From assembly GCA_022704435.1 (NCBI GenBank), contig JAKJGK010000004.1, positions 1-48,626 on the forward strand: a stretch of 48,626 bases of DNA, read 5' to 3'. Shown here in pieces: positions 1 through 48,626 of this stretch. Position 1 is the stretch's first letter; each line of letters begins with the position of its first letter. The notes under the pieces are model-generated. The model did not search any database and had not been told where the DNA came from. It saw nothing but the letters and a program-made list of their open reading frames with translations. This DNA is from Synergistota bacterium (GTDB lineage: Bacteria > Synergistota > Synergistia > Synergistales > Aminobacteriaceae). The translations under genes and the position numbers were made by a program.

Positions 1-1
1 G

Positions 2-496
2 ATAATGGCCGCGGTCCACGAGAGGGGCGCGCTGCGCCGCGAGGTCCCGTTCCGCGTATCGGTCGCGGGGGCGGGAAAGGCCGTACGCCTGGTGGGTGCG
101 GTGGACGCCCTGTGGGTGGAGGGCGACACGGTTCACATCAGGGACTACAAGATCACCGCCGGGGAGCTGGACGGCTCCGCGCCGTGGGAGGCGCTGTACA
201 GGGAGCAGCTGCTCTTCTACGGCTACGCAGCCTCCCTGGCCTTCCCGGGGGCGGGGCACGACATCAGGCTGATTCACCTGCGCGAGGGGACGGAGGGCGC
301 TCCGATCGACCCCGCCCGATCGTGGGAGGAGGTGGGCACCCTCATCCGCGAGACCGCCGGACGGTGCGCAACGGAACCCTACCCCGCCGCCGCGGAGCGG
401 TGCCCCGTCTGCTTCCACAGGCGGGACTGCCCCTTCCGGGCTGACAGGCGGTCCAGCCCGGACCAGCTTGGTGCTACAGGCTCTTCCAGCTCTTGA
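2..496 (+). CDS. C-terminal part of a RecB/AddAB-like PD-(D/E)XK nuclease (partial at left edge)
   Basis: The open frame enters from the left edge, so the first ATG at 5 is probably internal. About 160 residues are visible. They carry the PD-(D/E)XK core: GAVDAL, then RDYKI with the D and K of the active site, then a helix with YREQLLFYGYA. The end has a cysteine cluster (CPVCFHRRDCPF) of the kind that closes the [4Fe-4S] staple in AddB, Cas4 and RecB-family nucleases. Such a domain normally ends a UvrD/AddA-type helicase-nuclease that processes double-strand breaks, but the helicase part is outside the window. The last 23 bases overlap the 3' end of the convergent yitT-like gene. The nuclease domain is clear; the parent protein is inferred. 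Confidence 0.75.
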   Translation: MMAAVHERGALRREVPFRVSVAGAGKAVRLVGAVDALWVEGDTVHIRDYKITAGELDGSAPWEALYREQLLFYGYAASLAFPGAGHDIRLIHLREGTEGAPIDPARSWEEVGTLIRETAGRCATEPYPAAAERCPVCFHRRDCPFRADRRSSPDQLGATGSSSS

Positions 497-1376
497 ACCC
501 CTTGCCGAGCACCTCCGAGGCCACGGAGACCGACATGAAGGCCTTCGGGTCGTTGACCGCCAGGTACTTCTTGAGCGCTACCACCTGGCGCGGCTCGAGC
601 AGGGTCATAAGCACCGGCCGCCTCTGGCCCGAGTACCCCCCCACCCCTTCGAACCGGGTCGTGCCCCTCTGAAGGGAGATGTTTATATACTCGCTGACCC
701 TCTCCGGGATGTTCGTGATTATGAAGACCTGCTTCCTCCGGTCGAAGGAGCGGATCGAGTTGTCCACGACTATACCGTACACGTACAGTGCGACCGCCCC
801 GTAGATTGCGGACTCCAGCCCCACTACGAAGAACGACAGGCTCAGCAGTCCGGTGTTTATGTATATGCTGAACTGCCCCATCTCGATGCCGTACCGCCTG
901 CGCAGCGCGACTCCGGGGATGTCCAGCCCTCCGGTGGAGCCGCCCACCCTGAATATCAGCCCCGCGCCCAGCCCCCTCACCACACCCGACACCACCGCCG
1001 CCATGAACCTGTCCCCTATGACCGGCACCGGGACGTACTCGAAGGCCTTGAGCAGGACGGAGAACAGGAGCACGGCCCACATGGTCCACATCACGAAGCG
1101 AGGGGAGAGCTCCCTCCAGGCCCAGATCATGAGCAGCAGATTGATGCCGAGGATGACCCACGCGGGCGAGATGCCGAAGACGTAATAGGCCAGCACCGCT
1201 ATGCCGGAAACCCCGAGGTCGGGGAAGCGGTTCGGCAGCACGAACAGCGTCACCGCCACCGCCTGCACGGTCACACCGGCCGTTATCGCGAGGAAGGCTT
1301 TCCACTCCCCTCGTATCTCCCTCAGGAAACGCGCGGCCCTCGCGCGCGCGGCCCTGGTCTTGACTATTGGCTCCAA
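474..1376 (-). CDS. YitT family membrane protein (DUF161 + DUF2179)
   Basis: About 300 residues. The N-terminal two thirds hold five to six hydrophobic segments with the family's glycine-rich signatures (LPNRFPDLGVSGIA and GGSTGGLDIPG). The C-terminal 80 residues form a soluble DUF2179 domain (from KQVFIITN to the end). YitT proteins are integral membrane proteins of unproven function, and the length is typical. I place the start at TTG 1376 because GGGAG lies 8 bases upstream. GTG codons at 1385 and 1427 are alternatives, but the 1427 start would reach into the divergent remB promoter. The gene is transcribed away from remB-gyrB and overlaps the nuclease gene tail by 23 bases. Confidence 0.85.
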   Translation of the reverse strand: MEPIVKTRAARARAARFLREIRGEWKAFLAITAGVTVQAVAVTLFVLPNRFPDLGVSGIAVLAYYVFGISPAWVILGINLLLMIWAWRELSPRFVMWTMWAVLLFSVLLKAFEYVPVPVIGDRFMAAVVSGVVRGLGAGLIFRVGGSTGGLDIPGVALRRRYGIEMGQFSIYINTGLLSLSFFVVGLESAIYGAVALYVYGIVVDNSIRSFDRRKQVFIITNIPERVSEYINISLQRGTTRFEGVGGYSGQRRPVLMTLLEPRQVVALKKYLAVNDPKAFMSVSVASEVLGKGFKSWKSL

Positions 1377-1438
1377 CCGAATCACTCCCGTTCTATGTCC
1401 AGCGGCACCGTAAAAGGCGGTCGGCACGGGCCGCGTTC

Positions 1439-1447
1439 TGATATAAT
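1439..1447 (+). promoter_or_regulatory. Extended -10 promoter of remB-gyrB
   Basis: TGATATAAT is a perfect extended -10 element. No good -35 box is seen 17 bases upstream, as is common with extended -10 promoters. The predicted start of transcription near 1454 gives a leader of about 32 bases to the remB-like ATG at 1486. Confidence 0.65.
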
Positions 1448-1485
1448 ACAGGCATGAGAAGAATCACGAAACGGAGTGAGACAGG

Positions 1486-3617
<2,132 letters not shown>

Positions 3618-3632
3618 CGCGGGAGGGATTCT

Positions 3633-4070
3633 ATGGTCGAACGTGACATACTCATAGCCAAGACAGCGACGATCCAGAGATGCCTGGCGAGGATCGGCGA
3701 AATCACAGGACTCGACCCGACAAGTCTGGACGACCTGGACAAGCAGGACATCTTCGTCCTCAACCTGCAACGGGCCGTCAAGGCAGCGATAGACTTGGCG
3801 GCTCACGTTGCGGCGTCCGAGGAGATGGGAATTCCTGAGACCGCCTCCGGTTGCTTCACGCTGCTTCATCGGGGCGGCATCATCGACACAAGACTGCTTG
3901 ACAGGATGACGAAGATGACTGGATTCAGAAATATCGCAGTTCACGACTACCAAACCCTCGACCCCGAAATTCTGAAGTCCATCCTCGTAAATGGGTTGAG
4001 GGACCTGGAAGAGTTCTACGCCACGGTCCTGGCTTATTTTGAAGGGACAAAGACGCAGGACAACCGCTGA
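3633..4070 (+). CDS. HepT-like (DUF86/HEPN) RNase toxin without its MntA partner
   Basis: 145 residues, mostly helical, with the HEPN catalytic motif Rx4HxY in RNIAVHDY (Arg99, His104, Tyr106). HepT proteins are toxic ribonucleases. They are normally neutralised by the adjacent nucleotidyltransferase MntA, which AMPylates the tyrosine of this motif. No MntA-like gene is present on either side. The gene lies 15 bases after gyrB with its own GGGAGGG ribosome site, so it may ride on the gyrB transcript. Its base composition is visibly less GC-rich than gyrB, which fits acquisition by transfer. It could be a solitary HEPN protein with another role. Confidence 0.75.
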   Translation: MVERDILIAKTATIQRCLARIGEITGLDPTSLDDLDKQDIFVLNLQRAVKAAIDLAAHVAASEEMGIPETASGCFTLLHRGGIIDTRLLDRMTKMTGFRNIAVHDYQTLDPEILKSILVNGLRDLEEFYATVLAYFEGTKTQDNR

Positions 4071-4384
4071 GATCCCTCACATTCGTTCGGGATGACGGAG
4101 GACAAACGTTCGGGCTAGCAGAGAGCCTGTCGTCCCGAACGAGCGCAGCGAGGAGGGACCTCGCCGCGAGGCCTTCGACCCACTCGAATCTGACGGTGGA
4201 GAGTAGCGCACTGTACGCGCTCCATTCTACTCCACTTCCCGTCATACGCTCCTAAGTGCGGCGTGTCCACCTCCGCCGCGATCCTGAATACCGCCTTCGG
4301 CCCGTTGGGGGCATCGGGAACGCCGACCTGGCCTCGGGATGTCCGGGCTGGAAAGCGGCCCGGCCGATAATCCCCTCAAGCGTT
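4071..4384. other. Intergenic region with repeat DNA and possible decayed coding sequence
   Basis: No intact gene is seen. Bases 4082-4161 are a palindromic repeat described separately. From about 4200 to 4384 the minus strand, downstream of the antitoxin, shows short stretches that read like protein in two different frames. One contains PDAPNGPKAVFRIAAEVD, read downward from about 4315. This could be the remains of a frameshifted gene, but I cannot name it. Confidence 0.35.
4082..4161. repeat. Palindromic intergenic repeat (REP-like)
   Basis: The arms TTCGTTCGGGATGAC (4082-4096) and GTCGTCCCGAACGA (4129-4142) are inverted copies with one mismatch. They enclose a smaller stem, GGCT/AGCC. The right half, 4129-4161, belongs to a dispersed 33-base repeat that recurs at 34020-34052 and, inverted, at 35204-35238. 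Confidence 0.65.
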
Positions 4385-4681
4385 TCAAGCGGAGCGAGAC
4401 TTGGTCGGTGAGGTCTTCAGCTGAACCCCCAGCGCAGACAGTACCTTCAGAACCGTGTCGTAACGCGGTTTCGCTCCCGGCGCCAACGCTTTGTACAGGC
4501 TCTCCCGGCCCAGCCCCGCATCGCTGGCCAGTTTCGACATACCCCTGGCCTTTGCCACATCCGAAACAGCGCGCAGAAAAACGTCCGGATCGCCCTCCTC
4601 CAGGGCTGCGTTCAGGTACTTCGATATCACCTCGTCGCTATCCAGATAATCAGCGGCGTCAAAAGGAGCCGTTCCGCTCAT
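4385..4681 (-). CDS. HigA-like addiction module antidote
   Basis: 98 residues. The N-terminal third (DAADYLDSDEVISKYLNAAL) and the central helix-turn-helix (MSKLASDAGLGRESLYKAL) match the addiction-module antidote family that pairs with short HigB/RelE-like killers. The start overlaps the toxin stop by 4 bases (4678-4681), so the pair is translationally coupled in toxin-first order. The antidote normally binds both the toxin and the operon operator. A candidate palindromic operator lies in the promoter at 4993-5004. Confidence 0.85.
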   Translation of the reverse strand: MSGTAPFDAADYLDSDEVISKYLNAALEEGDPDVFLRAVSDVAKARGMSKLASDAGLGRESLYKALAPGAKPRYDTVLKVLSALGVQLKTSPTKSRSA

Positions 4682-4980
4682 GATTCTTCCTCCAGTCTTT
4701 TCTTGATCGCCTTGGCGGCTTGAATGTCTTTCTTCTGAGAAGACTTATCGCCGCCGTACAAAAGGACGTAAACCACCTTACCCTGTCTGAAATAGTAGAT
4801 GCGACAGCCTGCCCCCGCGTGAATCCGCATCTCGAACACTCCGTCGCCCACCGATTCACAGTCGCCAAAATTGCCCGTCTCGGCCGCTCTTATCCGAACT
4901 AAAACCCGGGCCTTGATGGACAATTCCTTCAATCTTTTCAGCCATCTATCGAATTCCGGCGTGCGCATGAAAATATTCAT
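4678..4980 (-). CDS. HigB/RelE-type toxin of an addiction module
   Basis: 100 residues with the compact RelE/ParE fold features of the addiction module killer family: FDRWLKRLKELSIKARVLVR, then the beta-strand segment EMRIHAGAGCRIYYFRQG, YVLLYGGDKSSQ, and a basic C-terminal helix. Family members are usually ribosome-dependent mRNA interferases. The ATG at 4980 lies about 7 bases from the -10 box, so the mRNA may be leaderless. A second Met codon at 4968 has no better ribosome site. Base composition is lower in GC than the neighbours. Confidence 0.85.
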   Translation of the reverse strand: MNIFMRTPEFDRWLKRLKELSIKARVLVRIRAAETGNFGDCESVGDGVFEMRIHAGAGCRIYYFRQGKVVYVLLYGGDKSSQKKDIQAAKAIKKRLEEES

Positions 4981-4986
4981 GCGCCT

Positions 4987-5015
4987 ATATTATCCGAACG
5001 GATACAAATAGTCAA
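4987..5015 (-). promoter_or_regulatory. Promoter and palindromic operator of the toxin-antitoxin pair
   Basis: On the minus strand TTGACT (5010-5015) and TAATAT (4987-4992) are separated by exactly 17 bases. Within the spacer, 4993-5004 reads ATCCGAACGGAT, an inverted repeat with 5-base arms. This is a suitable site for the antidote to repress its own promoter. Confidence 0.75.
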
Positions 5016-5134
5016 GTCTATCTCTCAACATCGGTCACGGTTTACAGGAAGATACGACCCGCGCGCACCAACCCCTGCAACGCTCTCAATCCATCGTTCC
5101 GGAAGTGCGGACACAGGCCTCCAGGCCACCGCCG

Positions 5135-8100
5135 TTACTTGAGCGCCTCCCTGATTCTCCTGCTCAGGCGGTCCTTCACCATGTCCAGGGTCGTGTCGCC
5201 CCTGCCTTTTTTCAGGGCGTCCGCCTCCCGGCAGGCCACGTCGAGAAGGGCGCGGGAGAGTATCGCCGGTACATCGAGAGACGTCACAGAGCCGGAGAGG
5301 GGAACGCGGAAGTCCCACAGCGTCTCCTCCAGCGCGGATCGGAGGGTCTGCGTCGGCACGCCTCTTACGTGCAGTCCTCCTCTCTCCTCGCAGCTCTTCT
5401 CAAGCCTCTCGATCACGGAGCGGAACGACCTCTCGCCCTCCGAGTCGAAGAGCAGCGACGAATTCAGCATTGAGTGGGAGAGCAGCAGCTCCAGCAGATG
5501 CTCCGACCTCGCCGCGTCGCCGCTGATCCTCATGATCCTGTCGACGACCCCGCCCCTAGCAGACAGAACCCCGCCCTCCGCAGCCTCCGCCCTGACCCGC
5601 AGCTCCCTCTCCAGGGCCTCGGTCTCCTCCGAGGGGGCGCGGATGTCCCCTCGAACCCCGTCGACATCGTCCAGCCCGGAGACCAGGATCGCGCCCTCTG
5701 CGACGCTCGCCGCGAGAGCGCGCACGGTCCTGTGGGGCATGACGCACGATACCTCGCGCACGCGCTCCTCGCCCGGCCTCGCCGCGATCACATGGCTCAA
5801 CAGGGTGTCGAAGACCATGTCCCCCCACGACGCGAAGTGCAGCTCCGCCTCCCCGCCGTCGATGCCCCTCTCGTACAGATCCCTGTCCGCGGTGAGGCAG
5901 ACCCCGTCCTCTACCCCCGGCACGCCTCGGACCATAAGGACCGAATCGCCGTGCCCGGCCACCCTTGCGCACCCGAGCGCCTTCAGATACTCGGACTGAA
6001 GCAGGACCTTCCACGCGCCCTCGAGCGTCGCGGGGCGGACCTCCTTGTCCATCCCCTCGCGGATGCGAGAGTAGAAGTCGTACTGATCTCCAGGCGACAT
6101 TTCCATCCCGGCCACCCGCCGTCTCTGATTCTCAAGACGCTCCAGGGCGCGCCTCTCAAGCTCCCCCTCGGACAGCTCGCGGGAAGCGTAGCTCTCGAAC
6201 TCGTCCGGCTGCACCGGCAGCAGGGAGAAGTCCAGCGACCCCACAAGATCCATCGCCCCGTACAGACGCTTCAGGAGCCGGTCGTATATGGCCTCCTCCA
6301 CCGACCCCAGAACGCACATGTTCAGCACGTGGACCGTGTCGTGCCTCTGCCCGATCCTGTCGATCCTGCCTATCCGCTGCTCCACCTTCATCGGATTCCA
6401 CGGGAGATCGAAGTTGATGATCATGTCCGCCGTCTGGAGGTTCAGCCCCTCCGCCGCGGCGTCCGTGCAGAGCAGCAGGTCGATCTCCCCGCGCAGGAAG
6501 AGGCGCTTTACCTCCTCTCTGCCGGTCCTCTTCTCCTCGTCGGCCTCGGCGTCGTAGAAGGAGCACTTCTTTCCGCTGTAGACGCCGGTGCGCAGCGTCG
6601 GCTCGCGCAGGCGAAGATGCGCCCGGATGTCCTCCAGAGTGTCCATGTAGCGGGTGAAAAGAACCGTCTGCCGAAGCCGCTCCCTCTCCCGCCTCTTCTC
6701 CAGTTCGCTCAGCAGGGCCCTGATCTTCGACGGAATGCCGGTCATCCCGTCCAAACGGGCGATCATGCCGGCGAGCCTGCCTCTCTCCCACTCCAGGTCC
6801 TCCTGCCCCCTGTTCTCGAGGAAGCCCTCCAGTGCGTCCCCGTCCGGGAAGAGCTCGACGTCGTCGTCCTGCTCCTCCGCCTCGTAATCCGGCAGAGCAG
6901 CGCCGTGCGCCAGAGTCGCCTCCACCTTCTCCCTTCGCCGCCGCAGGGACTCGGCCAGTGCGAAGAGCGACGAGGCGAAGCGTTGCCGCAGAAAGCTCAG
7001 GTAGAAGCCCAGGCTCGCCCTTTCGGCACCCTCCCCCCTCTCCCCCAGAAGGTCCTTGAGCTCGGCGCAGTAGAGCTGAAGATCGTCGTAGACCTCCCTC
7101 TCTCCGGCGGAGAAGCCGATCATCGGCGGAGGCATCAGATTGCGCGTCGCCAGCCCCGCTCTCAGCTCCCCCTTTTCCTGGTAGATCCCCAGCAGCTTGC
7201 GCGAGTGGCGCAGCATCACCCGCGAGAGGGGAGCGATGGCGAAGAGAAGAGGTCCGACCTCGGAGGGTCGGGGCGTCCTGCCCCTTTCGCACCAGTCCTC
7301 CATGCGCCTCCTGAGTCGCCCGTGGATCAGGCCGTCGCCGAGGACCTCCCAGTACATGGGGTTCTCGCACTGAACTCGGGTCACCACATTCCGCAGAAAG
7401 ATCCAATCGTCATCTTCGAGCCCCCCGCCGTCGGCGACCCGCCCCAGCAGATCGTAGTAGCTCCTGGTCAGAGAGGGCGACTTGTCGAAGGCCCCCGTCC
7501 TGCGCAGGAGCCTCAACAGGTCGTGCGCCTCCACCCAGTCGAGCTGCACTGGGGTGGCCGTCGCCAGCCAGAGGGAGCGGGCCTTCCCGACGAGCAGTTT
7601 GGATATGGCCTCGTAGAGATTGTTGTAATCGGGATTTACCCTGCACCCGTCCTCAGCGGAGGAATTACTTCTGCGGGCGGCGTGAGCCTCGTCCACCAGG
7701 ACAATGTCAAAACTCTCCGCCCTGCCTATCTCCTCATGCCGCTCCTTGCGGACAAGCAGACCGGTGGAGACGATGCACAGGTCGGGCGACAGAAGCCCCT
7801 CGGAGCGGTCGGTGGCGCTCTCGGGGAAGAGGGCCTCGTGCCTCGCAGGCTGAGACGACACGACGAGGCGGAAGGGGAGGAAGAACTTCTCCGCCATCTC
7901 GCGGAGCCACTGACGACCCAGCCCCGCCGGCGGAGCGATCAGGATCCGCCTGACGACGCCCGAGAGCAGCAGCGACCGGAAGGCGAGCCCGGCCTCTATC
8001 GTCTTGCCAAGCCCGACCTCGTCGCAGAGGAGAAAGCCCTTCGGGTAGCTCTCGACCAGTCGTCGGGCCACCATCCTCTGGTGCGGCCAGGGCGCCACAG

Positions 8101-8977
8101 GGGCGGACTCCATCCCCAGCCACAGACCTCCTGGCATCTGAGGGGCGAGCTGAAGCACCCTGAACGAAAGCCACTCTCGAAAAGAGGGTGCAACCCCGCC
8201 GACCCCCGACGCAACCCTGCTGGACGCCGTGCGCGGATGCGCGGACTCCCCCAACTGGACAAGCCTCTCCCGCACCGCCTCCGGAAGGGTGTATACGCGC
8301 AGATGGGGACTCCCGTTCTCCCAGAGCAGGTCGAAGTCCCTCTTGTGCTCCTCTGCCCTCTCGGAGGAGGGTTTCCCCCACCATCCGGCGTCGACAGCGA
8401 TGTTCTCCGCGTTCAGCACCAGGGCCGACCTCGACTCGTTCAGCGAGCCGCCGGCCAGCAGGATGTCCCCGGCGTCGTCCTCGAACACGGCCCACTTCTC
8501 GTGGACATAGCCGTCCTCGTTCGAGTCGAAGGGAAGCCCCTCGCCAGTGACCGAATGCACCCGGATCGCGACCCGCACCTCCAGAACTCCCCTGGCCACC
8601 ATCCAGCCCAGCAGCTCCACCCCGCGCCGCACATCCTCCGGCCAGGACAGGTCCTCAAGCCGCTCCTCCAGAAGGCAGGAGAGACGCTCCTCCTCCCCGG
8701 CGAGCACAGCCTCCACGTCCTCCGAGTCCAGGTCCGCCCCAGTGATCAGCCTCATCCTTCCGTCGGACGCGGTGAAGGAGGCGAATCCCCGCGAGGCCGC
8801 CGCCAGCGACGACGACGTGAAGTAGCCCGCCATGCGGCGGTAGAGCACCGACCTCTCCAATGCGGGGATGTAAAAGTCGTTGAGGATGTCGTCCACCCTG
8901 CCGTCCGGCCGAAAGGCCGAGGTGCGATACTCGTACTCCCACTGTCGGCCCCTGAGTCCCCTCCCCTCGTCCGACAC
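5135..8977 (-). CDS. PLD-SNF2 (HepA/RapA-like) helicase of a defence operon
   Basis: 1,280 residues. The N-terminus is a phospholipase-D-like nuclease domain: HEK near residue 157, then GGSLNES, with Glu where the HxKx4D motif usually has Asp. The middle is an SNF2-type helicase: CDEVGLGKTIEAG near 320, VLVDEAHAAR near 425, ATATPVQLDW, then FTRYMDTLEDIRAHLR and GRIDRIGQRHDTVHVLN near 870. A long C-terminal region follows. Helicases of this type (COG0553 with PLD) accompany methylases in BREX type 3 and class 1 DISARM-like systems. The GTG start directly follows the methylase stop (TAGGTG) with GGGGA upstream, so it is the last gene of the operon. DNA translocation in phage defence is inferred from context. 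Confidence 0.85.
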   Translation of the reverse strand: MSDEGRGLRGRQWEYEYRTSAFRPDGRVDDILNDFYIPALERSVLYRRMAGYFTSSSLAAASRGFASFTASDGRMRLITGADLDSEDVEAVLAGEEERLSCLLEERLEDLSWPEDVRRGVELLGWMVARGVLEVRVAIRVHSVTGEGLPFDSNEDGYVHEKWAVFEDDAGDILLAGGSLNESRSALVLNAENIAVDAGWWGKPSSERAEEHKRDFDLLWENGSPHLRVYTLPEAVRERLVQLGESAHPRTASSRVASGVGGVAPSFREWLSFRVLQLAPQMPGGLWLGMESAPVAPWPHQRMVARRLVESYPKGFLLCDEVGLGKTIEAGLAFRSLLLSGVVRRILIAPPAGLGRQWLREMAEKFFLPFRLVVSSQPARHEALFPESATDRSEGLLSPDLCIVSTGLLVRKERHEEIGRAESFDIVLVDEAHAARRSNSSAEDGCRVNPDYNNLYEAISKLLVGKARSLWLATATPVQLDWVEAHDLLRLLRRTGAFDKSPSLTRSYYDLLGRVADGGGLEDDDWIFLRNVVTRVQCENPMYWEVLGDGLIHGRLRRRMEDWCERGRTPRPSEVGPLLFAIAPLSRVMLRHSRKLLGIYQEKGELRAGLATRNLMPPPMIGFSAGEREVYDDLQLYCAELKDLLGERGEGAERASLGFYLSFLRQRFASSLFALAESLRRRREKVEATLAHGAALPDYEAEEQDDDVELFPDGDALEGFLENRGQEDLEWERGRLAGMIARLDGMTGIPSKIRALLSELEKRRERERLRQTVLFTRYMDTLEDIRAHLRLREPTLRTGVYSGKKCSFYDAEADEEKRTGREEVKRLFLRGEIDLLLCTDAAAEGLNLQTADMIINFDLPWNPMKVEQRIGRIDRIGQRHDTVHVLNMCVLGSVEEAIYDRLLKRLYGAMDLVGSLDFSLLPVQPDEFESYASRELSEGELERRALERLENQRRRVAGMEMSPGDQYDFYSRIREGMDKEVRPATLEGAWKVLLQSEYLKALGCARVAGHGDSVLMVRGVPGVEDGVCLTADRDLYERGIDGGEAELHFASWGDMVFDTLLSHVIAARPGEERVREVSCVMPHRTVRALAASVAEGAILVSGLDDVDGVRGDIRAPSEETEALERELRVRAEAAEGGVLSARGGVVDRIMRISGDAARSEHLLELLLSHSMLNSSLLFDSEGERSFRSVIERLEKSCEERGGLHVRGVPTQTLRSALEETLWDFRVPLSGSVTSLDVPAILSRALLDVACREADALKKGRGDTTLDMVKDRLSRRIREALK

Positions 8978-11900
8978 CTACGTTCCCCGCCTTTCCCCCA
9001 GCGCGAAGAGGAGGGTCTCCGCCTCCCTCGTCAGCTCCTCCTCTGCGACCTCGGCGGCCCATATCCGCAGCAGCGCAAACAGGGACGACCGTTTCTCCGG
9101 CGCGCGCCTCTCCGCGAATCCTCGCGCCGCGACCTCCCCGCCACTTCTAAAGGCCCTGATCAGCCCGTGCAGAAGGTCCCACTCGGTCTGCGGGGACTCC
9201 ATCCTCCTGGCGGAGCGCTCCTCCGGCTTCGCCAGTCGCAGCTTGCTCCCGCTTCGAACCAGGGGAGCGTCGAACCCTTCGTCCTCGGCGAGAGCTCCTG
9301 CAACTCGGCCGCTGCGCACTCCGTTCACCCCGATGAACCGCCCGTTGGCCAAATACCCGCCCGATCTGTTCTCAAGCGAGATGTTCAGCGAGCGGGAGAG
9401 GTTCAGCCCCTCGTCGTAGGAGAAGTCGTTCAGGCCGAAGAGGGCGAGCAGCAGGGCCGCCATCGCGGCCTCCGGCGCCAGCTCCGACAGCAGGGAGGAG
9501 CCGCCGGCGACACGCCTCATCTGCTCCTCCGCGACGACCCGGGACGCCTCCAGCATCGCCCGATGAGGCCCGACCGGCTCGTCGCCGTCCAGAACCGGCC
9601 AGCGCCCCGACAGAACCTGCAGAGCCCGCCCGTAGCAGGAGACCATCTCGTCCACGGGGTTGAGGCCGAGGCCCGCGAAGTCGCGAAGTCCCTCCTCCAC
9701 GGCGGCGCGTACCTTGCTCTGCACGCCCCTGCCCCCCAGCCCGGTCCAGAAGGAGGGAGACCTCTCGTCTCCGTCCGGCCTCTTGCGGCAGGAGATGAAG
9801 ATGGAACTTGCGGCCGACGCATTTTCCATGATGTGTCGAGAGTTCAGAAATTCCGACGCCACAGGTGTTGTGGACGTTATGATCCACCCGTTTTCTATCA
9901 GGGCTTGGGTCAAGGACTCCCAGGCACCCTGGCTCTTGTGAGTGAACATCATGGTCATGATCCCGTCGTCCTTCAGCACCCTGCGCGCCTCGGCGAAGAT
10001 CTCTCCCATCATCCTCTCGTATGCAGCCTTCGCCTCGGACTCTCCGCCGTCGCGAGCCGGGTTCGCGACGGCCTCGCTCGCCTTGTCCGTCAGCCTGCGG
10101 GCGAACAGCTCCGGGAAGAGGTCGCCCAGCGTCCTTTTCTGCCAGACGTAGAAGAAGTCCGACAGCTCCGCGTACTGGACGTTGTCGTAGTAGGGTGGGT
10201 CGAAGCAGATCACGTCGACGCTCCGGTCTCCGACCGACGGCATGGAGGCTGCGGAGCCGTGCAGCAGGGTCAGGGGCGGCTCTCCTCTGGTCGCCTCGCG
10301 CACCGGTTCAAGAAGCTTGGCGATGCCTCTGTAGGCGTCCAGTATCTGCGACAGCCCCCAGGCCGCCCCGGAGTTCGGCCCGGCGAAGACCATCTCAGCG
10401 AAAGTCCATCTTAACGGGAAGCCATGCTCTGAAAAAGAATGACCAATTTGGGCTCTCTGGTATATCCACGTACACTGCTTGCTATTCCAGTCCAGCCCCT
10501 TGTCGATGGCGAACTGGAGGCAGGCGACCACCGCCGCGCCCCTCTCGACGCCCAGCTCCTCGATTATCAGCGGCTTCAGTCGGTTCAGCTCCTCGACGAG
10601 GATCAGATGACCGAGGAGCTGCCGGGGGGTGAACATGTCGCACCAGCGGTTTGTGCCATAGCGAATCGGCTCCCGCGTCTTATGCCCCTCCGTGATCGCT
10701 TCGATCGGGACAAGCCGCATCTCCTCCCACCTGTCCCAGTTCTCCGCAAGCATCGCCTCGGCGTCGTCCAGCGCGGCGAGATCCCGCTCGTTCGGGGGGC
10801 GGAAGAAGCGCACCTTCTCCGTCACTATCTCGCCCTTCCTCTCTCCGCTCTTGTAACGACGAACGTTTCCATCCCTGTCCAGCTTCGGCTGAAGTCGGAC
10901 AGCCGCGACTGCGTACAGCCGGTCCCTCCATCGGCCGTGCTCGGACTCTCCCCTGGCCTGGCGTTTTATCTCCTCTCCGTCGATCCCATGTTCGCAGTGG
11001 ACGCAGGTCCCCGCTCCCCTGCTCACGGTGAAGAGGTTCGGGTCCTCTCCGTTCGGACCCCGGCCCTTGCGCACCCTGTAGGTACGGAATGACACACTGC
11101 CGCCGCGCTCCTTTCCGTCCGGGATCACAGCCACTCCCCATTCGTCGCCGTCAACCTTGGACAGCCAGCAGGTGTTGAGCAGTGGCACCTCCCCGCCGCA
11201 GTGAGGGCAAGTCACCTGCCGGGCGAAGATCAGCCCTGTCTGATCAAACTCAACGTCTGCAAAACCTTCAACTGCATCGGGGCACTTCTTGCAATGCTCC
11301 TTAAGACGTGCGACCTCCTCCTCGGGCAACGGCGAAAAGGGCGTGACTCCCGCCGTAAGGTAAGAGACTTTTTCTAACAGCTTCTCGCCCCAGTATTCAA
11401 TATCGTCCACTAGCCGAGGTCCGTACTTGATCGGGAATTTAAGAGTGGCCTCCAGTATCATGGAAGCGACTGGATTCAATTCGTTAGCTATCACATCGCA
11501 GCCGAGCCGCAGGGCCTCGAAAGGGATGGATCCTCCGCCCGCCGTCATATCGAGGACTCTTTTCCCCTCTACAAGGGTAGGAGGGGCGTCGGAGAAAGCT
11601 CGCGCATAACCGTAAAGGTCCTCAAGGTCCCATTTTATCTGACCACCGATAATGCCGCTTACTTCAGGAAGTTTTGCGAAGGCGATCCGCTCCTTCACGT
11701 GAGCGGGGTCGGCTGACACACGCAGGACCTCCAGCTTCTCAAGCGGCGAAGGGGGCTCGAGCGGCGCTGTCTCCCTCTCCCATCGAAGGAGCACCGGATC
11801 GGACTCAAGGGTTGCGTCTGTCTTCAGCATCTCTATCTGCTCGCGGCATCGCGCCCTCCGCCCGTTCTCCTTCTGAAGGGCGCGCTCGGCGCGCTGGTCG

Positions 11901-12223
11901 AAGCGTATGAACTCACTCTCCTCGCCGGGCAGGCTCTCTATCAACTCCAGATTCTTTCCGACCAACACCCACTCCCCGCCCTGAAGGCGCGCGACGCGCC
12001 TCTCTATCCCCAGCTCCCGCAGGAACCAGTCTGGATCCGCGTCGGCAGGCAAGATCGAGCCGAGCACGGCGGCGCGGCTCGGAGTCAGCGGACGCCTCGC
12101 CCACCAGACGTGGAGATAGTAAAGAGGCGGCAGAGCGGAGCTGGAGCCTCGTTCGCGCTGGGTCTCCGCGCCCACCTGGTGGCAGGGGAAGCCGGCCTCT
12201 ATCAGTCTTTTGTCGTGTCTCAC
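8978..12223 (-). CDS. DUF1156 adenine-specific DNA methylase with Zn ribbons (COG1743)
   Basis: About 1,081 residues. The N-terminus RHDKRLIEAGFPCHQVGAET and LPPLYYLHVWWARRPLTP are the DUF1156 signature. The SAM site is DMTAGGGSIPFEALRLGCD near residue 220. The catalytic motif is DPPYYDN near 675. Cysteine pairs (CKKCPD, CPHCGGE, CVHCEHG) form zinc ribbons around 310-410. The enzyme should methylate adenine N6 as the self-marking part of a defence system. I use GTG 12223, which starts the conserved segment 17 bases after the upstream gene; longer forms overlap that gene. The BREX-3 methylase PglXI is related. No PglZ phosphatase gene is seen in the window. Confidence 0.88.
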   Translation of the reverse strand: MRHDKRLIEAGFPCHQVGAETQRERGSSSALPPLYYLHVWWARRPLTPSRAAVLGSILPADADPDWFLRELGIERRVARLQGGEWVLVGKNLELIESLPGEESEFIRFDQRAERALQKENGRRARCREQIEMLKTDATLESDPVLLRWERETAPLEPPSPLEKLEVLRVSADPAHVKERIAFAKLPEVSGIIGGQIKWDLEDLYGYARAFSDAPPTLVEGKRVLDMTAGGGSIPFEALRLGCDVIANELNPVASMILEATLKFPIKYGPRLVDDIEYWGEKLLEKVSYLTAGVTPFSPLPEEEVARLKEHCKKCPDAVEGFADVEFDQTGLIFARQVTCPHCGGEVPLLNTCWLSKVDGDEWGVAVIPDGKERGGSVSFRTYRVRKGRGPNGEDPNLFTVSRGAGTCVHCEHGIDGEEIKRQARGESEHGRWRDRLYAVAAVRLQPKLDRDGNVRRYKSGERKGEIVTEKVRFFRPPNERDLAALDDAEAMLAENWDRWEEMRLVPIEAITEGHKTREPIRYGTNRWCDMFTPRQLLGHLILVEELNRLKPLIIEELGVERGAAVVACLQFAIDKGLDWNSKQCTWIYQRAQIGHSFSEHGFPLRWTFAEMVFAGPNSGAAWGLSQILDAYRGIAKLLEPVREATRGEPPLTLLHGSAASMPSVGDRSVDVICFDPPYYDNVQYAELSDFFYVWQKRTLGDLFPELFARRLTDKASEAVANPARDGGESEAKAAYERMMGEIFAEARRVLKDDGIMTMMFTHKSQGAWESLTQALIENGWIITSTTPVASEFLNSRHIMENASAASSIFISCRKRPDGDERSPSFWTGLGGRGVQSKVRAAVEEGLRDFAGLGLNPVDEMVSCYGRALQVLSGRWPVLDGDEPVGPHRAMLEASRVVAEEQMRRVAGGSSLLSELAPEAAMAALLLALFGLNDFSYDEGLNLSRSLNISLENRSGGYLANGRFIGVNGVRSGRVAGALAEDEGFDAPLVRSGSKLRLAKPEERSARRMESPQTEWDLLHGLIRAFRSGGEVAARGFAERRAPEKRSSLFALLRIWAAEVAEEELTREAETLLFALGERRGT

Positions 12224-12240
12224 GCCCTCAACGCCCCCTC

Positions 12241-12843
12241 TCAGCTTCTGCGCAGCTTCTCGAGCACGGGAAGGATGTCCGGGTCCCCGGACTCGCCCGC
12301 CAGCAGAACGCGGAAGCCCGTCCGTGCCCATCGGCTCTCCACCGGGCCGAAGTCCGCGACGCGAGAGCGCCAGTAGGCGGCCTCCTCGCGCGTGAATCTC
12401 TCTATCCTACGGGCCATCAGCTCGACCCTGTCCATCTGCTTCACCCGCTGCGCGAGGGAGAATATCAGCGCCAGCTTGCAGCCGGCCTCGTCGTCCAGCG
12501 GAAGGTTGCCGCGGAATGCGACCGACGCGCCGTCGAGGCGGCGGTGCAGCTCCAGAGGGATCCCGTCGTCGTTGCGCACCCTCTCCACTATCGAGCGCAG
12601 CACCGGAGTCACTCTCCTGAGGGGGTCGCCGTACAGGGACGCCCTTTCGACGAGGACGGAAACCTTCCTCTCTCCGGGCGGCGCGTCCCTGCCTTGGCGC
12701 TCCTTCACGATGAACACCGGAGCGGGCTTGTCCTTGTGCTCGGTCACTCGCAGCACCCAGGGGAAGGTCCTCGCGCAGGGGAGCACTATCTCCCTGTGGT
12801 GCCTCTCCAGGTCGTAGCCGGTTGATCTTGCCTTCCTTGCCAT
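12241..12843 (-). CDS. Small protein of the DUF499-DUF1156 operon, function unknown
   Basis: 200 residues, soluble and rich in Arg and Glu, with no signal peptide or membrane segment. The core runs from ERHHREIVLPCARTFPWVL to FKVEKLRR-like charged helices; a segment GCKLALIFSLAQRVKQMDRV looks amphipathic. I do not recognise a catalytic motif. I believe similar small proteins accompany DUF499 and DUF1156 genes elsewhere, but cannot confirm a family here. The ATG at 12843 lies 2 bases after the ATPase stop with AAGAAGG upstream, so translation is coupled. It probably bridges or recruits the ATPase, methylase or helicase; that is inference. Confidence 0.7.
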   Translation of the reverse strand: MARKARSTGYDLERHHREIVLPCARTFPWVLRVTEHKDKPAPVFIVKERQGRDAPPGERKVSVLVERASLYGDPLRRVTPVLRSIVERVRNDDGIPLELHRRLDGASVAFRGNLPLDDEAGCKLALIFSLAQRVKQMDRVELMARRIERFTREEAAYWRSRVADFGPVESRWARTGFRVLLAGESGDPDILPVLEKLRRS

Positions 12844-12845
12844 CG

Positions 12846-15800
12846 TCAGTGCCTTCTTCTCTCGGCGATCTCGCGCACGAGGGGGCATTCGTCGTCCGGG
12901 TCGTCGATCTCGAGCCTCGCGTCGCTCTCGGACGTCGGTACGAGCTTGTCGCTCAATATCTCCAGCATCTCGGACAGGTGCCTGATGGAGTCGGGGCCTA
13001 TCATCCCGAGTTCGACGCTCATCCGAGTCCCTCCGGGCAGCTCGAAGTCGAACAGTTCGAACCTGTCTATCACTGTGGTTGCGCCTCTGGCGTAGAGAGG
13101 CCCTAGCTTTCGCGTCAGGGAGAGGATGGTGTCGAGCTCGTCCTTATCGAGGACGATCCTCCTGTCGTCGTGCCCCTTCCAGCCCCTGCGGCCTGCCTCC
13201 TCGTCACTGATCACAACAATGTTGTCCAGAGCGCCGACGGAGACTGCTGCCGCGCCGGAGACGAGTCTGTCGGGCCGCTCCGTCTGGTCCGGGTCGCCCT
13301 CGAATATGTGGACCCTGCCGTGGCGGGCGAGGTCGATCATCGCCTCCTTCACCTGGTCGGGGTCGGCGTCGGGATTGACTCTTCCGACCTCGCTCAGCGC
13401 CTCGTCGAAGCGGGCCGAAGGCCGTTTCTGGAGCAGGCCGTCGACGAGGTCCCGGTAGTCCCTCTGGGTCAGTCGTGGCTCGCTTCCCCATCCGCGCTTC
13501 CTCGCACCCTCGGGGGTGACGAGGAGCCAGTCGGGGTCGGGGATCTCGTTCAGCGGCACCTGGTTCCCGGCGTCGAAGAACCGGTCGGGGCGCGCCTCCT
13601 GGTCGTCAAAACCGACGGCCGCGCACCACAGCCCCTGCCTCACCCCCTCGGAGACTATGCGTGGCAGCAGTTCGAGCGACTCGAGCGCGGGCCATCCGCG
13701 TCGCTCGTAGAACCTCTTCTGCGCGTCCCCGACCGTTATGCGGTCGGAGGCTTCGAACAGGAGGTCGCGAAGCCCGGAGAGGGTCGCTCGGTTGATGTTG
13801 TCCTCGGAGAGTAGCTTGCCGACGTTCTGGAGGGCAGTCCTGATCTGCGTCCTCATGGCCTCGCCGCCCTCGCCTCCTGCGGTGCGTATCTCCGCGACGG
13901 AGAAGACCTGGTCCTCCGACGGGTAGACGAGGTACTTGCACAGCCTGCTGACCCTGGTCTCGAGAGCCTTCTCCCGCTCGGCCAGCTTGGCCTTGAAGTC
14001 GTGCGCCCTGAGCTGCTCGTGGGTGATGGAGTAGTCGTTGGGAGCGTCCTGAAGTCTCTTCATGGCGAGGACGGATCGGACGAGGTCGTAGATCTCCTGC
14101 AGGACGACCTCGGCCTCGGGTGCCCGGACGTCGAAGAGCGTCCTGTCGTCCGAGGGTCTCTTTATGGAGACGATCTCCGGCACCAGGAGAAACACCCTGT
14201 TCTGTTGTATGCGCGGCTGGTCGTGCTGCCGTCTGGTTATGAAGACGGCGGGGTCGGCCGTCTTCAGCCGGGGGGAGAGGAGGGCGAGCACGGGGCGTCC
14301 CGGCGCGTCGGGGATGTGCTGCGGCTCGACGACGTCCGCGACGACGGAGAAGCCTCGGCGGTCCTCGGTCACCACCTTGCGCAGCTTGGCCTCAAGCTCG
14401 GTGCAGAGTTGCTCCTCGGTGAGAGATTTTCTGATGCTGGACAGGGGGACGTTGATCGACGGCAGTGTGTCGGCGTAGTAGCGCCCGCTGCCGAAGTGGA
14501 GGTAGTAGGCCTTCTCGGATATGCTCTTCAGCGCCTCCTGCACCTGCGAGGGCGTGAGCTCGGGGCGTGCGGTGGCGAGTATGGCGTCCGTCTCGGCGAT
14601 CCCGAAGACGGTGCTGGACAGCCTCTGCGACTGGCCGGCGAGGCTGTGCAGCAGCACTGTCTTCCACGTGTCGACATGATAGGGGACCCCCAGGGGATGC
14701 CTGTTCTCGTCGTCGGCGATCTCCGCGTTGGAGCGCCCGGCCTTCAGCAGCGACGTGTCAGCCGTGCCGACGTCGGCGTTCACCACGGAGAGCAGGGCGC
14801 TGTTGTCGGTCCTGCCGAAGAGTTCGTCCACGGTGCGCGAGTCCATGAAGTCCAGGTGACAGGCGTGAATCGCGGACGGGTCGCGTTCCTTGAGCCAGAG
14901 GGATCGGACGGCGAGAGCGAGGATGCGAAGCACGCCCCTGGTCCTCTGGAAGGTGGGCACGGTGGAGAGTTTTTTGTTCAGCAGCTCGACCAGCGTCGGG
15001 TGAAATGGGTAGGAGGAGGCCATCTCCTCGACGTAGTCGTCCAGCCTGAACCCCGGCGGAAGGAGGGAGGCGTTCCGCCGATACAGCTCCCTGTACTCCT
15101 CGGCGCTCCTGCGGGCCTCGGCGGGGTCGATCGACTCGAAGAGCCGCTTGGCCAGCACGGAGGAGAGGTCCTTCGCCTGGACGGGGATCACGACCGTCTC
15201 GTCGCGGGCGAGCACGGTAGAGATGACGCTCATGGCGCTCTCCTGCTTGATGATCGCGTCCTCCCCGCCCATCTCCTTTCCGGAGGCCTCGGTCAGCATC
15301 CTGGCCAGGCCGGAGGTCTCGGCGGAGAAGGCGTCCTGCACGCTCGCGAGGGAGACGACAATGGCGATGCCCGGGTTCTTGCGAGCATGCTCGAACAGGG
15401 ACATGAAGAACGCGCCGGGCATCTCGCGGGCATCGGGATGCGCTACCGCCCACCGGGCCGCGTAGTGCGCGAGCTAGTCGATCAGGATGAGGGTTCTGCG
15501 TCCCCCGAAGACCTTCTTGAAGTACCCCTCGTCCGGGGAATCGAGGCGGTGAAGGTAGTCCGAGACATCGGCCTCCAGCTCCGAGCCGCCGATCTGGCGG
15601 GCGACCTCGGCCCACAGAGGGTACGGCCTCAGGTCCGCGCCGCTGTGAACCCGGACGGGAAGCTGCTCCCCTGCGACGGCGACCACCGAGATCTCCCCCG
15701 GCTCGGGCAGTGCATCCTCAGGAAGCAGCTCCCCGACCTCGGCGGCTATCTCCCTGCCCCTTTTCGCTATGTGCAGACAAGCTATCATCGTGTGGGTCTT

Positions 15801-16076
15801 CCCCCCGCCGAAGCCTGTCTCCAGCCTCTTGAGCAGGGGCGCGGTGGTGTCGCCGTCAAGGCGGGCGAATACGTCCCTGACGACGAGTTTCATGTTGTCG
15901 GTGGCGTAGGTCCCCTCGCTGAAGAAGGTCCTTGCATCGGTGTAGACGGTTCTGGAAGCGCCAGCGCCGGCGCGGTAGCTGTCGTGCACCTCCCCGAGAG
16001 ACGCCGTGAAATCGCCCAGATTGATTCTCCCCGAGAGGAGGTCCCTCCTCGGCACACATCCCTTCCGTATTCCCAT
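12846..16076 (-). pseudogene. DUF499 AAA+ ATPase interrupted by an in-frame amber at the Walker B glutamate
   Basis: Read through, this is a protein of about 1,076 residues of the DUF499 family (COG1483 ATPase). ATG 16076 has GGAGG 8 bases upstream, and CVPRRDLLSG follows as in the family. Walker A is GFGGGKTH near residue 90. The Walker B strand reads RTLILID, then codon 201 is TAG (15474-15476), then LAHYAARWAVAHPDAREM continues in the same frame. The expected residue is the Walker B Glu (GAG), so one base change explains it. The remaining 875 codons have no other stop or frameshift. A fragment could restart at ATG 15422 but would lack Walker A. In related operons the ATPase is essential, so the system is probably disabled unless the codon is suppressed or an assembly error. 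Confidence 0.85.
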
Positions 16077-16124
16077 ACCCTCAACCTCCCTGCGACTGCC
16101 GTTTCGGAATCCAAGGCGCGCCAA

Positions 16125-16145
16125 GCCCGCGCCAGAGGCGCGGGC
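16125..16145. other. Perfect hairpin in the leader of the defence operon
   Basis: GCCCGCGCC and GGCGCGGGC, 9 perfect G-C-rich pairs around a 3-base loop, lie about 50 bases before the ATPase start. No T-tract follows on either strand, so it is not a standard terminator. It could hold up translation or transcription of the operon, or be an operator. Confidence 0.5.
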
Positions 16146-16353
16146 GGCTCCGGGCCCTTACATTCCATATACTACACCAGCGGGAGGGATTTAGAAACGG
16201 GGGCGCGGACGTTATCTTGAGGGAGCAAGGAGACGCGGCGGTCGATTGGACCGGGATTGCGCCAACCATTCATACTTCCACGGAAGAACCCCTGTGGGAC
16301 AATTTATATTCAGGGAATGTTTTTAATCCAACTTACACAAGTTAATTCACCGC

Positions 16354-16382
16354 TTGACTTTGCATATTAGAGGCCTTAGACT
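16354..16382 (+). promoter_or_regulatory. Promoter of the TRAP operon
   Basis: TTGACT (16354-16359) and TAGACT (16377-16382) are 17 bases apart in an AT-rich stretch. The predicted start near 16389 leaves a leader of about 70 bases to the first binding-protein gene. Confidence 0.6.
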
Positions 16383-16459
16383 GTTTCGCAAGTTGAAGGA
16401 CAGGGGTAATTTTTACTCCGAAGGCCTTCAAATGTTCGACATTTTGAGGAGGTGTTTTT

Positions 16460-17515
16460 TTGAAACAGGGCAGGATGGTACCGGTTTTTGTTTTGATGGC
16501 GTGCGTCTTCATCTTTAGTGCCCCATTGGGGGCGGCCCGCGCCGACGACGTGATCAACTGGAAGTTCCAGAGCCACCACACGCCTGGCGCGCTCTCGACG
16601 ACCTACGTGATCCCGCCGTTCATCGAGACGGTCAAGGAGAAATCCGGCGGCAGGCTCAACATCACCATGTACTACGCAGGCGAGTTGGTGGACTACCTGG
16701 AGGTCTTCCCGGCCATGCAGGCCAACATGATCCAGATGTCGAACACCAGTACGCTCTTCTGGAGGGGAAGCATCAACATGGGCTGGCTCCAGGCCGGCAA
16801 CCTTCCCCCCTTCGTCTGCAGGAGCCTCGACGACTTCGAGGAGCTTTACTATCGAAGGGGCATCGACAGGCTGATCGCGGAGGAGATGGATGAGAAGGAC
16901 ATCCACTTCTTCAGCAGCCACAGCGTGGGCAACACCTACTTCTGGAGCAAGAAGCCGATCAACGGGGTCGACGACCTCAAAGGGTTCAAGGTCCGCTTCT
17001 TCGGGTCGATGTCCGACACGATGGAGCACTTCGGAGCGTCCCCGGTCATGCTCCCCCACCCGGAGACCTACATGGCCATAGCCATGGGTACCCTGGACGG
17101 GAGCGGCACAGCCTGGTGGCTGTACCGCGACCTCAAGCTTTACGAGGTGTGCCCCTACTTCATCGGGCCGGCGTGGCAGGTGCCCCAGGGGATGGAGCTT
17201 TGGGCGTCGAAGAAGGCGTGGGACGCTCTGCCTGACGACCTCAAGGAGATAGTCACGGAGGCGGCGAAACAGTTCGACAAGGACTACGCAAGGGTCTGCG
17301 ATGAGCAGGAGAAGGAGATGTTCGAGAAGTCCTTCAAGGAGTGGGGCACGACCTACATCGAGTGGGGGCAGAAGGACATCGACAGGATAACGAACGAGTT
17401 CTCCATCCCGTACCTGGACAAGATCGACAGCGAGATAGGGTCGAAGGACGCGCGCGTTGCCGAGGGCATCAAGATCATCAAGCAGTTCATGAAGGATCGC
17501 GGCTACATACAGTAA
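16460..17515 (+). CDS. dctP: TRAP transporter substrate-binding protein DctP (copy 1)
   Basis: 351 residues. A signal peptide (MKQGRMVPVFVLMACVFIFS, cleavage after AARA) leads into DDVINWKFQSHHTPGA and the DctP fold. The protein is periplasmic and delivers an organic anion to the DctQM membrane subunits. The family motif region GVDDLKGFKVRFFG and PETYMAIAMGTLDG is intact. The start is TTG with AGGAGGTG 7 bases upstream; no ATG fits. Copy 2 at 19518 is about 85 percent identical by eye, and the DNA around 16980-17130 matches 20036-20187 almost base for base. The substrate is unknown; the 5-oxoproline gene neighbourhood hints at an amino-acid-derived acid. Confidence 0.92.
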   Translation: MKQGRMVPVFVLMACVFIFSAPLGAARADDVINWKFQSHHTPGALSTTYVIPPFIETVKEKSGGRLNITMYYAGELVDYLEVFPAMQANMIQMSNTSTLFWRGSINMGWLQAGNLPPFVCRSLDDFEELYYRRGIDRLIAEEMDEKDIHFFSSHSVGNTYFWSKKPINGVDDLKGFKVRFFGSMSDTMEHFGASPVMLPHPETYMAIAMGTLDGSGTAWWLYRDLKLYEVCPYFIGPAWQVPQGMELWASKKAWDALPDDLKEIVTEAAKQFDKDYARVCDEQEKEMFEKSFKEWGTTYIEWGQKDIDRITNEFSIPYLDKIDSEIGSKDARVAEGIKIIKQFMKDRGYIQ

Positions 17516-17548
17516 CAGCGGACCGGCGTACGTGAGCGCCGGCGTCAA

Positions 17549-17578
17549 GCCCCCCTCCTCCGCAGCGAGGCGGGGGGC
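17549..17578 (+). other. Intercistronic hairpin between dctP and dctQ
   Basis: GCCCCCC (17549-17555) pairs with GGGGGGC (17572-17578), with a further short inner stem. No T-tract follows. Such a stem after the binding-protein gene can protect the upstream mRNA and give an excess of binding protein over membrane subunits. Confidence 0.55.
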
Positions 17579-17611
17579 GCATCTTAGACTATTTCGGGAA
17601 GAATTGACGAG

Positions 17612-18166
17612 GTGAGCGGTTTGGGCTTCCTTATCACTTTTATCAACTTCGTTGACGCGCTTAACGACTGGGTGGGCAAGATCTGCGCCTTTCTGGTGTA
17701 CCCGACCATGCTCGTGCTTGTGTACGAGGTGGTGATGCGCTACGGCTTCAACAGCCCGACGATCTGGGCGCACGAGACTTCGTGCATGCTCTACGGGGCC
17801 CACTTCGTCCTGGGAGGGGCCTACGCGCTCCGATGGGGGGCCTTCGTCAACGTCGAGGCCATCTACATCAAATTCTCCCCCAGGACCAGGGCGGTGATGG
17901 ACCTGTTCACCTGGACCCTGTTCTACGCGTTCGTCGGGACGCTGCTGTGGCTGAGCGCTCCGTGGGCGTGGGAGAGCCTGCGCGTCATGGAGTACTCGAA
18001 CAGCACATGGGGGCCGTACGTCTGGCAGCTGAAGCTTACCATCCCGGCCGCCGCCTTCCTGGTCCTGTTGCAGGGCATGACCAGGACGATCAAAGATCTT
18101 CATTTTGCAATTACGGGGCGAGAACTGTTGACCGGCAGTGAAGCTCCCTCCGAAAGCCAGGTGTGA
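17612..18166 (+). CDS. dctQ: TRAP transporter small permease DctQ
   Basis: 184 residues with four hydrophobic segments, the DctQ architecture: an N-terminal helix ending VVMRYGFNSPTIWAHE (the family's R-Y-x-F-x-x-P-x-x-W-x-x-E motif), LYGAHFVLGGAYALRWGAFVNVE, and two further helices. It anchors the TRAP complex and partners with DctM. The GTG at 17612 is kept as the start, but TTG 17621 may be the true one: it has GAGGTG 6 bases upstream, the same layout as both dctP genes. The stop overlaps dctM by 4 bases (GTGA). Confidence 0.92.
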   Translation: MSGLGFLITFINFVDALNDWVGKICAFLVYPTMLVLVYEVVMRYGFNSPTIWAHETSCMLYGAHFVLGGAYALRWGAFVNVEAIYIKFSPRTRAVMDLFTWTLFYAFVGTLLWLSAPWAWESLRVMEYSNSTWGPYVWQLKLTIPAAAFLVLLQGMTRTIKDLHFAITGRELLTGSEAPSESQV

Positions 18167-19488
18167 TATCTATCATGAGCATTGAGTGGATCTCTGTTCT
18201 TCTCTTCGGCAGCATGTTCCTGGTTCTGATGATGGGCCTGCCGGTGGCCTTCGTTCTTGGAGGCCTGGCCACGGTGTTCACCGCGGTCTTCTGGGGCCCG
18301 GAATCCCTTTTCATCATAGTCGCCAGGACCTACTCCATGATGTCCACCACGACTCTGGTCGCCGCCCCGCTGTTCGTTCTTATGGCGACCGTGCTGGAGC
18401 GCTCCGGGGTGTCGGAGGAGCTGTACGATATGATGTACCGCTGGATGGGGTCAATCAAGGGCGGCCTCGCCATCGGCACGGTGCTGGTCTGCACCCTGAT
18501 CGCCGCGATGTCGGGCATAGCCTCGACCGGTGTGGTCATGATGGGGGTCATGGCCCTTCCCGCCATGCTCAAGCGCGGGTACGACAAGAAGCTTGCGGTT
18601 GGCTGCATCCTGGCCGGGGGCGTCCTGGGACCGCTTATTCCGCCAAGCATCGCGCTGGTGCTGTACGGCACCATCGCGCAGGTCTCCATAGGCGCCCTGT
18701 TCGCGGGCGGGATGAGCGCGGGGCTGCTGTGCTCGGCCCTGATCATAGGCTATATCCTCATCAGGTGCTACATGAACCCCGAGCTCGGCCCTCCCATCCC
18801 GGCAGAGGAGCGCTCGAACTGGGGCGCTAAGATAGCCTCCCTGAAGGGTGTGCTACTCCCCTTCCTCCTGGTCTTCGCGGTGCTTGGCTCGATCTACGGG
18901 GGAATCGCAACCCCCACGGAGGCCTCCGCCGTGGGTGCGCTGGGGGCGATCATCTGCAGCGCCATACACGGCAAGCTCAACTGGGACTTGATAAAGGAGT
19001 CGGCCTACACCACGATAAAGGTGCAGGGATTCATGATGTGGATACTGTTCGCGGCCCAGGCCTTCGCGGCTGTCTACATGGGGCTCGGGGCATCGCGGAT
19101 GGTCATAGGCCTGGTGAAAGAGTACCAGGTCGGATGGTGGGCGATGCTGATCGGCATCCAGGTGGTGTGGTTCCTGCTGGGGTTCGTGATAGACGCGTGG
19201 AGCATCCTGATGATCACGGCGCCTATCATCCTGCCTCTCATGCCGATCTACGGGTTCAACCCTCTGTGGCTCGGCGTGCTGTACGCGGTGAACACGCAGA
19301 CCGGCTACCTCACCCCGCCGTTCGGCACGATGCTGTTCATGATGAAGGGAATCGCTCCGAAGGGAGTGACCACGTCGGACATCTATCGCTCAGTGGTGCC
19401 GTTCGTCATCACGCAGCTGGTCTGCCTGGCGCTTTGCATCGCGTTCCCGTCGCTGGTGCTCTGGTTGCCGAGCCTGTTCTTCAATTGA
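18163..19488 (+). CDS. dctM: TRAP transporter large permease DctM
   Basis: 441 residues, about twelve hydrophobic segments. Family features include MMGLPVAFVLGGLATV, the first-half motif GIASTGVVMMGVMALPAMLKRGYDKKLAVG, GGVLGPLIPPSIALVLYG, and the second-half repeat TPTEASAVGALGA. It is the ion-coupled translocation subunit and usually uses a sodium gradient. It overlaps dctQ by 4 bases; ATG 18175 is an alternative start. The second binding protein follows after 29 bases without a terminator. Confidence 0.94.
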   Translation: MISIMSIEWISVLLFGSMFLVLMMGLPVAFVLGGLATVFTAVFWGPESLFIIVARTYSMMSTTTLVAAPLFVLMATVLERSGVSEELYDMMYRWMGSIKGGLAIGTVLVCTLIAAMSGIASTGVVMMGVMALPAMLKRGYDKKLAVGCILAGGVLGPLIPPSIALVLYGTIAQVSIGALFAGGMSAGLLCSALIIGYILIRCYMNPELGPPIPAEERSNWGAKIASLKGVLLPFLLVFAVLGSIYGGIATPTEASAVGALGAIICSAIHGKLNWDLIKESAYTTIKVQGFMMWILFAAQAFAAVYMGLGASRMVIGLVKEYQVGWWAMLIGIQVVWFLLGFVIDAWSILMITAPIILPLMPIYGFNPLWLGVLYAVNTQTGYLTPPFGTMLFMMKGIAPKGVTTSDIYRSVVPFVITQLVCLALCIAFPSLVLWLPSLFFN

Positions 19489-19517
19489 CGAACCTATAAC
19501 AACAGGAGGTGTTTTCA

Positions 19518-20576
19518 TTGAGAAACCGAAGAGTCGCCACGCTTCTAACAGCTTTTCTGCTGATCGCGGGAGCGGCGCTTGTCGGCGCGTCATCAGCCTG
19601 CGCGGACGACGTGATAGAGTGGAAGTTCCAGAGCCACCACACGCCCGGCGCGTTGTCGACCACCTACGTGATCCCCCCGTTCATCGAGAGGGTGCGCGAG
19701 AGGTCGGGCGGCAGGCTCAACATCACCATGTACTACGCAGGCGAGCTGGTGGACTACCTGGAGGTCTTCCCGGCGCTTCAGGCCAACATGATCCAGATCT
19801 CGAACACCGGCACCATCTTCTGGAGGGGCAGCCTCAACAGCGGATGGTTCCAAGGGGGGAACCTGCCTCCCTTCATCACTCGCAGCCGAGAGGACTTCGA
19901 GGAGCTCTTCTACAGGAGAGGACTCGACCGTCTGACCAGGGAGGAGCTGGCGGAGAAAGGCATCCACTTCCTGAGCAGCCACAGCGTGGGCAACACCTAC
20001 TTCTGGAGCAAGAAGCCGATCAACGGGGTCGACGACCTCAAGGGGTTCAAGGTTCGCTTCTTCGGGTCGATGTCCGACACGATGGAGCACTTCGGAGCGT
20101 CCCCGGTCATGCTCCCCCACCCGGAGACCTACATGGCCATAGCCATGGGCACCCTGGACGGGAGCGGCACCGCCTGGTGGATGTACCGCGACCTGAAGTT
20201 GTACGAAGTTTGCCCCTACTTCATCGGGCCGGCCTGGCAGGTGCCCCAGAGCATGGAGCTTTGGGTGTCCAAGAAGGCGTGGGACGCACTCCCCGACGAC
20301 CTCAAGGAGATCGTGACCCAGGCGGCGGACGAGTTCAACAAGGATTACGCCGACGTTTGCGAACAACAGGAGAAGGAGATGTTCGAGAAGTCCTTCAAGG
20401 AGTGGGGCACGACCTATATCGAGTGGGGACAGAAGGACATCGACAGGATAACGAACGAGTTCTCCCTCCCCTACCTCGACAAGATCGAGCAGGACGTTGG
20501 CTCCAAGGACCCGAGGGTGGCCGAGGCCATCCAGATCATCAAGCAGTTCATGAAGGACCGAGGCTACATAGAATAG
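19518..20576 (+). CDS. dctP: TRAP transporter substrate-binding protein DctP (copy 2)
   Basis: 352 residues, with a signal peptide cleaved after SSACA and mature DDVIEWKFQSHHTPGA. It is closely similar to copy 1 over the whole length. Differences cluster in the surface segment from GNLPPFITRSREDF to KGIHFLSS and at the C-terminus. The start is TTG 19518, with AGGAGG 8 bases upstream; a GTG at 19509 overlaps that ribosome site and is less likely. It is the last gene of the TRAP operon. Two binding proteins on one transporter usually means a widened or tuned substrate range; this is inferred. Confidence 0.92.
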   Translation: MRNRRVATLLTAFLLIAGAALVGASSACADDVIEWKFQSHHTPGALSTTYVIPPFIERVRERSGGRLNITMYYAGELVDYLEVFPALQANMIQISNTGTIFWRGSLNSGWFQGGNLPPFITRSREDFEELFYRRGLDRLTREELAEKGIHFLSSHSVGNTYFWSKKPINGVDDLKGFKVRFFGSMSDTMEHFGASPVMLPHPETYMAIAMGTLDGSGTAWWMYRDLKLYEVCPYFIGPAWQVPQSMELWVSKKAWDALPDDLKEIVTQAADEFNKDYADVCEQQEKEMFEKSFKEWGTTYIEWGQKDIDRITNEFSLPYLDKIEQDVGSKDPRVAEAIQIIKQFMKDRGYIE

Positions 20577-20586
20577 CCTGACGAAA

Positions 20587-20615
20587 GGGGGAGGCCGCCG
20601 GGCCTCCCCCACTTT
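20587..20615 (+). terminator. Terminator between the convergent TRAP and pxp operons
   Basis: GGGGGAGGC (20587-20595) pairs with GCCTCCCCC (20602-20610) around a 6-base loop, followed by ACTTTCTCTC. It lies between the dctP copy 2 stop and the ycsI stop, so it may serve both strands. Confidence 0.8.
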
Positions 20616-20648
20616 CTCTCTCCCGCTTTCTTTTCTGAATTTCCTCGC

Positions 20649-21446
20649 CTAGAACACCGCGTAGTCGGCGTCCTTCGGGTCCGCCACGAACATGTGCCCC
20701 GGGGAGTGGGTGATGCAGAACGGCGGCTTGACGTCCATGATGGCCGCCTGCGGGGTGCACCCGCACGCCCAGAATACCGGGACCTCGCCGGGGTTGATGT
20801 CGACAGCGTCGCCGAGGTCGGGCCTGTTTATGTCCTTTATCCCTATCAGCGCGGGGTCCCCTATATGAACGGGGGCGCCGTGCACCGCGGGGAAGCGTCC
20901 CGTGCAGAGCACGGCCTTCGGCACCATGGCCGCCGGTATCGGCCTCATGCTGACGACTACCGGGCCTCTCAGCGCGCCGGCCGGGGTGCACTGTATGTTG
21001 GTGACGTACATGGGCACGTTCCGATTCTGCTCAATGTGGCGGACCGGAATACCGGCCTCGAGCAGGGCCCCCTCGAACGAGAAGGAGCAGCCGAGCAGGA
21101 AGCCCACCAGGTCGTCCCGCCAGTATTTCTTGACGTCGGTCGGCTCGTCGACGCAGACCCCGTCCTTCCAGACTCGGTAACGCGGGAGGTCGGTCGATAT
21201 ATCCGCCCCCGGCGCCACGAGCTTCGGCTCGGGGTCCCCCGGCTCGGTGACGTCCAGGATCGGACACGGCTTGGGGTTCCTCTGCGCGAATACGAGAAAG
21301 TCGTAGGCCAGGTCGCGCGGCAGGACTACAAGGTTCCCCTGCACGTGCCCCTTGCACATGCCGGGGGTCGGCAGGGTCCACTTTCCCTCCCTGATGAGCT
21401 GTCTTACCTCGCGCGGCGAGCTGTCCGCGAAGTCGGAAGCCTTCAC
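20649..21446 (-). CDS. ycsI: DUF1445 (YcsI-like) putative hydro-lyase / D-glutamate cyclase
   Basis: 265 residues. The sequence from EVRQLIREGKWTLPTPGMCKGHVQ through FAQRNPKPCPILD to CGCTPQAAIMDVKPPFCITH is characteristic of DUF1445 (COG4336). A homologous domain in animal DGLUCY converts D-glutamate to 5-oxo-D-proline, which fits a neighbour of 5-oxoprolinase. The GTG start at 21446 overlaps the pxpA stop (GTGA), with GGGAGG 10 bases upstream. It is the last gene of a five-gene operon matching B. subtilis ycsF-ycsG-ycsI-kipI-kipA. The family is clear; the activity in this organism is inferred. Confidence 0.88.
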   Translation of the reverse strand: MKASDFADSSPREVRQLIREGKWTLPTPGMCKGHVQGNLVVLPRDLAYDFLVFAQRNPKPCPILDVTEPGDPEPKLVAPGADISTDLPRYRVWKDGVCVDEPTDVKKYWRDDLVGFLLGCSFSFEGALLEAGIPVRHIEQNRNVPMYVTNIQCTPAGALRGPVVVSMRPIPAAMVPKAVLCTGRFPAVHGAPVHIGDPALIGIKDINRPDLGDAVDINPGEVPVFWACGCTPQAAIMDVKPPFCITHSPGHMFVADPKDADYAVF

Positions 21447-22219
21447 TGGTCCAACACCTCCCTTATAGTGCTGATCACTACGCCGTCGTCCTGCAGCGCC
21501 TTTCGTATACGCGCCGCCATCTCCACCGCGGAGGGGTTGTCGCCGTGCAGGCATATCGAATGAGCCTTCAGTCTTATGTCCTGTCCCTCCGCCGAGCGAA
21601 CCACGCCCTCCTTCACGAGGCGCACCATGCGCGCGGCCGCCTCGTCCGGGTCGTGCACGAAAGCGCCGGGCTTGCTGCGCGGAACGAGCGAGCCGTCGTT
21701 CATGTAGCCCCTGTCCGCGAAGGCCTCGGCCGCGTAGCGCACCCCCTCCTCGGCCGCGGCCTGTTCGAACAGCGAGTTGGCCAGGCCAAGGAGGATGATG
21801 TCCTCGCCCGCGTCGCGCGTGGCCCGCGCGATCGCCCTGGCCAGCGAGATATCCTTGGCCGCCTGGTTGTAAAGGGCTCCGTGAGCCTTCACATGCTGCA
21901 GCGACATGTCGTGGGCGGCGCATACCGCCTGCATGGCCCCTATCTGGTAAAGAGTGAACGCGTACACCTCGTCGGGCGAGCACCCCATCGTCCTGCGGCC
22001 GAAGCCCTGAAGGTCCGGAAAACCGGGGTGGGCCCCCACCGCCACGGCCGCTTCCTTGGCCGCCCGCACCGTGCGCAGCATGACCTCCGGATCTCCGGCG
22101 TGGAAGCCGCACGCCACGTTGGCGGAGCTGACGTGCGCCATCACCTCGCGATCCATCCCCATGCGCCACGGCCCGAAGCTCTCGCCCAGGTCGCTGTTGA
22201 GATCTATCCTGAACATCAT
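21443..22219 (-). CDS. pxpA: 5-oxoprolinase subunit A (LamB/YcsF family)
   Basis: 258 residues, full length. It begins RIDLNSDLGESFGPW and contains VSSANVACGFHAGDP, VGAHPGFPDLQGFGRR, VKAHGALYN and CLHGDNP, the LamB/YcsF signatures with conserved Asp and His. Together with PxpB and PxpC it cleaves 5-oxoproline to glutamate using ATP. The start ATG overlaps the pxpC stop by 4 bases (22216-22219), and the stop overlaps ycsI. Confidence 0.95.
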   Translation of the reverse strand: MMFRIDLNSDLGESFGPWRMGMDREVMAHVSSANVACGFHAGDPEVMLRTVRAAKEAAVAVGAHPGFPDLQGFGRRTMGCSPDEVYAFTLYQIGAMQAVCAAHDMSLQHVKAHGALYNQAAKDISLARAIARATRDAGEDIILLGLANSLFEQAAAEEGVRYAAEAFADRGYMNDGSLVPRSKPGAFVHDPDEAAARMVRLVKEGVVRSAEGQDIRLKAHSICLHGDNPSAVEMAARIRKALQDDGVVISTIREVLDQ

Positions 22220-23292
22220 TTCACCTCCTCGATCTCCTCCCAGCAGACGGCGTGCTCAACGCCGTCCACCCTGATGATCGCGCTTCCACTCGGCCGGGCC
22301 TGGACAGGCCTGGCCCCCGAGGAGCGCCACGCGGCCCGCATGGCCCTGAGCCCGTCGCGGGCGCGCGCCTCCCCCCTGACCAGCTCCACGGCCTCCTCCA
22401 GCGCGACCCTCGTGAAACTGACGACCGCCCCTGGCAGCCGCTGCGCCAGCGCTGACGTGTCCACCGAACACACAACACCGATCTTGGTGTAGCCGCCTGT
22501 CGTCTGCCTGTCCGCCAGCATGACTATCGGCTGGCCGTGCCCCGGCACCTGCACAGCCCCCAGCGGGATGGCGTCGGAGATGATGTCGGCCGGGCCGGAG
22601 TGCTCTATGGGCTCCCCGTCCATCCTGTACCCCATCCGGTCCGCGCTGTTCGATATTGCGTATTCGGTCCCGTAGAAGGAGGCTAGCCCTTTGTCCGTGA
22701 AGCAGTCCTCCTGCGGACCGGGCAGAACCCGCAGCGGTGCCGAGGGGTCCCGCGACGGACGGAGCTCCGCCGGGCATACCAGCCCCTCGCAGCGCCTCCA
22801 CAGAGGAGCGGCCTCGCCGCAGCGCAGCGTGTCCCCCTTTTTCAGCGCCCTTCCCTCGTAACCGCCGACCTTTGCGCGCGTGTAGGTCGAGCGGCTTCCC
22901 ATCACCAGCGGCACGTCGACGCCGCCGGATATGCACAGGTAGGCCCTGCAACCGAAGGATGGCGAGCCGAAGCCTAGCACGTCGCCCGCTCTTACAGTCA
23001 CAGCCGTCCAGTTCGGCACCGGGGCCCCGTTCACTTTGAAGCCCAGCTCCGCGCCCGTCACCGCCGCCACGGCCTCCCCTTCGGTCACCTCCAGGGTCGG
23101 CCCCAGCAGGGTGACCTCGAGCGCCGCGGCGTTCTCCTCGTTTCCCACCAGTATGTTGCCCAGCCTGAACGACTGCATGTCCATGGCGCCGGCAACCGGC
23201 ATACCCTGCCCCTGGTGGCTCCACCGGCCTGAATCCTGCACGGTCGTCAGCATCCCCGGCATCTGTACCGATAGCGCTAGAGAGCCGCTCAT
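22216..23292 (-). CDS. pxpC: 5-oxoprolinase subunit C (KipA family)
   Basis: 358 residues. The N-terminus QMPGMLTTVQDSGRWSHQGQG is diagnostic of the biotin-dependent carboxyltransferase-like KipA/PxpC family; also present are GAMDMQSFRLGN, PLVMGSRSTYTRA and SADRMGYRMDGEP. It forms the catalytic complex with PxpB. ATG 23292 overlaps the pxpB stop (ATGA), and the protein starts just before the conserved N-terminus, so longer frames are rejected. The size is at the upper end for the family because the C-terminus extends to the pxpA start. Confidence 0.94.
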   Translation of the reverse strand: MSGSLALSVQMPGMLTTVQDSGRWSHQGQGMPVAGAMDMQSFRLGNILVGNEENAAALEVTLLGPTLEVTEGEAVAAVTGAELGFKVNGAPVPNWTAVTVRAGDVLGFGSPSFGCRAYLCISGGVDVPLVMGSRSTYTRAKVGGYEGRALKKGDTLRCGEAAPLWRRCEGLVCPAELRPSRDPSAPLRVLPGPQEDCFTDKGLASFYGTEYAISNSADRMGYRMDGEPIEHSGPADIISDAIPLGAVQVPGHGQPIVMLADRQTTGGYTKIGVVCSVDTSALAQRLPGAVVSFTRVALEEAVELVRGEARARDGLRAMRAAWRSSGARPVQARPSGSAIIRVDGVEHAVCWEEIEEVK

Positions 23293-24032
23293 GCCGATTC
23301 CTCCTCGAGTATCTCCGGCCTGTAGGTCCGGCCGGCGGTGGCCGACTCGACGGCGTCGAACTCCGCCCTGTCCACGGGACGGAAGCGCACCCACATCCCC
23401 GCCTCCAGGAAGATCGCCGGGTCGCGATCCTGGTCGAACATCATCATCGGAGTTCGCCCTATGAGCTGCCACCCTCCCGGGCTGGCTATGGAGTATATGC
23501 CCGTCTGCTTTCCCGCTATGCCGACCGATCCGGCGGGGATCAGCTCCCTTGGGTTCTTGAGGCGCGGAGTCTCCAGCGAGGGGTCCATCCCGCCCAGGTA
23601 GGCGAAGCCCGGCGTGAAGCCGAGCATGTAGCAGTAGCAGTCGTTTGCCGAGTGGCGGCGGACCACCTCGTCCGCCGCCAGCCCGGTGTGTGCCGCCACG
23701 TTCTCCAGGTCGGTCCCGTCGTCACCGCCGTAAAGAACCGGGACGACCACGACCCTTCTCACGCTGCTCCCCGCCCCCGCGCCCGTCGAGACCATCATGC
23801 CCCCGAGCCTGCGCTGCAGAGCCTTGACGTCGGCAACCACCGGGTCGAAGTAGACGGCGAGCGATCTGTAGGTGGGCACCGCGTCAAGGAACCCTGGGAA
23901 GCCCATCTCCCTCACGGAGGCCGCGAGGGCCGCGACGCGCCTGTTCACGTCCATGTCTATCGCCTCGCCGTACTCCACTACCAGGCATCCGTCGCCGGCG
24001 CCGAGCAGCCTCGGATACACTTTATCCGGCAC
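23289..24032 (-). CDS. pxpB: 5-oxoprolinase subunit B (KipI family)
   Basis: 247 residues. Signatures: LLGAGDGCLVVEYGEAID, VPTYRSLAVYFDP, VPVLYGGDDGTDLENVA, YCYMLGFTPGFAYLGGMD and SPGGWQLIGRTP, all typical of KipI/PxpB. The protein folds as a cyclophilin-like domain and binds PxpC. GTG 24032 has AGGAGG upstream and lies 42 bases after the transporter gene. The overlap with pxpC shows co-translation. In B. subtilis the KipI homologue also inhibits the sporulation kinase KinA; nothing here suggests that role. Confidence 0.94.
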   Translation of the reverse strand: MPDKVYPRLLGAGDGCLVVEYGEAIDMDVNRRVAALAASVREMGFPGFLDAVPTYRSLAVYFDPVVADVKALQRRLGGMMVSTGAGAGSSVRRVVVVPVLYGGDDGTDLENVAAHTGLAADEVVRRHSANDCYCYMLGFTPGFAYLGGMDPSLETPRLKNPRELIPAGSVGIAGKQTGIYSIASPGGWQLIGRTPMMMFDQDRDPAIFLEAGMWVRFRPVDRAEFDAVESATAGRTYRPEILEEESA

Positions 24033-24074
24033 TCATACACCGCCTCCTTCCCTTCTGTCGACCTCGCGGCGCGG

Positions 24075-25310
24075 CTACTTGAACAGCTGCATGATTCCGG
24101 TGAACGAGTTGAAGCCCATCCACGCGGTGAACACGACTATCACCCAGCCCAGCGCCGACATCCACAGAGGGTGCCTGTAGTCCTTCATGATGCTCCTGTT
24201 GTGCGCGGCCATCAGCACGCAGCCGAGCGAAAGCGGCAGGATGAGCCCGTTGAGCGAGCCCGCCACTATCAGCAGCACCACCGGGCGGCCCACCGTCGCC
24301 AGGATGGACGTGGACGCCAGGATGAAGCCTATGATCCAGAAACGGTAGTAGTCATCCACGAACTTGAACAGCGTGCGCAGGAAGGAGACCGACGTGTAGG
24401 AGGCCCCGACGACCGAGGTTATGGCCGCTGCCCACAGGACCACGCCGGCAATCCGGAAGCCGAGCTCTCCGGCGCCGATCTGGAAGGCCGACGCCACCGG
24501 GTTGCTCATGTCGATCGCAGTGCCGGTCAGCACTACCCCGAGGAATGCGAGGTAGAGCAGGTAGCGCATCACGCCCGTGATCATGATGCCGTTGACCGAC
24601 CCCTTGGTGATCTCGCCGATGTGCTCCTGCCCGACGATGCCGGCGTCGATGATCCTGTGGGCGCCGGAGAAGGAGATGTAGCCTCCCACCGTGCCGCCGA
24701 CAAGCGTGAGGACCACCAGCCACTTGTACTCCTTGAGAAGCTGCATGCTGCCGAACGGACGCACCATCTCCTGCACCGTCTCCATGACGGGGGGCTTGGT
24801 GACGAAGACGATGTAGAACACCAGGATGAGCATCAGGATGCCAAGGATCTGGGTGAACTTGTCCATCGCCTTGCCGAGGTCCTTCCACAGGAAGATTGCG
24901 ATGGCTATGCCGGCGCTGATGAAGGCGCCCACCATCTGCTCGGTGCCGAACAGTACCTGGAAGCCGAGCGCCGCCCCGCCGACGTTTCCGACGTTGAACG
25001 CGAGGCCGCCGAGCGCCACCGCGAACGCCAGGAAGTAGCCCAGGCCGGGGAGCACCCTGTTGGCCACGTCCTGCCCCCTCAGGCCGGATACCGCGAGCAC
25101 CCGCCAGATGTTGAGCTGAACAACGATGTCGATGAGGATGGACAGCAGTATTGCGAATGAGAATACGGTCTTCAGTTCGTTGGTGAATGATACAGTCTGC
25201 GTCAAGAACCCTGGCCCGATGGCCGAGGTCGCCATGAGGAATGCCGCTCCGAGAAGAATGCTGAGTGTTTCGCTCCTGCTCCTAACCTGACTCTTTTCCA
25301 GCTCCGACAT
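24075..25310 (-). CDS. ycsG: NRAMP-like (YcsG-type) transporter lacking the usual metal ligands
   Basis: 411 residues with eleven hydrophobic segments of the NRAMP/LeuT fold. It heads the pxp operon, as ycsG does in the B. subtilis ycs-kip cluster. In metal-transporting NRAMPs, TM1 carries DPGN and TM6 an MPH motif. Here TM1 reads SAIGPGFLTQT, so Asp and Asn are replaced by Gly and Phe, and TM6 reads GGYISFSGAHRI with no Met-Pro-His. Divalent metal transport is therefore unlikely. The context suggests uptake of 5-oxoproline or a related amino acid, which is inference. ATG 25310 has GGAGG 8 bases upstream; the longer frame runs into the promoter. Confidence 0.85.
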   Translation of the reverse strand: MSELEKSQVRSRSETLSILLGAAFLMATSAIGPGFLTQTVSFTNELKTVFSFAILLSILIDIVVQLNIWRVLAVSGLRGQDVANRVLPGLGYFLAFAVALGGLAFNVGNVGGAALGFQVLFGTEQMVGAFISAGIAIAIFLWKDLGKAMDKFTQILGILMLILVFYIVFVTKPPVMETVQEMVRPFGSMQLLKEYKWLVVLTLVGGTVGGYISFSGAHRIIDAGIVGQEHIGEITKGSVNGIMITGVMRYLLYLAFLGVVLTGTAIDMSNPVASAFQIGAGELGFRIAGVVLWAAAITSVVGASYTSVSFLRTLFKFVDDYYRFWIIGFILASTSILATVGRPVVLLIVAGSLNGLILPLSLGCVLMAAHNRSIMKDYRHPLWMSALGWVIVVFTAWMGFNSFTGIMQLFK

Positions 25311-25340
25311 GCACTTGCCCTCCGAATCTCGATCATGATA

Positions 25341-25369
25341 TGGCGCGCCGACGCGCCACAAGTATTATA
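25341..25369 (-). promoter_or_regulatory. Promoter -10 and palindrome before the ycsG-pxp operon
   Basis: On the minus strand TATAAT lies at 25364-25369, with no good -35. Just downstream, TGGCGCG and CGCGCCA (25341-25347 and 25352-25358) form a 7-base inverted repeat at the expected transcription start. This suits a repressor site or a leader stem. Confidence 0.45.
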
Positions 25370-25473
25370 CACGAACTCCTCCCCGCGCCCCTCACTGCCC
25401 TTCAGCCTCGGCGACCCCGATAACCACTCGGCGGCAAGCTCGAGCGAGTTTTTCGAAATACGGAGCCTCGGTA

Positions 25474-25502
25474 TTGCCCGACCAGGGTTGATGCTTTATA
25501 AT
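25474..25502 (+). promoter_or_regulatory. Promoter of the riboswitch-controlled aldehyde oxidoreductase operon
   Basis: TTGCCC (25474-25479) and TATAAT (25497-25502) are 17 bases apart. Transcription from about 25509 would give a leader of nearly 400 bases before the enzyme ATG at 25906. That length fits the structured RNA found there. Confidence 0.65.
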
Positions 25503-25552
25503 CGCCTTAAATACAAATTTTCCAACAATGACTACTGTTCCAGTCGGAATAG

Positions 25553-25650
25553 GACCTCCGAGTCTCAGGGCCTAAAGGCGCACTACCCACGGACTGAGAC
25601 CGACAGGGTGTGTTTGGAAACGAACACGCCTCTCATATGGCAAGGAGGCT
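25553..25650 (+). promoter_or_regulatory. Candidate molybdenum/tungsten cofactor riboswitch (Moco RNA-like aptamer)
   Basis: The 5' CCTCC (25555-25559) can pair with 3' GGAGG (25644-25648). Inside, GTCTCAG (25562-25568) pairs with CTGAGAC (25594-25600) around a small GCC-TAAA-GGC hairpin, and GGAAACG plus GCCTC lie near the 3' side. The same blocks, in the same order, occur in the leader of the formate dehydrogenase gene at 39019-39117. Both genes encode molybdopterin enzymes, which is the known setting of the Moco RNA motif. Terminator-like stems follow. I recognise the motif from its blocks and context, not from a covariance search. Confidence 0.7.
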
Positions 25651-25656
25651 TTTTTG

Positions 25657-25702
25657 GGACACCTGCTCAACCCCGATGGCGGATGCCGACGGGTTGAGGT
25701 CC
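25657..25702 (+). other. Long stem in the expression platform of the riboswitch leader
   Basis: GGAC (25657-25660) and CTCAACCC (25666-25673) pair with GGGTTGAG (25691-25698) and GTCC (25699-25702), with a 5-base bulge on the 5' side. It lies between the aptamer and the strong terminator and may arrange the switch between them. Confidence 0.5.
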
Positions 25703-25713
25703 TGTAGACGGCG

Positions 25714-25750
25714 AAGGCCGTCCTCCTTGCGCGGAGGACGGCCTTTTCAT
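25714..25750 (+). terminator. Attenuator/terminator in the aldehyde oxidoreductase leader
   Basis: GGCCGTCCTCC (25716-25726) pairs with GGAGGACGGCC (25733-25743), flanked by AA/TT and a TTTT run. No gene precedes it on this strand, only the promoter and the aptamer, so its likely role is riboswitch-controlled premature termination. Confidence 0.8.
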
Positions 25751-25905
25751 TTCCATGAGCGGAAGGGGGTGTGCAGGGCGAACGGATGAACGAACCCGCG
25801 ACGGCGCGATGGACAACCCGAGCGGGCGTTATGTCCGGAGCGGATCGCGGGCTCGGTTTTTGTGGCAAACGGAGACATCCAGTCTTGAAAGGAGCTGTGT
25901 ACAGG

Positions 25906-28632
25906 ATGATTCAGAAGGTATTTTACGTCAACGGCATCGAGCGCAACATCGTGGTCGAGGACGACAGCGTCCTCTCCACCGTGCTTCGCGAGCAGCTCGG
26001 CCTGACCGGCGTCAAGGTAGGGTGCGGGCAGGGACACTGCGGCTCGTGCAACGTACTGCTGGACGGCAAGGTCACCCGAACGTGCGTGTACAAGATGTCC
26101 CGCCTGCCGGAGGGCGCGAAGATCGTCACTATCGAGGGGATCGGTACCCCGGACAATCTTCACCCGCTTCAGAAGGCCTGGATAAAGCACGGCGCGGCCC
26201 AGTGCGGCTTCTGTACCCCCGGCTTCATAGTCTCCGCGAAGGGGTTGTTGGACTCCAACCCGAACCCGACCCGCGAGGAGGTTCGCGACTGGTTCCAGCT
26301 CAACCGGAACGCCTGCCGCTGCACCGGGTACATACCGATCGTGGACGCCGTCATGGACGCGGCGAAGGTGCTGCGGGGCGAGATGGACGAGAAGGAGCTC
26401 GACTTCGTCATGCCGGCGGACGGGCGGATCTGGGGCAGCAAGTACCCGCGCCCGACGGCAGTGGCCAAGGTCACCGGCACCCTCGACTACGGCGCCGACC
26501 TGATCCTGAAGATGCCGAAGAAGACCCTTCATGCCGCCCTGGTCCAGGCCAGGGTGTCGCACGCCAACATCAAGGGGATCGACACCTCCGAGGCTGAGAG
26601 GATGCCTGGGGTCTACAAGGTCGTCACCCACAAGGACATCAAGGGCAAGAACCGCATCACGGGCCTCATCACCTTCCCGACCAACAAGGGAGACGGATGG
26701 GACCGCCCGATCCTCTGCGACGAGAAGATCTTCCAGTACGGCGACGCGGTCGCGATCGTCTGCGCCGACACCTACCAGAACGCGGTCGCGGCGGCCGAGA
26801 AGGTCAAGCTCGACCTGGAGGTGCTGCCCGCCTACATGAGCGCCCCGGAGGCCATGGCCGACGACGCGATCGAGATTCACCCCGGCACCCCGAACATCTA
26901 CTACACGCAGAAGATCAAGAAGGGCGAGGACACCGCGCCGATATTCGCCCGCTCCGACGTCGTTACGGTGGAGGACGACTTCTACGTCGGCCGCCAGCCC
27001 CACATGCCGATAGAGCCGGACGTGGGCTTCGCCTACACGGACCACGAGGGGCGGCTTGTGATCCACTCCAAGTCCATCGGGGTCCACCTGCACCTCGCGA
27101 TGATCGCCCCCGGACTCGGGGTGGAGCCGGAGAAGCTTGTGCTGATCACAAACCCGGCGGGCGGCACCTTCGGCTACAAGTTCAGCCCGACGATGGAGGC
27201 GCTGGTGGGCGCGGCGGCGCTGGCCACCGGCCACCCGGTCGCGCTGAACTACACCTGGAAGCAGCAGCAGCAGTACACCGGCAAGCGCTCCCCCTTCTTC
27301 GTCAACATGAAGTTCGCGGCGGACAGGGAGGGCAAGCTGCTCGCGATGGAGACCGACTACGCGGTCGACCACGGGCCCTACTCGGAGTTCGGCGACCTGC
27401 TGACGGTCCGCGGCATCCAGTTCATGGGAGCGGGCTACGACATCCCTAACATCCGCGGAGAGGGACGAACCGTCTGCACCAACCACGCGTGGGGCTCCGC
27501 CTTCAGGGCCTACGGATCGCCCCAGTCGATGTTCTCCTCCGAGGTGCTGATGGACGAGCTGGCTGAGAAGCTCGGCATGGACCCGTTCGAGATCCGCTAC
27601 AAGAACGTCTACCGTCCGGGAAGCACCAACCCGACGGGGCAGGCGCCCGAGTCGTACAGTCTGCCGAAGATGTTCGAGGCTCTGCGTCCGAAGTACGAGC
27701 TCGCCAAGAAGCGCGCGGCGGAGGGATCGACCAGCCGCTTCAAGAAGGGCGTCGGTCTCTCCGTCGGAGTCTACGGCTGCGGCCTTGACGGCCCGGACGG
27801 CTCCGAGGCGCGCATCGACATGAACCCTGACGGCACCTTCACCGTCTGCACCGCGTGGGAGGACCACGGACAGGGCGCTGACATGGGCGCCGTCGGCACG
27901 GCTCACGAGGCGCTTCGCCCGATGGGCGTCGCCCCCGAGAAGCTGAAGTTCACCTGGCCCAACACCGCCAAGTGCCCGAACTCCGGCCCCGCCGGCGGCT
28001 CCCGCTCCCAGGTCATGACGGGCAACGCCGTACGCGTGGCCTGCGAGACCCTTCTCAGGGAGACAGCCAAGCCGGGAGGCGGCTACATGACCTACGACGA
28101 GCTGGTCGCGGCGGGCAAGCCGACATCCTTCACCGGCAAGTGGTCCGCCGCAGCGGGAGTCGCCTGCGGACCTGAGGACGGTCAGGGCTCGCCCTTCGTG
28201 ATCTACATGTACGGGGTCTTCATGTCCGAGGTCACGGTCGACACCGAGACGGGCAAGACCGAGGTCGACAGGGTGACCCTGATGTGCGACTGCGGGAAGA
28301 TCAACAACCGCCTCGTCGTCGACGGGCAGAACTACGGCGGCATCGCGCAGGGGATAGGCCTTGCGCTGACCGAGGACTTCGAGGACATAGAGAAGCACTC
28401 CACGATGCCCGGAGCGGGATTCCCGTACATAAAGGACATCCCGGACGACATCGAGCTGATATACTTCGAGGAGCACCGCGAGGACGGACCGCACGGCGCG
28501 GCCGGGATCGGAGAGCTTCCGCTCACCAGCCCGCACGCCTCCATCATCAACGCGATCTACAACGCCTGCGGCGCCCGGATAACCAGGCTGCCCGCCCTCC
28601 CGGAGAAGGTGCTGGCCGCGCTCGGGAAGTAA
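25906..28632 (+). CDS. mop: Mop-type aldehyde oxidoreductase (molybdenum hydroxylase)
   Basis: 908 residues, one longer than the Desulfovibrio gigas enzyme and very like it throughout. The N-terminal plant-type [2Fe-2S] ligands are Cys40, 45, 48 and 60. The second cluster has QCGFC and NACRCTGY (around 100-103 and 137-139). The Mo domain contains GGTFGYKF, WGSAFRAYGSPQSM and GIGELPLTSPHAS with catalytic Glu870. The protein is cytoplasmic and has no FAD domain, so electrons leave through the iron-sulfur clusters, perhaps to the downstream flavin/iron-sulfur protein. ATG 25906, with AAAGGAG upstream, matches the D. gigas N-terminus. Its leader carries a candidate cofactor riboswitch. The physiological aldehyde is unknown. 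Confidence 0.95.
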   Translation: MIQKVFYVNGIERNIVVEDDSVLSTVLREQLGLTGVKVGCGQGHCGSCNVLLDGKVTRTCVYKMSRLPEGAKIVTIEGIGTPDNLHPLQKAWIKHGAAQCGFCTPGFIVSAKGLLDSNPNPTREEVRDWFQLNRNACRCTGYIPIVDAVMDAAKVLRGEMDEKELDFVMPADGRIWGSKYPRPTAVAKVTGTLDYGADLILKMPKKTLHAALVQARVSHANIKGIDTSEAERMPGVYKVVTHKDIKGKNRITGLITFPTNKGDGWDRPILCDEKIFQYGDAVAIVCADTYQNAVAAAEKVKLDLEVLPAYMSAPEAMADDAIEIHPGTPNIYYTQKIKKGEDTAPIFARSDVVTVEDDFYVGRQPHMPIEPDVGFAYTDHEGRLVIHSKSIGVHLHLAMIAPGLGVEPEKLVLITNPAGGTFGYKFSPTMEALVGAAALATGHPVALNYTWKQQQQYTGKRSPFFVNMKFAADREGKLLAMETDYAVDHGPYSEFGDLLTVRGIQFMGAGYDIPNIRGEGRTVCTNHAWGSAFRAYGSPQSMFSSEVLMDELAEKLGMDPFEIRYKNVYRPGSTNPTGQAPESYSLPKMFEALRPKYELAKKRAAEGSTSRFKKGVGLSVGVYGCGLDGPDGSEARIDMNPDGTFTVCTAWEDHGQGADMGAVGTAHEALRPMGVAPEKLKFTWPNTAKCPNSGPAGGSRSQVMTGNAVRVACETLLRETAKPGGGYMTYDELVAAGKPTSFTGKWSAAAGVACGPEDGQGSPFVIYMYGVFMSEVTVDTETGKTEVDRVTLMCDCGKINNRLVVDGQNYGGIAQGIGLALTEDFEDIEKHSTMPGAGFPYIKDIPDDIELIYFEEHREDGPHGAAGIGELPLTSPHASIINAIYNACGARITRLPALPEKVLAALGK

Positions 28633-28646
28633 CCGCATCCACAGTC

Positions 28647-28675
28647 GGGGGGGCGCTTTGCGCGCCTCCCCTTTT
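28647..28675 (+). terminator. Intrinsic terminator after the aldehyde oxidoreductase gene
   Basis: A G-rich arm ending GGCGC and a C-rich arm GCGC-GCC-TCCCC surround TTT and are followed by TTTT. It lies inside the gene cluster, so it would reduce rather than stop expression of the accessory genes that start 23 bases later. Confidence 0.7.
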
Positions 28676-28697
28676 CATCTGAAGGACGAGGTGGCGA

Positions 28698-30968
28698 ATG
28701 GAAAAGGCAAGACTTGTCGAGTTCGAATCCAGGTGCGTACAGGAGGAGCCTCCCTTCTGCCAGGCCGCCTGCCCGCTCCACCTGGACGGACGGGCGCTAT
28801 GCGGATTCGTCAGCGCCGGGCGCTTCGACGACGCGAGGAAGCTCATCGAGAGGGCGCTTCCCCTGCCGGAGGTGCTGGCCCGAATCTGCGACGCCCCCTG
28901 CAAGGAGGCGTGCAAACGGGCCGGACTTGGCGGCTCGGTGGAGCTTGGGCTGATCGAGAGGGCCTGCGTTGAGCAGGGGCCGCTCAAAAGAGCCCCGCTG
29001 CTCATACCGAGGAGCGGCAAGAGGGTCGCCGTGCTAGGCTGCGGATTAAGCTCGCTGTGCGCGGCATCCGACGGCGTGAAGAAGGGCTACACCGTCGCGG
29101 TCTACTGCGACGAGGATCCAGCATCCCTGCTGACCGGCCTCTCCCCAGCCGTGACCGGCGAGGTCGCGTCAAGAGAGATCGCCTGGCTTCGCAAGGGAGG
29201 GGTCGCCTTCCTGCCGTGGAGCGAGCTTCCTCCCGTCCCGGAGCTGCTCGACTCCTTCGACGGGGCCTACGCAGGGCTGGACGACCCGAAGGCGGTAGCC
29301 GCACTGGGCGGGATGACCTCCGCGGATCAGATCAGCCTCGCCACGCGGGTGGAGGGGGTGTTCGCCGGGGGGGCGTCGCCGTCGTTCGTAATGCGGGCGG
29401 CCGACGGAAGGCGCGGCATGAAGTCGGTGGAGCGCCATATGCAGGGCGCTTCCCTTCATTCGGCGCGCGAGAAGGAGGGGCCCTACCCCACCAGACTGTA
29501 CACCTCGACCGAGGGTGTGGCAAGCGTCCCGCCGATCGAGGCGGCGAACGGCCTCTACTCGCCGGACGAGGCTGCCGCCGAGGCGGGGCGCTGCCTGATG
29601 TGCGAGTGCATGGAGTGCGTCAAGCACTGCGCCTTCATGCAGCACTACAAGGGCTATCCGAAGAAGTTCGCGCGAGAGATATACAACAACCTGTCCGTGA
29701 TACAGGGGACCAGGCTGGCCAACACCATGATCAACTCCTGCTCCCTGTGCGGCAGGTGCGAGAGGATCTGCCCGGAGGGCTTCTCGATGGCGGACCTCGT
29801 GTCGGAGGCCAGGCGCGAGATGACAAGGCAGGAGAAGATGCCCCCGTCCGCGCACGACTTCGCGATGGAGGAGATGCGCTTCTACAACTCCCCGAAGGCC
29901 GCGCTGCTGCGGGGCGACCCGAATGCGGCCCGGCCGGCCTACCTGCTCTACCCCGGATGCAGACTTTCGGGGTCGTCCCCTGATGGGACCGCGCGGCTGT
30001 ACGAATTCCTGCGCGAACGGCTGGAGGGCGGAGTCGGTATGTGGCTGCGCTGCTGCGGGGCCCCGGCTGAGTGGGCGGGGCGGGACGACGAGGCAGATGC
30101 GGGGCTCCGGATCATGCTGGACGAGTGGAGGTCCATGGGCTCCCCCCTGGTCCTGGTCGCCTGTACGAGCTGCCTGTCGCTGTTCAGGAGGAAGCTGCCC
30201 GAGATGAATACCGCCTCTCTGTGGGAGGTCATTGACGGGATGGAGCTGCCGGAATCAGTCCGTGCGCCCGAGCGGGTCCTTGCGGTGGCCGACCCCTGCA
30301 CCGCGGCCGGGATGCCGGAAGTGCGCGCGGCCGTCCGCCGCATCCTGGCCAGGTCCTCCGTGCGCTTCGAGGAGCCGTCGCTGTCGGGAGAACTGACGTT
30401 CTGCTGCGGATACGGCGGCCTGCAGGAGTGCGCGAACCCGAACCTAGCGCGAGCGTCGGCCAAGGCGAGGGGAGCGGAGAGCGAGCGCGACTTCCTAGTG
30501 TACTGCGCGATGTGCAGGAACAGCTTCGTCCAGTCAGGCAAGCCAGCCGCCTACCTGCTCGACCTGCTCTTCCCCCAGGGGGCCTACGACCCTGCGGGTG
30601 GAAAAGCGGCCAGCTACTCCGAACAGAGGGAGAACCGCGTCTCCCTGGTACGGTCCCTCAAGAGAGACCTGTGGAAGGAGGAGGACCAATTGGAAGATCA
30701 CGAGTCCGTGCGGGTGTCTCTCTCCCTCGAGACGGAGGCGCTGCTGGCCGAGCGCCGAATTCTGCTGGACACGGTGAGGAGGACGATCTGGACGGCCGAA
30801 CAGGGCGGCAGGAGGGTGAGATCCGCCGACGGGTCTTACCTGGCGTCGCTGCGCCCCGCGTCCGTCACCTACTGGGTGAGGTACTCGCGGCGCGACGACG
30901 GCGCCTTCGACGTGCTCGGCGGCTGGAGCCACAGGATGTCCGTGGTCGGCGCGGAGGAAGAGGCATGA
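28698..30968 (+). CDS. Pyridine nucleotide-disulfide oxidoreductase-like / dicluster iron-sulfur protein (DVU1558-like, copy 1)
   Basis: 756 residues. An N-terminal GltD-type cysteine domain (CQAACP, ICDAPCKEACKR) leads to a Rossmann segment, VAVLGCGLSSLCAASDG. Two [4Fe-4S] motifs follow near 310-360 (CLMCECMECVKHC, CSLCGRCERICPEG). Then come two heterodisulfide-reductase-like CCG domains (YPGCRLSG, CCGAP; ACTSC; CCGYGG; YCAMC). The third glycine of the nucleotide motif is Ser (GCGLSS) and the FAD region is short, unlike copy 2, so flavin binding may be lost. In D. vulgaris the homologue sits beside the aldehyde oxidoreductase. It probably relays electrons from that enzyme. The stop overlaps the next gene (ATGA). 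Confidence 0.82.
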   Translation: MEKARLVEFESRCVQEEPPFCQAACPLHLDGRALCGFVSAGRFDDARKLIERALPLPEVLARICDAPCKEACKRAGLGGSVELGLIERACVEQGPLKRAPLLIPRSGKRVAVLGCGLSSLCAASDGVKKGYTVAVYCDEDPASLLTGLSPAVTGEVASREIAWLRKGGVAFLPWSELPPVPELLDSFDGAYAGLDDPKAVAALGGMTSADQISLATRVEGVFAGGASPSFVMRAADGRRGMKSVERHMQGASLHSAREKEGPYPTRLYTSTEGVASVPPIEAANGLYSPDEAAAEAGRCLMCECMECVKHCAFMQHYKGYPKKFAREIYNNLSVIQGTRLANTMINSCSLCGRCERICPEGFSMADLVSEARREMTRQEKMPPSAHDFAMEEMRFYNSPKAALLRGDPNAARPAYLLYPGCRLSGSSPDGTARLYEFLRERLEGGVGMWLRCCGAPAEWAGRDDEADAGLRIMLDEWRSMGSPLVLVACTSCLSLFRRKLPEMNTASLWEVIDGMELPESVRAPERVLAVADPCTAAGMPEVRAAVRRILARSSVRFEEPSLSGELTFCCGYGGLQECANPNLARASAKARGAESERDFLVYCAMCRNSFVQSGKPAAYLLDLLFPQGAYDPAGGKAASYSEQRENRVSLVRSLKRDLWKEEDQLEDHESVRVSLSLETEALLAERRILLDTVRRTIWTAEQGGRRVRSADGSYLASLRPASVTYWVRYSRRDDGAFDVLGGWSHRMSVVGAEEEA

Positions 30969-31180
30969 AAGAGCTGACGAAGTCGTTCGAGAAGTACCTG
31001 GACGCCGTGTGCGACTCGTGCGGCGTGAGGCTCGAGATGAAGACCGCCGAGGTGACATACTTGGGCAGCGTGTTCAGGCTGGAGCTGCCGACCTGCCCCT
31101 CCTGCGGCATGGTCCTGGTCCCCGAGGAGCTGGCGACCGGCAAGATGCTCGAAGTCGAGAAGATCCTGGAGGACAAGTGA
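30965..31180 (+). CDS. Small zinc-ribbon-like redox protein (DVU1557-like, copy 1)
   Basis: 71 residues with two CxxC pairs, CDSCG and CPSCG, and the conserved tail VPEELATGKMLEVEKILEDK. It overlaps the upstream stop by 4 bases and ends one base into the next gene's ATG. Homologues occur beside Mop-type enzymes, and a paralogue lies at 46381-46575. The paired cysteines suggest a bound metal or a redox role; the exact function is unknown. Confidence 0.75.
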   Translation: MKELTKSFEKYLDAVCDSCGVRLEMKTAEVTYLGSVFRLELPTCPSCGMVLVPEELATGKMLEVEKILEDK

Positions 31181-31659
31181 TGAACGACCACAACCACGAC
31201 CTCGACGAACTGCAGATGGAGCTGCTCTCCTTCGAGGGCAGGGGATACCACTGCAGCCAGATACTGCTGCTGATGGCCCTTCGCCAGACAGGGGGGGAGC
31301 GCAACGACGACCTGATCCGGGCGATGGGCGGGCTGTCGCTCGGGCTGGGGCACAGCAACGGAACATGCGGCGCGCTGCTGGGGGGCGCATGCCTGCTCGG
31401 CTACTACGCCGGGAAGGGCGCGGACGGGGAGACGGAGCACCCGGCGTTCCGCCTGATGGTGAGACGCCTCGCCGAGTGGTTCCGCGACTACGCGTGCGCC
31501 GGCGAGAGCACGTTGTGCGGCGACATCCTGGACAAGCACGGGCGGGGGCGCTGCGGCGCGCTGGTCCGCTCCGTCTGGATCAAGTCGATGGAGCTTCTGA
31601 TGGAGAACGGGATAGACCCGGCCGACGCTCCGCCTGCCTTCGATCATTCGGTGATATGA
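31180..31659 (+). CDS. C_GCAxxG_C_C family protein (DVU1555-like)
   Basis: 159 residues. The spaced motifs YHCSQILLLMAL, GLSLGLGHSNGTCGALLGG and CGDILDKHGRGRCG place it in the C_GCAxxG_C_C family of putative redox-active or cluster-binding proteins. The ATG at 31180 shares a base with the upstream TGA, and its own stop overlaps the next start, so genes 28698-32939 form one tightly coupled unit. Its likely job is support or maturation of the molybdenum hydroxylase; no reaction is known. Confidence 0.78.
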   Translation: MNDHNHDLDELQMELLSFEGRGYHCSQILLLMALRQTGGERNDDLIRAMGGLSLGLGHSNGTCGALLGGACLLGYYAGKGADGETEHPAFRLMVRRLAEWFRDYACAGESTLCGDILDKHGRGRCGALVRSVWIKSMELLMENGIDPADAPPAFDHSVI

Positions 31660-32939
31660 GGCCGCCCCTTGACGAATGGGTAGCGGGCATGACGGGGGCG
31701 CCGTTCGACAGGGCCGGGATAGAGAGATACCAGTTGGAGCACCTCCGAGCCGTCGTCGGAAGGGCGCGGCGCGGCAGCCCCTTCTACGCGAGGAGGCTCT
31801 CCGGACGCCCGGAGGGGTTCCCGGCTACAATGGAGGATTTCTTCGGCCTCGAGCCGACACTGCCGAGCGACCTGGCGAGCAATCCGACGAACTTCATGGC
31901 CGTCTCGCAGGACGAGATCGCCCGGGTGGTCACCCTTCGCACGTCCGGCACCGCGGGCGAGGGCAAGCGACTCTTCTTCGCGGAGGAGGACATCGCCGCC
32001 ACCATCGAGATCTTCCGGGTCGGCATGGCGACATTCCTGCCCCACGGAGGACGGGCGCTTGTGCTGCTGCCGGGAGAGAGGCCCGGAAGCATAGGGGACC
32101 TGCTTGTGCGAGCGGTCGCACCGGAGAGGGAGTGCGCGCTGCACTCACCGCTCGACGGGAGGACGGCGCTGGAGCACGTCGCTGAGATCGGAGCGCAGTG
32201 CCTGGTAGGTATGCCCGCTCAGGTGCTGTCGCTGGCGCGAGGGCCGGACTTCAGGCTGGGAGGAGGGCTGTCGCAGGTGCTGCTTTGCGCCGACTACGCC
32301 GCGCCGAGCCTGGTCTCCGCGATAGAGAGAGCCTGGGGATGCGCGGTCCGGCGCCACTACGGCCTGACTGAGACGCTCTACGGCGGGGCGCTCGAGTGCG
32401 AGGAGAGAGCCGGGCTTCACGTAATGGAGGGGAACTATCTGTTCGAAGTCCTCGACCCTCGGACGCTGGCCCCCATGCCGGAGGGGGAGTTCGGCGAGGT
32501 CGCGCTGACCACGCTGCGCGCGACCGGCACACCCCTCCTTCGCTACCGCACGGGCGACAGGGGGCGCTTCATCCCCGGCGCGTGCAGATGCGGCTCCATC
32601 CTCAGGCGGTTGGAGATCACCGGCAGGATGAGCAACGGCATACAGATCGGCGTCGAGTTCATACCGATGCACGAACTCGACGAGGCGCTGTTCGGCGTGC
32701 CGTGGCTGGGCGACTACGCAGTCGCCACCGACGGAGACCGACCGGTTTTCGCGCTGCACGCCCCGGCCCGCGCGGCCGGATCGCCCGAGCCCGCCGCAGG
32801 GGAGCTCTCCGACCTGAAAGCCGCCCTGGATAGGCTGCCTCAACGCGCGAAGTCCGCCCTCGAGAAGGCCCCTCCCTCATTCCGCTTTCGGACAAAAGAG
32901 CACGACGGTGTCACGAGCGTGAAGAGGGTGGCGCGCTGA
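31656..32939 (+). CDS. AMP-binding CoA-ligase-like protein (DVU1553-like)
   Basis: 427 residues, resembling phenylacetate-CoA ligase in size. The phosphate-binding loop RTSGTAGEGKRLFF lies near residue 95, followed by CADYAAPS, HYGLTETLYGG, TPLLRYRTGDRGRF and the CRCGS turn. The family activates a carboxylate as acyl-AMP and then as a thioester. In this setting it may use the acid made by the aldehyde oxidoreductase, or act in cofactor maturation; both are inference. The start overlaps the preceding stop (ATGA). A small Ala/Pro-rich insert lies near residue 375. Confidence 0.8.
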   Translation: MRPPLDEWVAGMTGAPFDRAGIERYQLEHLRAVVGRARRGSPFYARRLSGRPEGFPATMEDFFGLEPTLPSDLASNPTNFMAVSQDEIARVVTLRTSGTAGEGKRLFFAEEDIAATIEIFRVGMATFLPHGGRALVLLPGERPGSIGDLLVRAVAPERECALHSPLDGRTALEHVAEIGAQCLVGMPAQVLSLARGPDFRLGGGLSQVLLCADYAAPSLVSAIERAWGCAVRRHYGLTETLYGGALECEERAGLHVMEGNYLFEVLDPRTLAPMPEGEFGEVALTTLRATGTPLLRYRTGDRGRFIPGACRCGSILRRLEITGRMSNGIQIGVEFIPMHELDEALFGVPWLGDYAVATDGDRPVFALHAPARAAGSPEPAAGELSDLKAALDRLPQRAKSALEKAPPSFRFRTKEHDGVTSVKRVAR

Positions 32940-33063
32940 TTCGATGAACCTCTGAACAACGCCGTTTCATCCGCCGGAGCATTTGTTGCCGTCCAGCCTT
33001 CTGCCAGGTGGAACGGATTTGATAAGACCTTCCTTGACTATTGTACATGGCATCAAGGCAGCG

Positions 33064-33237
33064 GAGCTTGGCTCGCTGCATCACCCCTCCGCTTCTCATA
33101 TGGTTGGAAGCTCTGATTAAGTGTGTCTTTCTCATTACAAAGCCTTTGGCATCCACTGTCTCCGCAAGCGCGAGGGACTTGATCAGAGATTCCGGTTCTT
33201 TTCCGATTCGATCAGCCGCGGTCCCGGACGAAGAACC
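33064..33237 (-). pseudogene. Possible gene remnant directly after msrB (YbaK/EbsC-like?)
   Basis: After the msrB stop the same frame stays open and reads TAADRIGKEPESLIKSLALA, then VDAKGFVM. This resembles the N-terminal core of YbaK/EbsC-type aminoacyl-tRNA deacylases. There is no start with a ribosome site and the resemblance fades after about 50 residues. The surrounding 32940-33237 shows no other gene. This is a tentative call on a decayed fragment. Confidence 0.2.
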
Positions 33238-33705
33238 TTACTCGTCCTCCGGCAGGAACTTCAGGGATGCCGAGTTGATGCAGTAGCGAAGCCCCGTTGG
33301 CGGCGGGCCGTCGTTGAACAGATGCCCGAGATGGGCGTCGCACCGTGCGCAGTGCACCTCGGTGCGTATCATCCCGAACGACGTGTCCCGCTCCTCCGCT
33401 ATCGGCGCACCCTCAAGCGCGGCCCAGAAGCTGGGCCACCCGGAGCCGGAGTCGAACTTGGCGTCGGACGAGAACAGCTCGGCGCCGCAGCAGACGCAGG
33501 CGTAGACACCACTCTCGTGATGATCCCAGTAAGCCCCTGTGAAAGCGCGCTCGGTTCCCTTCTCGCGCGTCACGTGGAACTGCTCCGGTGTCAGAAGTGC
33601 TCGCCACTCCTCATCGCTCTTCTCCACCCTCTCGAACGCTATCGCGCCCCTCGCCGAAAGCAAGACCGCAGCGCAGATACAAACCACCAGCAGAAACAAT
33701 CTCAC
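33238..33705 (-). CDS. msrB: Exported peptide-methionine (R)-S-oxide reductase MsrB
   Basis: 155 residues. A signal peptide ([16 protein letters not shown] to ARGAIA) precedes a complete MsrB domain. It has the zinc-binding pairs CVCCG and CARCD, the substrate loop [17 protein letters not shown] and the catalytic Cys in RYCINSASL. The enzyme repairs methionine-R-sulfoxide, here outside the cytoplasm. GTG 33705 is chosen because AGGAGG lies 7 bases upstream; the ATG at 33723 would include the ribosome site. It is a single gene. No selenocysteine: the catalytic position is a Cys codon. Confidence 0.92.
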
Positions 33706-33744
33706 ATCGCTCCCTCCTGTCATCTTGAGCTCATTCTCCTGCCC

Positions 33745-33992
33745 TCGTCGCTTCGCTCCTCGGGCTAAGCGATCGACTCGGCTCGCTACGCTACGCCGGT
33801 CGCCTGCTTATCGTCGCTTCGCTCCTCGGGCTAAGCGATCGACTCGGCTCGCTACGCTACGCCGGTCGCCTGCTTATCGTCGCTTCGCTCCTCGGGCTAA
33901 GCGATCGACTCGGCTCGCTACGCTACGCCGGTCGCCTGCTTATCGTCGCTTCGCTCCTCGGGCTAAGCGATCGACATCGCGGTCGCCTGCTT
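33745..33992. repeat. 66-base tandem repeat, three full copies and a shortened fourth
   Basis: Copies begin at 33745, 33811, 33877 and 33943; the first three are identical. Each contains CGCTTcgctcctcgggctAAGCG, a stem, and GGCTCGCTACGCTACGCC. The fourth lacks part of the middle. The period is 22 codons, which creates a false repetitive open frame. It lies in the intergenic region upstream of msrB. Confidence 0.9.
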
Positions 33993-34019
33993 ACGTCATC
34001 CCGAACAACCGTCCGCTCT

Positions 34020-34052
34020 GTCATCCCGAACGACCGAAGGGAGGAGGGATCT
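34020..34052 (+). repeat. Dispersed 33-base repeat, copy 2
   Basis: GTCATCCCGAACG, then a variable middle, then GGAGGAGGGATCT. It matches 4129-4161 in both halves and, inverted, 35204-35238. A partial copy of the left half precedes it at about 33994-34006. Confidence 0.7.
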
Positions 34053-34132
34053 AGCCCCGACCTGCCTCAAGACGAGATCGCTCGCGTTCACTCTGGATGA
34101 CAAAGGGGAGAGTCGTGGAAACAAAGGAGGAT

Positions 34133-34630
34133 CTACAAGCCTTCGATATCCCTGCGTCGAAGATAGAGGGATCGCTCTGCTCCGGAAAACGATGCAAAAC
34201 CGAAGTGCTTGTAGAATCTTCGGGCGCTATCATCCTTCGCGTCGACGATGAAAAGATGCCAGCCGACGGATGCCGCCAGGCTTCGCCGTATTGCGTCGAC
34301 GAGCATGTATTCTCCAAGCCCCCGACCCTGCCAGTCCAGCGAGACCGCGAGCCTCCCCAAGCGCACCGCAGGCACCGAGGGGTATCTTGGCATCCTCGCC
34401 CTTAATACCTCCGGGACGTTCGTAAGCAGGACTCCTGCGGCGGATAGGGTGTAGTAGCCGCAGACAGCGCCCTTCTCCCCGGTTATGGGTTCCGCCACGT
34501 AGACCGAGGCGAAACCCCTTCTTTGATCCTGGCCTGCTCGAGCTCGAAAATACTCGTCGAGCTCTTGCACCCCGCACGAGAAGGACCGGCGGTCGTGCGA
34601 GGACGAGAGCGGAACGCAGTTCCAGCTCAT
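34133..34630 (-). CDS. GNAT-type acetyltransferase toxin (TacT/AtaT-like)
   Basis: 165 residues. The N-terminus CGVQELDEYFRARAGQDQRR and the core RLGRLAVSLDWQGRGLGEYM (acetyl-CoA loop), FIVDAKDDSARRFYKHFGF, match GNAT toxins that acetylate charged aminoacyl-tRNA. The ATG overlaps the stop of the DUF1778 antitoxin (34627-34630), the standard layout for this pair. Base composition is lower in GC than the surrounding operons. Which tRNA is attacked cannot be told from the sequence. Confidence 0.88.
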   Translation of the reverse strand: MSWNCVPLSSSHDRRSFSCGVQELDEYFRARAGQDQRRGFASVYVAEPITGEKGAVCGYYTLSAAGVLLTNVPEVLRARMPRYPSVPAVRLGRLAVSLDWQGRGLGEYMLVDAIRRSLAASVGWHLFIVDAKDDSARRFYKHFGFASFSGAERSLYLRRRDIEGL

Positions 34631-34920
34631 TTCGACCGATTGGCTTCGTCATAGCGGGCCACCGCTGCTCGTAGCCGGGGAGACGGGTCTCTCCCGGGAG
34701 CGCAGAGGTCGATAGCCAGAGCCATGCTGTCCTCCTCGCAAAGGCATATGAGCGAGTCCTGCTCTATGGTGCGGCGAGCCGCCTCCGCCGCTGCGGAGAC
34801 GACGAAGTCGGACAGGGTCCGCCCCTCCAGGGCCGCCGCCCTGACGAGGCGGCTCTTGAGATCGGAGCTAACGCGAGCTTCTATCCTGCTCTCTTTCACC
34901 GTTGACACTGGTTTTTTCAC
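34627..34920 (-). CDS. DUF1778 ribbon-helix-helix antitoxin (TacA-like)
   Basis: 97 residues from GTG 34920. RIEARVSSDLKSRLVRAAAL and GRTLSDFVVSAAAEAARR form the ribbon-helix-helix DNA-binding domain, and the C-terminal half should wrap the GNAT toxin. A longer open frame to 34968 would overlap the -10 and -35 boxes and is rejected; GGGGG lies upstream of GTG 34920. It is expected to repress its own promoter together with the toxin. Confidence 0.85.
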   Translation of the reverse strand: MKKPVSTVKESRIEARVSSDLKSRLVRAAALEGRTLSDFVVSAAAEAARRTIEQDSLICLCEEDSMALAIDLCAPGRDPSPRLRAAVARYDEANRSK

Positions 34921-34939
34921 CGGAAACACCCCCAGTGTG

Positions 34940-34968
34940 ATTGTACGGTTCATGTACGGATAAGTCAA
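34940..34968 (-). promoter_or_regulatory. Promoter and direct-repeat operator of the DUF1778-GNAT pair
   Basis: Minus-strand TTGACT (34963-34968) and TACAAT (34940-34945) are 17 bases apart. TGTACGG occurs on the plus strand at 34942-34948 and 34953-34959, spaced 11 bases. That is one helical turn and suits adjacent ribbon-helix-helix dimers. Confidence 0.75.
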
Positions 34969-35090
34969 TGTCGCCGGTCTTGGCGATGCTTGAGAACGGC
35001 GAGCCGGAGGAAAAGATCCTGCTCTACACCGGCTTCACACCCGAGCAGTTGGCCGTGATCCGAGAGGGAAGGCTTCGCGGGACGGAATAG
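34968..35090 (+). CDS. 40-codon open frame, possibly the tail of a lost gene
   Basis: The peptide contains LENGEPEEKILLYTGFTPEQ and ends REGRLRGTE. It has plausible codon use and a helix-turn-like end resembling the C-termini of some transposase/nuclease (Rpn-like) proteins. The ATG overlaps the -35 of the neighbouring promoter and has no ribosome site. It is more likely a remnant than a working gene. Confidence 0.2.
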   Translation: MSPVLAMLENGEPEEKILLYTGFTPEQLAVIREGRLRGTE

Positions 35091-35203
35091 AGAGTGCTTC
35101 ATCGGAGTGGGTGAGCAGCAGAACCGGAATTCCTACCCTCGTCGCGTTGCTATTCGGGATAAGCGAATGCGAGGGAACCTGGCTCCGAGATGGCTCCGTA
35201 ATC

Positions 35204-35395
35204 AGGTCCCTCCGGCGCTTCGCGCCGTTCGGGACGACAGTATTCAATACGCCCGTTCGGGACGACAATATTCATTGAGCCCTTTCCGGACGACAATATT
35301 CATCGCGCCGTTCGGGACGACAATATACATCGTGCTCATTCGGGACGACAATATACATCGTGCTTGTTTGAGACGACTATATTTGTTCGTCTTTC
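35204..35395. repeat. Dispersed repeat copy 3 followed by a 28-base tandem array
   Basis: 35204-35238 is the inverted third copy of the dispersed 33-base repeat. Its end GGGACGACA then recurs at a spacing of 27-28 bases (starts near 35232, 35260, 35288, 35315, 35343 and 35371), each followed by an AT-rich AATATTCAT or AATATACAT block. The six units diverge gradually, so it is an old array. There are no unique spacers, so it is not a CRISPR. Confidence 0.8.
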
Positions 35396-35404
35396 GAGAC
35401 ATAG

Positions 35405-35434
35405 CAGGAGGGAGGGTTTTCACCCTCCCTCCTG
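35405..35434. terminator. 13-base perfect hairpin after the fmdE-like gene
   Basis: CAGGAGGGAGGGT and ACCCTCCCTCCTG pair perfectly around a 4-base loop, 8 bases past the fmdE-like stop. There is no T-tract, so termination could be weak or the stem may protect the mRNA end. It also closes off the repeat array. Confidence 0.6.
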
Positions 35435-35441
35435 TCGCGTC

Positions 35442-36047
35442 TTAGTTCTCTCCTACCGCCTTGCCCGGCGAGCGCCTGTGGTAGTAGCCGTCCGTCAGCC
35501 CGGCGCAGCCTCTGCAGACCGGACCGTGGTCGGGCGGGTAGGCCTCGCCGCACACCGGGCAGATCACCGGGGGGACTTTCTCCCTGACCCTGAGCAGGTT
35601 CGGCTCCACCGAAACCTCCTCTACGTCGAAGAGCGACTGCCCCGCCTCGTTTATCTGGTCCAGGATCGCCTCTAGGCTCTGCTCGTGCTTCGGGATCAGC
35701 TTCAGGTACCACTCCCGGACGCGCGGCCAGTCCTCCAGCCTCTCCATGCTGAGCGATATGCGCACCCCCTCCCCCGTCTGCTTGTCGTAGAATACCCCGG
35801 CGAATCTGCCGGTATCCACTATCTTGAGCCAGTGGTTTCCCACGGTGCAGGGGGTCAGGAGCTGAATCGTGTCGGCCATGCACTTGCGCGTCTCGCAGAT
35901 CACGTCCATCAGAACGCCCTCGGGGAGCAGCTCCCACGCCATGTTTACCATGTGCAGGGCCAGCACTCCTCCGGGGGCGGGCTTGCCGTGGAAGAGTTCA
36001 AGTTCTTTGAGAAAATCCTCGTAGGACTCGAACCGTCCGTACTTCAT
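35442..36047 (-). CDS. FmdE-like protein of the formate dehydrogenase operon
   Basis: 201 residues. ESYEDFLKELELFHGKPAPG and the segments CETRKCMADTIQLLTPCTVGNHWLKI and DTGRFAGVFYDKQTGEGVRI match the FmdE (formylmethanofuran dehydrogenase subunit E) family, here outside methanogens. The C-terminal zinc finger CPVCGEAY to CRGCAG is intact. The ATG shares one base with the TGA of the formate dehydrogenase gene, so the two are co-translated. Stand-alone FmdE proteins are linked to molybdopterin enzymes; the role is not settled. Confidence 0.82.
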   Translation of the reverse strand: MKYGRFESYEDFLKELELFHGKPAPGGVLALHMVNMAWELLPEGVLMDVICETRKCMADTIQLLTPCTVGNHWLKIVDTGRFAGVFYDKQTGEGVRISLSMERLEDWPRVREWYLKLIPKHEQSLEAILDQINEAGQSLFDVEEVSVEPNLLRVREKVPPVICPVCGEAYPPDHGPVCRGCAGLTDGYYHRRSPGKAVGEN

Positions 36048-38800
36048 CAGGCTATCTTCTCGATCCTCACCGCGCACGCCTTGAAGGAGGGGGTGAGGGT
36101 GTCGGGGTCGAAGTGCTTCAGGTCCCCGCTCAGCAGATGGTTCGCGTTGGTGTCCCAGAAGTGGAAGGACATCCAGACCATGTTGGGGGCGATGCGCTTG
36201 GAGACATTGGCCTTGATCCTGACCTCGCCGCGCCGCGACACTATGCGAATGGTCTCGCCGTGGGCGATCCCCAGCCTCTCCGCGTCCTGCACGGAGATGT
36301 CGGCGAACTCCTCGGGCATACGCTCGTTCATCCCCTTCGAGCGCCCGGTCTGGGTTCTCGAGTGGTAGTGGACAAGGCGGCGGCCGGTGCTGAGCACCAT
36401 CGGGTACTCCTCGTCGGGGACTTCGCTGCTGGGCACCCAGTCGATGGCCTGGAAGAGCCCCTTGCCGCGCGTGAACTTGCCGTCCTTGTGCAGTACCTGC
36501 GTGCCCGGGTGATCCTCGGTCGGACAGGGCCACTGGATGCCGCCGATCCTGTCCATGCGGTCGAACTTGATCCCTGCGAAGGCCGGGCACAGCTTGGCTA
36601 TCTCGTTGTCCCAAAGCTCCTGTCCGCCGGTCGACGGCCAGTCGTGGCCGAATCTCCTGGCGACCTCCTTGAAGATCCACCAGTTGGGCCTCGCCTCGCC
36701 CGGCGCCTCCTTGATCTTGCGCACGCGGCTGACCCTGCGCTCCGTGTTGGTGAATGTGCCCTCGTCCTCGCACCAGGCGGCGGAGGGAAGGATCACGTCG
36801 GCGTACTGGGTTGTCTCGGTGTTGAAAATGTCCTGCGCGATCAGGAACTCCGCGGAGTTCAGGCAGTGCGACACGTGACGCGGGTCCGGCTCGGTGGCGA
36901 CGAGGTTCTCGCCAAAGATCCAGAAGGCCTTGAGCTTGCCCTCGGGCAGACCGTTGACCATGCGTCCGATCATCATGCCAGGCTTGTCGGGCAGTGACTC
37001 GTTGCCCCAGAAGTTCGCGAACTTCCTGTTGAGCTCCGGGTTCGCCACGCTCTGGTAGCCCGGGTACATGTTCGGCAGCGCGCCCATGTCGCACGCGCCC
37101 TGCACGTTGTTCTGCCCGCGCATCGGGTTCACGCCGCCGCACTCCACTCCCATGTTGCCGAGCAGCATCTGGAGGTTGGCCAGCGTCATGACGTTGCGCT
37201 TGCCCGACACGTGCTCGGTGATGCCGAGCGTGTATATCACCATGGCCGGCTTGATGCTGCCGAGCATCCTGGCGATGTCGATTATCGTCTGCTCGGGCAC
37301 CCCGCTTATCTCGGCGGCCCTGCTGACGGGGTACTCCATTATCTTCGCCTTGAACTCGTCGAAGTTCTCGCAGTTCTTCTCGACGAACTCCTTGTCATAC
37401 AGGTTCTCGTTGATGAGGACGTTCATTATTCCGTTCAGGAAGGCGATGTCCGAGCCGACGCGAAGCTGCGCGAATATGTCGGCGTAGTCGGCCAGCTCCT
37501 GCCTCCTGGGGTCGACGACGATAAGCTTCGATCCGGACTCCACCCCGTTCTTGAGGAAGGTCGCGGCCACAGGGTGGGCCTCCGTCATGTTGGTGCCGAT
37601 GCAGAACATGAGCTTCGCCTTCGCGAACTCGCCCACCGTGTTGGTCATTCCGCCTGCTCCAAAGCTAGTCAGTAGCCCCGCTACTGTAGGAGCGTGTCAT
37701 ACACGTGCACAGTGGTCGATGTTGTTCGTCCCAAATACCGATCGGAAAAGCTTCTGCATGCTGTAGGAGTCCTCGTTGAGGCTGCGCGCGCAGCTTACTC
37801 CGCCGACCGCGTCCGGCCCGTGCTTCTGCATCACCTCCTTCAGCTTCGTGGTGACCAGGTCGAGCGCCTCGTCCCATGAGGCCTCGCGGAAGGTGTCGTC
37901 GGGGCTCCTGTCCTTGCCCCTGCGGACGCGGATGAGCGGCTTGGTCAGCCTCTCGTCCGAGTAGATGAAGTCGTAGGCGAAACGTCCCTTGACGCACAGG
38001 CGGCCGAGGTTGGGCATTCCGTCCTCGGTACCGGTGACCCTTACGATCTTGTCGTCCTTCACGTGGAGGTCGAGCTGGCAGCCGACCCCGCAGTAGGGAC
38101 AGGTGGTGCGGACGGTCTTGGTCTGCCACGGCCTGCCCTGGCCCATGGATTTCTTCTCCACCAGGGCGCCCACCGGGCACACCTGCACGCACTGCCCGCA
38201 GAAAACGCAGTCCGAGCCCTCGTCCTCGAGCTTTACACCGACGGGGGGGTCGATCTGCGTGTTTATTCCCCTGTACATGAAGTCGATGGCGTGGTACCCG
38301 GCCCTCCAGTCGCACGCCCGCACGCAGCGGCCGCAGAGGATGCACTTGTTCATGTCGCGGACGTAGAAGGGGTTCGTGTCGTCGAGGGCGTGATGCGTGT
38401 TGACGTCGCCCTCGTCGCAGAAGGGAGACTTCTCAATGCCAAGCTCGTAGGCCAGGTTCTGCAGCTCGCACCTGCCGTTGGCCTCGCAGGAGAAGCAGTC
38501 GAGGGGGTGCCTGATGAGTATCATCTCGACGACGGCCTTGCGGGCGGCCAGGATCCTGGGGCTGTTGGTCGTGACGACCATCCCCTCGGTGAGAGGGGTC
38601 GTGCAGGCGGTGAGAAGTTTGGGGTTCTTCTCGGCCTCGACGAGGCAGATGCGGCATGCGCCGCTTGGCGGCAGTGCAGGATGATCGCAGAGCGTCGGGA
38701 TGTAGATGCCGTTGGCCCGGGCCGCCTGGAGGATCGTGGACCCGGGTTCCGCCGTGATCGTTTGCCCGTCTATCACGGCGGTGATCATGTTTTTCACCAT
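36047..38800 (-). CDS. fdhA: Selenocysteine-containing formate dehydrogenase alpha subunit (FdhA/FdhF type)
   Basis: 917 residues when the in-frame TGA at 37697-37699 is read as selenocysteine 368, in HCARV-Sec-HAPTVAGL, the classic formate dehydrogenase active site. N-terminal [2Fe-2S] ligands are Cys38, 49, 52 and 66. A NuoG-like His-Cys3 cluster (CFSCEANGRC), two ferredoxin clusters (CILCGRC, CVFCGQC) and the proximal [4Fe-4S] (CPYCGVGC) follow, then the molybdopterin domains. A SECIS-like hairpin lies 10 bases after the TGA. The enzyme oxidises formate or reduces CO2 in the cytoplasm, perhaps with an unseen NADH or hydrogenase partner. ATG 38800 has AAGGAG 7 bases upstream. Automated calls may split it into two genes. 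Confidence 0.96.
37670..37699 (-). other. Selenocysteine UGA codon and SECIS-like hairpin
   Basis: The TGA lies at 37697-37699. After 10 bases, minus-strand CAGTAGC and GCTACTG (37670-37686) form a perfect 7-base stem with a GGG loop. Spacing and the loop guanines are those expected of a bacterial SECIS bound by SelB. Confidence 0.88.
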
Positions 38801-38948
38801 GGTTCAGTCTCCTTTTTCAGATATTCTCGCTATCGCGCCGCGAGGGCGCACATCGAAAAACCGCAGGAGTCGCAGTCAGCGCACAACCCCCTTTCAGCCC
38901 CGATCTCCTTCCTTCGGGCGGAGGCCCGCGGAAGGCATGAGAAAAAAG

Positions 38949-38973
38949 AAAAAAAGCCAGCCAGGACGCCGAC
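38949..38973 (-). terminator. Attenuator in the formate dehydrogenase leader
   Basis: On the minus strand GTCGGC (38968-38973) pairs with GCTGGC (38956-38961), including two G-T pairs, and is followed by seven T. No gene precedes it on this strand, only the promoter and the aptamer, so it is probably the riboswitch output terminator. Confidence 0.65.
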
Positions 38974-39018
38974 CAGAAAAGACGACGATCCCCGCAGACT
39001 TTCGCGCGGATTGCTCGT

Positions 39019-39117
39019 CCTCCTTTCCAAGCACGGGAGGCATGCCCGTTTCCGGGGATACCCTTGCGACCGTTCGCCCTGGGGCGTCTGCCCTTTAGGC
39101 GATGCGGCTCGGAGGTT
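39019..39117 (-). promoter_or_regulatory. Candidate molybdenum/tungsten cofactor riboswitch before fdhA
   Basis: CCTCC (minus strand, 39111-39115) can pair with GGAGG (39019-39023). Between them lie GCCTAAAGG, a CGCCC/GGGCG hairpin, GGAAACG and GCCTCC. These blocks and their order match the leader at 25553-25650, while the rest of the two sequences differ. That pattern is expected of a conserved aptamer and not of a recent duplication. It lies 320 bases before the fdhA start with a terminator between. Confidence 0.7.
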
Positions 39118-39191
39118 CATTATCTGGGGACAATCCAATGCCCCTCGGCGATGAAGTTGTCGATTTCACAAACTCCCTGCCATGCGAGGTT

Positions 39192-39221
39192 ATTATACTC
39201 CATTTCGCGATTCATTACCAA
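39192..39221 (-). promoter_or_regulatory. Promoter of the formate dehydrogenase operon
   Basis: Minus-strand TTGGTA (39216-39221) and TATAAT (39192-39197) are 18 bases apart. Predicted transcription from about 39185 gives a leader of about 385 bases, long enough for the aptamer and terminator. Confidence 0.65.
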
Positions 39222-39373
39222 CAAAAAAATATTTTTCTGAATGCGGCCGTCAGTTAATATGAAGCCCCTTGCCCAATCGCGGCTACAGCCGAATTTCGTC
39301 CGCGTCAAGCTGAAAAACTAAAATCGCCAAAATGTAGCAAAATAAAACAGTTGCAAGCAAAATAATCATAATA

Positions 39374-39403
39374 TTGCATTTCCACCCCCTCTCTCCCTAT
39401 ACT
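39374..39403 (+). promoter_or_regulatory. Promoter of the ppnP-Mo-hydroxylase 2 operon
   Basis: TTGCAT (39374-39379) and TATACT (39398-39403) are 18 bases apart in AT-rich DNA. Transcription should begin near 39410. No riboswitch-like blocks are seen in this short leader. Confidence 0.55.
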
Positions 39404-39415
39404 GGTGAAAAACAA

Positions 39416-39441
39416 GCGGGAACTCCTGACAGGAGACCCGC
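39416..39441 (+). promoter_or_regulatory. 26-base inverted repeat at the ppnP transcription start
   Basis: GCGGG-AA-CTCCTG, a central A, then CAGGAG-A-CCCGC form a nearly perfect palindrome just downstream of the predicted start of transcription. It may be an operator for a dimeric repressor or a stem before the ribosome site at 39447-39453. Confidence 0.5.
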
Positions 39442-39461
39442 ACCTGAAAGGAGCGATCCTC

Positions 39462-39773
39462 ATGGATGTCTTCAAGTCAGTGGACATGGCGGTGACCGGC
39501 AATGTCTACGAGGGGGGCAAGGTGACAAGCAGGTCCTTCTGGACTCCGGAGGGAGAGAGGAAGACCGTCGGCATCATGCTGCCGGGGAACTACTCCTTCT
39601 CCACCTCGACCCAGGAGAAGATGGAGATCACAAACGGCGTCGTCGAGTACAGGCTCGATCCGAAGGACGTCTGGACGAAATGCCCGAAGGGCGAGCACTT
39701 CATGGTGCCGTCGAACCATACTTTCGAGATACGCTGCACCGAGATTTCAGAGTACGTGTGCAGCTACCTGTAG
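39462..39773 (+). CDS. ppnP: Pyrimidine/purine nucleoside phosphorylase PpnP (DUF1255)
   Basis: 103 residues, a single-domain cupin. GKVTSRSFWTPEGERKTVGI, MLPGNYSFSTSTQEKMEI, MVPSNHTFEIRCTE and the ending EYVCSYL match E. coli PpnP (YaiE). The family splits nucleosides with phosphate into base and ribose-1-phosphate. ATG 39462 has AAAGGAG 8 bases upstream; an upstream GTG at 39405 would lie at or before the mRNA start. It precedes the second Mo-hydroxylase by 38 bases without a terminator, so the two are probably co-transcribed. Confidence 0.9.
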   Translation: MDVFKSVDMAVTGNVYEGGKVTSRSFWTPEGERKTVGIMLPGNYSFSTSTQEKMEITNGVVEYRLDPKDVWTKCPKGEHFMVPSNHTFEIRCTEISEYVCSYL

Positions 39774-39811
39774 TTCACCGGTAGCTCAAACGTAGAAAAG
39801 GAGGAACTGAC

Positions 39812-42733
39812 GTGGCTTTTCGCAAGATGTGGCTCAAGATCAACGGAGTGAACAGGATTTTCATCTGCGACCCCGCCAAGGATTCGCTGGCGGAGGTGCT
39901 TCGCAGGCTGGGCCTTACCAGCGTCAAGATCGGCTGCGACACCGGAGTCTGCGGCTCCTGCTCGGTGATACTGGACGGCAAGCTGATCAGGTCGTGCACC
40001 AGGAAGATATCCAACGTGCCGGAGTACAGCGAGGTCATCACGCTTGAGGGCATAGGGACCCCGGCCAACCTGCATCCGCTGCAGGTCGCCTTCATGAAGC
40101 TGGGCGCGGTGCAGTGTGGCTTCTGCACGCCCGGGTTCATCGTGTCCGCCTACGCGCTTTTCATGGAGAACAAGAACCCGACACGCAAGGAGGTTCGCGA
40201 CTGGTTCCAGAAGCACAGGAACGTCTGCCGCTGCACCGGCTACAAGCAGATCGTCGACGCAGTCATGGAGGCGGCGAAGGTCGTGCGCGGAGAGGCGACG
40301 ATCGAGGAGATAGGACCATCCTTCTCGACCGAGGACGGCTACTACGGCAAGCCCGTAGTCCGTCCGACCGCCCTGGCCAAGGTATGTGGCCTTGCCGACT
40401 ACGGCGACGACCAGGAGCTCAAGATGCCGGCGGAGACGCTGCACGTGGCGATGGTGCAGCCGAGGCTCGCGCACCACGCCAAGATACTGAGCATCGACAT
40501 ATCCGAGGCGGAGAAGATGCCCGGAGTCAAGAAGATCATCCTCGCCGCCGACATCAAGGCCGCGGGCGGCACCAACATCATGGCGGAGGGGCAGATGCAC
40601 GAGCGCACGACCGTCATGGCGCCGAGCCGCGAGGTGCTCAACGAGAAGAAGATCTTCCGCTACGGGGACGTGGTTGCCCTCGCCGTCGCCGACACCAAGG
40701 ACCACGCTCGCGCTGCCGCAGCCAAGGTCAAGGTCGAGATCGAGCAGCTTCCGGAGTACCTGAGCTTCCTTGACGCGGTGATGCCCGACGCGATGCGCAT
40801 CCACGAGGACACCCCGAACATCTTCTGCATGCAGCCGCTTCTGAAGGGCGCGGCGCTCGAGGACGCGTCCAAGGTCGCGGAGATCATCGACTCGTCGGCC
40901 TACAGCGTGGAGGGCAGCTTCTACTCCGCCCGCCAGCCTCATCTGACCATTGAAGGGGACTGCGTGCAGGCGTATTTCGACGAGGACGGCTTCCTTACGT
41001 TCCAGTGCAAGTCGCAGGGCGTCTACTCCTCGATTGGGCGCATCGGCAACTCGATCGGAGTGCCTAGGGACAAGCTTCGCGTCGTCATGAACCCGACCGG
41101 TGCCAGCTTCGGCTGGTCGACCAACGCGGGCGACCTATGCCTGGCCGGCGCCGCTGCCGTGGTCATGAAGGCTCCGGTATCGCTCTCTATGAGCTACGAG
41201 GAGCACCAGCATTTCTCCGGCAAGCGCTGCCCCTGCCACTCCAACGGCCGCGCCGCCTGCGACGAGAACGGCAAGATCACTGCAGTGGAATTCGACTTCG
41301 GAATGGACCACGGCGCGTACTCGTGGGGCGGCGACGACATAGTCACCAAGCAGCCGCGCTTCGCCTTCTTCCCCTACTACGTGCCGCACGCCGCCGGTCT
41401 GGGCCGCATCGCCAACACCAACCACAACTTCGGCACGGCCTACCGCAGCTACGGCTCACCGCAGGCGTACACCCTCAGCGAGGCACTGATGGATATGCTC
41501 GCCGAGAAGGCGGGAATCGACCCGTTCGAGTTCCGCTGGAGGAACATCGCCCGCGAGGGTCAGACGAACATCAACAGCTACCCCTTCCGTCAGTACCCGA
41601 TGGAGGAGATGATGAAGATCATGCGCCCGAAGTACGAGAAGGCGGTCGCAGAGGCGAAGGCGGCCGACACCCCCGAAAAGAGGCGCGGCGTCGGGATCTC
41701 CTGGGGAGGCTTCAACGTCACCGAGGGAGGCACGGACAAGGCCAGCGTCGCCATCGAGATCAATCCGGACGGTACCTTCACCAAGTACGACACCTACCAA
41801 GAGCTCGGGCAGGGCGGGGACATAGGCTCCCTCATGCTGACCCTGGAGGCCCTAAAGCCCCTCGGCGTGACGCCGGAACAGATAAAGCTGGTCCAGAACG
41901 ACACCAAGCTCTGCCCCGACTCGGGGATGTCGGGCGCCAGCCGCACCCACTTCATGAGCGGCAACGCCACCATAATCGCGGCGGAGAAGCTGCTTGGCGC
42001 GATGCGCAAGCCCGACGGCACCTACAGGACCTACGACGAGATGAAGGCGGAGGGGCTCGAGACCAAGTACTTCGGCACCTACTCAAACACATCGCTCCCG
42101 GGCCTGTGCAGGCTGGACCCGAACACGGGAATAGGCGACCCGACCCCGGCGTTCACCTACTGCCTCAACCTGGCCGAGGTCGAGGTCGACACGGCCACCG
42201 GCAAGACGACCGTGCTCCGCTTCACCTGCGTGAGCGACGTGGGCAAGGTCGGCAACATCGACGCGGTCAACGGACAGGCCTTCGGCGGAATATCGCACGC
42301 CATAGGCTTCGCGCTGGGCGAGAACTACGACGACGTCAAGAAGCACACCAACATAGCGTCGAGCGGAGTGCCGTACATCGAGACGATCCCCGACGAGATC
42401 GAGGCGATCTACTACGAGCGCCCGGACGAGGCGGGCCCCTTCGGCTCCTCCGGAGCGTCCGAGGGCTTCCAGTCCTCCGGGCACATGGCGGTGCTGAACG
42501 CCATTTACAACGCCTGCGGTGTGCGCGTGCACGAGATGCCCGCGACCCCCGCAAAGGTGAAGGCCGGAATAGACACGCTGGCCGCCGGTGGTAAGATAGA
42601 GCCGCCGAAGAAGTACTTCCTCGGTTCGGACCTTTACGAGGAGCTTGAGAACATAAAGGCCAATCCCGTCAAGGTCGGGCCGGAGGACTACTTCATCCCG
42701 CTCGGAGGCGCTGCTGGAGAGAGGTTCTTCTAG
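39812..42733 (+). CDS. Second molybdenum hydroxylase, xanthine dehydrogenase/aldehyde oxidoreductase family
   Basis: 973 residues with the Mop arrangement. The [2Fe-2S] ligands are Cys42, 47, 50 and 62, then QCGFC and NVCRCTGY, then the Mo domain, with no FAD domain. It is clearly related to the enzyme at 25906 but divergent. The catalytic loop reads FGSSGASEGFQSSGHM where Mop has GVGELPLTSPHA, so Glu is retained but the substrate-side residues differ. A 60-residue tail follows. GTG 39812 has AAAGGAGG 7 bases upstream. With PpnP upstream, a purine or other N-heterocycle is a possible substrate; this is inference. It is followed by a strong terminator. Confidence 0.9.
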   Translation: MAFRKMWLKINGVNRIFICDPAKDSLAEVLRRLGLTSVKIGCDTGVCGSCSVILDGKLIRSCTRKISNVPEYSEVITLEGIGTPANLHPLQVAFMKLGAVQCGFCTPGFIVSAYALFMENKNPTRKEVRDWFQKHRNVCRCTGYKQIVDAVMEAAKVVRGEATIEEIGPSFSTEDGYYGKPVVRPTALAKVCGLADYGDDQELKMPAETLHVAMVQPRLAHHAKILSIDISEAEKMPGVKKIILAADIKAAGGTNIMAEGQMHERTTVMAPSREVLNEKKIFRYGDVVALAVADTKDHARAAAAKVKVEIEQLPEYLSFLDAVMPDAMRIHEDTPNIFCMQPLLKGAALEDASKVAEIIDSSAYSVEGSFYSARQPHLTIEGDCVQAYFDEDGFLTFQCKSQGVYSSIGRIGNSIGVPRDKLRVVMNPTGASFGWSTNAGDLCLAGAAAVVMKAPVSLSMSYEEHQHFSGKRCPCHSNGRAACDENGKITAVEFDFGMDHGAYSWGGDDIVTKQPRFAFFPYYVPHAAGLGRIANTNHNFGTAYRSYGSPQAYTLSEALMDMLAEKAGIDPFEFRWRNIAREGQTNINSYPFRQYPMEEMMKIMRPKYEKAVAEAKAADTPEKRRGVGISWGGFNVTEGGTDKASVAIEINPDGTFTKYDTYQELGQGGDIGSLMLTLEALKPLGVTPEQIKLVQNDTKLCPDSGMSGASRTHFMSGNATIIAAEKLLGAMRKPDGTYRTYDEMKAEGLETKYFGTYSNTSLPGLCRLDPNTGIGDPTPAFTYCLNLAEVEVDTATGKTTVLRFTCVSDVGKVGNIDAVNGQAFGGISHAIGFALGENYDDVKKHTNIASSGVPYIETIPDEIEAIYYERPDEAGPFGSSGASEGFQSSGHMAVLNAIYNACGVRVHEMPATPAKVKAGIDTLAAGGKIEPPKKYFLGSDLYEELENIKANPVKVGPEDYFIPLGGAAGERFF

Positions 42734-42755
42734 AGGACCCGGAGATCTGATTCAA

Positions 42756-42783
42756 GGGGCGGACCGGGTCCGCCCCTTTTTTT
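42756..42783 (+). terminator. Intrinsic terminator after Mo-hydroxylase 2
   Basis: GGGGCGGAC (42756-42764) pairs with GTCCGCCCC (42768-42776) around a 3-base loop, followed by seven T. The next gene begins 26 bases later on the same strand. Confidence 0.9.
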
Positions 42784-42809
42784 CGAACGCGGCAAAGCGG
42801 AGGTCGCAC

Positions 42810-44099
42810 ATGAAAGAAACAGCCAGACACACCTACAGCGTATGCCCCGTCTGCCTGGAGAGGATTCCGGCGACACAGGTCGAGCGCGACGGCGCGGTCT
42901 ACCTGGAGAAGAGCTGCCCAAGTCATGGAGACTTCTCCGCGCTCCTTTGGCGCGGCCTGGTAGACATAGACTCCTGGAGGGGCGATGAACCGAAGATCGC
43001 GCCCGGCGAGAACGAGAGCTGCCCGCACGCCTGCGGCCTCTGCCCGGACCACCGCCAGGAGACCTGCTGCACCGTGCTGGAGGTGACCAGGCGATGCAAC
43101 CTCCGGTGCACCTTCTGCTTCGCGGACGGTGGCGAGGGGGAGGACATACCGTTCGAGGCCATTCGCGCCCGCCTGAATGCACTCGCGAAGCCCGGAAAGA
43201 CCCTGGTCCAGCTCAGCGGCGGTGAGCCGACCGTGCGCGACGACCTCCCTGAGATAGTCAGAGCGGCCTTCGAGGCGGGATGCGCCCACGTGCAGCTTAA
43301 CACCAACGGCATTCGGCTCGCCGAGGACCCGGCCTACGCGGCGAGACTGGCCGAGGCCGGGCTGTCGTTCGCCTTTCTTCAGTTCGATGGAACGGACGAC
43401 CGTGTACATCGTGCCCTCAGGGGGAGGGGCTTGGCGGAGATAAAGAGCCGCGCGATCGACAACTGCGCCGACAAGGACATCGGAGTCACTCTGGTCCCGA
43501 CCCTGGTCCCGGGCGTCAACACGCACCAGATCGGAGACATCATCCGATTCGCCGTCTCTCGCTCACCGGCCGTCCGCGGGGTTCACTTCCAACCGGTCAG
43601 CTACTTCGGCCGCATTCCGTCGCAGCCGAAGGACGAGGACCGCTTCACCCTGGACGAGCTGTTGACCGCCATAGTCGAGCAGACGGATGGTCTGGTGAGG
43701 ATGGACACCCTTCTCCCGGCCAGGTTCACCCACCCTCTGTGCGGCTTCCACGCCGACTACGTGGTAACCCGCAAGCAGGGACTCTATCCTCTGCACAGGA
43801 GGGGCTGCAGCTGCGGCTCCCCCGTGACGGCTGACCAGAACCGCTCCTTCATCACCAGCAAGTGGAAGCGGCCCGATCAGGACGAAGGCGTGGCCGAGAC
43901 AGGCTGCTGCGAGTCGGACCTGAAGACGCTCGACGGTTTTCTGAAGTTCGCCCGCACGTTCAGCTTCACCCTTACGTCAATGCCCTTTCAGGACGCATGG
44001 AACCTCGACCTGGAGAGGCTTCGCAAGTGCAGCCTGCACGTCTTCGACGACGGGAGGTTCGTCCCGTTCTGCTCCTACTACCTTACCGCGCAGGGATAG
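42810..44099 (+). CDS. Radical SAM protein of the Mo-hydroxylase cluster (TrsS-like)
   Basis: 429 residues. The radical SAM motif is RRCNLRCTFCFADGG (CxxxCxxC) near residue 100, with LSGGEPTVRDDLPEI as the SAM-binding GGE. Additional cysteines precede it (CPVCLE, CPHACGLCPDHRQETCC) and follow it (RRGCSCGSP, ETGCCESD), suggesting extra iron-sulfur clusters. It matches the family I know as TrsS, in which some members are selenoproteins; here the positions are Cys codons and there is no in-frame TGA. It sits beside DVU1558-like genes, as in Desulfovibrio. It probably matures or modifies the hydroxylase or its cofactor; the reaction is unknown. Confidence 0.8.
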   Translation: MKETARHTYSVCPVCLERIPATQVERDGAVYLEKSCPSHGDFSALLWRGLVDIDSWRGDEPKIAPGENESCPHACGLCPDHRQETCCTVLEVTRRCNLRCTFCFADGGEGEDIPFEAIRARLNALAKPGKTLVQLSGGEPTVRDDLPEIVRAAFEAGCAHVQLNTNGIRLAEDPAYAARLAEAGLSFAFLQFDGTDDRVHRALRGRGLAEIKSRAIDNCADKDIGVTLVPTLVPGVNTHQIGDIIRFAVSRSPAVRGVHFQPVSYFGRIPSQPKDEDRFTLDELLTAIVEQTDGLVRMDTLLPARFTHPLCGFHADYVVTRKQGLYPLHRRGCSCGSPVTADQNRSFITSKWKRPDQDEGVAETGCCESDLKTLDGFLKFARTFSFTLTSMPFQDAWNLDLERLRKCSLHVFDDGRFVPFCSYYLTAQG

Positions 44100-44110
44100 G
44101 GAGGCAAGTC

Positions 44111-46375
44111 ATGGATGAGATGAGACGGAGGATTATCGAGAACTGCCTTGAGAAGGAGGCCGCTTTCTGCACGTCCGCCTGCCCGTTCGGACTGGACGTG
44201 AGGGAGTTCGTCGCGAGGATGAAGCGCGGCTCGTTCAACACGGCCTTTCGCCTCTACTCGAACACCGTCGGATTCCCCGCCATCGTGGCCGCTCTGTGCG
44301 ACGAGCCGTGCAAGGCCGTATGCCCAAGGGACGAGGTGGATGCCCCGATCTCCCTGAGGCTGCTGGAGGACGCGGCCGTGGCGCACGCGGCCAACCGCGC
44401 CCCGAACAGCTACAACCTGCCAGCCAAGAGGGAGAGGATAGCCGTGGTCGGGGCGGGCATCAGCGGGCTTGCCTGCGCCCTGAGGCTCTCCAACAAGAAA
44501 TACCGGGTCGACCTGTTCGAGAGGAGCGGACGAATGGGAGGGGGGCTGTGGGACGAGCTGGATCCCGAGGTCTTCCTCAAGGACATAGAACTCCAGTTCT
44601 CCAACGAAAGATACGGGCTATTCCTCGACCGAAAGATCACGGACATAGAGGAGCTTAGACCGGGCTACGACGCCGTGTACATAGCCACCGGCCCGGATGG
44701 CGAGTCGTTCGGCCTGCGCCCGGAATGTCCCGACGGCGTGCCGTTCGCCTCGACTCTACCCGGAGTCTTCCTGGGGGGAGGGCTGCTCGGGGCCGGGCGC
44801 ATGGAGGCGCTGAACCAGGGGCTGAAGGCGTCCCTGTGCATCGAGGACTTCTTCAAGACCGGGGCTATGAGAAGCCATGTCCCCCCTCCCCCCACCAGGA
44901 TGAAGCTCGCCCCCGGTACAATCTCGCGCGTGCCTCCGATTACGCCTTCGTCAGGCACATCTTACACGAAGGAGGAGGCGGCTTCCGAGGCCGCTCGCTG
45001 CATACAGTGCCGCTGCGACGCCTGCGTGCGCAACTGCGGCATGATGAACTACTTCAAGAAGTTCCCCAAGAGGATCGAGGAGGAGGTCAGGATAACAATC
45101 ACACCGGGCACGCTCGACGGCGACGGCACGGTGGCCACCAGGCTGATCTCCACCTGCAACCAGTGCGGCCTGTGCGGGGAGGTCTGCCCGGAGGGTATAG
45201 ACGTCGGCGAGTTCCTCAGGGGCGCGCACCAGGCGATGCACGAGAAGGGCGCGATGCCATGGGCGTTTCACGAATTCTGGCTTCGCGACATGGATTTCTC
45301 GAACAGCCGCAGGGCCTCTCTCTACGCTCCCCCGCCCTCCGGCGCGCCCTGCGCTGCGCTCTTCTTCCCCGGCTGCCAGCTTGGCGCGTCGGACCCGAGG
45401 TACGTGACCATGACCTACGACTTTCTGCTCGAACGGTCGTCCGGAACCGCCCTCGGGCTCGGCTGCTGCGGCGCGCCCGCGATATGGGCAGGCGACATGA
45501 AGCTGTTCGCCTCGGTCAGGGAGAGGATCCTCGCTGAATGGCGCGAGCTGGGAGAGCCCCAGATGATACTGGCGTGCCCCACCTGCATGACCATGTTCGA
45601 GCGCTACATACCGGAGGTTGAGTGCAGACTGCTTGTGGACGTGCTGGCCGAGTCGGGCGTCTCCCCCGCGGACAGGGGAAATGGCGCGGCCGTGTCGGTG
45701 TTCGATCCGTGCGCGAGCAGGAATATGCCTGATTCCCAGAGGGCCGCAAGGGATTTGGTCCGCGCCGCTGGATACGAGCTCGCCCCTCTGCCCTACGAGG
45801 GGAAGTACGCCCAGTGCTGCTCCTTCGGCGGTCACATCGACATAGCGGCCCCCAACTACTCGGCCTGGCTGGTCGACCGCAGGCGCAACGACGGGGAGTC
45901 GCCCTACGTGGTCTACTGCTCGAACTGCCGCGACGTGCTATCGCACGAGGGCAAGCGGGTCAGGCACGTGCTGGACCTCTTCTTTGGCATCAACGATTCT
46001 CCAGCGCCCCAGCCCACCTTCGACGAGCGCAGGAGGAGGCGCGAACGCCTTAGGAGCGAGATGCTGTCCGAGTACTGGCCGGGATTGGAGCCCTACGGAG
46101 GTGAGGAAACTGTGAGAAGCTGGTCGAAGCTGATCATGTCGCCCGAGCTACGCGAGAAGATGAACAGGGGGCGCTTCCTGGAGGAGGACGCGCTGACTGC
46201 GGTCGAGCGGTGCGAGGCGAGCGGCCGCAGGGTGAAAAACCCTGAGACGGGAAGGTTCCACGGGTACGAGGAGATAGGCTACACCACCTACTGGGTGGAG
46301 TACGAGCCCTCTCCCGAGGGATTCATCCTGCACAACGCCTACTCGCACAGGATGAAGATAGAGCTGGAGGACTGA
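44111..46375 (+). CDS. Pyridine nucleotide-disulfide oxidoreductase / dicluster iron-sulfur protein (DVU1558-like, copy 2)
   Basis: 754 residues with the same plan as the protein at 28698: GltD-type N-terminus (CTSACPFGLD, LCDEPCKAVCPRD), a Rossmann fold with an intact GAGISGLACALRLS, then a longer FAD region ending YIATGPDG. [4Fe-4S] motifs CIQCRCDACVRNC and CNQCGLCGEVCPEG follow, then two CCG domains (FPGCQLG, CCGAP; ACPTC; CCSFGG; YCSNC). Unlike copy 1 it should bind FAD and perhaps NAD(P). It likely connects the hydroxylase to a nucleotide or thiol pool. ATG 44111 has GGGAGG upstream, 11 bases after the radical SAM gene. Confidence 0.85.
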   Translation: MDEMRRRIIENCLEKEAAFCTSACPFGLDVREFVARMKRGSFNTAFRLYSNTVGFPAIVAALCDEPCKAVCPRDEVDAPISLRLLEDAAVAHAANRAPNSYNLPAKRERIAVVGAGISGLACALRLSNKKYRVDLFERSGRMGGGLWDELDPEVFLKDIELQFSNERYGLFLDRKITDIEELRPGYDAVYIATGPDGESFGLRPECPDGVPFASTLPGVFLGGGLLGAGRMEALNQGLKASLCIEDFFKTGAMRSHVPPPPTRMKLAPGTISRVPPITPSSGTSYTKEEAASEAARCIQCRCDACVRNCGMMNYFKKFPKRIEEEVRITITPGTLDGDGTVATRLISTCNQCGLCGEVCPEGIDVGEFLRGAHQAMHEKGAMPWAFHEFWLRDMDFSNSRRASLYAPPPSGAPCAALFFPGCQLGASDPRYVTMTYDFLLERSSGTALGLGCCGAPAIWAGDMKLFASVRERILAEWRELGEPQMILACPTCMTMFERYIPEVECRLLVDVLAESGVSPADRGNGAAVSVFDPCASRNMPDSQRAARDLVRAAGYELAPLPYEGKYAQCCSFGGHIDIAAPNYSAWLVDRRRNDGESPYVVYCSNCRDVLSHEGKRVRHVLDLFFGINDSPAPQPTFDERRRRRERLRSEMLSEYWPGLEPYGGEETVRSWSKLIMSPELREKMNRGRFLEEDALTAVERCEASGRRVKNPETGRFHGYEEIGYTTYWVEYEPSPEGFILHNAYSHRMKIELED

Positions 46376-46380
46376 CGAAC

Positions 46381-46575
46381 ATGGAAGAGGGTAAAAAGCT
46401 CCTCTGCGCCAGGTGCAACGTGGAGATGGTCCCCATGCCGACCGGTTTCAGCTACCTAGGACACGTGTTCCGCACGGACGTGCCGCGATGCCCGTCGTGC
46501 GGACAGGTATTCATCTCCGAGGAGCTGGCCGCCGGCCGCATGGCGGAGGTAGAGACGACCCTGGAGGACAAGTAG
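46381..46575 (+). CDS. Small zinc-ribbon-like redox protein (DVU1557-like, copy 2)
   Basis: 64 residues, with CARCN and CPSCG pairs and the tail ISEELAAGRMAEVETTLEDK. It is clearly a paralogue of the protein at 30965 and occupies the same place directly after the dicluster protein. It starts 5 bases after that gene's stop. Confidence 0.75.
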   Translation: MEEGKKLLCARCNVEMVPMPTGFSYLGHVFRTDVPRCPSCGQVFISEELAAGRMAEVETTLEDK

Positions 46576-46594
46576 GCGCGCTCGGAGGCGCGCC
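46575..46594. terminator. Hairpin between convergent operons
   Basis: GGCGCGC (46575-46581) and GCGCGCC (46588-46594) surround a 6-base loop at the end of the redox cluster, just before the convergent ABC binding-protein stop. There is no clear T-tract. Confidence 0.5.
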
Positions 46595-46599
46595 CGTCC

Positions 46600-47655
46600 T
46601 CACAATGCGTCCTTCATTACCTCCTCGTACTGGGCGTCCGAGAGGTTGATCGAGTAGAACAGCCTGAAGAACTCCACGACGTCCTCCTTCAGGTCCGACC
46701 TGTAGTGCTCCGGGTACAGCAGGTGCCCCAGCCACAGGATGCCCAGCAGGCGGTTCGCGGAAGGGGGGTTGCTCACGAAGCTGTAAGGCACGTCCGGGAT
46801 GCGGTACACGCGTCCGTTCCTGACAGCTTCGATGCCGCTCCACGCCGGATCCTCGAGGATTCGACGCCGTATCTCCCCGGTCTCCGCCAGTATCACCTGC
46901 GGGTTCCACAGCAGGACCTGCTCAAGGGACACCGTACTCCCGGCCCCCCTGGAGTCCGGAGGGATGTCGGCGACGTTGAGCGCCCCGGCCCTGTCCAGCG
47001 CCTGGGCGTGGAAGGAGTCGCGCGCGTTGGTGTTCAGGCCGGCCTTTCCCATCGCGGAGTAGACGCGGACCTCCCCGCCGGAGCCTATGGCGCTCCGGAC
47101 CGATGTTGCGTGATCCAGGATCCTCCTGCCGGCGGCCGCAAGGAGTTCCGCGCGCTCAGCCTCGCCCAGCAGCCCCCCGAGCATCACGTAGGCCTCCGGC
47201 AGGCTGTCCAGGCTGGATTGAATGAAGACCACAGGGATCCCAAGCTGCTTTTGCAACGCGTCCATATCCTCGCGTATCGTGGGCTTGGGCTCCCCCACGT
47301 CAACTATCACCCGGGGAGAGGCTGCTATCAGGGCCTCCATGTTCAGATTGGCGTTCTTTCCGTAGAACTGTCCGAAGCACGGAAGGTTCCAGTGCCTCTC
47401 GTCGACGTAGCCGCGAGCCTCCGCGGGGAAGTCCACGGCGAGCCCGGAGAGCTTCCCGGGCGCGAGGGAGTACAGCAGGATCTGAGCCAATGGCCCCGAG
47501 GGGGCGGCGGAGTCGATGGTCGCCGGCACCTCCACCTCCCTGCCGGCCGAGTCGGTGAAGATCCTCGTGCCGGGCCCGGATGCGCCGGAAGGCGCCCCCG
47601 TCGCCAGGTTCATCATCATCGCGGCGAGCGCCGCCGCCAACAGTCTGACTTTCAT
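46600..47655 (-). CDS. Periplasmic binding protein of a FecCD/BtuF-type ABC importer
   Basis: 351 residues. A signal peptide (MKVRLLAAALAAMMMNLATG) leads to the type III binding fold: FTDSAGREVEVPATIDSAAP, then VIVDVGEPKPTIREDMDALQ, VYSAMGKAGLN and the C-terminal NPPSANRLLGILWLGHLL. The family carries iron-siderophores, cobalamin, haem or, in the MolABC type, molybdate and tungstate. No ligand residue decides the substrate. ATG 47655 has GGAGAGG upstream; longer frames run into the ATPase gene. It is last in the permease-ATPase-binding protein order. Confidence 0.88.
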   Translation of the reverse strand: MKVRLLAAALAAMMMNLATGAPSGASGPGTRIFTDSAGREVEVPATIDSAAPSGPLAQILLYSLAPGKLSGLAVDFPAEARGYVDERHWNLPCFGQFYGKNANLNMEALIAASPRVIVDVGEPKPTIREDMDALQKQLGIPVVFIQSSLDSLPEAYVMLGGLLGEAERAELLAAAGRRILDHATSVRSAIGSGGEVRVYSAMGKAGLNTNARDSFHAQALDRAGALNVADIPPDSRGAGSTVSLEQVLLWNPQVILAETGEIRRRILEDPAWSGIEAVRNGRVYRIPDVPYSFVSNPPSANRLLGILWLGHLLYPEHYRSDLKEDVVEFFRLFYSINLSDAQYEEVMKDAL

Positions 47656-47695
47656 TACGACCTCTCCTTTTTCGCTATCTTCTATGAAAACTGGG

Positions 47696-48475
47696 TCACG
47701 AGACCTTCCCCATGCGCCGGGTCCGTAACATTCCTTCAGCAGGGGCAAGATCCAGCGGCACCCCGTACATGCGCTCCAGCGTGGCCGCGTCCATAACGTC
47801 CGACGGCTCTCCAGAGATGTTGATCGCCCCGTCCATCAGCAGTAGAGCCTGGTCGGCGAAGGAGAGGGCGTGCTCGGGGTTGTGGGTGGACAGGACTACC
47901 AGGTAACCCCTGCGCGCCAGCCCGGCCGCGCAGTCCAGCACGCGAAGCTGGTGGCCGTAGTCCAGGTTCGAGCATGGCTCGTCCATGATCAGGATCGAAG
48001 CGTCCTGCGCGAGGGCTCGCGCCGTCAGCACCAGCTGCTTCTCTCCCCCCGACAGGCGGTCGTAGCGCCTGTCCGACAGGTGTCCTATGCCGATCTCCTC
48101 CATGGCCTCGACGGCGCGGCGCGCCTCCCTGCGCCCGGGGGTCGACCAGAAGCCCAGCCGGGAGGAGGCGCCCATGAGCACCATCTCGAGGGCCGTGTGA
48201 GAGGAGGCGTTCTCGTGCCCCTGCGGAATGTAGGCGAAGGCGCTCGCCCGCTCCGAGGCGCTCATCCCCCTGGTGTCGCGCCCCCCGGCAGCGATCCGTC
48301 CGCGGTAGGACAGCAGCCCCAGGATGCAACGGAACAGGGTGCTCTTGCCCGACCCGTTCCTTCCCAGCAGCGCCACGAGGGAGCCGCCGTAAACCTCGAA
48401 CGAGACGCCCGACAGGACCCGCCTCGCGCCATAATCGACCGTGAGCTCTTTTACGCACAGGCTTGGTGTGTTCAT
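47696..48475 (-). CDS. ATP-binding protein of the FecCD/BtuF-type ABC importer
   Basis: 259 residues. Walker A is LGRNGSGKST near residue 37, the Q-loop YIPQGHEN, signature LSGGEKQL, Walker B ILIMDEPCSNLDYG and the switch STHNPEHAL. It is the nucleotide-binding subunit powering import. The ATG overlaps the permease stop by 4 bases, and 40 bases separate it from the binding-protein gene. Confidence 0.95.
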   Translation of the reverse strand: MNTPSLCVKELTVDYGARRVLSGVSFEVYGGSLVALLGRNGSGKSTLFRCILGLLSYRGRIAAGGRDTRGMSASERASAFAYIPQGHENASSHTALEMVLMGASSRLGFWSTPGRREARRAVEAMEEIGIGHLSDRRYDRLSGGEKQLVLTARALAQDASILIMDEPCSNLDYGHQLRVLDCAAGLARRGYLVVLSTHNPEHALSFADQALLLMDGAINISGEPSDVMDAATLERMYGVPLDLAPAEGMLRTRRMGKVS

Positions 48476-48626
48476 GCCTCTCTCCTATCGTTAAGTATGA
48501 TGTATAGCAGAAACGGGGCCCCGACGAAAGCGGTCAGTATCCCGATGGGGACCTCGCTCGAGGACAGCATCCTCGAGAAGTCGTCCGTGGCCGGCAGGAG
48601 CGCGCCCCCTAGCAGGATCGAGGCGG
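48472..48626 (-). CDS. FecCD-family permease, C-terminal fragment (runs off right edge)
   Basis: About 50 residues: ASILLGGALLPATDDFSRM, then SSEVPIGILTAFVGAPFLLY and a short basic tail. The E-x-P-x-G-I-x-T-A-x-x-G-A-P-F motif is diagnostic of the C-terminus of FecCD/BtuC permeases. The rest lies beyond the window. Confidence 0.88.
   Translation of the reverse strand, partial: ASILLGGALLPATDDFSRMLSSSEVPIGILTAFVGAPFLLYIILNDRREA

Follow-up and report, generated by a model that had tools for sequence, protein, structure and literature searches.

A DUF499 ATPase gene with an in-frame amber codon at its Walker B glutamate, in a BREX-related/Hma-like operon of a Synergistota genome

Loci of the kind described here appear in the literature under two names, Hma (PMC8565338) or the Type-1, Type-2 and Type-3 BREX-related (BR) systems (PMC12839542). 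As profiled by PADLOC, Hma consists of a helicase (HmaA), a methylase (HmaB) and an ATPase (HmaC) (PMC8565338). The Type-2 BR system is centred on a DUF499 ATPase, which is accompanied by a DUF1156 N6-methylase, a PLD-helicase and a small extra core gene, named as DUF3780 (PMC12839542). NCBIfam likewise holds an 'anti-phage-associated' set composed of DUF499, DUF1156 and phospholipase D families.

We analysed a window of 48,626 nt that makes up an entire contig (C52) in a draft metagenome-assembled genome (MAG) of a Synergistota bacterium (2.44 Mb, 236 contigs, 94% complete). Four abutting genes on the minus strand, taken to be one operon, encode in this order a DUF499 protein, a DUF7680 protein, a DUF1156 methylase and a PLD/Snf2 helicase. 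The DUF7680 gene (12241-12852, minus; Pfam PF24728, E 4.1e-33) is intact; its start is probably the ATG found just after the DUF499 stop at the gene junction, the ORF being open from an ATG at 12888. The DUF1156 adenine methylase gene (8978-12331, minus; PF06634, E 1.3e-12) is also intact and encodes a DPPY motif, as is the gene for the PLD-type nuclease/Snf2-like helicase (5135-8977, minus), in which profiles and motifs reveal an N-terminal PLD nuclease motif (HxK...GSxN) and a DEAH box. The nuclease motif (VHEKW...GSLNES) is kept in three orthologues, and the gene matches NF042964 (phospholipD_antiphage) with an E-value of 1e-92, under the equivalog cut-off. The three frames that neighbour the DUF499 gene (1,280, 1,117 and ~203 codons) are thus undamaged. 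The identical four genes occur intact and in the same order in two genomes of the same taxonomic order (G041 and G121), and the cassette also follows the closest homologues in Verrucomicrobiales, Sporotomaculum, Hydrogenophaga, Alicyclobacillus, Phycisphaerales and others, and is present on one IMG/VR contig (L170). Across cassettes with DUF499, DUF1156 and PLD-helicase genes from many phyla (homologous loci L090-L107 and L170), DUF7680 is a near-constant member.

Judged by its sequence, the operon belongs with the known Hma and Type-2 BR systems, and the PLD helicase puts it next to Type-2. All three Hma parts match the PADLOC profiles (HmaC, 4.8e-23 for the 5' part and 1.3e-40 for the 3' part; HmaB, 8e-64; HmaA, 1e-51); however, contrary to Hma, the locus carries DUF7680 as an extra gene, its HmaC is interrupted, and its helicase scores higher with the PbeA and PLD_Helicase models than with HmaA. 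The likeness to the Type-2 BR and NCBIfam sets is in gene content: a DUF499 ATPase gene, a DUF1156 N6-adenine methylase, a helicase fused to a PLD/HKD nuclease and a small additional core gene are all present. It differs from Type-2 in that the slot of the standalone DUF3780 core gene is filled by a gene that matches DUF7680 only, and from both sets in that the ATPase gene contains a stop. Scores also fall far under the NCBIfam equivalog cut-offs, which marks the locus as a divergent branch.

The stop lies in the core of the ATPase. Direct reading gives CTA at plus-strand positions 15474-15476, hence TAG on the minus strand, and translation of the minus strand from 16157 to 12846 shows 1,104 codons with a single internal stop (GGRRTLILID-stop-LAHYAARWAVAHP; around the codon, RTLILID-stop-LAHYAARW). 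The start is most likely the ATG at 16076, which has AGGGAGG before it; the frame then spans 1,076 codons, open but for the TAG at codon 201. Its 5' part (15477-16076, minus) encodes the Walker A motif (GFGGGKTH, residues 88-95) and continues up to the Walker B Asp, and its 3' part (12846-15473, minus) comprises 875 open codons encoding the remaining ATPase and a C-terminal DUF7744 domain, with DUF499 and DUF7744 matches, and ends on a TGA at 12846-12848. Chance does not account for the frame, its homology or the single lesion, all of which are real. The initial annotation had placed an amber codon exactly on the Walker B glutamate, with the frame intact for about 875 codons beyond and no other lesion, and our translation and alignments confirm it in both respects.

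The nearest orthologue (G041; 50% identity over 1,073 amino acids) is stop-free and has Glu at the TAG position, in the sequence ILIDELAHYAARW; the second (G121; 44% identity) is stop-free as well, and both encode this Glu by GAG. More broadly, homologous loci were collected within the phylum, among named genomes of many phyla and on viral contigs; Glu is encoded in all 140 loci whose alignments reach this codon (76 GAG, 64 GAA). In these alignments the Walker B Glu is therefore all but invariant, and the homologues run on past this point, as they would not if the protein naturally terminated here. The idea that the family naturally ends at Walker B is likewise rejected, as the DUF499 frames of the phylum continue through it; when 188 genomes of the phylum were surveyed with Pfam DUF499, the studied gene was the sole match with an internal stop. 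That the original codon was GAG, as first proposed, is plausible given the majority of GAG and its use in both closest orthologues, but GAA fits a single sequence equally well. No relative suited to a dN/dS comparison was found, none in the 188 genomes being closer than 50% identity, and neither a single-protein genome scan nor a nucleotide search of plasmids gave a match. In the four other genomes of the genus, neither DUF499 nor the downstream protein had a match; such absence from other genomes of a genus is usual for defence genes.

These observations are probably best explained by a recent single-base nonsense substitution that inactivated the DUF499 AAA+ ATPase of a Type-2 BREX-related/Hma-like anti-phage operon of restriction-modification-like character. 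Where the two orthologues agree, substitution in the studied gene stands at 20% upstream of the stop and again at 20% across the next 249 residues, which argues that the loss is recent; farther downstream it reaches 27-37%, tracking a drop in conservation between the orthologues themselves. The intact neighbouring frames, free of any other lesion, also suggest a young loss, provided that it is real. The gene thus resembles an ordinary nonsense pseudogene, with a single disabling change and no further decay, intact orthologues and constraint that is not relaxed after the stop; the sole difference is the location of the stop at a catalytic residue, and we regard it as an ordinary case of its kind. 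Only one of the 268 possible nonsense-making changes in the frame falls here, and among damaged homologous loci (see below) none is hit at the Walker B codon; the position, spotted post hoc, therefore looks like chance without special cause.

If the substitution is real, translation would stop at the Walker B Asp after ~200 residues; of the two motifs of a DUF499 AAA+ ATPase, both present in the intact orthologues, the truncated product is then predicted to retain Walker A only. The ATPase site and the C-terminal domains would consequently be absent, and the restriction-like arm of the system would be expected to fail. The methylase and helicase-nuclease genes would stay intact, their expression perhaps lowered by polarity; loss of the ATPase with the methylase kept is the direction that should spare the host. 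The locus would then show a defence operon shortly after it was switched off, its methylase and nuclease-helicase genes as yet undamaged. Defence systems are commonly gained and lost, and such a case agrees with this and leaves their general understanding unchanged.

A distinctly less probable reading, though one with real weight, is that the metagenome assembly carries the TAG through a consensus error, or from the allele of a minority strain, and that the gene is intact in the population. The single lesion, the constraint kept after it, the otherwise intact operon and the draft MAG source support a nonsense loss or an artefact alike, the two readings offered at the outset (a defence system lost very recently, or a faulty assembly); in the sequence of a draft MAG, a wrong base or a minority allele would look identical to a true mutation. 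Damage to DUF499 does occur in comparable assemblies: among the 140 loci, one has an internal TAG (L138, at query position ~331, site 5015) and two have frame breaks (L139, near query position 507; L089, between 208 and 268, after Walker B), and these three give a working base rate of about 2% damaged DUF499 genes in such assemblies. L138 lies on a Gemmatimonadetes MAG contig labelled cov 1.66, as expected if its stop came from low-coverage assembly. As all three loci are broken elsewhere, a lesion hot spot at Walker B is rejected. Against an artefact, of the 9,684 single changes that the frame can undergo (1076x9), only 268 (~2.8%) give a stop, so random errors would rarely resemble this lesion, and at an assumed 1e-5 errors per base we estimate that false stops of this type would number less than one in the whole genome. 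The 48.6 kb contig also bears no other lesion: none was seen in the frames of the other 25 window genes, a selenocysteine UGA aside. A literature search on stop-codon errors in MAGs gave nothing.

The nonsense substitution, or its artefactual look-alike, leaves little room for expression of the whole protein by split synthesis or read-through, which even jointly appear improbable. Two polypeptides could arise by a restart at an in-frame ATG only 18 codons past the TAG (minus, 15422), with halves that complement each other. This is very hard to credit: the ATG lacks a Shine-Dalgarno-like sequence in front of it, the break runs through Walker B within the AAA+ core, and none of the examined homologues is split at the TAG codon.

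Slightly less credible again is read-through of the UAG (as Gln, Tyr, Lys or a special amino acid) to yield a full-length ATPase, possibly the ATP-holding E-to-Q form. The base after the TAG is C, which generally makes for a comparatively leaky context, and low-level near-cognate reading is always possible. Read-through would matter if true; none of the preconditions tested was found. None of the 42 tRNA genes matched in the draft genome has a CUA anticodon, all anticodons being ordinary, PylS was not detected in a genome search, prfA (RF1) is encoded (525 bits), and TAG is an ordinary terminator that ends 8 of the 26 window genes. The recovered tRNA set is itself incomplete, lacking tRNA-Phe, tRNA-Ile-GAU and tRNA-Ala-UGC, so that a suppressor tRNA gene could conceivably sit in an unassembled part of the genome. 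A pyrrolysine or otherwise suppressed-amber gene would be marked by PylS or a CUA tRNA, by rarity of TAG as a terminator and by a TAG kept in homologues; none of these marks is seen, and decoding of this kind is rejected. Programmed read-through through an RNA structure 3' of the stop is also rejected, no stable structure being found there (z +1.36, weaker than shuffles). On this decoding evidence, and with Glu in all relatives, neither in vivo suppression of the codon nor an E-to-Q protein made by Gln suppression, both raised by the initial annotation, finds support. The faintest candidate of all is partial read-through that would supply a little of the complete ATPase, some of it carrying Gln at Walker B, and so tune or dampen defence.

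The window does contain one real recoded stop, elsewhere. The formate dehydrogenase alpha subunit gene (NuoG-like N-terminus; 36047-38800, minus) has an in-frame UGA (TGA 37697-37699) in the context CARV-U-HAPTVAGL, which is a selenocysteine codon; a tRNA-Sec is found in the genome (74.6 bits, G000:C47). In a mechanical ORF list this gene appears as two ORFs. Two molybdenum/tungsten (Moco) riboswitches (39004-39126, minus, and 25544-25663, plus) lie upstream of the formate dehydrogenase gene and of a molybdopterin xanthine-dehydrogenase-like gene. Directly 3' of gyrB, a HepT-family RNase toxin gene (3618-4070, plus) scores 134 bits with HepT_toxin, versus a cut-off of 60. Finally, two very similar TRAP-type solute-binding protein genes (16460-17515 and 19509-20576, plus), apparently a recent duplication, flank a single set of TRAP membrane genes at 17612-19488.
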